A stretch of DNA of 39,970 bases from NCBI GenBank assembly GCA_025451535.1, contig JANWKE010000057.1, positions 1-39,970 on the forward strand, in the 5' to 3' direction. A program made the position numbers and the translations under genes. Below, in pieces: positions 1 through 39,970 of this stretch. This DNA comes from Verrucomicrobiia bacterium (GTDB lineage Bacteria > Verrucomicrobiota > Verrucomicrobiia > Limisphaerales > UBA11358). Position 1 is the stretch's first letter; every line of letters starts with the position of its first letter. The notes beneath the pieces were generated by a model. The model ran no database searches. It was not told the origin of the DNA and worked only from the letters and a program-made list of their open reading frames with translations.

Positions 1-1
1 G

Positions 2-1372
2 ATGAATCCGCAAAAGCCGGTGGTGGGGGTGATGAGTTCGCTGCCCGTGTTCGGCCAGCAGGCCAATCCGATGATGCAGCAGATGGGCCAACAAGGCACG
101 CCGCCCTGGGAACTCATCAACGAGTTGAACGGCGATTACACGCTCCGGCAAGTGCCGCTGGACACGGATAAAATTGACAATGACATCCAGGTGTTACTGG
201 TAATTCACCCGCGGGGCATTACCGCCGCGGCGCAATACGCGATTGACCAGTTTGTTTTGCGCGGCGGAAAATTGATTGCCTTCCTGGATCCGCTGAGTGT
301 TGCCGACGCGCGCAGCCAGAATCCGATGATGGGCGAGCAGCCCGGGGCCGGCGTTTCCACCCTGAACAACCTGCTGGACGCGTGGGGCGTTCATTTTGAC
401 ACCGGCAAAGTGGTGGCCGACCTGAATTTCAAAATGCAGATCGCCGACCAGAACGGCCAGGCCGCCGACGCCCCGGCGTTTCTGGACGTGACGTCCGAAG
501 GCATCAACACCAATGACATTATCACGAGTGATTTGACTGACTTGTGGCTGCCTTACGCGGGCGTGTTTACCGGAGTGCCGGTGGCCGGTCTGAAGGAAAC
601 TGTCCTGGTGAAGAGTACGAAGGACGCGGAGTTGACCGATGCGGTTTTGTACAATTTGACCGGCGACCAAATTCTGAAAAATTTCAGCGCCTCGGGCGTT
701 GAATATCCGCTGGCCATCAAGCTGTCCGGCAAATTCAAGACCGCCTTTCCCGGGGGCCCGCCCGCCGAAGGCACGAATTCCGTTTCCCGACCCGCCGGCT
801 TCCTGAAGGAAAGTACGGGCGTCAACACCGTCATCATGGTCGGGGACGCGGATATGGTGTCCGACCAGTTCTCGTTGCGACAGGTCAACTCGGTCTTCGG
901 CAACATGGCGATGGAACTCAACGACAACCTGAGTTTTGTGCAGGACGCGATCGGGCAGATGTCCGGCAACAGCGACCTCATCGCCATGCGCAGCCGGGGG
1001 GTGGAAAACCGTCCGTTTGTTGTCATCAAAAAAATGGAAGCGGCGGCCGAGATGCAATACCAGGGCAAGATCAAGGAATTGCAGGACAGTCTGGCGGAAA
1101 CAGAGCAACGACTGGGCGAATTGCAGCAAACCAAGAGCCAGAACCAGCGGTATATCCTGTCACCGGAGCAGCAGGCGCAGATCGACAACTTCCAAAAACA
1201 GGAGGCCAAAGTCCGGACCGATTTGAAACAGGTACAAAAAGACCTGCGGCAAGACGTGGTTTCGCTGCAAACGCACATTGAATGGGTCAACATCGCCGCC
1301 ATGCCGGCGCTGGTCAGCGTGTTCGGCCTCGGCCTGGCGGCGTGGAAACGCAAGCGGAGTTCGGCCCGATGA
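2..1372 (+). CDS. GldG-like ABC transporter auxiliary protein (5' truncated)
   Basis: This is the C-terminal part of a GldG-family auxiliary component of an ABC exporter (ABC_transp_aux type). The gene enters from outside the window, so the methionine at base 2 is probably internal. The visible 456 residues hold an alpha/beta extracytoplasmic domain with a segment like 'VLLVIHPRGI' and 'GGKLIAFLDPLS', typical of the family. A charged, coiled-coil-like stretch follows at roughly residues 345-425, then one C-terminal membrane helix (about 433-450) and a basic tail. The stop codon overlaps the next start as ATGA at 1369-1372. In known operons this protein sits with an ATPase and a permease and is followed by a DUF4340 protein, as here. 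The substrate is unknown. The family call is from recognition of sequence pattern and gene order, not a search. Confidence 0.8.
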   Translation: MNPQKPVVGVMSSLPVFGQQANPMMQQMGQQGTPPWELINELNGDYTLRQVPLDTDKIDNDIQVLLVIHPRGITAAAQYAIDQFVLRGGKLIAFLDPLSVADARSQNPMMGEQPGAGVSTLNNLLDAWGVHFDTGKVVADLNFKMQIADQNGQAADAPAFLDVTSEGINTNDIITSDLTDLWLPYAGVFTGVPVAGLKETVLVKSTKDAELTDAVLYNLTGDQILKNFSASGVEYPLAIKLSGKFKTAFPGGPPAEGTNSVSRPAGFLKESTGVNTVIMVGDADMVSDQFSLRQVNSVFGNMAMELNDNLSFVQDAIGQMSGNSDLIAMRSRGVENRPFVVIKKMEAAAEMQYQGKIKELQDSLAETEQRLGELQQTKSQNQRYILSPEQQAQIDNFQKQEAKVRTDLKQVQKDLRQDVVSLQTHIEWVNIAAMPALVSVFGLGLAAWKRKRSSAR

Positions 1373-2562
1373 ACCGCAAACAATTTGTCATCCTGCTGGT
1401 TCTGGTCCTCGTGCTCGGCGGCGCCGCGTGGCTGCATTACCGCAAACAGACAGCCGGCTGGAACAATCAAAGTCCGGAACTGGGACAGAAACTCCTCGGC
1501 GATTTTCAAGTGAACGACGTCGCGCAAATCCGGATTGAGCAGGGTACGAACGGGTTGACGCTGGCGAAGACGAACGGGCCTTGGTGCGTCGAGCAACGTG
1601 ACGATTATCCGGCCAACTTCAGCCAGATCAGCCAGTTCCTGCTGAAACTGCGCGATTTGAAAATTGTCCAGACCGAGGAGGTGGGGCCGTCGCAATTGCC
1701 GCGATTGCAGCTGGCGGCGTCAGGGCAGGGGACCAATGCCGCAACGTTGCTGGCGTTTTACAACGCCGACCGCAAGCCGATCCGTACATTGTGGCTGGGC
1801 AAAGCGCATACGCAGCAAAGCAGCCAGCCTTCGCCGGACGCGGCCGAGGCCGGCTGGCCGGACGGGCGTTATGTGCTGACGGCCGCCCATTCCAGCACCG
1901 TGGCGGTGATCAGCGATCCGTTGAATGAGGTGAGCCCGGCGCCGGACCAGTGGCTCGACAAAACCTTTTTCCAGATTGAGAAACCGCGAAGCATTTCCGT
2001 GAACTACGCCGAAGCAACCAATTCCTGGGTACTGACCCGTTCGAGCGAAACCAACGACTGGGAGCTGGCCGGCGCGAGGCCGGGCGAGAAACTGGACAGT
2101 TCGAAGGTTTCCGAAACGGCCGGTTCATTTTCCTCGCCGAGCTTTGCGGACGTGGCGACCGGCCTGACTCCGCAGCAAACGGGTTTGTCCGAACCGACGC
2201 GGGTTGAAATCAAAACCTTTGACGGATTCGATTATGCAGTGAATGTCGGCCACCAGACGAACGACAACTACTATCTGACCGTGCAGACATCGGCCACACT
2301 CCCCGGCAAACCCGTGCCGGTCAAAGGCGGGACAACCGGACAGCAGGCGGCCTCGGACAAATTATTTCAAACCAACCGAAAGACGCTGGAGGACAAACTC
2401 GCGCGGGAAAGTGCGTTCAATAAATGGGTTTATTCTGTGCCGGCCTGGACGGTTGATCCCCTGCTCAAAACCCGCGATCAACTTCTGGTTCCAAAGCCGG
2501 CGGTGACCCAAACGAACGCGCCCGCAGCCGACAGTCTTTCGGAAAAACCGCCGCCAAAGTAA
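1369..2562 (+). CDS. DUF4340 domain-containing protein
   Basis: A 397-residue membrane-anchored protein. The start is taken as the ATG at 1369, which overlaps the upstream stop (ATGA) and directly precedes a signal-anchor helix (about residues 4-22, 'FVILLVLVLVLGGAAW'). The rest is extracytoplasmic, with two similar beta-rich halves such as 'VAQIRIEQGTNGLTLAKTNG' and 'KPRSISVNYAEATNSWVLTR', the repeated pattern of DUF4340. The C-terminus is rich in Pro, Ala and Lys and probably disordered. DUF4340 proteins regularly follow GldG-like genes, so the two are probably co-translated partners of an ABC export system. The biochemical role of the family is not established. Confidence 0.85.
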   Translation: MNRKQFVILLVLVLVLGGAAWLHYRKQTAGWNNQSPELGQKLLGDFQVNDVAQIRIEQGTNGLTLAKTNGPWCVEQRDDYPANFSQISQFLLKLRDLKIVQTEEVGPSQLPRLQLAASGQGTNAATLLAFYNADRKPIRTLWLGKAHTQQSSQPSPDAAEAGWPDGRYVLTAAHSSTVAVISDPLNEVSPAPDQWLDKTFFQIEKPRSISVNYAEATNSWVLTRSSETNDWELAGARPGEKLDSSKVSETAGSFSSPSFADVATGLTPQQTGLSEPTRVEIKTFDGFDYAVNVGHQTNDNYYLTVQTSATLPGKPVPVKGGTTGQQAASDKLFQTNRKTLEDKLARESAFNKWVYSVPAWTVDPLLKTRDQLLVPKPAVTQTNAPAADSLSEKPPPK

Positions 2563-2678
2563 CGGGGCGGTCGGAGCGCGTGACCCAAGTATCCTGCTGC
2601 TTCACGTCGATGCAAATCGGATAGAGGCAAATGATATGGCGTGAACTGATCCGCAATGCGGGACGAATACGAGATCTG

Positions 2679-3311
2679 TTAAATTGCTCCGGCTTTCAAC
2701 CGTTTCTCTGCTTCCGGCTGCAACAACTCGATCAGCTGGCGTTCGGAATAAGGTTGGTAAGCATTCCAACGGTTCCCGGTGGTCGGCAAGGGAATGAGGA
2801 TGTCGTCTGAATTCCGGTGAAGCCAGACGGCGACAAAAAGGATGGACGGGCAGTCCAAACGGCGAAGTTCATAATCCTGTTTTTGGATTTGCGGCAAGGA
2901 TTCCGCTCTCCGGATCGCCTCGAGGGTTTCCCTGGAAAAATCAGTGGTGTCCAGACCGGCAAATTTCAGCGCAGTCCCATTGGTTGGGTCGGCCCTCAAT
3001 TCGGCTGCGCCCACGGCGTTGGTTCCGTGCATCAACAGATACCGCCAGGTGCCGGCCCGGGCCGGCGGGAGTAATTGACCGGAAACCAGATTTGTCAGCC
3101 CGACAGAATAATCCTGGAAAGGATGGGCGATGGTTAAATCTTCAATTTGAAAACCGCCGAGGTAACGGGAGACGCTGCGGGAGAGCCCCTTAAACGCTTC
3201 CCGGATTACTTGTTGTCCTCCGTCCGGAGCTTTGGGATAGATGATGGCCGCGGGACAATTCAAACCGCCGCTCAAAACGACCGCGAAGTAGAGGAGGAGT
3301 TTGGGGTTCAT
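2679..3311 (-). CDS. Exported protein, 'WLHxxSDDIxIPLP' paralogue 1
   Basis: A 210-residue secreted protein with a signal peptide (residues 1-22, possible cleavage near NCPAA-I). It is one of three adjacent paralogues (also 3324-3821 and 3818-4705). All share an N-terminal 'AIxYxxxPxGxxQI' stretch, a central 'LPQxxKxxYExRxL' motif and a C-terminal core, here 'AVWLHRNSDDILIPLP' then 'RWNAYQPYSE', ending in a basic helix. No known domain is recognised. It is the last gene of the minus-strand array, faces the end of the DUF4340 gene, and lies 12 bp downstream of its paralogue. Its first 42 bases belong to the repeated signal-peptide sequence described separately. The conserved Trp, His, Asp-Asp and Arg-Trp could form a site, but no function can be claimed. 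Confidence 0.75.
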   Translation of the reverse strand: MNPKLLLYFAVVLSGGLNCPAAIIYPKAPDGGQQVIREAFKGLSRSVSRYLGGFQIEDLTIAHPFQDYSVGLTNLVSGQLLPPARAGTWRYLLMHGTNAVGAAELRADPTNGTALKFAGLDTTDFSRETLEAIRRAESLPQIQKQDYELRRLDCPSILFVAVWLHRNSDDILIPLPTTGNRWNAYQPYSERQLIELLQPEAEKRLKAGAI

Positions 3312-3323
3312 CGCTTATTTGAA

Positions 3324-3821
3324 TCAATCATAGCCGGGAGATTTTAGCCTCTTCTTTGCCTCTGACTTCAATAGTTTAATCATCTGGCTCTCTGAATAGG
3401 GGTGATAGGCATTCCATCTTTCGAAAGTGAGAGGCAGCGGAATGATGATATCGTCCGATTCTCCATGCAACCACACCGCCACGAAAAGAATTGCCGGAAC
3501 GTCCAAGAGACGGGGCTCATAATCGTGCTTTTTGACTTGAGGCAATAGTTCTGCCTCTCGCAGTGCCTCCGGTATTTCATTGTCAAAACGATCTCCGCTG
3601 AGACTATATCTCGATGCCTCAGCCACAGAAAGAAACTGTCCCAAAGCTAAATTAGTCAATGCAACTCTGTAGATTCGTCCCGGGGTCTTAAGGTCAATGT
3701 TGGTGCCGACAATCTGCCGCTCGCCATCTGGGGACAAGGAATAAACGATGGCCGCAGCGCATTTATGGCCAAACAAACCGCTCAAAAGGAGCGCGAGGCA
3801 GAGGAGATGTTTGAGTTTCAT
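3324..3821 (-). CDS. Exported protein, 'WLHxxSDDIxIPLP' paralogue 2
   Basis: A 165-residue secreted paralogue of its two neighbours. The signal peptide 'MKLKHLLCLALLLSGLFG' ends near KCAAA-I. The mature part keeps 'AIVYSLSPDGERQIV', 'LPQVKKHDYEPRLLD' and 'AVWLHGESDDIIIPLP' followed by 'RWNAYHPYSE', but lacks most of the middle section of the other two copies, including the 'TWRYxLMxGTN' segment. This is the shortest copy and looks internally deleted, though the frame is intact. Its ATG overlaps the stop of the upstream paralogue by four bases (ATGA at 3821-3818), which suggests translational coupling. Function unknown. Confidence 0.75.
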   Translation of the reverse strand: MKLKHLLCLALLLSGLFGHKCAAAIVYSLSPDGERQIVGTNIDLKTPGRIYRVALTNLALGQFLSVAEASRYSLSGDRFDNEIPEALREAELLPQVKKHDYEPRLLDVPAILFVAVWLHGESDDIIIPLPLTFERWNAYHPYSESQMIKLLKSEAKKRLKSPGYD

Positions 3822-4705
3822 GACCTTTGGTCGGTTATCTTTTCCAGAATATCAACTTGTTTCACGTCATTGAAAAGGCCCTCGTAGGTCACTTTGACTC
3901 TGTAATTCAATCTACCACACTCGCTTGACGTTCCTTGCAATGTGAAAATCTGAATATGGGACGTCACCTTCTGATATGGCCCACTCATGCCATAAAAAGC
4001 AATGGTGCCGCATTTTCCGTCATGAGCTTTTTCATAATCCATCATCGCCTTTGTATAAATAGTGTAATCCGGCTGTCTGGGCGGATTAATGTTAAGTTTC
4101 GCCCACGCCGCTCTTTGTCTCTCCATTATTGGTTTTAAAATTCCAACTATTTCGTGTTCTGAATAAAGCCGGTATGCATCCCATCTATTCCACCTATCAG
4201 GCAGCGGGATGACAATGTCGTCTGATTGGCCGTGGAACCAAATCGCAGAGAAGAAAAGAGGCGCCACGTTCAAACAACGGAGTTCATAATTTTGCTTTTT
4301 TACCTGCGGCAACTGCTCCGCTACCCGCACCCCCTCAAGCGTAGGATTGTCAAAATGAGATTTACCAAGGGAAACAAATTTTAATTTTTCGCCGGCTCTC
4401 AAGTCCGCGGACCCAACAGGGTTGGTTCCTTGCATGAGCGGGTAGCGCCAGGTAACAAGTTGCGCCGTGGAAAGAAATTTTCCCGGCGTCAATTCGCCGC
4501 CGGCATATTCTGCGAATGGATCGGCTATGGTCAAATCCGCGACATTGGTAATACCCAATGGTTTGAGAAGTTGTGGATCAAGATACTTCTCCACGATTTG
4601 TTTTCCGCCCTCCGGCGCTTTGGGATAGGTGATGGCCGCATGGCAATTATAGGTGAGTCGGTCGCTCAAAACGAGTGCGAGGCAGAGGAGAAGTTTGGGG
4701 TTCAT
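3818..4705 (-). CDS. Exported protein, 'WLHxxSDDIxIPLP' paralogue 3 with extra C-terminal domain
   Basis: A 295-residue secreted protein starting with 'MNPKLLLCLALVLSDRL'; a cleavage site is likely near CHAA-I. Residues ~25-185 match the paralogue at 2679-3311 over their length, including 'DLTIADPFAEY', 'TWRYPLMQGTNPVGSADLRA', 'LPQVKKQNYELRCL' and 'IWFHGQSDDIVIPLP'. It then carries about 110 residues absent from the other two ('PPRQPDYTIYTKAMMDYEKA' onward), a possible second small domain with two cysteines (KCG and SECG). It overlaps the genes on both sides by ATGA (4705-4702 and 3821-3818). The longest copy may be closest to the ancestral form, or it gained a domain; the sequence does not decide. 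Function unknown. Confidence 0.75.
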   Translation of the reverse strand: MNPKLLLCLALVLSDRLTYNCHAAITYPKAPEGGKQIVEKYLDPQLLKPLGITNVADLTIADPFAEYAGGELTPGKFLSTAQLVTWRYPLMQGTNPVGSADLRAGEKLKFVSLGKSHFDNPTLEGVRVAEQLPQVKKQNYELRCLNVAPLFFSAIWFHGQSDDIVIPLPDRWNRWDAYRLYSEHEIVGILKPIMERQRAAWAKLNINPPRQPDYTIYTKAMMDYEKAHDGKCGTIAFYGMSGPYQKVTSHIQIFTLQGTSSECGRLNYRVKVTYEGLFNDVKQVDILEKITDQRS

Positions 4706-5691
4706 AACCGGTTGGAACCAATCTTGTCTATCTGTTGCGGTGTGTGTCCGTGAGTATATTTGTAAAGGCTTGACGGAACAGCGACCCGATAAGTTTTATC
4801 GTCCACGCTGATTTCAATCTTTCCCCAACATCGCAAATTGCCTCCATTTCGAGCGATGGTATACTCGTTACTTCGTTCCATTCCACCGTCCTGAATATGA
4901 ACATCAATGCAATGGCTGCCGATGATTGCCCCGTTGGCATCTAAAACTCGCAAAGCGGTTGCCGGCGAATTGATTTCCCATGAAGTCGAGGTGCCGATTT
5001 TGACATCTTCGCGATAGAGCACAACTTGGCTTTCTGCCTCATTCGAATTGGATTGAATCAGAGACAAGCGCCAGCCGTTTTGAATGTGCCCCAGATCATA
5101 ATGCACACTTTGCCAGCGCACCACGTGATCGTGGCCGGTCAATAATTTCATGGGTGGAATAAATGTCGGCGGACCAGCTGGAATGGAAGGCGGAAGCGGG
5201 TCCGCCGGATTCCGGTCAAAGCCATAGGGAATTTCCAACCAATACCGATCTTGGCCGATGGTGACCTCAATCCAACATTCTCCAAGCTCGTTTGTTCCCC
5301 ATGGGAAATAGGTCATTACTTGCGGAGCGTATTTTCCATCGGGAAGACGTGCTGACCAGCTGGTGGAAATCGGACGATTCAGAGTTATCCTTCCTTCCGT
5401 CGTTGGCTCAACGACTTCTCCATTCGCGCGATACAACCGGGCCGTAATGGCATTGGTTTTGAAAAATCGGAATCCCTGCTGGATGTTCATAATCTCCAAC
5501 TGGAGCCCAAGCGAGATTTGCCCCCATTGTTCGCCAGAACTAACAACAAAATCTGGAGCGCTGGGCCATGGATAAAGGATGTACTCCCAAACGTTGGTCA
5601 GTTTTTGCGGCTGGCTACTCGACTGTGCTTTACTGGTGAACAAACCGACGCTCAAAACGAGCGCGAGGCAGAGGAGGAGTTTGGAGTTCAT
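4702..5691 (-). CDS. Hypothetical exported protein
   Basis: A 329-residue secreted protein starting 'MNSKLLLCLALVLSVGLF', with likely cleavage after SKA-Q. The mature part is rich in Trp, Pro, Gly and beta-forming residues. It contains a Pro-rich linker around residues 165-185 ('PADPLPPSIPAGPP'), suggesting two beta domains joined by a hinge. No family is recognised. The start overlaps a 22-residue reading frame (5688-5756) by ATGA and its stop overlaps the next gene by ATGA. Base composition is more AT-rich than in the core genes further right. It belongs to the array of genes that share a signal-peptide sequence. Confidence 0.7.
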   Translation of the reverse strand: MNSKLLLCLALVLSVGLFTSKAQSSSQPQKLTNVWEYILYPWPSAPDFVVSSGEQWGQISLGLQLEIMNIQQGFRFFKTNAITARLYRANGEVVEPTTEGRITLNRPISTSWSARLPDGKYAPQVMTYFPWGTNELGECWIEVTIGQDRYWLEIPYGFDRNPADPLPPSIPAGPPTFIPPMKLLTGHDHVVRWQSVHYDLGHIQNGWRLSLIQSNSNEAESQVVLYREDVKIGTSTSWEINSPATALRVLDANGAIIGSHCIDVHIQDGGMERSNEYTIARNGGNLRCWGKIEISVDDKTYRVAVPSSLYKYTHGHTPQQIDKIGSNRL

Positions 5692-5756
5692 GGGTTACCT
5701 TTAATGACTACAGCGTTTGACTGAAGCTTTCCTTTCCAGAAATTCAGCAGTTTCAT
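5688..5756 (-). CDS. Possible 22-residue coupling ORF
   Basis: The ATG at 5756 lies two bases downstream of the stop of the upstream gene (5757) and opens a frame encoding 'MKLLNFWKGKLQSNAVVIKG' plus two residues. It ends with a TGA that overlaps the next ATG as ATGA (5691-5688). It therefore fills the 65-bp spacer exactly. No strong Shine-Dalgarno site was seen. It could be a coupling ORF that carries ribosomes to the next gene, a remnant of a lost gene, or chance. Low confidence as a functional peptide. Confidence 0.25.
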   Translation of the reverse strand: MKLLNFWKGKLQSNAVVIKGNP

Positions 5757-6281
5757 TCATGCCATGTCTCCGTTGATGTTGTCTGCGCCAGTGCCACGAA
5801 ATTGCACCGAAATCTCATAGCGACCGGGTTTTAACTTGAATTCATCGCCAGTAGTCGGCGAGACGAATTGGTCCAGGCGTAGTTCGAGCGTGTAGGTGGA
5901 ACCAGACCGAAGCGGAACAACATAATCATCCATCCGGCCAGCGAGCCCCGCGAACCTTCTATCTGCGAAGATGAATTCCCCGGGCTTCCCGCCGCTGTCT
6001 GTGACGATGAGATGAATTTTGCCGGGAATCAGAAATCTGCCATTGGCCAGCATTTCACCCAGGTTCAGGCACACATCTTTTTCTCCTGCATTTTTAATTG
6101 CGACTTCAAACTCTGAATCAGCTCGATTACCAGACGCTGAAACAGAAAGCGACATTTGAAGGCCGTTGGCCATGGGGCCTGATTGGTGGTTTCTAAGAGA
6201 TTGGCGGGCACTTGTCGTCGAACAGCCGAACAAACCGCAGCTCAACACGAGCGCCAGGCAGAGGAGGAATTTGGGTTTCAT
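5757..6281 (-). CDS. Putative lipoprotein
   Basis: The start is taken as the ATG at 6281 ('MKPKFLLCLALVLSCGLFGC') because this matches the conserved start of its neighbours; an in-frame TTG lies 12 bases upstream. The lipobox LFGC at residues 17-20 predicts lipidation. The mature ~155 residues look like one Ig-like beta sandwich: 'SEFEVAIKNAGEKDVCLNLG', 'IHLIVTDSGGKPGEF', 'YTLELRLDQF' and 'LKPGRYEISVQF'. This resembles domains in BsuPI-type inhibitors and other periplasmic adhesion or inhibitor folds, but this is a loose pattern match. Part of the shared-signal array; function unknown. Confidence 0.7.
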   Translation of the reverse strand: MKPKFLLCLALVLSCGLFGCSTTSARQSLRNHQSGPMANGLQMSLSVSASGNRADSEFEVAIKNAGEKDVCLNLGEMLANGRFLIPGKIHLIVTDSGGKPGEFIFADRRFAGLAGRMDDYVVPLRSGSTYTLELRLDQFVSPTTGDEFKLKPGRYEISVQFRGTGADNINGDMA

Positions 6282-6305
6282 GGGCTTGTTCAATGTTGGC
6301 GTCTT

Positions 6306-6806
6306 TCACTTATCGTCAAGTCCTCCTGAACTGCCATAAACTTTGGCGTGATAGACTTTGAGGTTCTTATATCCGCCGGCGAGATCAATCACGTTTCCCG
6401 GCGGATATTGAGGAATACGACTGTCAAGATCGCCAAACAAATACAGCTTACTGCCATCACACCAAAGGGGACGACTTTTGACGTAATTGATTTGGCCCAG
6501 GAAACGAAAATGGCGGTCGAAGAATGCAATGAAATTGAGACCGTGCGGCGACTTTTGATCGGCAATGACTGCGCGCTGGTCGGCAATATAAATAATCTCA
6601 CCATGCGAAGTGACCAGTTGCCCCACGTGCGAAAAATGGGTCAGGAACAACTCATGTCCATCTGGGAAATCCGTTTCATTCTGTTTGGCGGAAGCCAGCA
6701 ATGCCGCGCGGACATCGAACGGCTGGTTCGAAGTCGAAGTACAACCACTCAGCACGAAACCTAAAATGAGCGCCAGGCAGAGGAGGAGTTTAGAGTTCAC
6801 ATTCAT
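6306..6806 (-). CDS. Putative lipoprotein
   Basis: A 166-residue protein starting 'MNVNSKLLLCLALILGF', with lipobox LSGC around residues 19-22. The first four residues differ from the other array members because two codons precede the conserved SKLLL stretch; the start overlaps the upstream stop by ATGA (6806-6803), which supports this choice. The mature part has strand-rich segments ('HGEIIYIADQRAVIADQ', 'FIAFFDRHFRFLGQINYV', 'GSKLYLFGDLD') that read like beta-propeller blades, too few to make a full propeller. Function unknown. Confidence 0.7.
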   Translation of the reverse strand: MNVNSKLLLCLALILGFVLSGCTSTSNQPFDVRAALLASAKQNETDFPDGHELFLTHFSHVGQLVTSHGEIIYIADQRAVIADQKSPHGLNFIAFFDRHFRFLGQINYVKSRPLWCDGSKLYLFGDLDSRIPQYPPGNVIDLAGGYKNLKVYHAKVYGSSGGLDDK

Positions 6807-7354
6807 TCAACAATCTGCTTCAAGACACGCTCCCAAATAATGTTGTAGTTCGTGCTCCACGGAAACATGCGCAGGTGCCCGGCAGGAGCATCTGTTTCAA
6901 AAGCCGTCAAATCCATTTCCACGATGTAGCTTGTGCCGGGTTGTGGCAGGCTGTCCAAGTTCGTGCTCAATACAACTGTGCCCAAATTAAAATCCAATCC
7001 GGCGTCCTGCCACCCGCCAATCCAATTTGTCGGTCGAGGCTCGCCTACCGGCCAAGCAAATAGCTTGCCCAAAACCACCGTCACGGCATTTGAGCCGATT
7101 ACCAAGTTCGTGGATTCAAATTCGTTGGTGTCAAAAGTCACGGAAAGCATGCCTGCCATTCTTTCAATTTTTAGTTTCGTGGGAACGCGAACTGAAACCC
7201 GGTGTGTGATTAAAAAATTGACGTTGGTGATTGACGGAAGCATCAGAAAGCCATGCCAATTGGTGGGTTCTGGTGTATCTTGAGCAACGGCAGAACTGCC
7301 AAGCAGAATGCCGCTCAAAACGAGCGCGAGGTAGAGGAGGAGTTTGGAGTTCAT
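6803..7354 (-). CDS. Hypothetical exported protein
   Basis: Start set at the ATG at 7354 ('MNSKLLLYLALVLSGILLG'), matching the conserved start of the array; an upstream in-frame TTG at 7390 would add 12 residues from the spacer and is unlikely. Cleavage is likely after AVA-Q, giving a secreted protein of ~160 residues. The mature part is rich in Thr-Asn pairs ('PTNW', 'STNLD', 'STNYN') and beta-forming residues, with 'PGTSYIVEMDLTAF' near the end. No family recognised. Its stop overlaps the next gene by ATGA, and the 29-bp spacer upstream contains the word 'TAAATCATAAATC', also seen in other spacers of this genome. Confidence 0.7.
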   Translation of the reverse strand: MNSKLLLYLALVLSGILLGSSAVAQDTPEPTNWHGFLMLPSITNVNFLITHRVSVRVPTKLKIERMAGMLSVTFDTNEFESTNLVIGSNAVTVVLGKLFAWPVGEPRPTNWIGGWQDAGLDFNLGTVVLSTNLDSLPQPGTSYIVEMDLTAFETDAPAGHLRMFPWSTNYNIIWERVLKQIVE

Positions 7355-7383
7355 GGTTTGCTGGCCGGCTCGTAAATCATAAA

Positions 7384-7881
7384 TCACCAATCCAGAGGAA
7401 TCGGCGGTGGTGCAATGAGACCACCCATACCAGGCGGCAAAGGCTTAGGCTGGAGTTTATCAAACCGCTCCTGAATCCCAAGTTCCAACGGCGTGGTATC
7501 AATCCAATACATTATGTCTCCGTTCTCGAACCGAATCCGAATATTCCGTCCTTTGTCCACAGGTGCGGTAGTGCGAATGACGACATAATTGGAACCGTGC
7601 TCCACAACACGGTAATGAAACGACACGGCCTGATAGCCATACCACGCTTTACCACCCCACACAATTTCCGCGCCATGTGAGTAGTTTACGACCATGTTTT
7701 CAGGCATGTGTTTGAACCGCTCGATTGTCTCTGGCGGCGCGTTGGATGTTGCCGCCGCAGTCGCATAGCGATTGAGAACCCAAGTACCCTGCAACCTTGC
7801 GTCATCTCTGCGCGTCGCACAACCAGAGAACCAGACACCGCCCAAAACGAGCGCGAGGTAGAGGGGCAGTCTGGAGTTCAT
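7384..7881 (-). CDS. Putative lipoprotein, lipocalin-like
   Basis: A 165-residue protein starting 'MNSRLPLYLALVLGGVWFSG', with lipobox FSGC around residues 18-21. The mature protein begins 'RLQGTWVLNRY', the G-x-W start typical of small lipocalin-like or META-like beta-barrel lipoproteins. It continues with regular strands ('MVVNYSHGAEIVW', 'VSFHYRVVEHGSNYVVIRTT', 'IRIRFENGDIMYWID'), consistent with an eight-stranded barrel that binds a small ligand. A Pro-rich tail ends it. The fold assignment is inference from pattern and length. Its start overlaps a 25-residue ORF remnant (7878-7955) by ATGA. Confidence 0.7.
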   Translation of the reverse strand: MNSRLPLYLALVLGGVWFSGCATRRDDARLQGTWVLNRYATAAATSNAPPETIERFKHMPENMVVNYSHGAEIVWGGKAWYGYQAVSFHYRVVEHGSNYVVIRTTAPVDKGRNIRIRFENGDIMYWIDTTPLELGIQERFDKLQPKPLPPGMGGLIAPPPIPLDW

Positions 7882-7955
7882 GGTTTGGGTTTAAGAAATT
7901 GATCAATGTCTTTGTCGCGCCTTTTGTAATCGTGCCAGAGTTCACCTAGGTTCAT
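7878..7955 (-). pseudogene. 25-residue ORF, C-terminal remnant related to the protein at 9481-10071
   Basis: A short frame encoding 'MNLGELWHDYKRRDKDIDQF' plus five residues. It matches the C-terminus of the protein at 9481-10071 ('LWHDYKRCDTDIARFL'): 11 of 16 aligned residues are identical, and the DNA is clearly alike. It overlaps the end of the Sel1 gene (stop 7942) and the start of the lipocalin-like gene (ATGA at 7881-7878). The same tail also sits directly before an array gene at 9479. This fits a duplicated junction: the end of an upstream gene plus the signal-peptide start of the next. Whether it is translated is unknown. Confidence 0.5.
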
Positions 7956-9479
7956 CGGGAAATTCTTTCGGATGAGGTACAAATGCCCGCGCGCGACGCG
8001 CTCCGTCTAAAATCTCTTCAGGAGTCATGTCTTGGGACAATCTCTCGCGGCCCACGTTCGCTCTTTCTTCTCCTTGGTTGGCGGCGAGAGTCAACCACTT
8101 GTAAGCTTCGGCGGAATCTTTATTCACGCCTGCGCCCAGGATGAAGCAGATGCCTAAACGCAATTCTGCCTTGGCATTTCCTTGATTGGCCGCCAGCCTG
8201 AACCACTTGGCCGCTTGTTCAGCATTGGTCGCCCCGCCCCATCCATTGAAATAGGCGATGCCAAGATTTAATTCAGCTTGATCATAGCCGGCGCTGGCGG
8301 CTTTGCGAAACCACTTGACTGCTTTGACGTCATTGGACTCGACACCATCACCATGACTGTATCGGACACCTAATTCGGTCTGTGCCCATACGCTTCCGTT
8401 TTCAGCCGCCTTGCGATACCATTTAACCGCTTCATTCACGTTTGTCGGTACGCCGTAGCCTTTGGCATACATCATACCGATATAATCACAGGCAACCGGC
8501 AATCCATGATCCGCCGCTTTGCGGAACCATTTCATGGCTTCACCATAATCCTGCGGCACCTGATCGCCGTGAAAATACATCGTGCCGATGTTGACCTCTG
8601 CTGGGGCATAATCCTGTTCAGCCGCTTTCCGATACCAATTCAGAGCTTGCTTGGGATCTGGCGAAACCCCTTTGCCGTAATCATAAATAACACCCAAATT
8701 GTACTGCGATTTAGCATGCCTTGATCCGCCGCCTTGCGTAGCCATTTGGCCGCTTCGACGTAGTCTTGTCCAATTCGATCACCATTCAAGTACATGACAC
8801 CGAGATTTGCCTCGGCATTGATGTCTCCGCGTTCTGCCTCAGCCCGTGTGGAATCGAGATCAGGAATCCAGTTGACCGGCCATTCCTTCACCGTGCGTCC
8901 GTCAGTATCTGTTCTCCAAGCCTTTTCCAAGTGCCACGGTGCGTCATGCGCCGATCGCCCAATGGTGTAGTGATTTGTGAAAGAATCGCCGGTCAAGACC
9001 ACGTGAAATGTTACGACAAATGGATACGTGGCTTTTTGAAGCCACGAAAAAGGCACCGAACTGACGGTTGCATCGCCGTGCTGGTTTTTGCCGAAACCAG
9101 GGAGGCGGCCTTGTTTTTTCAATTCCGACAAGAATTCCCCTGCCGCCTCCATTTCCGATGTGCCGGAACCAGTCAAGATTGAAGCGATGTTGGTTTTCAT
9201 CATCACCGCCATGATCGGCAGGGCTTTCGCCGCATTGGTCGGGACCCGGTTGGAGGCCGACAGGACAAAATTCTCGAAATTACTCACTGCCGCTGGGGCG
9301 AGTTCATTCAGAGAGTTTGTGCTTCCGAGCGCCACGGTTTGGATGTTGGTTGTGCCATTGATGCCCAAGCTCATGACCACTTCTGACTTGGCCGGGGCCG
9401 CGTTGGTTGCTTCCGCCAGCGAGACAATGGTGCTTCTGCTCAAAACGAGTGCGAGGCAGAGGAGGAGTTTTGGGTTCAT
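7942..9479 (-). pseudogene. Sel1-repeat exported protein, interrupted by a one-base frameshift
   Basis: The first frame runs from the ATG at 9479 ('MNPKLLLCLALVLSRSTIV', signal peptide) through ~210 residues without a known domain into a first Sel1 repeat ending 'AAKWLRKAADQG' at about 8718. The next repeats continue in a shifted frame ('HAKSQYNLGVIYDYGKGV...'). Putting back one base at GGC-AT (8716-8720, expected GGC/CAT-like) restores continuous Sel1 spacing. The joined protein has seven Sel1 repeats of 36 residues each, followed by 'RARAFVPHPKEFPDEPR'. Sel1 repeats form helical solenoids used for protein binding. Without repair, the two pieces are a 279-residue protein with one repeat and an ORF lacking a plausible start. 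A sequencing error in a short C run is a real alternative. Confidence 0.75.
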
Positions 9480-9480
9480 T

Positions 9481-10071
9481 TTAGTTCGTTTTGTTTTCTG
9501 TTCCGTTACGGAGAAACCGTGCGATATCCGTGTCGCATCTTTTGTAGTCGTGCCAAAGAGCCGCGCCGTTTCGGTCGCGCACGTTCATGAATTTGACATA
9601 ATCCGCGAACTCAACCCTTTTTCCAGTATTACGATCATAGGCGGCGACGAAATAACCGTCGAAGGCAATTCCAACCCGCTGTGAGTCATCTGACCACAAG
9701 ACCTGAAAGATTGGCAGGCGCTCGCGTGTCCTGACACAAGTCCGCTGATAATTTCTCACAATCGGGTTGGTGGTTCCTTGAAAATCGGGCGCATAGCATT
9801 CCAGCGAATCAAAAATCTTAATCCGTTTCCATCCTTCAACCATGCAGGCGTCGAATCCTGCGTCCGCCAAACCGTAAATCCGAATCTCAATCGTCGGTTT
9901 GCCGGGAACGATGTGACGTTCGTACAGTTCTCCATTTTCCATGACATAGTGAATCTTCCAGGCACCAAATAGTGCAGCGACGACAACGGCCAGCACAAAT
10001 GCAAGTTTGGAGGTCGTTTTCAACGCGAAAGGATGGGTTTGGATCTCACGGCCAATACAACTTTGACTCAA
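9481..10071 (-). CDS. Hypothetical membrane-anchored protein
   Basis: About 196 residues from a TTG at 10071, or 180 from a TTG at 10023 ('MKTTSKLAFVLAVVVAALFG' if read from there). Neither start has a clear Shine-Dalgarno site. One membrane helix lies just after the second start. The outer part has four cysteines ('DACMVEGW', 'LECYAPDF', 'RTCVRT', 'KRCDTD') and strand-like segments ('PTIEIRIYGL', 'IFQVLWSDDSQRVGIAFDGY'). No family recognised. The C-terminal 'LWHDYKRCDTDIARFL' recurs at 7878-7955. It is the first gene of the array, one base upstream of the Sel1 gene, but it lacks the shared signal-peptide sequence. Confidence 0.65.
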   Translation of the reverse strand: MSQSCIGREIQTHPFALKTTSKLAFVLAVVVAALFGAWKIHYVMENGELYERHIVPGKPTIEIRIYGLADAGFDACMVEGWKRIKIFDSLECYAPDFQGTTNPIVRNYQRTCVRTRERLPIFQVLWSDDSQRVGIAFDGYFVAAYDRNTGKRVEFADYVKFMNVRDRNGAALWHDYKRCDTDIARFLRNGTENKTN

Positions 10072-10089
10072 AATTCAATGGCATATTCA

Positions 10090-10212
10090 TTAGACGGATT
10101 GCAAACGGATTTGCTTTGTAGTTTTTGCCTCTTCATTTTCGAGATCATAGACAATCGGAGTCAAAACCCGAACGAACCACAAAGCAACCAGGAAAACGAT
10201 ACTGTCCTGAAT
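10090..10212 (-). pseudogene. Possible truncated membrane-protein remnant
   Basis: In the spacer upstream of 10071, a frame without a usable ATG reads 'DSIVFLVALWFVRVLTPIVY' followed by 'DLENEEAKTTKQIRLQSV' and stop. It looks like one membrane helix with a charged tail. Upstream the frame runs into the palindrome at 10201-10285 and a stop inside it. It may be the end of a gene cut by the repeat, a very short membrane protein with a TTG start (10182), or chance. Confidence 0.25.
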
Positions 10213-10285
10213 TCGCTCGGAGTTCCGCCTTCAGGCGGCCCCGGACCGCGTAAACGCGGAACTCCAAACCTGGATTTGGGACAGT
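10201..10285. repeat. Nested palindromic repeat
   Basis: An extended inverted repeat. Outer arms ACTGTCC (10201) and GGACAGT (ends 10285), middle arms GGAGTTCCGC (10219-10228) and GCGGAACTCC (10256-10265), with two inner hairpins (CGCCTTCAGGCG and CCGCGTAAACGCGG). It resembles REP-type elements in intergenic space. Confidence 0.7.
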
Positions 10286-10356
10286 ACAGGAAAACCACAG
10301 CCGGCCATACCGCCTGATTCCGGTTTGAGACGTCTGCAAATACCTCCGGCGGACCG

Positions 10357-10428
10357 GAGCGGCGTCTCGGCAGAGCGCCGGAAACCTTGTGAAATTGAAA
10401 AGTGCGGCTTTCTGCCGAAAGCCGCTAC
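10357..10428 (+). repeat. Two-hairpin dispersed repeat, copy 1
   Basis: The first hairpin includes 'CGGCGTCTCGGCAGAGCGCCG', followed by a ~22-base AT-richer spacer and a second hairpin 'GCGGCTTTCTGCCGAAAGCCGC'-like (10404-10425). The same order and near-identical hairpins recur inverted at 33270-33337. Together with the palindrome at 10201-10285 it accounts for most of the 436-bp spacer before trxB. No clear promoter was seen there. Confidence 0.8.
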
Positions 10429-10507
10429 GCGGGATTGGTGAGGCCCCCGGCTTTTATTTCGCGTAAACTTGCAACCGGCGCGTTCAGCCACTACCTTGCG
10501 CGCGCTT

Positions 10508-11437
10508 ATGGAAAAGGTCATCGTCATCGGTTCAGGCTGCGCGGGCTGGACAGCGGCGCTTTATACGGCTCGCGCCAATCTCCAGCCGCTGGTGCTCGCC
10601 GGCCAGCAGCCCGGCGGCCTGCTCACCACCACCAGCATCGTCGAAAATTATCCCGGCTTTCCCGAAGGCGTGGATGGCTATGAACTGATGACGCGGATGC
10701 AGAAACAGGCGGAACGTTTCGGCGCGCGGGCCAGTTTTGGTTCCGTCGAAGCTGTTGATTTTTCCAAAAGACCGTTTGCGCTCACCGTGGACGGCGAAAA
10801 AGTCGAGGCGCAAACCGTGATTATCGCCACCGGCGCGAGCCACCGGCATCTTGGTGTGCCCGGCGAAGATTTACTGGAAACCAAGGGCGTGACTTACTGT
10901 GCCACGTGCGACGGTGCGTTGCCGGTTTTCCGCAACCAGCCGCTCGTTGTGGTCGGCGGCGGTGATTCCGCCTGCGAAGAAGCGCTTTACCTGACGCGGT
11001 TTGGTTCAGAGATTCATCTGGTCCATCGCCGCGATAAATTGCGTGCGTCCAAAATCATGGCCGAACGCGCGCTGTCGAGCCCCAAAATTAAACCCATTTG
11101 GGATTCAGCTGTAACGGAAGTGCTCGACGTGAAACAGGACAAGGTGACCGGCGTGAAATTGAAGAACCTTAAAACCGGGGCCGAATCGGCTCTGAATTGC
11201 GCCGGCGTGTTCATTGCCATCGGCCACACGCCGAACACGGAAATCTTCAAAGGCCAGATCGAGTTGGACACCAACGGCTTCGTCATTCCCAAAAAGGGTA
11301 CGATGACGAATGTGCCGGGTGTGTTTGTGGCGGGCGATTGCGCGGACCACATTTATCGGCAGGCTGTAACAGCGGCGGGCGCCGGTTGCGCGGCGGCGAT
11401 TGACGCAGAGCGATTTCTGGCGGCGCAGAATCAGTAA
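10508..11437 (+). CDS. trxB: Thioredoxin reductase
   Basis: FAD- and NADPH-dependent flavoenzyme that reduces thioredoxin in the cytoplasm. The 309-residue length fits the low-molecular-weight family. The start at 10508 is chosen because it places the FAD-binding 'VIVIGSGCAGWTAALYTARA' at residue 3; an upstream in-frame TTG would add 13 non-conserved residues. The redox-active CxxC is 'YCATCDG' near residue 135-138. The NADPH-binding 'VVVGGGDSACEEALYL' follows, and a C-terminal FAD motif 'GVFVAGDCADHIYRQAVTAAG' closes it. It stands alone on the plus strand, with an inverted repeat and a converging epimerase gene downstream. Confidence 0.96.
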   Translation: MEKVIVIGSGCAGWTAALYTARANLQPLVLAGQQPGGLLTTTSIVENYPGFPEGVDGYELMTRMQKQAERFGARASFGSVEAVDFSKRPFALTVDGEKVEAQTVIIATGASHRHLGVPGEDLLETKGVTYCATCDGALPVFRNQPLVVVGGGDSACEEALYLTRFGSEIHLVHRRDKLRASKIMAERALSSPKIKPIWDSAVTEVLDVKQDKVTGVKLKNLKTGAESALNCAGVFIAIGHTPNTEIFKGQIELDTNGFVIPKKGTMTNVPGVFVAGDCADHIYRQAVTAAGAGCAAAIDAERFLAAQNQ

Positions 11438-11542
11438 CGCCGGGTTGGCCTAATCCGGCGATTGGCGAACTTGATAGCCCAACATCGCTGTAACCGGGAT
11501 CAGGAGTGAAGAGACGGTTTAAGAAGAGGCCTGACGTTTTGC

Positions 11543-11592
11543 GGTAGGGCGGTGCTGCTGCGCCGCCAGATGTGGGGCACCGCAGCCCTACC
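11543..11592. repeat. Inverted repeat overlapping the end of the epimerase gene
   Basis: Left arm GGTAGGGC-GGTGC (11543-11555) pairs with GCACC-gca-GCCCTACC (11577-11592); the loop carries a further small hairpin. The TAG stop of the minus-strand epimerase (11588-11590) lies inside the right arm. It may act as a bidirectional terminator between trxB and the epimerase, but there is no T-run. It resembles a dispersed repeat. Confidence 0.65.
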
Positions 11593-12610
11593 CACCGTTT
11601 GCCTGATACGCCTTGATCATCTCGTCCATTTGCCGGCCGGTGGCGATATCCACAACCTGACGTTTCTTGTCGGCATCAAACCAGGCCGCCGTGCGCCGGA
11701 TGCCTTCGCGAAAAGGAATCACGGCCTGAAATCCGGGCACGAAGGTTTTGATTTTCGTGTTGTCGAAAACCACGCTCCAGGATTTGTCACCCAGCAGGCT
11801 CCCGGCATATTGCGGCGCCATTTTGGCAATAAAGTCTGACGGGATGTGCACCATCTTCGCCTCCACACCCAGCGCTTCGGCGATAGTTTGGTAAACCTGG
11901 TTCCAGGTCAGCACTTCGTCCGAGGTAATGTGAAACGCGTGGCCGACGGTCTGCGGGTTGCCGAGCAGTCCCGTGAAGCCCCGCCCGAAATCCTCGGCGT
12001 GGGTCATCACCCACAACGATGAGCCGTCGCCGTGGACAATGATGGGTTTACCGCGTTTCAGCCGGTCGGCCAGCGTATAACCACCGAAGCCGCCGACGGC
12101 GACGGGGAAGTAATGATTATAAGTGTAGGTAGGCCGGACAATGGTCACCGGGAAATGCTCTTCGCGGTAGGCACGCAACAGGCGCTCTTCGCAGGCGATT
12201 TTGTTGGCGGAATAATCCGAGAACGGATTGTACAGCGGAGTGGCCTCCGTGATGAGATAATGCGTCGGCGGCTTTTGATAGACCGAGGCCGAGCTGATGA
12301 AGATAAACTGCCGGGTCCGGCCTTTGAACAAGGCGAGGTCGCGTTCGATGTGGTCCGGCGTGAACCCGATCCAATCCACCACGACATCAAACTCCAGGTT
12401 CCGCAATGCGGCGCGGGCCGCTTTCAGGTCATTGGCGTCGGTGACCAGGCTGCGGCTGCCCGGCGGATTTTTGGATTGTTGGCCGCGGTTGAGCAGATAC
12501 AGCTCGTGTCCTTTGGCCAGCACCTGCTCGCTGACGGTGGTGCTGATTTTCCCGGTGCCGCCCATGAAAAGGATTTTCAAAGCCGCCGCGTCATGATTGG
12601 TTTTGGGCAT
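11588..12610 (-). CDS. NAD-dependent epimerase/dehydratase family protein
   Basis: A 340-residue extended SDR protein. The N-terminal Rossmann motif is 'LKILFMGGTGKISTTVSEQ' (about residues 10-28), followed by 'YLLNRGQ' (dinucleotide specificity loop) and 'FDVVVDWIGFTP'. The active-site region is 'FIFISSASVYQKPP', where the Tyr of the usual YxxxK is less clear than in classic members. 'TIVRPTYTYNHYF' and 'HGDGSSLWVMTHAEDFGRGF' are typical of atypical SDRs acting on sugars, and of chloroplast-type RNA-binding relatives. Substrate unknown. It converges on trxB across an inverted repeat. A moderately long C-terminal extension binds no recognised ligand. Confidence 0.88.
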   Translation of the reverse strand: MPKTNHDAAALKILFMGGTGKISTTVSEQVLAKGHELYLLNRGQQSKNPPGSRSLVTDANDLKAARAALRNLEFDVVVDWIGFTPDHIERDLALFKGRTRQFIFISSASVYQKPPTHYLITEATPLYNPFSDYSANKIACEERLLRAYREEHFPVTIVRPTYTYNHYFPVAVGGFGGYTLADRLKRGKPIIVHGDGSSLWVMTHAEDFGRGFTGLLGNPQTVGHAFHITSDEVLTWNQVYQTIAEALGVEAKMVHIPSDFIAKMAPQYAGSLLGDKSWSVVFDNTKIKTFVPGFQAVIPFREGIRRTAAWFDADKKRQVVDIATGRQMDEMIKAYQANGG

Positions 12611-12700
12611 AGATTAAAGTTTCAAATTTCTGCGGGATTGTAATTCGCGCCTGCATCATGTCGAGCTTGGTGAAGGAAGCCAACGTCGGGCTGTGCGGCC

Positions 12701-12720
12701 GGACGACCGGCCGGTCGTCC
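12701..12720. repeat. Perfect 20-bp palindrome
   Basis: GGACGACCGG followed directly by its reverse complement CCGGTCGTCC, with no loop. It lies in the 183-bp spacer upstream of the epimerase (minus) and of the small gene at 12794 (plus), so it is placed as an operator for two divergent genes, or is a repeat core. Nothing else was seen in the spacer. Confidence 0.6.
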
Positions 12721-12793
12721 TTGCCAATCAAACAGGGGGCACCGGCTGGCAAAATATTTCAATTCTTTTGCAAAATTGGTGAATCGCGTTGAA

Positions 12794-13003
12794 ATGGCAT
12801 GCAGGATATTTCCGGTGGTGAAACAAGACTCAACGGAACAGAAGGAAAATGACCTGCCGCCGGTGGGCCAGGAAGTCCTGGTCCAATGCAGCAGTTTCAA
12901 ATGCATGGCCTATCGGGACAGCGAAGGAAAATGGCGGGACGCCTTTGACGGCCGGGAATTGCCGAAAGTGATTCAGATAATTGAGAAATCGGCTGTGTCT
13001 TAA
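12794..13003 (+). CDS. Small hypothetical protein
   Basis: A 69-residue cytoplasmic protein from the ATG at 12794 (an in-frame TTG at 12776 would add six residues). The second half, 'EVLVQCSSFKCMAYRDSEGK' then 'WRDAFDGRELPKVIQIIE', has the look of a conserved small domain: a C-x4-C pair followed by a Trp-Arg-Asp turn. Similar short proteins occur in Verrucomicrobia as far as I recall, but no family name can be given. The amino-acid composition argues for a real gene. Function unknown. Confidence 0.6.
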   Translation: MACRIFPVVKQDSTEQKENDLPPVGQEVLVQCSSFKCMAYRDSEGKWRDAFDGRELPKVIQIIEKSAVS

Positions 13004-13080
13004 TTTGCGGTCACTTTGGCTCGCTATCACAATTCAGCTACGCTTGCCGGGCACTCGCAATTGAGGCACCCTTGCTGCAA

Positions 13081-13557
13081 ATGCCGCTGACTTCGCTTGA
13101 ACAACTGATTCCCGAACTCCGGGATGCGATCGGCCCGGTGATTCTTATTTCCGGTGTCGGCCTCCTGTTACTCACCATGACCAACCGGCTGGGCCGCGCG
13201 ATTGACCGCGCCCGCCAGCTGCAGCGCGAACTGTCCGAGCGCAACGGCCACGAACGCGAACAAACGCTGGCGCAGGTGGCCATTATTTATCGGCGCGCGC
13301 GCATGATTCGAGTGAGCATATTACTGGCGGCCATCAGTGTGTTGCTGGCGGCGGCGCTCATCATTACGCTGTTTGTAACGGCGCTGCTGCAATGGCAGCA
13401 GGGAACGTTCGCCGGCCTCATTTTCATCGGGTCCATGGTTTCGCTGTTCGGTTCGATGATTGCATTCATCTGCGACATCAACCTCTCCCTGCGCGCGCTC
13501 AAGCTCGAATTGGAGATTCCCGAGGCGAAGACCAAACCGATTTCAATTCGTCATTGA
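13081..13557 (+). CDS. DUF2721 family membrane protein
   Basis: A 158-residue inner-membrane protein with three hydrophobic segments: 'AIGPVILISGVGLLLLTM' near the N-terminus, 'SILLAAISVLLAAALIITLF' in the middle and 'FAGLIFIGSMVSLFGSMIAF' near the end. The cytoplasmic stretch between the first two carries the family signature 'TNRLGRAIDRARQLQRELSE'. The final 'DINLSLRALKLELE' is also typical of DUF2721. The ATG at 13081 is preferred to a TTG at 13072. The family's role is unknown. It precedes the GAPDH gene, which appears to have its own promoter. Confidence 0.85.
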   Translation: MPLTSLEQLIPELRDAIGPVILISGVGLLLLTMTNRLGRAIDRARQLQRELSERNGHEREQTLAQVAIIYRRARMIRVSILLAAISVLLAAALIITLFVTALLQWQQGTFAGLIFIGSMVSLFGSMIAFICDINLSLRALKLELEIPEAKTKPISIRH

Positions 13558-13615
13558 CGCCGGTTCCGTGCCAAAAAACGGTTCGCGTTTGGCAATTCCG
13601 TTCCAGAAATCTGAA

Positions 13616-13643
13616 TTGACCCTGAGACGTTTACTGTTAGATT
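13616..13643 (+). promoter_or_regulatory. Candidate sigma-70 promoter of gap
   Basis: TTGACC (13616-13621) and TAGATT (13638-13643) are separated by 16 bases. A purine-rich AGAAGGA (13675-13681) lies 8 bases before the gap ATG and would serve as a ribosome-binding site, one of the clearest in the window. Predicted from consensus only. Confidence 0.5.
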
Positions 13644-13662
13644 GTGCCTTCGGTTTTGCTAA

Positions 13663-14739
<1,077 letters not shown>

Positions 14740-14754
14740 GCCGACCGAACTTTT

Positions 14755-15268
14755 AACCGCGGATGGCGCGGAAGACACAGATAAAAAATATCTGTGAAAT
14801 CCGTGAAATCCGCGCTTAATTATTTCCCATGCTCCATGAAACAATCACCGAACACATCGTTGGCGCCTCGATGGCGGTTCTGAACGAACTCAAACCCGGC
14901 TTGGACGAGAAACTTTACGAGAACGCCCTAGTTATTGAACTTCAGGAACGCGGTCGTTCTATAGAACAGCAGCGGAAATATCCAGTCCACTACCACGGCC
15001 ATTTTATTGGCGAGCTCATTCCTGATCTTATGGTAGATGGAAAGGTTATTGCCGACCCCAAGGTGGTCACAGCGTTTAACGAGACCCATGTCGCGCAGAT
15101 GCTTGGCTATCTGAATATCACCGGTTTGGAGGTGGCGCTGCTCCTCAACTTCAAAAATGCCAAACTGGAATGGAAACGCGTGGTGAACCAAAGAAAAAGA
15201 AGGTTCGCCGATGGTACGGATAGCGCGGATGTAAAAAGCAATCCGTGAAATCCGTGTAATCCGCGGTT
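14755..15268. mobile_element. GxxExxY element with terminal inverted repeats
   Basis: A 514-bp unit bounded by AACCGCGGA (14755-14763) and its complement TCCGCGGTT (15260-15268). Inside both ends is a direct word 'GAAATCCGTG(A/T)AATCCGCG', and near the left end a perfect hairpin CACAGATA-aaaaa-TATCTGTG (14776-14796). The unit contains a single gene (14829-15248) and ends against the msrA stop codon. No transposase is present, so if mobile it would rely on help from elsewhere. I treat mobility as inference. Confidence 0.55.
14829..15248 (+). CDS. GxxExxY protein
   Basis: A 139-residue protein with the family motif GxxExxY as 'GLDEKLYENALVIEL' (about residues 24-38). It then has 'HYHGHFIGELIPDLMVDGKV' and a 'VTAFNETHVAQMLGYL' helix, and the hydrophobic end 'GLEVALLLNFKNAKLEWKRV', all typical. 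The fold is thought to be related to PD-(D/E)XK nucleases, but the biochemical role is not known. The C-terminal ~15 residues ('KRRFADGTDSADVKSNP') are encoded by the repeat at the right end of the element, so the terminus is probably not conserved. The start ATG follows 'TTATTTCCC' with no Shine-Dalgarno site. Confidence 0.9.
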   Translation: MLHETITEHIVGASMAVLNELKPGLDEKLYENALVIELQERGRSIEQQRKYPVHYHGHFIGELIPDLMVDGKVIADPKVVTAFNETHVAQMLGYLNITGLEVALLLNFKNAKLEWKRVVNQRKRRFADGTDSADVKSNP

Positions 15269-15903
15269 TATCTTCCGCTCTGCGGCGCGGTCTGAATCGC
15301 CTTTTCCTTTTCCAGCTTGTGCAGTTTGGGGGCGATGACCATCTGGCAGTAGGGCGCGCTGGAGTTCTGGTCGAAATATTTCTGGTGATAATCTTCCGCC
15401 GGGTAAAATTTAGTGAGCGGCACGATTTCGGTGACGATGGGATGCTTGAAGTTTTTCTGTGCCTCCGCCCGGGAGGCTTCAGCAATCCGCTTCTGGTTCT
15501 CATCCCGATAAAGAATGATGGAGCGATAGGAGGTGCCCACGTCCGCACCCTGGCGGTTTAGCGTGGTCGGGTCGTGCGCCTGCCAGAACAGATCCAGGAG
15601 TTTGGCGTAAGAAGTTTTCGCCGGATCAAATTTAATTTGTGTCACTTCGGCATGGCCGGTAGTTTCGGTACAGACCTGTTCATAAGTCGGATTGGGCGTG
15701 GTGCCGCCGGCAAATCCGCTCGTGACGGAAATAACGCCGGGCAGCCGTTCAAACACGGCCTCCATGCACCAGAAGCAGCCACCGCCGAAGTCGGCGATTT
15801 CAATTTTGTTGGTTTCAGTATTCATGGCATCGGGAGCAGGACCAGCCAGGGTATTGAAATTCAGCGCGAGGATGGCCGGCAGGAAATGAATCATCCGTTT
15901 CAT
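15268..15903 (-). CDS. msrA: Peptide methionine sulfoxide reductase MsrA, exported form
   Basis: Reduces methionine-S-sulfoxide in oxidised proteins. The catalytic motif 'FGGGCFWCMEAVFE' is at about residues 39-52, followed by 'SGFAGGTTPNPTYEQVC' and 'GHAEVTQIKFDP'. The substrate-pocket motif 'DPTTLNRQGADVGTSYRSII' and 'PAEDYHQKYF' are intact. Unlike cytoplasmic MsrA it starts with a signal peptide ('MKRMIHFLPAILALNFNTLAG'), so it should act in the periplasm. This fits the nearby periplasmic quality-control genes. Its stop codon overlaps the terminal inverted repeat of the GxxExxY element by one base. Confidence 0.95.
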   Translation of the reverse strand: MKRMIHFLPAILALNFNTLAGPAPDAMNTETNKIEIADFGGGCFWCMEAVFERLPGVISVTSGFAGGTTPNPTYEQVCTETTGHAEVTQIKFDPAKTSYAKLLDLFWQAHDPTTLNRQGADVGTSYRSIILYRDENQKRIAEASRAEAQKNFKHPIVTEIVPLTKFYPAEDYHQKYFDQNSSAPYCQMVIAPKLHKLEKEKAIQTAPQSGR

Positions 15904-15978
15904 GTTGTTGCGTAACTGGTCCTGAAGATAGCACAGGTATTTCGTCTGTAAAATGCCTGGAAGCGACGGATGCCGGTG

Positions 15979-16209
15979 TCAGTTGTCACCTGCCTTGGAT
16001 GGGTCTGAATGTCCATTGGTGGGCGGGCCGGCGTATTTCTCCAGATGTTCCGCCCGCAACGGTTCGGAAATGACATGCTCGCCGCCGAGCCATTTGCCGA
16101 GGTCAATTAACTTGCAACGTTTTGAACAAAACGGGCCCCACGGCGTGGCCAACCAATCACCGGTTTTTTTGCAGGTCGGGCAGGTGACCTGGGTGGCGCG
16201 CGGGTCCAT
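15979..16209 (-). CDS. yacG: DNA gyrase inhibitor YacG-type zinc protein
   Basis: A 76-residue zinc-ribbon protein. The ligands are visible as '[10 protein letters not shown]' and '[11 protein letters not shown]' (C-x2-C-x15-C-x3-C), followed by '[12 protein letters not shown]', the standard YacG signature. In E. coli this protein binds GyrB and inhibits gyrase. The start directly follows the stop of the protease gene (no spacer), so the two are probably co-transcribed. The C-terminal tail is low-complexity and not conserved. The family is a strong match; the gyrase role is inferred from E. coli. Confidence 0.92.
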
Positions 16210-18513
16210 TCAGTGGCTGGCAATTATGGGGCGCGCCTCATTCGTGTTCATGAGCGAGACGTAATCTTCGAGAATATGCTCCGTTTCATAAAGCCAGGGA
16301 TCCGCCGTTGCCGGATTGTTTAGCCCGGCGACAAGGCCCGGAGTCGTGGAAAGGGCATTGGGCGCGACCGGCCGGGTGACAGCGCCCGCTCGGAGCGTTG
16401 CCCGGTTGGTTGCCACAGCCATAGTATTCGTTGGCCAAAGCAATGGCGGCAGGCCGCGCTTGTTGACGTCTTCCAGCGTGATTTCATAGATTTTTTCATT
16501 GGGCACCTTGCGTTGAGCGCGTTCGGCATCACGCGCCTTCTGGCGGAGCGCGTTTTGTTCCGCCTGGTTGAGCGCCTCCTGCTCGTTCAACGAGGCCGTT
16601 TTGTCGGCCTGCAACTTTTTAAATTCATCAATGTCCTGCCGGATGTAAATAAAATCCTGATTGGTGGTCACGCGCGCATCCGACAGCTTGCGCAATTCAG
16701 ACCGATAAGGCTCCACCAGGTTCAGCGCGCTGTAATCCGCCCTGGGAATGGTGTCCCATGGCATCGCGTCGGGCAGCGAGCTTTCGCCGATCTCGGCCGA
16801 AGCATTCAGCGTGTCCGGCAGCACAATGTCGGGGGTGACCCCCTTTAACTGGGTAGAGGCGCCGCTGATGCGATAGAATTTGCGGATGGTGATTTTGACG
16901 GTGCCCGGATCATTGGAAGTCGATTCATCCGGCGACCAGATGAACGGATGCAACGGATTTAAATTTTGTACCGTGCCTTTGCCGTACGTGGAAGTGTCAC
17001 CGACAATCAAGGCGCGTCCATAATCCTGCAATGCGCCGGCCACGATTTCGGTGGCGGAAGCGCTAAACCGATTGACCAGGACGACCAGCGGCCCGCGATA
17101 CAGGGCGGAAGTGGACGTGTCCTGGTCCACCGCCACGTGGCCGTCGGGTGAGCGGACCAGCACGACCGGTCCATTGGTGACGAACAAGCCGGTGAAATCG
17201 ACCGCTTCCTCCAGCGACCCGCCGCCGTTATTCCTCAAGTCGAGAATGATGCCGTTGACGCTTTCCTGTTCGAGCTTTTTAATCAGTCGTTTGACATCGG
17301 CGGTGGTGCTTTTTTGGGACAGGTCGCCGTTGTCGCCGGGCAGATCGACCGTGGCATAAAAGGATGGCAGGTCAATAACCCCCAGGCGGTTGGTGGCGCC
17401 ATGGCCATCGGGCATTTCAATCAGTTCGGCCTTGGCCTCCTGGTCTTCCAGTTTGATTTCGTCGCGAATCAGGGTCACCACATGGCGTGAATTGGGTTTG
17501 TCCACCGGGATGACGGTCAGGTGCACTTCGGTGCCCTTGGGCCCGCGAATCATTTGGACGATTTTGGAAATGTCCATGTCCACCACATCCACGGGCGGTT
17601 GCTTGCCCTGGGCGACAGCGATAATACGGTCTTGCGGCTTGATTTGCTTGCTTTTGGCCGCCGGACCGCCGGCGACCAGTGAAATAATGGTGCAATAGCC
17701 GTCCTCGGAACGGAGTTCCGCGCCGATACCAAAGAGCGCCAGGCTCATGCCGATGGAAAAGTCCTGGGCATGGCCGACATTGAGATAATCCGAGTGCGGA
17801 TCATAGGCGTGGGTGAGCGCGTTAAGATATGTTTGCAGAATGTCGTTGTTGTCCCAGGTGGCAAACAGGTGCAACTGCCAGTGATAATGCCGCGTGAGTT
17901 TATCGGCGATGTCCTTGGAGGCGGATTTGGGCAGGGGCAAAATCACCCCGCTGTTGGTGGGAGAAATTCTGCGGCCGAGGACCTCCTGCAAATAGTCGTA
18001 AACCAGCCGCTCTTGCCAGAGGCGCCGCGCCTCGGACAGGTTCTTCGGATACGGAGCTTCGCGCCGGTCCAGGAGGACGCTTTGCCGGGTATCCAGGGAA
18101 AACCGGTCGTGCTTCAGGAGCTTCTCATCATAGGCCACGCGTTGCTTCAGGCGTTCCAGAAAACGTTCGAAGATCTGGAAGGCCGGCGTGAGATCGGCGA
18201 TGCCGCGGTTGTTGATGGTAAGGTTGTCAAGGTTCGTGCGATAGTGCGAGAATTCCGCGATATCGGACTTCAAAAAAAAGAGGTGTTGCGGATCGAGGGA
18301 ATCCAGATAACCGTCGAAAAACTTCTCCGACATCTCCTTGTCCAGCGGGTGTTGCGAGTAATGATATTCCTCCAGGAGACGCGCCGTAACATAAGCGATA
18401 CGGCCATCATTGGGGCCGGGCGCCAACGCGGGAGGGGCATTGGTATTTTCCGCCGCCGCCCAGGCGTTGAAACGCAGGAAAATCCCCAACGCGAGCAACG
18501 CGAAAATTTTCAA
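16210..18513 (-). CDS. prc: Carboxy-terminal processing (tail-specific) protease, S41A
   Basis: A periplasmic serine protease of the Prc/Tsp group that degrades proteins from their C-termini. The order is: signal peptide, N-terminal TSP domain with 'KFFDGYLDSLDPQHLFFLKS', a PDZ domain ('GIGAELRSEDGYCTIISLV' to 'IRGPKGTEVHLTVIP'), the S41 domain with catalytic Ser in 'NRFSASATEIVAGALQDYG' and Lys in 'TYGKGTVQ', and a charged C-terminal Prc domain. I chose the TTG at 18513, which has GAGG seven bases upstream and starts the signal peptide 'MKIFALLALGIFLRFNAWA'. A GTG at 18576 would add 21 polar residues. About 767 residues, close to E. coli Prc (~680) plus a longer tail. Confidence 0.93.
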   Translation of the reverse strand: MKIFALLALGIFLRFNAWAAAENTNAPPALAPGPNDGRIAYVTARLLEEYHYSQHPLDKEMSEKFFDGYLDSLDPQHLFFLKSDIAEFSHYRTNLDNLTINNRGIADLTPAFQIFERFLERLKQRVAYDEKLLKHDRFSLDTRQSVLLDRREAPYPKNLSEARRLWQERLVYDYLQEVLGRRISPTNSGVILPLPKSASKDIADKLTRHYHWQLHLFATWDNNDILQTYLNALTHAYDPHSDYLNVGHAQDFSIGMSLALFGIGAELRSEDGYCTIISLVAGGPAAKSKQIKPQDRIIAVAQGKQPPVDVVDMDISKIVQMIRGPKGTEVHLTVIPVDKPNSRHVVTLIRDEIKLEDQEAKAELIEMPDGHGATNRLGVIDLPSFYATVDLPGDNGDLSQKSTTADVKRLIKKLEQESVNGIILDLRNNGGGSLEEAVDFTGLFVTNGPVVLVRSPDGHVAVDQDTSTSALYRGPLVVLVNRFSASATEIVAGALQDYGRALIVGDTSTYGKGTVQNLNPLHPFIWSPDESTSNDPGTVKITIRKFYRISGASTQLKGVTPDIVLPDTLNASAEIGESSLPDAMPWDTIPRADYSALNLVEPYRSELRKLSDARVTTNQDFIYIRQDIDEFKKLQADKTASLNEQEALNQAEQNALRQKARDAERAQRKVPNEKIYEITLEDVNKRGLPPLLWPTNTMAVATNRATLRAGAVTRPVAPNALSTTPGLVAGLNNPATADPWLYETEHILEDYVSLMNTNEARPIIASH

Positions 18514-18688
18514 GCCCGAACCTCGGGAAGAGTTGTGATCGTCAGAATGGCACGTTATTGTTTGCACAAGTCGCACTGACTATAGCAGGATTCGTGCACT
18601 GGGGAAACATTTTGCATGCGGTGGCATCGAAATTAAAAGGAGGTTGCAATTTGGGGGCGAATCCTCAAAATTAGCGCGTAAATCAACC

Positions 18689-19498
18689 ATGAAAGCCATT
18701 ATATTATCCGCTGTTTTTTCCTTATCGGTCGTGACGCCGCTGCTCGCCGGCGACACCAATGTATTGGGCGACGACACGTCGCGGGTCAGTTACGCCATCG
18801 GCATGATGCTGGGCCAGCGCTGGAAAGCCGACGACGTAACCAACCTGGATTTTAAGCTGCTGGTGCAAGGGGTAAAGGATGCGCAGACCGGCGGCGCCAC
18901 GCTGATGACCACGGAGGATGTGCGTAAAACGCTGACGCAATTCTCACAACAACTCGCCGCGCAACGGGAAAAACAACGCCAGGAACTTGGTGAAAAGAAC
19001 GCGCGGATTGGCGAAGCGTTTCTGGCCCGGAACAAAGGAAAAAAGGGAGTCGTTACCCTGCCGGACGGCTTGCAGTACAAGGTCATCACCGATGGCAGCG
19101 GCCCGTCGCCCGCGGCGGACGACACCGTGACGGTGAGCTATGAGGGCAAACTCATTGACGGCACCACCTTCGACAGTTCCGATAAGACGCAATTTCGTGT
19201 TGGCGGCGTCATCCCCGGCTGGACGGAGGCGCTCACTCACATGAAGGTCGGTTCCAAATGGCAGTTGTTTATTCCGTCGGCGCTGGCTTATGGCCCGTAT
19301 GGCCGCCCGCCAAGAATTGAACCCAATTCCACCTTGATTTTTACAGTCGAACTGCTGGCGATTGAGCATCCTCAGCCGGTCACCAGCGACATCATCAAGG
19401 TGCCTTCGGCCGAAGAAATGAAAAAAGGGGCGAAGGTTGAAATCATAAAACCCGAGGATGTGCAAAAAGCACAGCAGCAGTCACAACCCACGAATTAG
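18689..19498 (+). CDS. FKBP-type peptidyl-prolyl cis-trans isomerase, exported
   Basis: A 269-residue periplasmic folding catalyst of the Mip/FkpA type. The signal peptide 'MKAIILSAVFSLSVVTPLLA' is followed by an N-terminal dimerisation region ('RVSYAIGMMLGQRWKADDV' and a long charged helix to about residue 125). The FKBP domain spans about residues 125-230: 'YKVITDGSGPSPAADDTVTV', 'YEGKLIDGTTFDSS', 'VIPGWTEALTHMKVGSKWQL' and 'FIPSALAYGPYG'. A ~40-residue charged tail follows. The ATG at 18689 begins the signal peptide. A strong AAGGAGG (18637-18643) lies 45 bases too far upstream but is seven bases before a TTG that opens a 7-codon frame. The gene is divergent from prc. Confidence 0.93.
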   Translation: MKAIILSAVFSLSVVTPLLAGDTNVLGDDTSRVSYAIGMMLGQRWKADDVTNLDFKLLVQGVKDAQTGGATLMTTEDVRKTLTQFSQQLAAQREKQRQELGEKNARIGEAFLARNKGKKGVVTLPDGLQYKVITDGSGPSPAADDTVTVSYEGKLIDGTTFDSSDKTQFRVGGVIPGWTEALTHMKVGSKWQLFIPSALAYGPYGRPPRIEPNSTLIFTVELLAIEHPQPVTSDIIKVPSAEEMKKGAKVEIIKPEDVQKAQQQSQPTN

Positions 19499-19562
19499 TT
19501 GATGGTCCGCTTGCCGCCGGTGGAGGGGATTGAACGCTCGGGCAATTGCGCTGTCAATTTCC

Positions 19563-21119
19563 ATGAATTGTTTCGGTAAATTTATGAATCGTCTTTCACG
19601 GCCGCTAATAAGTGTCTTTTCCGCTTCGATGGTTGTTTTGGCTATCGTGGTGTTTTTTTATCTGACTTCCTGGGGACGGGAAACCGGACCGGACATCAAG
19701 GTGGACTCCACACCGCTCGATCGCGATGCCCGGCCCGGCGTGAGTTTTTCGCCGGTAATCAAAAAGGCCGCTCCCTGCGTGGTTTATATCTATTCGACCC
19801 GCATTGTGCATGTGCGCCCGTACCGCAATCCTCTTCTCAACGATCCATTTTTCCGCCAGTTCTGGGGCGACCAATTACCGCAAAATAATCAGCCCCGCAC
19901 CCGCCGGGAGGAAAGTCTTGGCTCCGGAGTCGTGGTCTCGCCGAACGGTTATATCCTGACGGCCAATCACGTGGTGGAGGGAGCCGATGAAATCAAGGTC
20001 AAGGTCACTTCCTCCGGTGGCGACAAGGAATACAGCGCCAAGGTCATCGGCACCGATCCGCCGACGGATGTCGCCGTGTTGAAAATTGACGCCACGGATT
20101 TGCCGGCCATCACCCTGGGCAACAGTGATCAACTGGAGGTCGGTGACATGGTTCTGGCCATTGGCGATCCCTTCGGCTTGGAACAGACCGTCACCATGGG
20201 CATTGTCAGCGCGCTCGGTCGCAGCGGTTTTCAATTTGGCGGAGACACGGGCCATCCCAACTATCAAGATTTTATCCAGACCGACGCGGCCATTAACCCG
20301 GGCAATTCCGGCGGCGCGCTGGTGGATGCGGAAGGCCGGCTGGTCGGCATCAATACCTTCATCTACAGCACCAGCGCGGGTAACGAGGGCATTGGTTTCG
20401 CCGTGCCGGTCAATCTGGCGCGTCATGTCATGGACCGATTGATTCAGGGCGGCAAGGTCACGCGCGGTTACCTGGGCATCTATTTGCGGGACATAACGCC
20501 GAACCTGGCCCAGGACTTTAATTTACCCGATCAAAACGGGGCGCTGGTCAACGACGTGGCGCGCAATGGTCCGGCGGAAAAGGCCGGCATTAAATCTGGT
20601 GACGTGATTGTTGAGTTCAACGGCAAAAAGATTACTGATCCCAACAGCCTGCAGTTGATGGTTTCGGAAAGCTCGCCCGGAACGGAGGCGACGCTGAAGG
20701 TGATTCGTGACGGACATGCAAAATCCTTCACCGTCAAGCTGGCTGAATTGCCGGGTGAAATCAGCCAGAATGGAAACGGCCAGAACAGCTCCGGATCGGC
20801 CAACACCGACGCGCTGGATGGAGTCGCAGTATCGGATTTGGACCAGCAGGCCCGACAGGAATTGAGAATCCCCGAGAACGTCCATGGCGCCCTGGTAACG
20901 GAGGTCGGGTCGGACTCCAATTCCGCCGATGCCGGCCTGCAGCAGGGTGACGTCATCGTGGAGATCAACCACCAGCCGGTGAACAATGCCAAGGAGGCAG
21001 TCAAGCTTTGCACCCAGGCCAAGGGCAATAACATTCTTTTGAAAATCTGGCGTCGCAACGGCGACTTCTCCGGCACGACTTATTTGAGCGTGGACAATAC
21101 GACCAAACGGACGAATTAG
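19563..21119 (+). CDS. HtrA/Deg-type periplasmic serine protease
   Basis: A 518-residue trypsin-like protease with two PDZ domains (DegP/DegQ architecture) that degrades misfolded envelope proteins. A signal-anchor ('PLISVFSASMVVLAIVVFFYL') is followed by the protease domain: His in 'ILTANHVVEGADE' (~135), Asp in 'PTDVAVLKID' (~168), Ser in 'INPGNSGGALVDAEG' (~246). PDZ1 is at about 300-395 ('VARNGPAEKAGIKSGDVIVE') and PDZ2 at about 420-505 ('AGLQQGDVIVEINHQPV'). The start is uncertain: ATG at 19563, ATG at 19584 ('MNRLSRPL') or a TTG at 19530 directly behind GGAGGGGA. It follows the FKBP isomerase and precedes a DnaJ, a sensible proteostasis group. Confidence 0.95.
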   Translation: MNCFGKFMNRLSRPLISVFSASMVVLAIVVFFYLTSWGRETGPDIKVDSTPLDRDARPGVSFSPVIKKAAPCVVYIYSTRIVHVRPYRNPLLNDPFFRQFWGDQLPQNNQPRTRREESLGSGVVVSPNGYILTANHVVEGADEIKVKVTSSGGDKEYSAKVIGTDPPTDVAVLKIDATDLPAITLGNSDQLEVGDMVLAIGDPFGLEQTVTMGIVSALGRSGFQFGGDTGHPNYQDFIQTDAAINPGNSGGALVDAEGRLVGINTFIYSTSAGNEGIGFAVPVNLARHVMDRLIQGGKVTRGYLGIYLRDITPNLAQDFNLPDQNGALVNDVARNGPAEKAGIKSGDVIVEFNGKKITDPNSLQLMVSESSPGTEATLKVIRDGHAKSFTVKLAELPGEISQNGNGQNSSGSANTDALDGVAVSDLDQQARQELRIPENVHGALVTEVGSDSNSADAGLQQGDVIVEINHQPVNNAKEAVKLCTQAKGNNILLKIWRRNGDFSGTTYLSVDNTTKRTN

Positions 21120-21184
21120 CCGCCCGCGCCGGTGCGGCAAACTTTTGACAATTTTCCTATAACGGGCAAATTCTCCCCCGTTGT

Positions 21185-22165
21185 ATGCCCGTTCAATATA
21201 AAGATTACTACGAAATCCTCGGTGTCCCGCGCGGTGCGAATGACAGCGAAATAAAAAAAGCGTTTCGCAAGCTCGCCCGGGAATATCACCCGGACGTGGC
21301 CAGGGACAAGAAGAAGGCCGAGGAAAAATTCAAAGAGCTCAACGAGGCTTACGAGGTTCTCAGCGACCCGGAAAAACGCAAAAAATACGACCAGCTCGGT
21401 GCGAACTGGAAATCCGGCGCTGAATTCCGCCCGCCGCCCGGCTGGGAAGGTTTCGGCGGCGGCCAGACGTTTCACGGCCGCGGGCAGGGCGGTGACGAAT
21501 TTGAATTTCGTTTCGGCGGCACCGGGTTCAGTGATTTCTTCGAACAATTGTTTGGCTCGACGGGCGGGCGGCGCGGCGGCTTTGGCCGTTTTTCAAATAT
21601 TGAAGAACCGGAAATGGCTGAACGCGGACGGGACATTGAAGGCGACATCATGGTGACGTTGGATGAAGCGATGCACGGTTCGGTGCGCGCCGTCAATGTT
21701 CGTCATACCGTCGGGCGCTCGGTCAAAACCGAAACGCATCAGGTCAAAATTCCGCCCGGCGTGACCGAGGGCCAGCGCCTGCGGATTGCCGGTCGCGGCG
21801 AGGCCGGCAGCGGCGGCGGCACGGCAGGCGACTTGTACCTGCGGGTACGACTCGCTAAACATCCCGACTTCGAGGTAGAGGGTCACAACCTGGTTTATGA
21901 AGCCGACCTGGCGCCGTGGGAGGCGGTGCTCGGCACAAACCTTTCTGTGCCGGCGCTCGACGGCCGCGTCAATATCAAGATTCCGCCCGGAACTCAAAAC
22001 GGACAAAAACTGCGCGTGCGCGAACGCGGCCTGCCCGACCGGAACGGCGGTCACGGCGACCTGATGGTCGTCACGAAGATTGTGGCGCCGGCAAAAATTT
22101 CTGACGCGGAGAAAAAGTTATGGGAACAGTTGGCGCGGGAATCCAAGTTCAACCCGCGAATTTGA
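21185..22165 (+). CDS. cbpA: DnaJ-like chaperone, CbpA type
   Basis: A 326-residue cytoplasmic Hsp40. The J domain is at residues 6-70 ('[20 protein letters not shown]' and 'YHPDV', with the HPD motif that stimulates DnaK ATPase). A Gly/Phe-rich linker (about 75-140) and the two beta-rich substrate-binding domains follow ('[20 protein letters not shown]', '[20 protein letters not shown]', '[20 protein letters not shown]'). There is no Cys-rich zinc finger, which separates it from true DnaJ and matches CbpA. It starts 66 bp after the HtrA gene. Confidence 0.93.
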
Positions 22166-22170
22166 ATGGA

Positions 22171-22237
22171 GTCGGAGGGACGAGCCCTGCGAGTCCTCAT
22201 TATGTTGAACACGACTCGTGTAACTCGCCCCTCCGAC
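22171..22237. repeat. Palindromic intergenic repeat
   Basis: Outer arms GTCGGAGGG (22171-22179) and CCCTCCGAC (ends 22237), with inner arms ACGAG/CTCG and GAGTC/GACTC around a short centre. It fills most of the 76-bp spacer between cbpA and the SDR gene. No T-run, so more likely a REP-like repeat than a terminator. Confidence 0.7.
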
Positions 22238-22241
22238 AATT

Positions 22242-22922
22242 ATGAAGACCGTTCTCATCACCGGCGTAACCCGTGGTCTGGGCCGGGCCATGGTGGATGA
22301 ATTCATCCGGCTCGGCCACGTCGTCGTCGGTTGCGGTCGTTCGATAAAGGAAATCGTCCAATTGCAGAAGCAGTTCGCGGCGCCGAACGACTTTGCGGTG
22401 GTTAACGTGGCGGACGATTCACAAGTTGCCGCCTGGGCGGAACGGATTTTGTCGGCGCACGGTCCGCCGGACTTGCTGCTCAACAACGCCGCGCTCATCA
22501 ACCGTAATGCGAAACTCTGGGAAATCACGGCGCGGGAATTTTCCGACGTGACTGACGTGAACATCAAGGGGGTAACGAACGTCATCCGCCGTTTTGTCCC
22601 CGCCATGGTCCAGCGCCGCCGTGGCGTCATCGTAAACTTCAGTTCCGGCTGGGGACGTTCGACCGACGCTGAAGTTGCGCCGTATTGTGCGACGAAGTGG
22701 GCGATTGAAGGGCTGACCCGGGCGCTGGCGCAGGAATTGCCGGCCGGCATGGCGGCAGTGCCGCTGAACCCCGGCATTATTGCCACCGACATGCTGCGCA
22801 GTTGTTTCGGTGGTTCGGCATCCGGTTACCCGGCGCCGCAGGAATGGGCGAAGAGCGCCGTGCCGTTTCTATTGAAAATGAATGCTTCCGATAACGGCAG
22901 GCCGATGACCGCCCCGGTTTAA
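22242..22922 (+). CDS. Short-chain dehydrogenase/reductase
   Basis: A 226-residue classical SDR. The nucleotide-binding motif is 'VLITGVTRGLGRAMVDEF' (TGxxxGxG, residues 7-14), followed by the 'LLNNAALINRNA' NNA motif, Ser in 'IVNFSSGWG' and the catalytic YxxxK in 'APYCATKWAIEGL'. The 'LNPGIIATDM' segment after the active site is normal. Substrate unknown; such enzymes act on many keto groups and alcohols. The start is close to the end of a palindromic repeat (22237) with no obvious ribosome-binding site. Confidence 0.9.
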   Translation: MKTVLITGVTRGLGRAMVDEFIRLGHVVVGCGRSIKEIVQLQKQFAAPNDFAVVNVADDSQVAAWAERILSAHGPPDLLLNNAALINRNAKLWEITAREFSDVTDVNIKGVTNVIRRFVPAMVQRRRGVIVNFSSGWGRSTDAEVAPYCATKWAIEGLTRALAQELPAGMAAVPLNPGIIATDMLRSCFGGSASGYPAPQEWAKSAVPFLLKMNASDNGRPMTAPV

Positions 22923-22996
22923 AGAGGAGGATTGGAGTTACCCCGATCCTGAGCCGCGCGCTTGACCGCAGTTGTCTTCGCCCCTAGTTTGAATTG

Positions 22997-23263
22997 ATGT
23001 CGAAAACGCCTCCAAAGAAAAAGCGCAAAGCGATGATCCTCGGTCTGGGTTTGGATTCCGACGGTCATAAACGCATCACGACCGGGGACAATTTCGCGCT
23101 CGTTGGCGGCACGGAGGAGACGCACGAGAAAATGACTGAGAAGGCCATCAAGATTAACGAAAAACTCAAGGCGCGGGGCAAGCAGCTCGAAGACGTCAGC
23201 CGGGAGGAATTCGACGACATCGCCCAGGAAGTCGGTTTGAAACGGCAGAAGCCTCGCAAATAA
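22997..23263 (+). CDS. Small basic hypothetical protein
   Basis: An 88-residue protein starting 'MSKTPPKKKRKAMILGLGLD'. The N-terminus is very basic. It continues 'DGHKRITTGDNFALVGGTEE' and a helical, charged second half ('THEKMTEKAIKINEKLKARG', 'EDVSREEFDDIAQEVG'). A basic start with a short conserved 'GLDxDGHKRITxGxNF' motif looks like a family found in related genomes, but I cannot name it. It may bind nucleic acid or ribosomes, which is speculation. A repeat hairpin follows directly after its stop. Confidence 0.6.
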   Translation: MSKTPPKKKRKAMILGLGLDSDGHKRITTGDNFALVGGTEETHEKMTEKAIKINEKLKARGKQLEDVSREEFDDIAQEVGLKRQKPRK

Positions 23264-23267
23264 TCCT

Positions 23268-23319
23268 TGTAGCGGCGGTTTGTGACGGCCGCAATCGGCG
23301 CTCATAGAGCGCCGCTACA
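23268..23319. repeat. Inverted repeat TGTAGCGGC...GCCGCTACA
   Basis: Nine-base arms at 23268-23276 and 23311-23319 enclose 'GACGGCCGCAATCGGCGC' and a GGCGCTC/GAGCGCC hairpin. The word 'GTAGCGGC' is shared with the two-hairpin repeat at 33270. The right arm overlaps the end of the HAD gene (stop at 23315-23317). Confidence 0.65.
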
Positions 23320-23926
23320 ACTGAAGTTTTTTCAACGCTGCGCGCGTTTTCTCCGGCGTCTCGTGCACAATGGCCCGCCACCCGCGCGCCGCGCCGCCGG
23401 CTACGTTTTCCGGCCGGTCATCCAGATAAACAATTTCCGCCCCCCGCCGCCCGGCAAGTTCTTCCAGTGATTCGTAGATTTTGGGGTTCGGCTTCATCGC
23501 CCCGACTTCGTACGAATAAATGTAGCCGTCGAAATTCTGAAAAAATGCAAAGTTCCGGCGGATGTGTTCGACGGCCAGATCATTCGTGTTGGAAAAAATG
23601 AATGTCTTTAATCCGTGCCCGCGCAGTTTCGCGTGCAGTTCAATCATCGGCGGAATCTCGGTGAAGATGTCGGCAAAGTAACCGCCGAATTCCTCCATCG
23701 TGCCGCGAAACCCGGTGGCCTGCCGTGCCTGTTCGAAAAAATCCGGCCGCGTCAACCGGCCCGATTCGTAGTCCACCAGCAACGGGGAATGAAAGAAGAA
23801 TTGTTCGACCTGGGCCGGCGACAGGACGCTCCGCCCGGCGATGCGCGAAACGGCAATCGTGTAGTCGAAATCCACGAGTACCTTGCCTAAATCAAAAACG
23901 ATAATTGGAGAATGGTTCATGCTCAT
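23315..23926 (-). CDS. HAD-superfamily hydrolase, YihX-like
   Basis: A 203-residue HAD-IA phosphatase. Motif I is 'IVFDLGKVLVDFDYT': the nucleophile Asp is followed by x-Gly instead of the usual x-Asp, as in YihX-type sugar phosphatases. The helical cap spans about residues 20-85. Motif II is 'KTFIFSNTND', motif III is the Lys of 'GAMKPNPKIYE', and motif IV is 'IVYLDDRPENVAGG'. YihX removes phosphate from alpha-glucose-1-phosphate, so a sugar phosphate is a reasonable guess for the substrate. The start may be the ATG at 23926 or at 23920. Confidence 0.9.
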   Translation of the reverse strand: MSMNHSPIIVFDLGKVLVDFDYTIAVSRIAGRSVLSPAQVEQFFFHSPLLVDYESGRLTRPDFFEQARQATGFRGTMEEFGGYFADIFTEIPPMIELHAKLRGHGLKTFIFSNTNDLAVEHIRRNFAFFQNFDGYIYSYEVGAMKPNPKIYESLEELAGRRGAEIVYLDDRPENVAGGAARGWRAIVHETPEKTRAALKKLQL

Positions 23927-23951
23927 TTGCGGCGTGGTTTAGATTTAAATT

Positions 23952-24003
23952 GGCAGGGACGCTGCGCCGCGGTGTCCGGCCGGCGCAGCGCGCCAACCCT
24001 GCC
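23952..24003. repeat. Palindromic repeat in the HAD-recR spacer
   Basis: Outer arms GGCAGGG (23952) and CCCTGCC (ends 24003), inner arms GCTGCGCCG (23961-23969) and CGGCGCAGC (23981-23989). REP-like. It is the main content of the 113-bp spacer, where the HAD promoter would also have to lie. Confidence 0.65.
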
Positions 24004-24039
24004 TCAGTTCATTTCCCGGCGACCTTCCAGCGCCCGGCT

Positions 24040-24600
24040 TTAAGTCAATTCGTCGGCGAACTCCAATCCGCTCCCGGCGGGCAGGCCGTAGGCGATGCGC
24101 GAGATTCTAAGCCCCGGGCGGGCTATTCGTTTGGCGAGGTAATTACTGGTGGCATCACCTTCCACGTCCGTGCCCAGCGCGATGACGACTTCCTTGATCG
24201 GCTCGTGTTTGAGGCGCTTTTCCAGCTCGGCAATGCGCAGGTCCTCCGGCTCCACGCCATCCAGCGGCGAAATTTTCCCGCCCAGCACGTGAAACTTGCC
24301 GCGAAAAGCCCCGGTTTTTTCGATGCTTAAAATGTCCACCGCGCGCTCGACCACGCACACCAGCGACGCATCCCGGCGTGGTTCGGTGCAAATGGGGCAG
24401 GGGGATTGCTCGGTCAACGCGCCGCAAATTTCGCAGAACTTGATCTTTTCGCGGGCGCTCAAAATGGTTTCGGCCAGTTGTTTCACCGCCGCCGATTCGG
24501 TTTGCACCAGATACAAGGCAATGCGCTCGGCCGAGCGCGGCCCGATGCCAGGCAATTGGCCCAGTGTGGCGATGAGGGTCGTGATGGAATCGGGAAGCAT
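24040..24600 (-). CDS. recR: Recombination protein RecR
   Basis: Part of the RecFOR/RecOR system that loads RecA on single-strand gaps. At 186 residues it is slightly shorter than the usual ~200. It has the helix-hairpin-helix 'LPGIGPRSAERIALYL' (residues 16-31), a zinc finger 'FCEICGALTEQSPCPIC' (C4), and a Toprim domain with 'VCVVERAVDILSIEKTGAFR' and 'EVVIALGTDVEGDATSNYLA'. The C-terminal 'RISRIAYGLPAGSGLEFADE' is the standard Walker-B-like end. It is the last gene of the SRP RNA-dnaX-ybaB-recR cluster, an arrangement seen in many bacteria. Confidence 0.97.
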   Translation of the reverse strand: MLPDSITTLIATLGQLPGIGPRSAERIALYLVQTESAAVKQLAETILSAREKIKFCEICGALTEQSPCPICTEPRRDASLVCVVERAVDILSIEKTGAFRGKFHVLGGKISPLDGVEPEDLRIAELEKRLKHEPIKEVVIALGTDVEGDATSNYLAKRIARPGLRISRIAYGLPAGSGLEFADELT

Positions 24601-24607
24601 AAATTAT

Positions 24608-24688
24608 GGCAGAAGGCAGAATGAAGAACGCAGAAAGGAAATTGGCGCACTCTGCCCGGAAATGAATTTCTGCATTCCGCCTTCTGCC
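24608..24688. repeat. GCAGAAGGCAGAATGAAGAA-type inverted repeat
   Basis: Left arm at 24608-24635 (GGCAGAAGGC-A-GAATG then GCAGAA) pairs with 24668-24688, with a six-base interruption and one mismatch. It occupies the spacer between recR and ybaB. Its purine-rich words differ from the GC-rich palindromes elsewhere. Confidence 0.65.
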
Positions 24689-24700
24689 TTCTTCATTTCC

Positions 24701-25009
24701 TCAAAATCCCGGCAGGTTGAGGCCGGCAGTGACCTTGCCCATTTCCGCATTGGCGATCTCCTTGGCCTGGCCCAGCGCCTGATTCGCCGCGGTTACAATC
24801 ATGTCTTCGAGCAGTTGGGCGTCGGACGGATTGAGCGCCTGCGGGTCAATCTTGATGGACGCGAGCGAGCCGTCACACTTCGCGACCACCTTGACCGCGC
24901 CGCCGCCGCTGGTCGCCTCGACCGTGCGGGCGGCCAGCTGCGCCTGCACCTGTTCCATCTGCTGCTGCATCCGCTGCGCCTGCTTCATGAGTTTTCCGAT
25001 GCTGGACAT
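24701..25009 (-). CDS. ybaB: YbaB/EbfC family nucleoid-associated protein
   Basis: A 102-residue DNA-binding protein that forms dimers with a tweezer-like shape. The sequence begins 'MSSIGKLMKQAQRMQQQMEQ' (amphipathic helix), followed by 'VEATSGGGAVKVVAKCDGSL' (beta strands) and 'LLEDMIVTAANQALGQAKEI', all typical. It lies between dnaX and recR, its usual place, and is probably co-transcribed with both. The exact role in this organism is unknown; relatives bind DNA non-specifically or regulate membrane-related genes. Confidence 0.95.
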   Translation of the reverse strand: MSSIGKLMKQAQRMQQQMEQVQAQLAARTVEATSGGGAVKVVAKCDGSLASIKIDPQALNPSDAQLLEDMIVTAANQALGQAKEIANAEMGKVTAGLNLPGF

Positions 25010-25045
25010 CTGTTTGGTTAAAAGTTGAGGGTTGAAGGTTGAACG

Positions 25046-26806
25046 TTACGCGCGCACTTCCACAATCTGGCCTTTGAAAATTTCCAACGCCCTTTGAATC
25101 AATGGATCGTTTTTGAAATCGTTTTTATTAAAGGAAACAACCGCGGTTTTTTCTTTCGCGGTGGCCGTGGCGGAAACCACAGGCCGTGCCGGGGCAACGG
25201 GAACGGCCGGTGCGGCAGTGGCTGGTGGGGCCGTCGGCGCGGTGGAGGCTTCCACCCTGACGAATTTGATTTGGGTGTTGGGACGGCCAAGTTCCGCCAG
25301 TTTTGTCTGGAGCAACGCGTGATTGCGCGCGTTGTCCACAAGACCGAGATGGTCTTCAAATTCCGGATCGAAACCGATGGTCAGAATATTCTTCTCGAAC
25401 GAGACGGGATTGGCATCCACGAGATAACTGCGGGTGAACGGGCTGACGCGGCCAACCGCCTCAATCAACCCGGCCCAAAGCCCGGCCAGATCCGCGGAGA
25501 CCGGCGCTGCCTGCGCAGGCACCGGTGGAGCGCCGACCACCGCGTCGGCAACCCGCTGAATCGATTTTGTTCCTTGTGTTTCGGGCCGGGCCGTTGCCCG
25601 GCGCTCCGCAGAAGGAGCCGGCGGCGGGACGCCGCCTGAACTCGCAGGCTGGAAGCCTGCGCTACCCTGGCCGCGCAATTGATTGAGTTGCTTCAGAACG
25701 GAATCGAGGCTGACGGCATTGCGGGCTTCAATGGTCTTGAGTAAGGCGACTTCCAGCAGAATTTTCCTGGAGGCGGCATCGCGCAGCCGCAACTCGAAAT
25801 CCGTGAGCACCTCCAGCATACGCGTGAGCGATTCCGTATTGGCGAGTGCCGATTGTTCCTTCAAGGTCGCTGCTTCGACCTGGGAAACCTCGAGCAATTT
25901 CAAGTCGCCACGCGAAACTTGAAAAATGAGCAGGTTCCGAAAATGGCTCAACAAGTCGGCCAACAACCGGCCAAGGTCTTTGCCGTTTTGCGCGAGTTCG
26001 TTCAACAGACCGAGCGCGGTTTGGATTTCGCCGGCCAGCACGGCCTGGCTGAGACCGAGAACCTGGCTCTGCGCCGCCAGGCCGAACATCGTGAGTACGT
26101 CGGCTTCCTCGATTTTATCGCCGCAAAAACTGATGAGTTGGTCGAGCGTGGATTCGGCGTCACGCATCCCGCCATCAGCGCCGCGGGCGATCGCGTACAG
26201 TGCGGGTTCGTCAATCTTCACCTTTTCCAATTTGGCGATATGGGTCAGGTGCTTGACAATGAGCGCGGCGGGAATGCGGCGCAAATCGAACCGTTGGCAG
26301 CGCGACAGGATCGTCGGCAAGACCTTTTCCGGGTCGGTCGTCGCGAACATGAATTTGACGTGCGCCGGCGGCTCTTCGAGCGTCTTGAGCAGCGCGTTGA
26401 AGGCCGCCGTCGAGAGCATGTGGACTTCGTCAATGATGTAGATTTTGAATTTCGAATTGGCGGGGGCGTATTTGCAGGTTTCGCGCAGTTCGCGCACCTG
26501 CTCGACGCCGTTATTGCTCGCGCCGTCAATTTCCAGCACGTCGAGCGACCGGCCTTCGGTGATTTCGATGCAGCGCGGGTCCTGGTCGCTGAAATCGATT
26601 TTCGGGCCGCCCTCGCAGTTCAGGCATTTGGCGAAGATGCGGGCGATGGTGGTCTTGCCGGTGCCGCGGGGGCCGCAAAACAGGTAGGCGTGCGCGATGC
26701 GCTTTTGTTCGATGGCGTTGGTGAGCGTCCGGGTGACGTGTTCCTGGCCGACGACGTCGTTGAAACGCTGTGGGCGGTACTTGCGGGCTATGACCTGATA
26801 TGCCAT
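25046..26806 (-). CDS. dnaX: DNA polymerase III subunits gamma/tau
   Basis: The clamp-loader ATPase that opens and loads the beta clamp. The N-terminus is 'MAYQVIARKYRPQRFNDVVG'. Walker A is 'FCGPRGTGKTTIARIFAKC' (about residues 44-62), a zinc-binding segment 'KCLNCEGGP...RC' follows, Walker B 'IYIIDEVHML', sensor 'MFATTDPEKVLPTILSRCQR' and arginine finger region are in place. Domain III ends near residue 370. Residues ~382-407 ('GSAGFQPASSGGVPPPAPSA') are encoded by an inserted hairpin repeat. The C-terminal tau-like region starts near 430 and is short; 586 residues overall. No convincing A-AAA-AAG frameshift site for a gamma form was seen. Confidence 0.97.
   Translation of the reverse strand: MAYQVIARKYRPQRFNDVVGQEHVTRTLTNAIEQKRIAHAYLFCGPRGTGKTTIARIFAKCLNCEGGPKIDFSDQDPRCIEITEGRSLDVLEIDGASNNGVEQVRELRETCKYAPANSKFKIYIIDEVHMLSTAAFNALLKTLEEPPAHVKFMFATTDPEKVLPTILSRCQRFDLRRIPAALIVKHLTHIAKLEKVKIDEPALYAIARGADGGMRDAESTLDQLISFCGDKIEEADVLTMFGLAAQSQVLGLSQAVLAGEIQTALGLLNELAQNGKDLGRLLADLLSHFRNLLIFQVSRGDLKLLEVSQVEAATLKEQSALANTESLTRMLEVLTDFELRLRDAASRKILLEVALLKTIEARNAVSLDSVLKQLNQLRGQGSAGFQPASSGGVPPPAPSAERRATARPETQGTKSIQRVADAVVGAPPVPAQAAPVSADLAGLWAGLIEAVGRVSPFTRSYLVDANPVSFEKNILTIGFDPEFEDHLGLVDNARNHALLQTKLAELGRPNTQIKFVRVEASTAPTAPPATAAPAVPVAPARPVVSATATAKEKTAVVSFNKNDFKNDPLIQRALEIFKGQIVEVRA
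25585..25660. repeat. Three-hairpin repeat inside dnaX
   Basis: Three perfect hairpins in 76 bp: GCCGGGC-cgtt-GCCCGGC (25585-25602), GGCGGC-gggac-GCCGCC (25620-25636) and GCAGGCT-gga-AGCCTGC (25644-25660). This is the style of the intergenic repeats, but here it lies in frame in the linker between the ATPase core and the C-terminal domain of DnaX. Confidence 0.75.
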
Positions 26807-26819
26807 GGCGGAAAAATTT

Positions 26820-26904
26820 ATGATTTACGATTTATGATTGATGATTGTGTGCCAGATGGTGGCCCCTTTTCAAATCGTAAATCGTAAATCAAAAATCGTA
26901 AATT
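26820..26904. repeat. AAATCGTAAATC-type inverted and direct repeats
   Basis: Left block (26820-26846) is built of GATTTACGATTTATGATT-like words; right block (26872-26904) of AAATCGTAAATCGTAAATC and a further AAATCGTAAATT. The two are inverted relative to each other. They lie between dnaX and the SRP RNA gene. Related words occur at 7370-7386 and 31413-31445. Confidence 0.65.
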
Positions 26905-26907
26905 CGA

Positions 26908-27004
26908 ATGCCAGGGTGACCACGGCAGATGTCGAGCAGACTACCGTTGCTGCCTTCCGGCCCTGGCGGGGTTCGTAAGTCCACATTCCATGGGCCCTGG
27001 CACA
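26908..27004 (-). ncRNA. ffs: Small SRP RNA (4.5S type)
   Basis: Read on the minus strand, the RNA contains the conserved core 'CAGGGCCGGAAGGCAGCA' with the GGAA tetraloop and the following 'ACGGUAG' asymmetric loop, the site where Ffh binds. The ends TGCCAGGG (27002-26995) and CCCTGGCA (26916-26909) pair over eight bases to close the long hairpin. Length (~97 nt), fold and position just upstream of dnaX match bacterial small SRP RNA. It targets membrane and secreted proteins together with Ffh. Exact ends are estimated. Confidence 0.92.
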
Positions 27005-27111
27005 GAGAATCTGCCGCACAACCCGGCCGGCTTCAACTCTGAACTGGAGATTTGTGGCCTTTGGTTTTTTGGTTGAAATGAATCTCCCGTGAGCGCACAA
27101 ATCACCAGCGC

Positions 27112-28224
27112 ATGAACGAAGCGAGCCAAAATTTCAAGGCGTTCATGGTCCAACCCGATGTCAGCTGTGAAGCGGTTGCCGGGAGACTTGCGGCGGACCG
27201 GCGGCGGTTGCTCTTTCAAGGGGAGGGGTTTAACTGCGAAATTCCCCTGGAACAACTCGAAGTCAGACTGGGGCGGGGCAGCGACACGCGGGTCTATTTT
27301 TGGGACCGGCGGCATTCCGGCGTGACTGTTTTTACCGAGGACGATTCCGTTCTGGAATGCGCGTCGCTGGTGCAATCCGGCCACGTGCGGAGTCAATTGG
27401 AGGCGATTCTGACCCGCCGAGAGCTGGGGCGGCGGCTGCGCATTACGCTTTATTGTTTTGCGGCCTGTGCGTTGATCGCGTGCCTGGTCTCACTGTCCAT
27501 GGGCATCATGGTCCGTTCGCTGGCGGCCGATGTCCCGCCCCAATGGGAAAAGACATTCGGCGACGAACAAATCCAGGAGCTGCGGGGGAGTCTGAAGTTT
27601 GTAGACGATTCAAATGAGGTGTCGCGGCTGACCGCGCTGGCGGCGCCGTTGACACAGGCGGTACCGGCAGGCAAAACGCAATTCAAATTCCACGTCGTGG
27701 AAAGCGAGTACCCGAACGCGTTTGCGTTGCCGGGCGGGCACATTGTTATTACCACGGCCCTGCTGCGACTGGCGGACCGGCCCGAAGAACTGCTGGGAGT
27801 CATCGCCCATGAAATGGCGCATATTACGCAGCATCATCACGCCCGCAAAATCATCTCCGCGGCCGGGCCGCTGGTGGTTTTCGGGATATTTCTTCACAGC
27901 CGCGACCAGACGCTGGACGTGTTAAGCAGCGGTTCGGGATTGCTGGTGACCCAGGGTTTTTCGCAGGGATACGAATTGGAGGCGGACGATTTTGGCTGGA
28001 AATATCTGGTGGCGGCGAACATTGATCCGCGTGGCATGATTGAGATGTTTAAAAAGCTGAAGGCATTTGATGCCCAATCCAAAACGAACAACCTGCTGCC
28101 GCGCGCGTTCAGCAGCCATCCGGCTTTGGACAAACGCATTGCCCGGCTGGAACGGCGCTGGCAAAGGCTTCCGAACCATTCGGGCTTTCGGCCATTGGCG
28201 CCGCTGGATTGGAAGGAACCCTGA
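27112..28224 (+). CDS. M48-family metallopeptidase
   Basis: A 370-residue membrane-bound zinc protease. The N-terminal ~120 residues form a soluble domain ('GEGFNCEIPLEQLEVRLGRG', 'GVTVFTEDDSVLECASLV'). A membrane helix follows ('ITLYCFAACALIACLVSLS', about 122-145). The peptidase domain has HExxH in 'VIAHEMAHITQHHHARKI' and the third ligand Glu in 'GYELEADDFGWKYL'. 'NAFALPGGHIVITTALLRL' is the conserved edge strand of M48C (BepA/Oma1-like) enzymes. Such enzymes take part in envelope protein quality control. The unusual soluble N-terminal domain precedes the helix, as in YcgN/Oma1-like proteins of related phyla, and probably faces the cytoplasm. Confidence 0.9.
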   Translation: MNEASQNFKAFMVQPDVSCEAVAGRLAADRRRLLFQGEGFNCEIPLEQLEVRLGRGSDTRVYFWDRRHSGVTVFTEDDSVLECASLVQSGHVRSQLEAILTRRELGRRLRITLYCFAACALIACLVSLSMGIMVRSLAADVPPQWEKTFGDEQIQELRGSLKFVDDSNEVSRLTALAAPLTQAVPAGKTQFKFHVVESEYPNAFALPGGHIVITTALLRLADRPEELLGVIAHEMAHITQHHHARKIISAAGPLVVFGIFLHSRDQTLDVLSSGSGLLVTQGFSQGYELEADDFGWKYLVAANIDPRGMIEMFKKLKAFDAQSKTNNLLPRAFSSHPALDKRIARLERRWQRLPNHSGFRPLAPLDWKEP

Positions 28225-28245
28225 TCGATCTGGCCGCCGGGCGAA

Positions 28246-29568
<1,323 letters not shown>

Positions 29569-29796
29569 TGTTCAGGGAAAACACGCGCCTTTTACGTCGT
29601 CTCACCGTGTTTGTCACGTCTTTTTTTGCCGGTTTGTCATGCCCGGATATTGAAGTTGAACTGAAGGTCGTAAATCGTCCTCGCGAGACAAAACCTTCCG
29701 CGCATTGAATTAATTGATGTCCGGGAAATTTTTTTTAATTTCCAAAAACACCGGGCTTGCAGTAGAATCGCCAAAACGTCAGACGCGACTGCCCCC
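29569..29796. other. 228-bp divergent spacer between the FHA fusion and plsY
   Basis: AT-rich. It holds one small inverted repeat GGAAATT-tttttt-AATTTCC (29724-29743) and a TAGAAT at 29763-29768 that could be a -10 element for plsY, but no good -35 box lies at the right distance. Nothing else is recognised. Confidence 0.35.
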
Positions 29797-30444
29797 ATGG
29801 ACTGGATCCAACAACTGCAGTCCGCAAACTGGCACCAGGTGACCGGCTGCGCGCTGGAAGCCTATGTGCTGGGATGCTTCGCCACCGGTTACTACCTCGT
29901 TCGCGCCCGCACCGGCAAAGACCTCCGGATGATTGGTAGCGGCAGCCTCGGTGCCCGCAATGCCGGACGCGTTCTGGGCAAAGCCGGGTTTGCCATTACG
30001 CTGTTGGGAGATTTCGCCAAGGGCGCACTGGCGGTCTGGATTGCGCGCGAATGGACCGGGGACAATCGTTTCGCGTTGCTTGCCCTGCTGGCAGTCGTCC
30101 TCGGCCACCTCTGGCCCGCGCAGCTGCGTTTTCACGGCGGCAAAGGCGTGGCCACCTCTCTCGGTGCGTTGCTGATTTTTGATTATCACGTCGCTTTGAT
30201 GTTTCCCGTGCTGTTCCTGCCCGGGTTTGCGCTGATGCGAAAATCCCTATTGCCGGCGATGTTTGCCTTTGCCTGTTTCCCGATGATCGCCTGGTTTCTG
30301 GACCGGGGCAATTTCACAGTGGCCATGTTGACGATTTTGACGGTAATGATTTTGATTGCGCACCGGAAAAATTTGACCGATGAATTTGCCGTACTGGCCG
30401 CGCGCCGCACTGCGGCCACCAAACCGGAACAGCCAAAATTATGA
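29797..30444 (+). CDS. plsY: Glycerol-3-phosphate acyltransferase PlsY
   Basis: Inner-membrane enzyme that transfers an acyl group from acyl-phosphate to glycerol-3-phosphate, the first step of phospholipid synthesis. The family motifs are present: 'IGSGSLGARNAGRVLGK' (S-x-x-x-x-R-N), 'TLLGDFAKGALAVW', 'GHLWPAQLRFHGGKGVATSL' (the GGKG motif) and hydrophobic helices between them. The 215 residues fit (usual 190-220). Two changes from consensus are seen: SGSLGARN for the usual SGNIGATN. Its stop overlaps the start of the next gene by ATGA, implying coupled expression with the GNAT-aminotransferase fusion. Confidence 0.92.
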   Translation: MDWIQQLQSANWHQVTGCALEAYVLGCFATGYYLVRARTGKDLRMIGSGSLGARNAGRVLGKAGFAITLLGDFAKGALAVWIAREWTGDNRFALLALLAVVLGHLWPAQLRFHGGKGVATSLGALLIFDYHVALMFPVLFLPGFALMRKSLLPAMFAFACFPMIAWFLDRGNFTVAMLTILTVMILIAHRKNLTDEFAVLAARRTAATKPEQPKL

Positions 30445-32168
30445 GCGCACAGGAACCGTTGGTCTTTAAATCTGCGAACGAGGATTGGGAATTCGAGCAG
30501 ATTCACCGGCTTAATTTTAAGACCTTTGTCGAGGAAATCCCCCAACACCATCCGTCGGCCACCCGCCGGCTGGTGGACAAATTCCACGCCGAAAACACGT
30601 ATTTGATTTGTCTGCAAAACCAAAAGCTCGTCGGCATGCTCGCCGTGCGCGGCAACCGTCCCTTCTCGCTCGACCAGAAACTGCCCGACCTCGACGTCCA
30701 TCTGCCCCGGGGACGGACCATCTGCGAGATCCGGTTGCTGGCCCTCGAGAAAAAATTCCGCGGTGCGCGCGGCGGCCAGATTCTGCAGGGCATTCTGGCG
30801 TTGCTCTGGCAACACGGCGTCGAGAAAGGCTACGACCTCGCCATCATTTCCGGCACCACCCGGCAGTTCCGGCTCTACCAGCACCTCGGTTTCGTGCCGT
30901 TCGGCCCGGTCGTTGGCAGCGGCGACGCGCAGTTTCAGCCAATGTATGTCACGCTCGAAACCTTCGAGGTCACGGCCCGTGAATTTCTGCGCTCGTCACC
31001 GGCCCGCTCGTTCCAGCCCAGCGCGGTGAATTTTCTGCCGGGGCCCGTGGCCATCCGCCGCGAAGTGCGCCGCGCGTTCGAGCAGGCGCCCGAATCGCAT
31101 CGCGGCGACAGCTTTAAAAAGGACTTCCAATCCGCCCGGCAAATCCTCTGCGACCTGGTCCGGGCCAAAAACGTCGGGGTGTTCATGGGTTCCGGCACGC
31201 TGGCCAACGACGTGGTGGCCGGGCAGTTGTCGTTGTTGGGCGGACGGGGTTTGATTCTGAGCAACGGCGAGTTTGGCGAGCGGCTCGTGGACCAGGCACG
31301 GCGGTTCAACCTGAAATTCGACGCATTGAAATTTGATTGGGGTCAGCCGCTGGATTTGGCCGCGGCGGAAAAAAAGCTTTGCGGAATCGGGAGCGGGCCC
31401 TCTCATTCTAAAAAATCGGAAATCGGAAATCGGAAATCGGAAATTGACTGGCTTTGGTGCACGCATTGCGAGACGTCCACCGGTCTGCTGGCCGATTTGG
31501 CCGCGCTGAAGGAACTCTGCGCGCGGCACGGGACCAAACTCTGCCTCGATTGCATCAGCACCATCGGCACGATGCATGTGGATTTGACCGGCGTTTACAT
31601 GGCATCCGGTTCCAGCGGCAAGGGGCTGCGCGCTTATCCCGGACTCTCGATGGTATTTTACCATCACGATGTGCCGGCCGCGCCGGACAAACTGCCACGT
31701 TACCTTGACCTCGGCTTCAGCGCGTTGCACGAAGGCACGCCCTTTACGTTTTCCTCGAACCTGCTGCATGCGTTGCACGCCGCGGTGAAGCGCGTGAACT
31801 GGTCTCGGCGCTTTGCCGAAACCGCCGAATGGTCGGCGTGGCTGCGCGAACGGTTGATGGAAACGGGCTTCAATCTGATTGGTAACGGCGCGTTGTTGTC
31901 GCCGGCGGTCATCACCATTGCGCTGCCGCCGGAGATGAATTCGACGAAAACCGGCGAAGCAATGCAGGAAGCCGGTTATCTCCTCAGTTGCAACAGCGAA
32001 TATCTGCGCCGGAAAAACTGGATCCAGGTCTGCTTCATGGGCGAATGCACACGTGAAAAAGTCGTGGCGCTCGGCAACGCATTCAATCGCGTTGGTTTCC
32101 AACGCCGCAACGTTCCGTCTGCCACGGTGGTGACGGTGGAGAAATCCAATCGCAGTTTTGCGGTTTGA
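30441..32168 (+). CDS. GNAT acyltransferase - class V aminotransferase fusion
   Basis: A 575-residue two-domain protein. Residues ~1-185 form a GNAT-type N-acyltransferase ('IHRLNFKTFVEEIPQHHP', 'CEIRLLALEKKFRGARGGQI' as the CoA-binding loop, 'GTTRQFRLYQHLGFVPFGP'), loosely like autoinducer-synthase-related acyltransferases. Residues ~195-560 form a PLP-dependent class V aminotransferase of the alanine-glyoxylate/phosphonopyruvate type ('VNFLPGPVAIRREVRRAFEQ', 'VGVFMGSGTLANDVVAGQL', 'CLDCISTIGT', and the PLP Lys in 'ASGSSGKGLRAYPGLS'). Residues ~324-335 are encoded by an inserted heptamer repeat. It overlaps plsY by ATGA. The substrate is unknown; coupling to plsY hints at acylated amino-lipid chemistry. 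Confidence 0.85.
   Translation: MSAQEPLVFKSANEDWEFEQIHRLNFKTFVEEIPQHHPSATRRLVDKFHAENTYLICLQNQKLVGMLAVRGNRPFSLDQKLPDLDVHLPRGRTICEIRLLALEKKFRGARGGQILQGILALLWQHGVEKGYDLAIISGTTRQFRLYQHLGFVPFGPVVGSGDAQFQPMYVTLETFEVTAREFLRSSPARSFQPSAVNFLPGPVAIRREVRRAFEQAPESHRGDSFKKDFQSARQILCDLVRAKNVGVFMGSGTLANDVVAGQLSLLGGRGLILSNGEFGERLVDQARRFNLKFDALKFDWGQPLDLAAAEKKLCGIGSGPSHSKKSEIGNRKSEIDWLWCTHCETSTGLLADLAALKELCARHGTKLCLDCISTIGTMHVDLTGVYMASGSSGKGLRAYPGLSMVFYHHDVPAAPDKLPRYLDLGFSALHEGTPFTFSSNLLHALHAAVKRVNWSRRFAETAEWSAWLRERLMETGFNLIGNGALLSPAVITIALPPEMNSTKTGEAMQEAGYLLSCNSEYLRRKNWIQVCFMGECTREKVVALGNAFNRVGFQRRNVPSATVVTVEKSNRSFAV
31413..31445. repeat. AAATCGG heptamer array inside a coding region
   Basis: Four perfect copies of AAATCGG (31413-31440) and a partial fifth. 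They are translated as K-S-E-I-G-N-R-K-S-E-I within the aminotransferase domain without breaking the frame. Confidence 0.8.
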
Positions 32169-32186
32169 TAATGGGTTAGGCACACG

Positions 32187-32723
32187 TTGAAGAAGATCAT
32201 CATTCGGGTTGTGCTGCTCTTGGTTGTGGTATGCGGAATTTTTGTTGTCTGTTCTGTTTTGTCGGTGCTTGTTCCCCGTCATGGGACAGTAGCCAGCGTT
32301 TCTGATTTACAGAGGGTCTTTAACAAAGCAGGGCCAGAAATCGCTGTCACCTTCACCAATTCCCTCATCCAAAAGTTTCCCTTCGTAGGGAAAGTGAATT
32401 GGGAGCTTGGCTTTTTTAAAATGTCGTATGTGACTCTGTCCGGAAAAGTTGACACGAATGCGTTTCACCAGTTCATAAGCGAACATCCATCCACCCTGTT
32501 CGTATGGTCTGGAGTCGACAAGAACGGGAAAAATTGGGGCTCGGCAGAAAATTGGCCCAGTGGCAAGGGAGAAACTGCGATTACCTGGCACAGTGTGTCA
32601 TTTAAAGCCGACCCGGCCGGTGGAGGGTATGCGGCGGTTATACAAGGCGAGGTGCAGTTTCCCTCGTGCATGGGAACAGTTATGTCGTGGTCCCCAGACT
32701 GGATTCCTGTCGATAAGAAATGA
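32187..32723 (+). CDS. Hypothetical membrane-anchored protein
   Basis: A 178-residue protein from a TTG at 32187, which begins 'MKKIIIRVVLLLVVVCGIFV', a signal anchor. TAGG lies 9 bases upstream of the TTG. The outer part, 'LQRVFNKAGPEIAVTFTNSL' and 'KVNWELGFFKMSYVTLSGKV', continues into 'HPSTLFVWSGVDKNGKNWGS', 'AITWHSVSFKADPAGGGYAA' and 'WSPDWIPVDKK'. It resembles no family I know. It starts 18 bp after the aminotransferase fusion, so may be in the same transcript. Confidence 0.6.
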   Translation: MKKIIIRVVLLLVVVCGIFVVCSVLSVLVPRHGTVASVSDLQRVFNKAGPEIAVTFTNSLIQKFPFVGKVNWELGFFKMSYVTLSGKVDTNAFHQFISEHPSTLFVWSGVDKNGKNWGSAENWPSGKGETAITWHSVSFKADPAGGGYAAVIQGEVQFPSCMGTVMSWSPDWIPVDKK

Positions 32724-32777
32724 GGCCCTGTTTCGCTAAGCGTTGGAGCCCACTGCAGACTAAGATCCAAAAAAGCT

Positions 32778-33272
32778 ATGACAGATCATAAGACGGAAGA
32801 CACGCTGGTCATCATCAAACCGGACACGTTCTGGCGAAAGCTGAACGGTCAGGTCGAGGCCCGGGTGAGGGCGTTGGGATTAATCGTGGTGGCAGAATGC
32901 ACGCTCGCCGGGAATGAAAACCTGCCGGAAGAAAAATGGAAGGAATTTTATTTTCCGGCCATTGGCGACCGGCCACCGTGTCTGGAGGGGACTTCCAAGT
33001 ACATGGCCTATGGCCCGGTAAAGGTCATCCATTTCAGGGGAGCCGGCGCCATCCAGAAAGTCCGCAAGGCCGTAGGCGCAACGATGCCGTGGAAGGCGGA
33101 ACCGAGCACCATTCGCGGTGATTTCTGGCCGGGCGCCATGGAGGCAAATGCTCCGTACCGTTCGAAATTCCAGCAGCCGGGTGATGACCAATTTTTGTTT
33201 AATATGATTCATGCTTCGGACTCGGGAAAAAGTTTTGCCCGGGAAATCCGCTTTTTCACCAAACTGAAGTAG
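32778..33272 (+). CDS. ndk: Nucleoside diphosphate kinase-like protein
   Basis: Transfers phosphate between nucleoside tri- and diphosphates through a phospho-histidine. The N-terminal 'DTLVIIKPDTF' and 'GPVKVIHFRGAGAIQKVRKA' and 'IRGDF' are family hallmarks. The catalytic His is in 'NMIHASDSGKSFAREI' (about residue 148). At 164 residues it is longer than standard Ndk (~140). A ~20-residue insert ('WPGAMEANAPYRSKFQQPGD') lies between IRGDF and the active-site loop, and the Kpn-loop-like region 'FPAIGDRPPCLEGTSKYMAY' also differs. It is a divergent Ndk that probably keeps activity. Its TAG stop lies in the flanking repeat. Confidence 0.85.
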   Translation: MTDHKTEDTLVIIKPDTFWRKLNGQVEARVRALGLIVVAECTLAGNENLPEEKWKEFYFPAIGDRPPCLEGTSKYMAYGPVKVIHFRGAGAIQKVRKAVGATMPWKAEPSTIRGDFWPGAMEANAPYRSKFQQPGDDQFLFNMIHASDSGKSFAREIRFFTKLK

Positions 33273-33337
33273 CGGCTTTCGAGAGAAAGCCGCACTCTTA
33301 ATTGTAGAACTGCGGCGCTCTGCCGAGACGCCGCTAC
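33270..33337 (-). repeat. Two-hairpin dispersed repeat, copy 2
   Basis: In reverse orientation it reads GTAGCGGCGTCTCGGCAGAG-CGCCGC, spacer, then GCGGCTTTC...GAAAGCCGC, in the same order as 10357-10428. The two agree over nearly the full length of both hairpins; the spacer differs. The left end overlaps the TAG stop of the ndk-like gene. It fills most of the spacer to the rhodanese gene and may terminate transcription. Confidence 0.8.
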
Positions 33338-33353
33338 GGTGATAGCGGTTTCA

Positions 33354-33725
33354 TTAGCCACTCTTCATCGGCCAGCCGGATTGGGCCATTGCCTTGTAAC
33401 CGCCGGCGAGCGAATGGACATTATGATAACCCATCTTTTGCGCCGCATCGCAGGTGAGCGCCGACCGGAATCCGCCGCCACAGTACATGATGATTTCTTT
33501 GGCCGGGTCGGGATACAGCTTCTCCAAATCACGTTCCAGGATGCCTTTGCCAAGATGCACGGCTTCGACGGCGTGTTCCTTCTGCCATTCGCGGTCTTCC
33601 CGCACGTCCATTAAGACTGCCTGGGGATTCTGTTTCAGCCGTTCGCGCGCCTGTTCGATGGTGATTTCGCGGACGCGCGTTTTGGCATCGTTCACCAGTT
33701 TAAGAAAGCCAGGCGCATGATCCAT
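33354..33725 (-). CDS. Rhodanese-like domain protein
   Basis: A 123-residue single-domain rhodanese. After 'REITIEQARERLKQNPQAVL' comes 'MDVREDREWQKEHAVEAVHL' (the conserved DVRE) and the active-site loop 'IIMYCGGGFRSALTCDAAQK', with the catalytic Cys in YCGGGFRS. 'MGYHNVHSLAGGYKAM' is the standard end. The six-residue loop size is typical of sulfurtransferases. The role is not known from context. It converges on the ndk-like gene across the two-hairpin repeat. Confidence 0.92.
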   Translation of the reverse strand: MDHAPGFLKLVNDAKTRVREITIEQARERLKQNPQAVLMDVREDREWQKEHAVEAVHLGKGILERDLEKLYPDPAKEIIMYCGGGFRSALTCDAAQKMGYHNVHSLAGGYKAMAQSGWPMKSG

Positions 33726-33918
33726 GCGTGAAAATTAAACCCGGTGCCGTGACGGTCAAACCAATTTCCTGCAGGATAATTCAAACCAGGCGGATGCGAT
33801 TCGGAACCTCAAGAGAGCGGAAGTGTTTCGCAAGAAGGCGAAGTGGACAAAAAACTGTCTGGTCTATTGTCTGATACAATTGAGCAAGGGGAACCAGGAC
33901 TCGGGAAAAACGTCGAAA
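33726..33918. other. Gene-free stretch upstream of the PEP-CTERM gene
   Basis: No gene, tRNA or strong hairpin was recognised here. A 71-codon minus-strand frame overlaps it but has no recognisable domain. It continues into the direct repeats at 33920-33970. Confidence 0.4.
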
Positions 33919-33919
33919 A

Positions 33920-33970
33920 CGTGATAAAACCATTGACACTGCCACAACGCCGTGATAAAACCATTGACAC
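33920..33970 (+). promoter_or_regulatory. Tandem 20-bp elements, 31 bp apart, containing TTGACA
   Basis: CGTGATAAAACCATTGACAC occurs at 33920-33939 and, again intact, at 33951-33970. The centre-to-centre distance of 31 bp is three helical turns. Each copy ends in a consensus -35 box (TTGACA). The first could pair with the TAAAAC or GATAAA of the second copy as a weak -10. A third, imperfect copy lies before the GH16 gene at 34804. Possible operator and promoter for the PEP-CTERM gene. Confidence 0.55.
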
Positions 33971-34005
33971 AACTCCAAAAAACTCCAACCAATCAACGCC
34001 TCATC

Positions 34006-34647
34006 ATGAAAATTACATTAAAAACCATCACCGGTTTGGCGAGTCTGGCGGGTCTCTTGATCGGGAACACCGCATTCGCTGCAAACTTGATTCTAAATCC
34101 GGGTTTTTCGACCGGAGATTTGACCGGTTGGACGCCATTGAATGCAGCGTCAGGGGCCACAATCACCGTGAATCCGACCGGCGGTAACCCGACGGACTAC
34201 GCCTGGTTGAACAATTCCCTGCAAGCCTATAATCTGGCTTAGTCACAGGTGACTCCCAATGGCAGTGTTGTTGGTGCGGGATTAACAGTCACCTATTCGT
34301 TCGATCTACTCGGCGGTAATCAGGCTGCGGGCGGAGTTGATTTCATTCACATATTCGATGAAAACTCCACGGGCGGAGTAATCAGTCAGGGCCCTGGCCT
34401 CCTGGGGCCTTATTTCCCATCCGCCAGCGGGTGGACGACCTACACCGGTACATTTACGACTGTGGCGGGAAGCGATCACCTGTATATCGAGTTTGATGCG
34501 ACCACTGGAGCCAACATCGGGGCCATGGATCAAGTGGGCATTGACAATGTCGTGCTGAGCCTTCCAGTTCCCGAGCCGGCGTCTCTTTCCCTGGTTGCGA
34601 TGGGACTGCTGGGGGTCTGGGCAGTGCGTCGCAGCCGCAAGGCCTGA
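34006..34647 (+). pseudogene. PEP-CTERM secreted protein with an in-frame amber codon
   Basis: From the ATG at 34006: signal peptide 'MKITLKTITGLASLAGLLIG', then 'NLILNPGFSTGDLTGWTPLN', a galactose-binding-like (CBM-type) start common in PEP-CTERM proteins. A TAG at 34240-34242 interrupts the frame after 'SLQAYNLA'; the same frame continues 'SQVTPNGSVVGAGLTVTYSF' to the C-terminal 'VPEPASLSLVAMGLLG' and 'VWAVRRSRKA'. The latter is a textbook PEP-CTERM anchor recognised by exosortase. One C-to-T change (CAG to TAG) would explain the stop. The joined product is ~213 residues. It could be a recent pseudogene, a read-through product or a sequencing error. Confidence 0.85.
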
Positions 34648-34674
34648 AGCGCTTGGACGAGGGTTGAGATTACG

Positions 34675-34710
34675 ACAAAGAGCCTGTCAAACAGGCTCTT
34701 TGTTTTTTGT
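34675..34710 (+). terminator. Rho-independent terminator
   Basis: A perfect 12-bp stem ACAAAGAGCCTG / CAGGCTCTTTGT with a TCAAA loop, followed by a T-rich tract. It lies 28 bp after the PEP-CTERM stop codon. This is the clearest intrinsic terminator in the window. The stem begins with A's, so it may work in both directions. Confidence 0.9.
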
Positions 34711-34803
34711 CTACACTGGTAATGTGCAAACGTGCTGCGCTTGCCACGGTAACGATTCAGCACCGGTCCTGGAGCAAGTCGAAGTAGATAAACCAAGCGT
34801 ATC

Positions 34804-34846
34804 CGTAATAAAATCATTGACCTCACAATCTTAAGTGTAGTATAAC
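34804..34846 (+). promoter_or_regulatory. Promoter and third copy of the 20-bp element before the GH16 gene
   Basis: CGTAATAAAATCATTGACCT (34804-34823) matches the two elements at 33920-33970 in 16 of 20 positions. Its TTGACC (34817-34822) is followed by TATAAC (34841-34846) after 18 bases, a good sigma-70 promoter. Transcription would start near 34853, so the first ATG (34852) would be almost leaderless. Confidence 0.6.
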
Positions 34847-34851
34847 ATACT

Positions 34852-37800
34852 ATGTTCAACACAAGCGGTATGATGAACCTCATCCTGAAGCAAGTACTCC
34901 CCATCCATTTGGCAGTGATCGCCCTGGTGTTTGGTATTGGTACGGACGTGGGCAGAGCACAAGTGCAGCTCAACATTCAGTCCGGTGTTCAGTTGGGTTG
35001 GCCGACAACGAATACAACCAGTACCTATCATCTGCAATGGTCCCCCATCTCCGGTGCCACCTGGACCGATCTGGTCGCGGCTGTCGCCGGCAATGGAACG
35101 ACGCGCACACTTTTTGATCCGGTTCCAGGCGGCAGTCGACAGTATCAGGATTTGGAAATAGTTCCGGGGATACCCCCTTCTTCCGTAAACCCCACGAACG
35201 GGGGATTTGAGGCCGGCAGCGGAAGCAGCGCCAGCAACTGGACGTTGGATACGGCTGCTGGCGGCCCGGTGTATGGTGTTCGCACCAATGACAGTACGCA
35301 CAGCGGTTCATTCGACTTCCAAGTACACCTGGCCAGCACCGGTGCGGGTCCGGTGGTTGAGTTTAACCAGACAGGGGTACCGGTGACGGGGGGAACTGTT
35401 TATCCATTTACTTTCTACGCGAAGGCTCTGGCGGGCAGCCTGGGACAGAGTTCACAGTGGCGAATTCTATGGAATACCGGTGGGGACACGGGTTACCAAA
35501 CATTCAGTCTTACCGCTGGCAGCGACTATACCATAATCAGCAACACGGTTACCGCTCCGGCCAGCGCGACGTCGGCAACGATCTATTTCCACTTTGCCGG
35601 CGCGGCGATCCCGGCCCAGTCGGCCAACATTGACATAGATGATGTCACACTCGGGAGCGGCAGTCCCGGCCCCGGCACCTCACCCGAAACCAATGTCCTT
35701 GCGGTGGCCAGCCTGCCAATGGTCCAAATCAGTTGGCCGAGCACATCCGGTGTTCAGTATAACCCCGAATCGACCACCAACCTTTCAGCGGCCGCCTGGA
35801 ACACCAACTTCTCCGTGATCGTCGGAGATGGGACCGCGAAGTCCATTCTGGCCCCAATGACCAACAGCGCGATGTTCTTTCGGCTGATAATCCCTCCGGT
35901 TGTTGTCCTTCCGCCAACCGGCCTGCACCAGGTGCCGGCGGGAACCACGAATGCCATCAACGTGGCATGGACGGCCAGCGTTTCGCCCGGGGTGACCGAC
36001 TATCGCCTGTTCTATGGTGATACCAACGGAACCACGACGAATATTATTGACCTGGGGAATGTGACCAGCACCGTTATCCCCGGCTTGACCTCAGGCGTGA
36101 CCTATTTCATATCGATCATCACGATCTCTCCCAACGGTCAGAGTCAGGCGGCCACCATCCAGGCTCAAATTTCGACCAATACCAGTGGCGTCGTTTGGTC
36201 GGATGAGTTCAATGGCAACGCAATTGATTCCGGCACCTGGACGTACGACACCGGCGGTGGCGGCTTTGGCAATGGCCAATTTGAAAATGACACCGCCCGT
36301 CACGAGAATTCGTACGTTACGAATGGAACGCTCGTGATTGAAGCGCGCCGTGAGAATTATCTCGGGAACTCCTTCACGTCCGCGCGCATGCTTACCCAGG
36401 GACGATTCGCCTACATGTACGGTGATCTCGAAGCCCGCATCAAACTCCCCAATACCGCCAACGGTTTATGGCCGGCGTTTTGGCTCATGGGCAACAATGC
36501 CGGCGCGATCGTCTGGCCCGCGTGTGGTGAAGTGGACGTGCTCGAGATGGGCAGCGCCGCCGGGATCGCCCAGGGTATTCAGCAGGAGCTGATTGACTCC
36601 GCCGTGCACTACTCAAATGCCACGAATGGCTACAGCAACTACGTTACGTGGCTTACCAACTCGGTAGACCTGACCCAGAATTATCATCTCTACAAGATGT
36701 CCTGGACGCCGACCGCGATCTCGTTTTATCTCGATGGCGTCCCCTACGGGTCCTTCGATATCACGGCAGATTATCTCAGCGAGTTTCATCAGCCGATGTT
36801 CCCGATCCTGAACATTGCCGTCGGCGGCTATAATCCCTCCTATACGGGGGTCTACAGTCCCGCCGGTGTCACAGCCACCATGCCGGCCCGGATGTATGTC
36901 GATTGGATCCGGCTTTCCAATAACGGGTATACCCAATTGTATTTTGGTGATAATTCGGCAGAAAGCGGCAACTTCGGAGTTTTTACCGAGACCACGCCGG
37001 TCAACGACTCCCTCACCTATACCACCAACTCGGACCCGAACACCGACTTCGCCTACAGTAACAATGCTGCACTCTACATCTGGAACAACATGACTCCGAG
37101 CGCCAGCCCGCCGCCGCCGTCCGAGGGCTCCACGTGCTGGTCGTTCGATATCGCCGGCGGCAACTGGTTTGGCATGGGAGTGTTTCTGCCGAATTTCCGG
37201 AACATGATGAATTACTCAGACGGGTATCTTCACTTTGATATTCGGACCACCGCCGGGGACGCCACGCCCATGCAAGTGGGAATCAAAAGTTGCCGGGGTG
37301 GCGAGTTCTGGCTTCCGCTGGGAACCGACCAGACATCGGAGTTCGGATTTGCCCGCGACGGCCAGTGGCATTCGCTGAAAATTCCCTTGAACCGGTTTGC
37401 CAACACCGATTTTCGCACCATGAGCCAATTCTTCATGATCTCGAGTGTCGGTAACGCGCCTTCGGCACTGAACCTGTCCATCGACAATGTCTGGTGGGAG
37501 CCCAGCGCTGCCAAGGTGACCCCGCAAAATGGCGACTTCGGCGTCTACACCGAGACGGCGGCACACCAGACTGCGGGATCATTCAACCTGGGTGTGCAAG
37601 GCAACTTTTTCATCTGGGCGAACACGATGGTGCCCGGGACACAAAATCCGTATGAAGGCGCGCAGGATATCAGTCTCCAATCAGCCGGGCTGGGTTGGAC
37701 GGGAATGGCCTTCACGCCGAACATCAAATACAACATGTCGGCCTTCCGCTACACGGGCAGCCAACTGCAGTTCGCCATGAAGACCACCACTGCCACTGCC

Positions 37801-38067
37801 TTCATGATCGGCATGAAGAGCGGCAACATCGATGGAGTCGGCCAGAAATGGATCACGTTCCAATCCGGCAGCGATCCCTACGGATTCGTCCGCGACGGCA
37901 ACTGGCACGTGGTCAGCATACCCATCTCCGACTTTGAGCCCGAAGTGGATCTCACCGCCGTCAGTCAATTCTTCGAAATCCTGAGCACCGATGCGGCCGT
38001 TTCGAGTATCGAGTTGGATGATATCCACTTTACCAACGGTGGGGTGGCTTCACCACCCAACCCATAA
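34852..38067 (+). CDS. Secreted multidomain glycoside hydrolase family 16 protein
   Basis: A 1071-residue enzyme that should cleave beta-glucans or related polysaccharides outside the cell. The signal peptide is near residues 8-30 ('LILKQVLPIHLAVIALVFGI'). Two ~65-residue modules (about 37-100 and 282-346, with 'TYHLQWSPISG' and 'QYNPESTTNLS') flank a CBM-like domain (about 117-265). A fibronectin-III domain (350-445) precedes GH16 (447-690), with the catalytic E-x-D-x-x-E in 'CGEVDVLEMGSA' (about 560-565). Two related C-terminal modules (about 703-885 and 892-1065, both opening FGVxTET) probably bind carbohydrate. ATGs at 34870 and 34873 are alternative starts, better placed relative to the promoter. 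Confidence 0.92.
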   Translation: MFNTSGMMNLILKQVLPIHLAVIALVFGIGTDVGRAQVQLNIQSGVQLGWPTTNTTSTYHLQWSPISGATWTDLVAAVAGNGTTRTLFDPVPGGSRQYQDLEIVPGIPPSSVNPTNGGFEAGSGSSASNWTLDTAAGGPVYGVRTNDSTHSGSFDFQVHLASTGAGPVVEFNQTGVPVTGGTVYPFTFYAKALAGSLGQSSQWRILWNTGGDTGYQTFSLTAGSDYTIISNTVTAPASATSATIYFHFAGAAIPAQSANIDIDDVTLGSGSPGPGTSPETNVLAVASLPMVQISWPSTSGVQYNPESTTNLSAAAWNTNFSVIVGDGTAKSILAPMTNSAMFFRLIIPPVVVLPPTGLHQVPAGTTNAINVAWTASVSPGVTDYRLFYGDTNGTTTNIIDLGNVTSTVIPGLTSGVTYFISIITISPNGQSQAATIQAQISTNTSGVVWSDEFNGNAIDSGTWTYDTGGGGFGNGQFENDTARHENSYVTNGTLVIEARRENYLGNSFTSARMLTQGRFAYMYGDLEARIKLPNTANGLWPAFWLMGNNAGAIVWPACGEVDVLEMGSAAGIAQGIQQELIDSAVHYSNATNGYSNYVTWLTNSVDLTQNYHLYKMSWTPTAISFYLDGVPYGSFDITADYLSEFHQPMFPILNIAVGGYNPSYTGVYSPAGVTATMPARMYVDWIRLSNNGYTQLYFGDNSAESGNFGVFTETTPVNDSLTYTTNSDPNTDFAYSNNAALYIWNNMTPSASPPPPSEGSTCWSFDIAGGNWFGMGVFLPNFRNMMNYSDGYLHFDIRTTAGDATPMQVGIKSCRGGEFWLPLGTDQTSEFGFARDGQWHSLKIPLNRFANTDFRTMSQFFMISSVGNAPSALNLSIDNVWWEPSAAKVTPQNGDFGVYTETAAHQTAGSFNLGVQGNFFIWANTMVPGTQNPYEGAQDISLQSAGLGWTGMAFTPNIKYNMSAFRYTGSQLQFAMKTTTATAFMIGMKSGNIDGVGQKWITFQSGSDPYGFVRDGNWHVVSIPISDFEPEVDLTAVSQFFEILSTDAAVSSIELDDIHFTNGGVASPPNP

Positions 38068-38218
38068 AACAGCGCCGGCATTTCGGCCAACGGTGGAGAC
38101 ATTAACCTCTCCCGCCGCACGGATTGTTTGACGAACAGGCCTGTCCGGCGAGGGCGCGCGCCGGCTTCAAACGATAAATTTCATTGGCAACGCGCTCGCA
38201 CGTTGGCTAACTCCCGCG
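38068..38218. other. 151-bp spacer between GH16 gene and transporter
   Basis: GC-rich, with no clear terminator, promoter or repeat. An alternative 284-codon plus-strand frame at 38128-38982 overlaps the transporter in another frame and is a shadow. Confidence 0.4.
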
Positions 38219-39136
38219 GTGCCACAGCAAAAAAACAACGCCGCCATCGCCGGGAGTCTGCTGTTTACGGTCTTTTTGTGGGGCGGGAACAACGCCGGCA
38301 CCAAATGGCTGGTCACGGCCTGGCCCCCCATCTGGACCGGCAGCATCCGTTTTCTCCTGGCTGGGGCAGTATTGCTGGTCGTGTTGCGTTACACCGCCTG
38401 GCTGGGCGAACGGCATCCGCTGACTGCCGGTTTGCGCCGGCAACTATGGCTGCGCGGCGGGTTGAGCCTGGCGGTATACATCGTCGCCTTCAATTGGGCG
38501 TTGCGGCTGACCAGTGCGTCCCACGTGGCGTTGTATCTCGGCGCGTCGCCGGTCTGGGCCTTGTTGTGGGAGGAACGGCCGCAACGAAGCTGGGCGAGCG
38601 CGAAACGGTACGGCGCGGCGATGCTGGCGGTCGGCGGCGTGTTGATCTTGTTGTGGCCGGCGCTGCAAACGGCCAGGCTGGACTTGCTGGGAGAATTGTT
38701 TGGCCTGGCTTGCAGTGTCCTGTGGGCATATTTCAGCCGGCAGGTGCGGTTTTTGAGCATGCAACTGAGCGGGACGGAAGTCGCGGCGCACACGATGTGG
38801 ATGTCCGGCGTGTGGCTGCTGCCGTTCGGCCTGGTGGGGATTGTCGCGCGGGGACTGCCCGTCAATGCGGCATACCTTGGCGTGCTGGCGTTTTGTGTCG
38901 TGTGCGGCGGCGTGATTCCCTACGCGCTTTGGAACAGTGCACTCCGCCGCTGGCGTACCAGCCGGGTAATGCTGTTCAATAACCTGATTCCGCTCAGCAC
39001 CATGACCTGGGCACATTTCTGTCTCCGGGAACCGGTCACCCCCACGTTTTGGGTGGCGATGATTTTGATTGTGGCCGGCGTTATCATCGGGCAGACGGAT
39101 TGGTCGAAAATTGCCGGAACGGCGGAACATTATTAG
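38219..39136 (+). CDS. EamA-family (DMT) transporter
   Basis: A 305-residue inner-membrane protein with ten helices, two EamA repeats of five. It starts at a GTG (38219, 'MPQQKNNAAIAGSLLFTVFL'), the first start before the first helix. 'WGGNNAGTKWLV' and 'WPPIWTGSIRFLLAGAVLLV' mark the first repeat, 'CSVLWAYFSRQVRFLSMQLS' and 'VCGGVIPYALWNSALRRWRT' the second, with the usual final 'VIIGQTDWSK'. Such proteins export metabolites such as amino acids, nucleosides or drugs; the substrate cannot be told. A cupin gene follows 13 bp downstream and is probably in the same transcript. Confidence 0.92.
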   Translation: MPQQKNNAAIAGSLLFTVFLWGGNNAGTKWLVTAWPPIWTGSIRFLLAGAVLLVVLRYTAWLGERHPLTAGLRRQLWLRGGLSLAVYIVAFNWALRLTSASHVALYLGASPVWALLWEERPQRSWASAKRYGAAMLAVGGVLILLWPALQTARLDLLGELFGLACSVLWAYFSRQVRFLSMQLSGTEVAAHTMWMSGVWLLPFGLVGIVARGLPVNAAYLGVLAFCVVCGGVIPYALWNSALRRWRTSRVMLFNNLIPLSTMTWAHFCLREPVTPTFWVAMILIVAGVIIGQTDWSKIAGTAEHY

Positions 39137-39149
39137 CCCTTCAAAATAT

Positions 39150-39512
39150 ATGGACATCAAAAACCTCAACGAAGTCCTGCCGTTCATCACCAAGGACGGC
39201 TCGGAAATCCGCGAATTGCTGGCGCACCGCAACTCAGCCATCCGTCAGCAGAGCCTCGCGGAGGCGCGGTTGCCCGCCGGGGGCAGCACCCAGGAACATT
39301 ATCATGTCAAGACCGAGGAGATTTACTACATCACGCATGGCAATGGGCGAATACGGATTGAAGATGAAACTCGGGACGTGAAGGCTGGTGATGCCATTGC
39401 GATTTTGCCCGGCCGGAAACATAAACTTTGGAACACCGGCAATGAAACGTTGCGATTACTGTGCTGCTGCGCGCCGCCTTACGAACATGAAGACACGGTC
39501 ATCACTGAATAG
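39150..39512 (+). CDS. Cupin domain-containing protein
   Basis: A 120-residue single cupin. The start is the ATG at 39150 ('MDIKNLNEVLPFITKDGSEI'); an upstream frame opening would overlap the transporter. The first cupin motif is 'PAGGSTQEHYHVKTEEIYYI' (metal ligands His, His and Glu) and 'GNGRIRIEDETRDVKAGDAI'; the second is 'ILPGRKHKLWNTGNETLRLL', with the third His. The C-terminal 'CCCAPPYEHEDT' has three adjacent Cys. The protein resembles small sugar- or metabolite-binding cupins such as mannose-6-phosphate isomerase-like proteins. It follows the DMT transporter and may act on the same compound. Confidence 0.9.
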   Translation: MDIKNLNEVLPFITKDGSEIRELLAHRNSAIRQQSLAEARLPAGGSTQEHYHVKTEEIYYITHGNGRIRIEDETRDVKAGDAIAILPGRKHKLWNTGNETLRLLCCCAPPYEHEDTVITE

Positions 39513-39592
39513 ATTTAAACAACCTGGCAGTTGAAACAATTTGAAATGTCTGGACGCATCACCATTCTCCGAATGTGGCTCGCGAGCACACT

Positions 39593-39770
39593 CGCCCTAC
39601 CAGCCTGGACGAAGGTGGTGGTACGTTCTGGAATTTCAGGTAGGGTCATCGCGCTGCGATGACCGCGCCGCGTTCAGCGGCGCAACGAAACACCGGAGGA
39701 TTCATGGTAGTTCAGGTTCCGTCCGCTGAACGCGGACGGTGACGCCGCCGCGCGGCGTCCTTACCGTGGC
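39593..39770. repeat. Cluster of hairpins in the 324-bp spacer
   Basis: Several perfect or near-perfect hairpins stand in a row: GCCCTACC (39593) with GGTAGGG (39639), TCATCGC-GCTGCGATGA, GCGCCGC-gttca-GCGGCGC, CCGTCCGC-tgaac-GCGGACGG and GACGCC-gccgc-GGCGTC. No promoter was recognised. The cluster resembles the REP-like elements elsewhere in the window. Confidence 0.6.
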
Positions 39771-39836
39771 AAAACGTACTGCTGCCTGGTCGAATCGTGA
39801 ATTGACCTGCGTGCCGTCGCGCGCTTAACTGGTGCC

Positions 39837-39970
39837 ATGAAATTTTCGACCTTCGGGTTTTTGGTCTTGATTGCGATGCTGGCCAACGGTTGCGTCCTTT
39901 TCCATCATCACCGGGCACAACCGGCACAACCGGTTCAACCGGCCCAGACCAGCGCTTATTTAGCGCCGGC
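39837..39970 (+). CDS. Putative lipoprotein (3' end outside window)
   Basis: An ATG at 39837 opens a frame to the window edge: 'MKFSTFGFLVLIAMLANGCV', then a His-rich start 'LFHHHRAQPAQPVQPAQ'. The signal peptide ends in a lipobox-like ANGC, so a lipoprotein is likely. The mature part begins with three His and a Pro-Ala-Gln repeat, probably a disordered linker. Only 44 residues are visible. It was found by eye because it is too short to appear as a long frame. Confidence 0.65.
   Translation, partial: MKFSTFGFLVLIAMLANGCVLFHHHRAQPAQPVQPAQTSAYLAP

Follow-up and report, generated by a model that had tools for sequence, protein, structure and literature searches.

Unrelated exported proteins behind one near-identical signal-peptide leader in a Verrucomicrobiia bacterium

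Gene content of the array

The window is the whole stretch of 39,970 nucleotides that was analysed. Positions 2679-9479 hold nine minus-strand open reading frames (ORFs) that share one near-identical leader of ~45 bp, running from the start codon. An earlier note on this DNA had reported nine consecutive minus-strand genes with near-identical signal-peptide DNA at 3270-9479; the nine genes were confirmed and the limits were corrected to 2679-9479, since the last gene (g9) stops at 2679. The features of the locus are as follows.

10053..10094, minus strand: promoter-like block directly before the array, also present where the two leader loci of the close congener G022 begin
10029..10049, minus strand: possible relic of a first leader, with a GTG start, interrupted by gene0; its position matches the leader start of the G022 loci L046 and L047 in the alignment
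9481..10026, minus strand: gene0, an ORF without leader, first in the row, with an N-terminal hydrophobic stretch and an uncertain start
9438..9479, minus strand: leader match of g1
7942..9479, minus strand: g1, exported Sel1-repeat protein with a frameshift near 8700 and Pfam Sel1 matches in both frames
7890..7952, minus strand: remnant of a duplicated gene0 3' end (duplication scar) before the g2 leader, from tblastx and DNA alignment
7384..7881, minus strand: g2 (leader 7840-7881), lipobox protein of no known family
6803..7354, minus strand: g3 (leader 7313-7354), family common to leader genes of G005, G020, G023 and G025
6306..6800, minus strand: g4 (leader 6759-6800), lipobox protein, in-register start GTG 6800, ATG at 6806
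5757..6281, minus strand: g5 (leader 6240-6281), lipobox protein
4702..5691, minus strand: g6 (leader 5650-5691), with a leader-bearing orthologue in G005; the signal peptide of the G023 orthologue is strongly diverged
3818..4705, minus strand: g7 (leader 4664-4705), relative of g8 and g9, its start overlapping the stop of g6 as ATGA
3324..3821, minus strand: g8 (leader 3780-3821), relative of g7 and g9, its start overlapping the stop of g7 as ATGA
2679..3311, minus strand: g9 (leader 3270-3311), the sole leader gene at the orthologous G022 site

The Sel1 repeats of g1 continue in the second frame past the frameshift to 7942, and the frameshift is either an assembly error or the mark of a pseudogene. 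In g4 an ATG lies two codons ahead of the in-register GTG. The copy of the gene0 3' end before g2 is 62% identical over 21 amino acids (E 8e-5, tblastx). The similarity of the 10029..10049 relic alone is not significant, with 7 of 101 background starts scoring as high. No Pfam match was obtained for gene0, and an NCBIfam scan of the ten window proteins, gene0 included, gave nothing over cut-off. The g6 and g9 families have no PDB relatives by sequence; a structure prediction for the g9 family had a mean pLDDT of 39. Genes of the ABC_transp_aux, DUF4340 and Pyr_redox_2 families flank the site. GC content is 0.48-0.52 per kb across 3001-10000 and 0.55-0.62 for most of the remaining window, in keeping with the AT-richness noted earlier; four further kilobases outside 3001-10000 also lie at 0.51-0.53, to which the contrast does not extend.

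Only g7, g8 and g9 have related bodies (3 of 9, the number given in the earlier note), and similarity among the remainder is confined to the leader. The note's statement that some genes read into a lipobox and others do not also held, the translations of g2, g4 and g5 doing so. Across genomes a lipobox (simple motif) was found in 12 of 72 bodied leader members. The 54 leader-borne bodies of 12 species fell into 43 families, which excludes common descent of the whole genes. Among 39 leader genes scanned, ten Pfam families or groups were matched (serpin, WD40-type propellers, beta-helix pectate lyase, LRR_5, HEAT, GxGYxYP, LysM, DUF2092, M14 peptidase and Sel1) and 28 genes had no match over cut-off. 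One rival reading derives all the genes from a single ancestor through tandem duplication, after which the bodies would have diverged until no likeness could be recognised. In its favour, g7, g8 and g9 are true paralogues. For the set as a whole it is refuted and has a minute probability, given that the bodies belong to unrelated Pfam families of different folds and that other signal peptides occur on relatives of the pectate lyase and of the serpin. Bodies common to several species showed a same-residue codon identity of 0.55, against 0.58 for ordinary genes; they are as diverged as ordinary genes, so frequent cassette movement is not required.

Leader DNA and its distribution

When the window leaders were anchored at the ATG, pairwise identity was at chance (0.19-0.44) over -20 to -1, high over +1 to +45 and low again beyond about +45. 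In the 28 pairs formed by eight of the nine leaders, 32-41 of 42 bases were identical; g4 was left out, being read out of register from its earlier ATG. Outside the coding leader almost nothing is kept; the five bases ahead of the start favour AAACC weakly at most. Chance or codon bias, by which all signal peptides of the lineage would look alike, is refuted and its probability is close to nil. Among 101 signal-peptide-like ORFs (312 kb, same genome) the best background pair reached 27 of 42, the sole exception being one visibly homologous pair at 31 of 42. Unrelated signal peptides agreed at 0.34 of same-residue codons, and CTC made up 16% of 226 Leu codons in sampled signal peptides of the genome. 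The refuting condition set by the earlier note, a common codon choice in every signal peptide of this genome, thus does not hold. A search of the 4.4-Mb draft genome with up to 3 mismatches returned nine leader matches, all in the array.

The leader module is limited to one genus among the genomes searched, and is patchy there. Of the 49 genomes of the genus, 17 contain it (the window genome is one of these); none of 23 genomes from other genera does. All arrays are in draft assemblies, with one assembly per species, and nearly all of 20 titled array stretches are marked as metagenome-assembled. The longest rows comprise up to 11 genes, and at 26 of 65 leaders the start overlaps the stop of the preceding gene as ATGA. 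Some leaders have no body. These were last in the row in 13 of 16 cases, compared with 32 of 91 for leaders overall (p=5e-5), and were as conserved as bodied leaders (55.8 vs 56.2 bits). Some of them may be pseudogenes or draft-assembly ends. A terminal body-less leader was lacking in 10 of 18 rows with at least 2 leaders and a readable end, the window included.

A small mobile element or frequent interspecies transfer could copy leader DNA to new 5' ends. This would suit the existence of body-less leaders, the location of arrays at mostly different sites, and a patchy presence on a rough tree of 30 of the 49 genomes (11 changes; mean after shuffling 10.2). We consider it improbable, because conservation sets in at the start codon and is nearly absent beyond the leader, leaders within any locus lie on one strand, and the leader pattern had no matches in viral contigs.

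Synonymous-codon agreement between leaders was 0.81 both within and between species. In five orthologue pairs of leader genes, 35 of 43 synonymous codons agreed, compared with 30 of 57 (0.53) at ordinary orthologous 5' ends (p=0.003); removal of a duplicate and a cytosolic gene from the latter gave 21 of 40 (p=0.009). Recent copying within genomes is thus insufficient alone, and conservation between species above that of ordinary 5' ends suggests either that the DNA or RNA is under constraint or that the leader has spread from one species to another. Species-specific homogenisation was strongest at the first positions of codons 8 and 6 (both p=0.001), the sole positions to survive correction for 42 tests; codon 2 position 3 gave p=0.002 and the excess summed over all leader positions p=0.036. 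Overall identity was weakly higher within species (33.74 vs 33.25 of 42; reached by 46 of 500 shuffles). Apart from these few positions, two leaders of one genome resemble each other no more than leaders of different species do, which falls short of showing frequent exchange inside genomes. The recent copying or gene conversion proposed earlier is partly supported: homogenisation at a few positions speaks for it, the equal agreement within and between species against it.

A purely selective account would have the leader letters maintained as a signal for translation start or for re-initiation at overlapping genes, or as a regulator target, with leaders gained by tandem duplication and 5' fusion and ordinary gene turnover without a seam. 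The synonymous conservation between species, the absence of a species-level excess at most positions, the equal conservation of body-less leaders and the ATGA overlaps all fit such selection. It leaves unexplained the body-less leaders at row ends and the leaders on solitary genes such as pectate lyase, and no conserved hairpin was seen; we judge it unlikely. The candidate hairpin CGCTC-GTTTT-GAGCG at the leader end was rejected, as it showed no covariation and its pairing equalled that of shuffled sequences (74.2 vs 74.22 of 89 per pair). The proposal that CTCCTCCTC acts as an anti-Shine-Dalgarno element was not supported either: this block varies between species (in 79 leaders the first base of codon 6 in this region is A in 38 and C in 36) and does not form the conserved part.

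Probable exchange of bodies at the leader

Leader pairs with related upstream sequence had unrelated downstream bodies in 23 of 24 cases (3 of the 24 share the promoter-like block, not a gene), and pairs with related downstream bodies had unrelated upstream sequence in 27 of 28; the pairs are non-independent. The 3' end of g6 and the following leader are 77% identical to G023 and 74% to G005, with three different bodies behind.

The orthologous G022 site has the promoter-like block followed by one leader gene (g9), where the window has gene0 and nine genes. The two sites differ by one block, and a leader forms the inner edge of that block. With blastn, window 10030-10115 matched L046 at 78% (E 6e-12) and window 10031-10204 matched L047 at 71% (E 1e-15). 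A pattern of the promoter-like block, made from its three places, recovered those three alone when the arrays were scanned with as many as 12 mismatches allowed; in 20 sampled stretches of the window genome (G000) it matched nowhere, even with 13. The block is shared only by rows of G000 and G022 and may serve as a promoter.

Pectate lyases at 78-87% identity carry the leader in G026 and G014 and clearly other signal peptides in five genomes (G035, G067, G071, G007 and G021). Those of G066, G010 and G028 were left uncounted as swaps since their starts match or exceed nearly all of the background (0, 0 and 1 of 101 starts as high). The serpin, matched in 25 of 49 genomes, carries the leader in G015 alone among the 20 loci read for their start; its starts in G030, G061 and G059 were within background, as was that of G020 (7 of 101 as high). 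The G023 orthologue of g6 was withdrawn as a clean swap, its start outscoring all 101 background starts, and may have a decayed leader. The M14 peptidase was also withdrawn: G020 is borderline, and the G069 start (78% identity) resembles a leader with an internal deletion. In the g9 family the G060 member (58% to g9) has a non-leader start, the start on G020 C430 resembles a partial leader, and the G066 member has a leader without a normal ATG.

The best explanation, which we hold to be probable, is a leader-repeat cassette array in which the constant export leader doubles as a recombination seam. The ~45-bp module encodes a start codon followed by the n- and h-regions of a signal peptide of the Sec type, and is repeated before unrelated exported bodies in the layout [leader-body]n, with somewhat under half of rows ending in a body-less leader. 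Each row may form one operon behind one promoter, as suggested by the many leaders that begin inside the preceding stop codon; any body placed behind a leader would then be translated and exported at once. Leaders would act as the seam for gain, loss and swap of bodies, through RecA-type recombination of the direct repeats or the action of some recombinase, and leader-to-leader exchange would help keep their DNA alike. Against this model, neither a recombinase nor a circle or excision product came to light. The cassette idea of the earlier note gained support from the 43 body families in 12 species, the exchange of neighbours at leaders, the pectate lyase orthologues with different signal peptides and the tendency of body-less leaders to end rows. 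Leader DNA in front of dozens of unrelated proteins suggests mix-and-match export behind one fixed tag. A dedicated cassette system, in which the leader is the repeat, each body lies between two leaders, bodies enter and excise by leader-to-leader recombination and captured frames are exported at once, is a tentative and somewhat doubtful extension.

Relation to known systems

The array is best read as a new variant of the Borrelia burgdorferi erp kind. In the erp genes (ospE/ospF/elp, 'upstream homology box') a conserved leader precedes bodies of many independent origins and recombination is frequent; the loci are mono- or bicistronic, lie on cp32 prophages, also share their promoter and encode surface lipoproteins (PMC10016077, in excerpt). 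The likeness lies in one leader DNA placed before many body families. Unlike erp, the leaders here repeat inside one row, no promoter or operator is conserved before every copy, sequence upstream of the ATGs being almost unshared, few bodied members have a lipobox, enzymes and a serpin are found among the bodies, and the row often closes with a leader that has no body.

Mycoplasma vsp and vlhA genes likewise place a conserved signal peptide before variable bodies in clusters. Their bodies belong to one repeat-rich antigen family with phase switching, whereas those found here have unrelated folds. The phytoplasma SVM signal sequence is common to diverse secreted proteins, whose genes lie in transposon-like units of plant pathogens. 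SVM gene clusters in phytoplasma are described in PMC3743221 (in excerpt). The shared signal is alike, but no transposon-like unit was found among the window neighbours scanned. The array resembles an integron in being a one-direction row of unrelated, repeat-separated bodies behind one promoter-like block. The integron attC is the 3' site of a cassette, whereas the repeat here is the coding start of each gene and the hairpin tested lacks covariation; no integrase was found among five window neighbours scanned. The array also differs from a tandem paralogue family, which would not leave six of nine bodies unrelated. A literature search found no such arrays in Verrucomicrobia; it covers subscription literature poorly, and absence from print is not established.

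If the dedicated cassette system were real, free-living Verrucomicrobia would possess a counterpart of the integron that is coupled to export and has its recombination site within coding sequence. The arrays show signal peptides acting as DNA modules that are swapped between unrelated proteins. They do so in environmental bacteria, for which host immune pressure, the usual explanation for such systems, is not expected, and they offer a case in which bacterial evolution resembling exon shuffling can be tested. The lineage is represented in this analysis by metagenomes from peat, soil and freshwater. A 30-base pattern provides a searchable tag for the diversifying secretome of this poorly known lineage, in which most of the tagged bodies scanned lie outside any Pfam family.

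Leader sequence of the window array

The array comprised nine leader genes, g1 to g9:

2679-9479, minus strand: nine leader genes with near-identical first 42-45 bases

The leader, a ~45 bp module running from the start codon, was translated in these genes as approximately M-[K/N]-[P/S]-K-L-L-L-C-L-A-L-V-L-S. Pairwise identity was at chance upstream of the ATG and beyond about +45, and among the bodies (the remainder of each gene) only those of g7, g8 and g9 were related. The earlier description of nine genes with common signal-peptide DNA and dissimilar bodies, three of them paralogous beyond the signal peptide, was therefore confirmed. Three genes reached a lipobox in frame. g1 encoded a Sel1-repeat protein broken by a frameshift; this was located at about 8640-8745, within the Sel1 repeats, with the other frame carrying the rest of the repeats to 7942.

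The background set comprised 101 signal-peptide-like ORFs from 312 kb of this genome, sampled as 20 stretches. The best background pair matched at 27/42 bases, leaving aside one visibly homologous pair at 31/42, compared with 32-41/42 for array leaders (28 pairs; eight leaders passing the background's filter). Same-residue codons agreed at 0.83 within the array (278/336) and at only 0.34 in the background; the signal peptides of this genome thus do not all use the same codons, a possibility raised in the earlier note. Codon agreement in the related bodies of g7-g9 was 22/71, 35/81 and 25/58. Chance or codon bias as the source of leader likeness was ruled out by the background pair and codon comparisons. 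A 30-base pattern (≤3 mismatches) gave 9 matches in the 4.4-Mb draft genome, all in the window array, and the reversed control pattern gave 0.

Distribution of the leader and its bodies

At ≤3 mismatches the leader was present in 13 of 59 genomes (36 of the genus, 23 of other genera), own included; all 13 were of the same genus and the leader was absent from 23/23 genomes of other genera. Of 49 genomes of the genus, 17 had the leader under a broader pattern, the own genome again being one of them. Within the genomes searched the leader is confined to one genus. When GTDB r220 contigs were scanned for exact matches, 20 stretches were returned: the title was Verrucomicrobia, Limisphaerales or Verrucomicrobiales in 18, Betaproteobacteria in one and simply 'bacterium' in the last. 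The Betaproteobacteria match (L061, 1564-1593) was from a bog metagenome, and mis-binning or transfer is possible. Viral contigs gave no leader match. With a weight matrix built from its own matches, 67 leaders were located across 13 species and 20 loci, and none in shuffled sequence; after further sequence was added, 94 leaders scored ≥5 bits, 91 of these ≥18 bits, with a reversed-sequence maximum of -14.

On a rough rplB-region tree covering 30 of the 49 genomes, presence was patchy, with 11 changes compared with 10.2 on average after shuffling; the relative G022 was not directly grouped with the window's genome (G000) there. Rows of consecutive leader genes were mostly at differing sites: among 35 rows, seven locus pairs had a common flank, and in one of these, G000 and G022, both flanks were common.

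The 54 bodies of ≥30 residues behind the 67 matrix-found leaders formed 43 families (blastp 1e-3; 12 species). Pfam scanning of 39 genes (40 proteins, two being both frames of g1) identified Sel1, serpin, WD40-type propellers (two genes), LRR_5, HEAT, GxGYxYP, LysM, DUF2092, M14 carboxypeptidase and pectate lyase/beta helix, the latter at its cut-off; 28 of the 39 genes had no Pfam family over its cut-off. Because these families are unrelated, descent of the whole set from one ancestral gene was excluded. At L042, from 12227 onward, a leader lipoprotein was seemingly cut after 58 residues, with the next ORF transposase-like by eye.

Apparent exchange of sequence at leaders

Flanks of leader pairs were compared with leaders masked; the pairs are non-independent, the g7-g9 family contributing many. 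Upstream sequence was homologous in 24 pairs (in three of these a promoter-like block rather than a gene), with unrelated downstream bodies in 23/24. Downstream bodies were homologous in 28 pairs, with unrelated upstream sequence in 27/28. Both sides were homologous in one pair, located inside the window. The clearest example of body change was the g6 3' end plus next leader, which matched G023 at 77% and G005 at 74%, with three differing bodies behind.

The leader also occupies the place of other signal peptides on the same protein. Pectate lyase matches were present in 37/49 genomes, of which 10 loci were read. The leader was on pectate lyase in G026 (70 bits) and G014 (56 bits), possibly as one event because the upstream flank was common to both. 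Orthologues in G035, G067, G071, G007 and G021 had mature parts 78-87% identical and non-leader starts, with matrix scores ≤ -31; between 7 and 57 of the 101 background starts were as similar. In a gapped comparison the starts of G010, G028 and G066 equalled or exceeded almost every background start and are possibly decayed leaders. Serpin was present in 25/49 genomes of the genus; among 20 loci read, the leader was present in G015 alone, the runner-up scoring -3.9 on the matrix. Starts in G030, G061 and G059 fell within background. The serpin at L039 10399-11625, which carries the common leader, was full-length (Pfam 403 bits). In three further candidates, G023 g6, M14 and part of the g9 family, the starts were ambiguous on comparison.

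At the window site, G022 was syntenic: the 3.3 kb ending at the g9 leader matched at 84.6%, and 10457-11443 at 88%. Its g9 orthologue was the only leader gene there, immediately behind the promoter-like block, which also preceded the window array and the second leader locus of G022:

window 10053-10094, minus strand; L046 10082; L047 12415: candidate promoter or operator block at the starts of three leader loci, two species

The block was not in the other arrays scanned, except for a weak match (13 mismatches) in L044. On these alignments the G000/G022 difference could be either a gain in G000 or a loss in G022. In more distant congeners there was no leader beyond DUF4340 within 5.5 kb (G011) or 10.6 kb (G009), the site being anchored on one side only, as its other flank is absent in both; in G064 the corresponding site was at a contig end. 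Before g2 lies a duplication scar, a second copy of the gene0 3' end; gene0 is the leaderless first ORF of the row.

Leader conservation, row architecture and possible mechanism

Synonymous codon agreement in 63 leaders was 0.81 both within and between species, so recent within-genome copying alone is insufficient. Leader orthologues agreed at 0.81 (35/43, five pairs, three from one family) vs 0.55 in the body. Leaderless orthologues agreed at 0.53 over the first 14 codons (30/57, ten pairs; 21/40 once a duplicate count and a cytosolic gene are removed), with a body value of 0.58. Leaders are thus held alike throughout the genus. They were found via DNA similarity, which biases agreement upward, with few scores near threshold. 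The earlier proposal of recent copying or gene conversion was supported only in part: species-level concerted change was clearest at codon 8 position 1 (+0.425), codon 6 position 1 and codon 2 position 3, and copying failed as a sole explanation. Selection on translation or regulation might instead hold the leader letters, body turnover being ordinary; this rival was judged less likely.

A closing frame was present for 91 of 94 leaders, and in 16 of the 91 the ORF was <60 codons (body-less). Body-less leaders were last in the row in 13/16 cases vs 32/91 of all leaders (p=5e-5), and in rows of ≥2 leaders in 8/11 vs 18/77 (p=2e-4); 8 of these 18 rows closed with one and 10 did not. Some are relics, such as L048, which has no start codon, or are close to the end of a contig. 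Body-less leaders matched the others in conservation (55.8 vs 56.2 bits; codon agreement 0.84 vs 0.80). The short sequence behind terminal body-less leaders L139 1125 (G015) and L052 11681 (G014) was alike by eye; the tblastx flank comparison did not list this pair. Of 65 leaders, 26 began within the preceding stop codon (ATGA), which is consistent with an operon.

From the comparative pattern we infer an operon, recombination and any benefit, most likely as follows. One promoter-like block would serve a row of genes, many of them overlapping and all beginning with the same export leader, and any body behind a leader would be translated and exported. Leaders are direct repeats of about 45 bp; recombination between two of them could delete or duplicate a body, bring in a new one or swap one for another, leaving leader-body-leader and hence also a body-less leader at the row end.

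Mycoplasma vsp signals and phytoplasma SVM signals are analogues of common-leader arrays. Among the papers listed in literature searches, none concerned leader arrays of this kind in Verrucomicrobia. The nearest known kind is the Borrelia erp genes, which are described as having one leader sequence and bodies of many independent origins (PMC10016077). The present array differs in its row with internal repeats, almost no common upstream DNA, enzyme and serpin bodies, terminal leader and environmental source.

At L048 19114 and L138, a start-less leader relic in G009 had a downstream flank matching that of a G023 leader array, and the G009 site is possibly a lost array.
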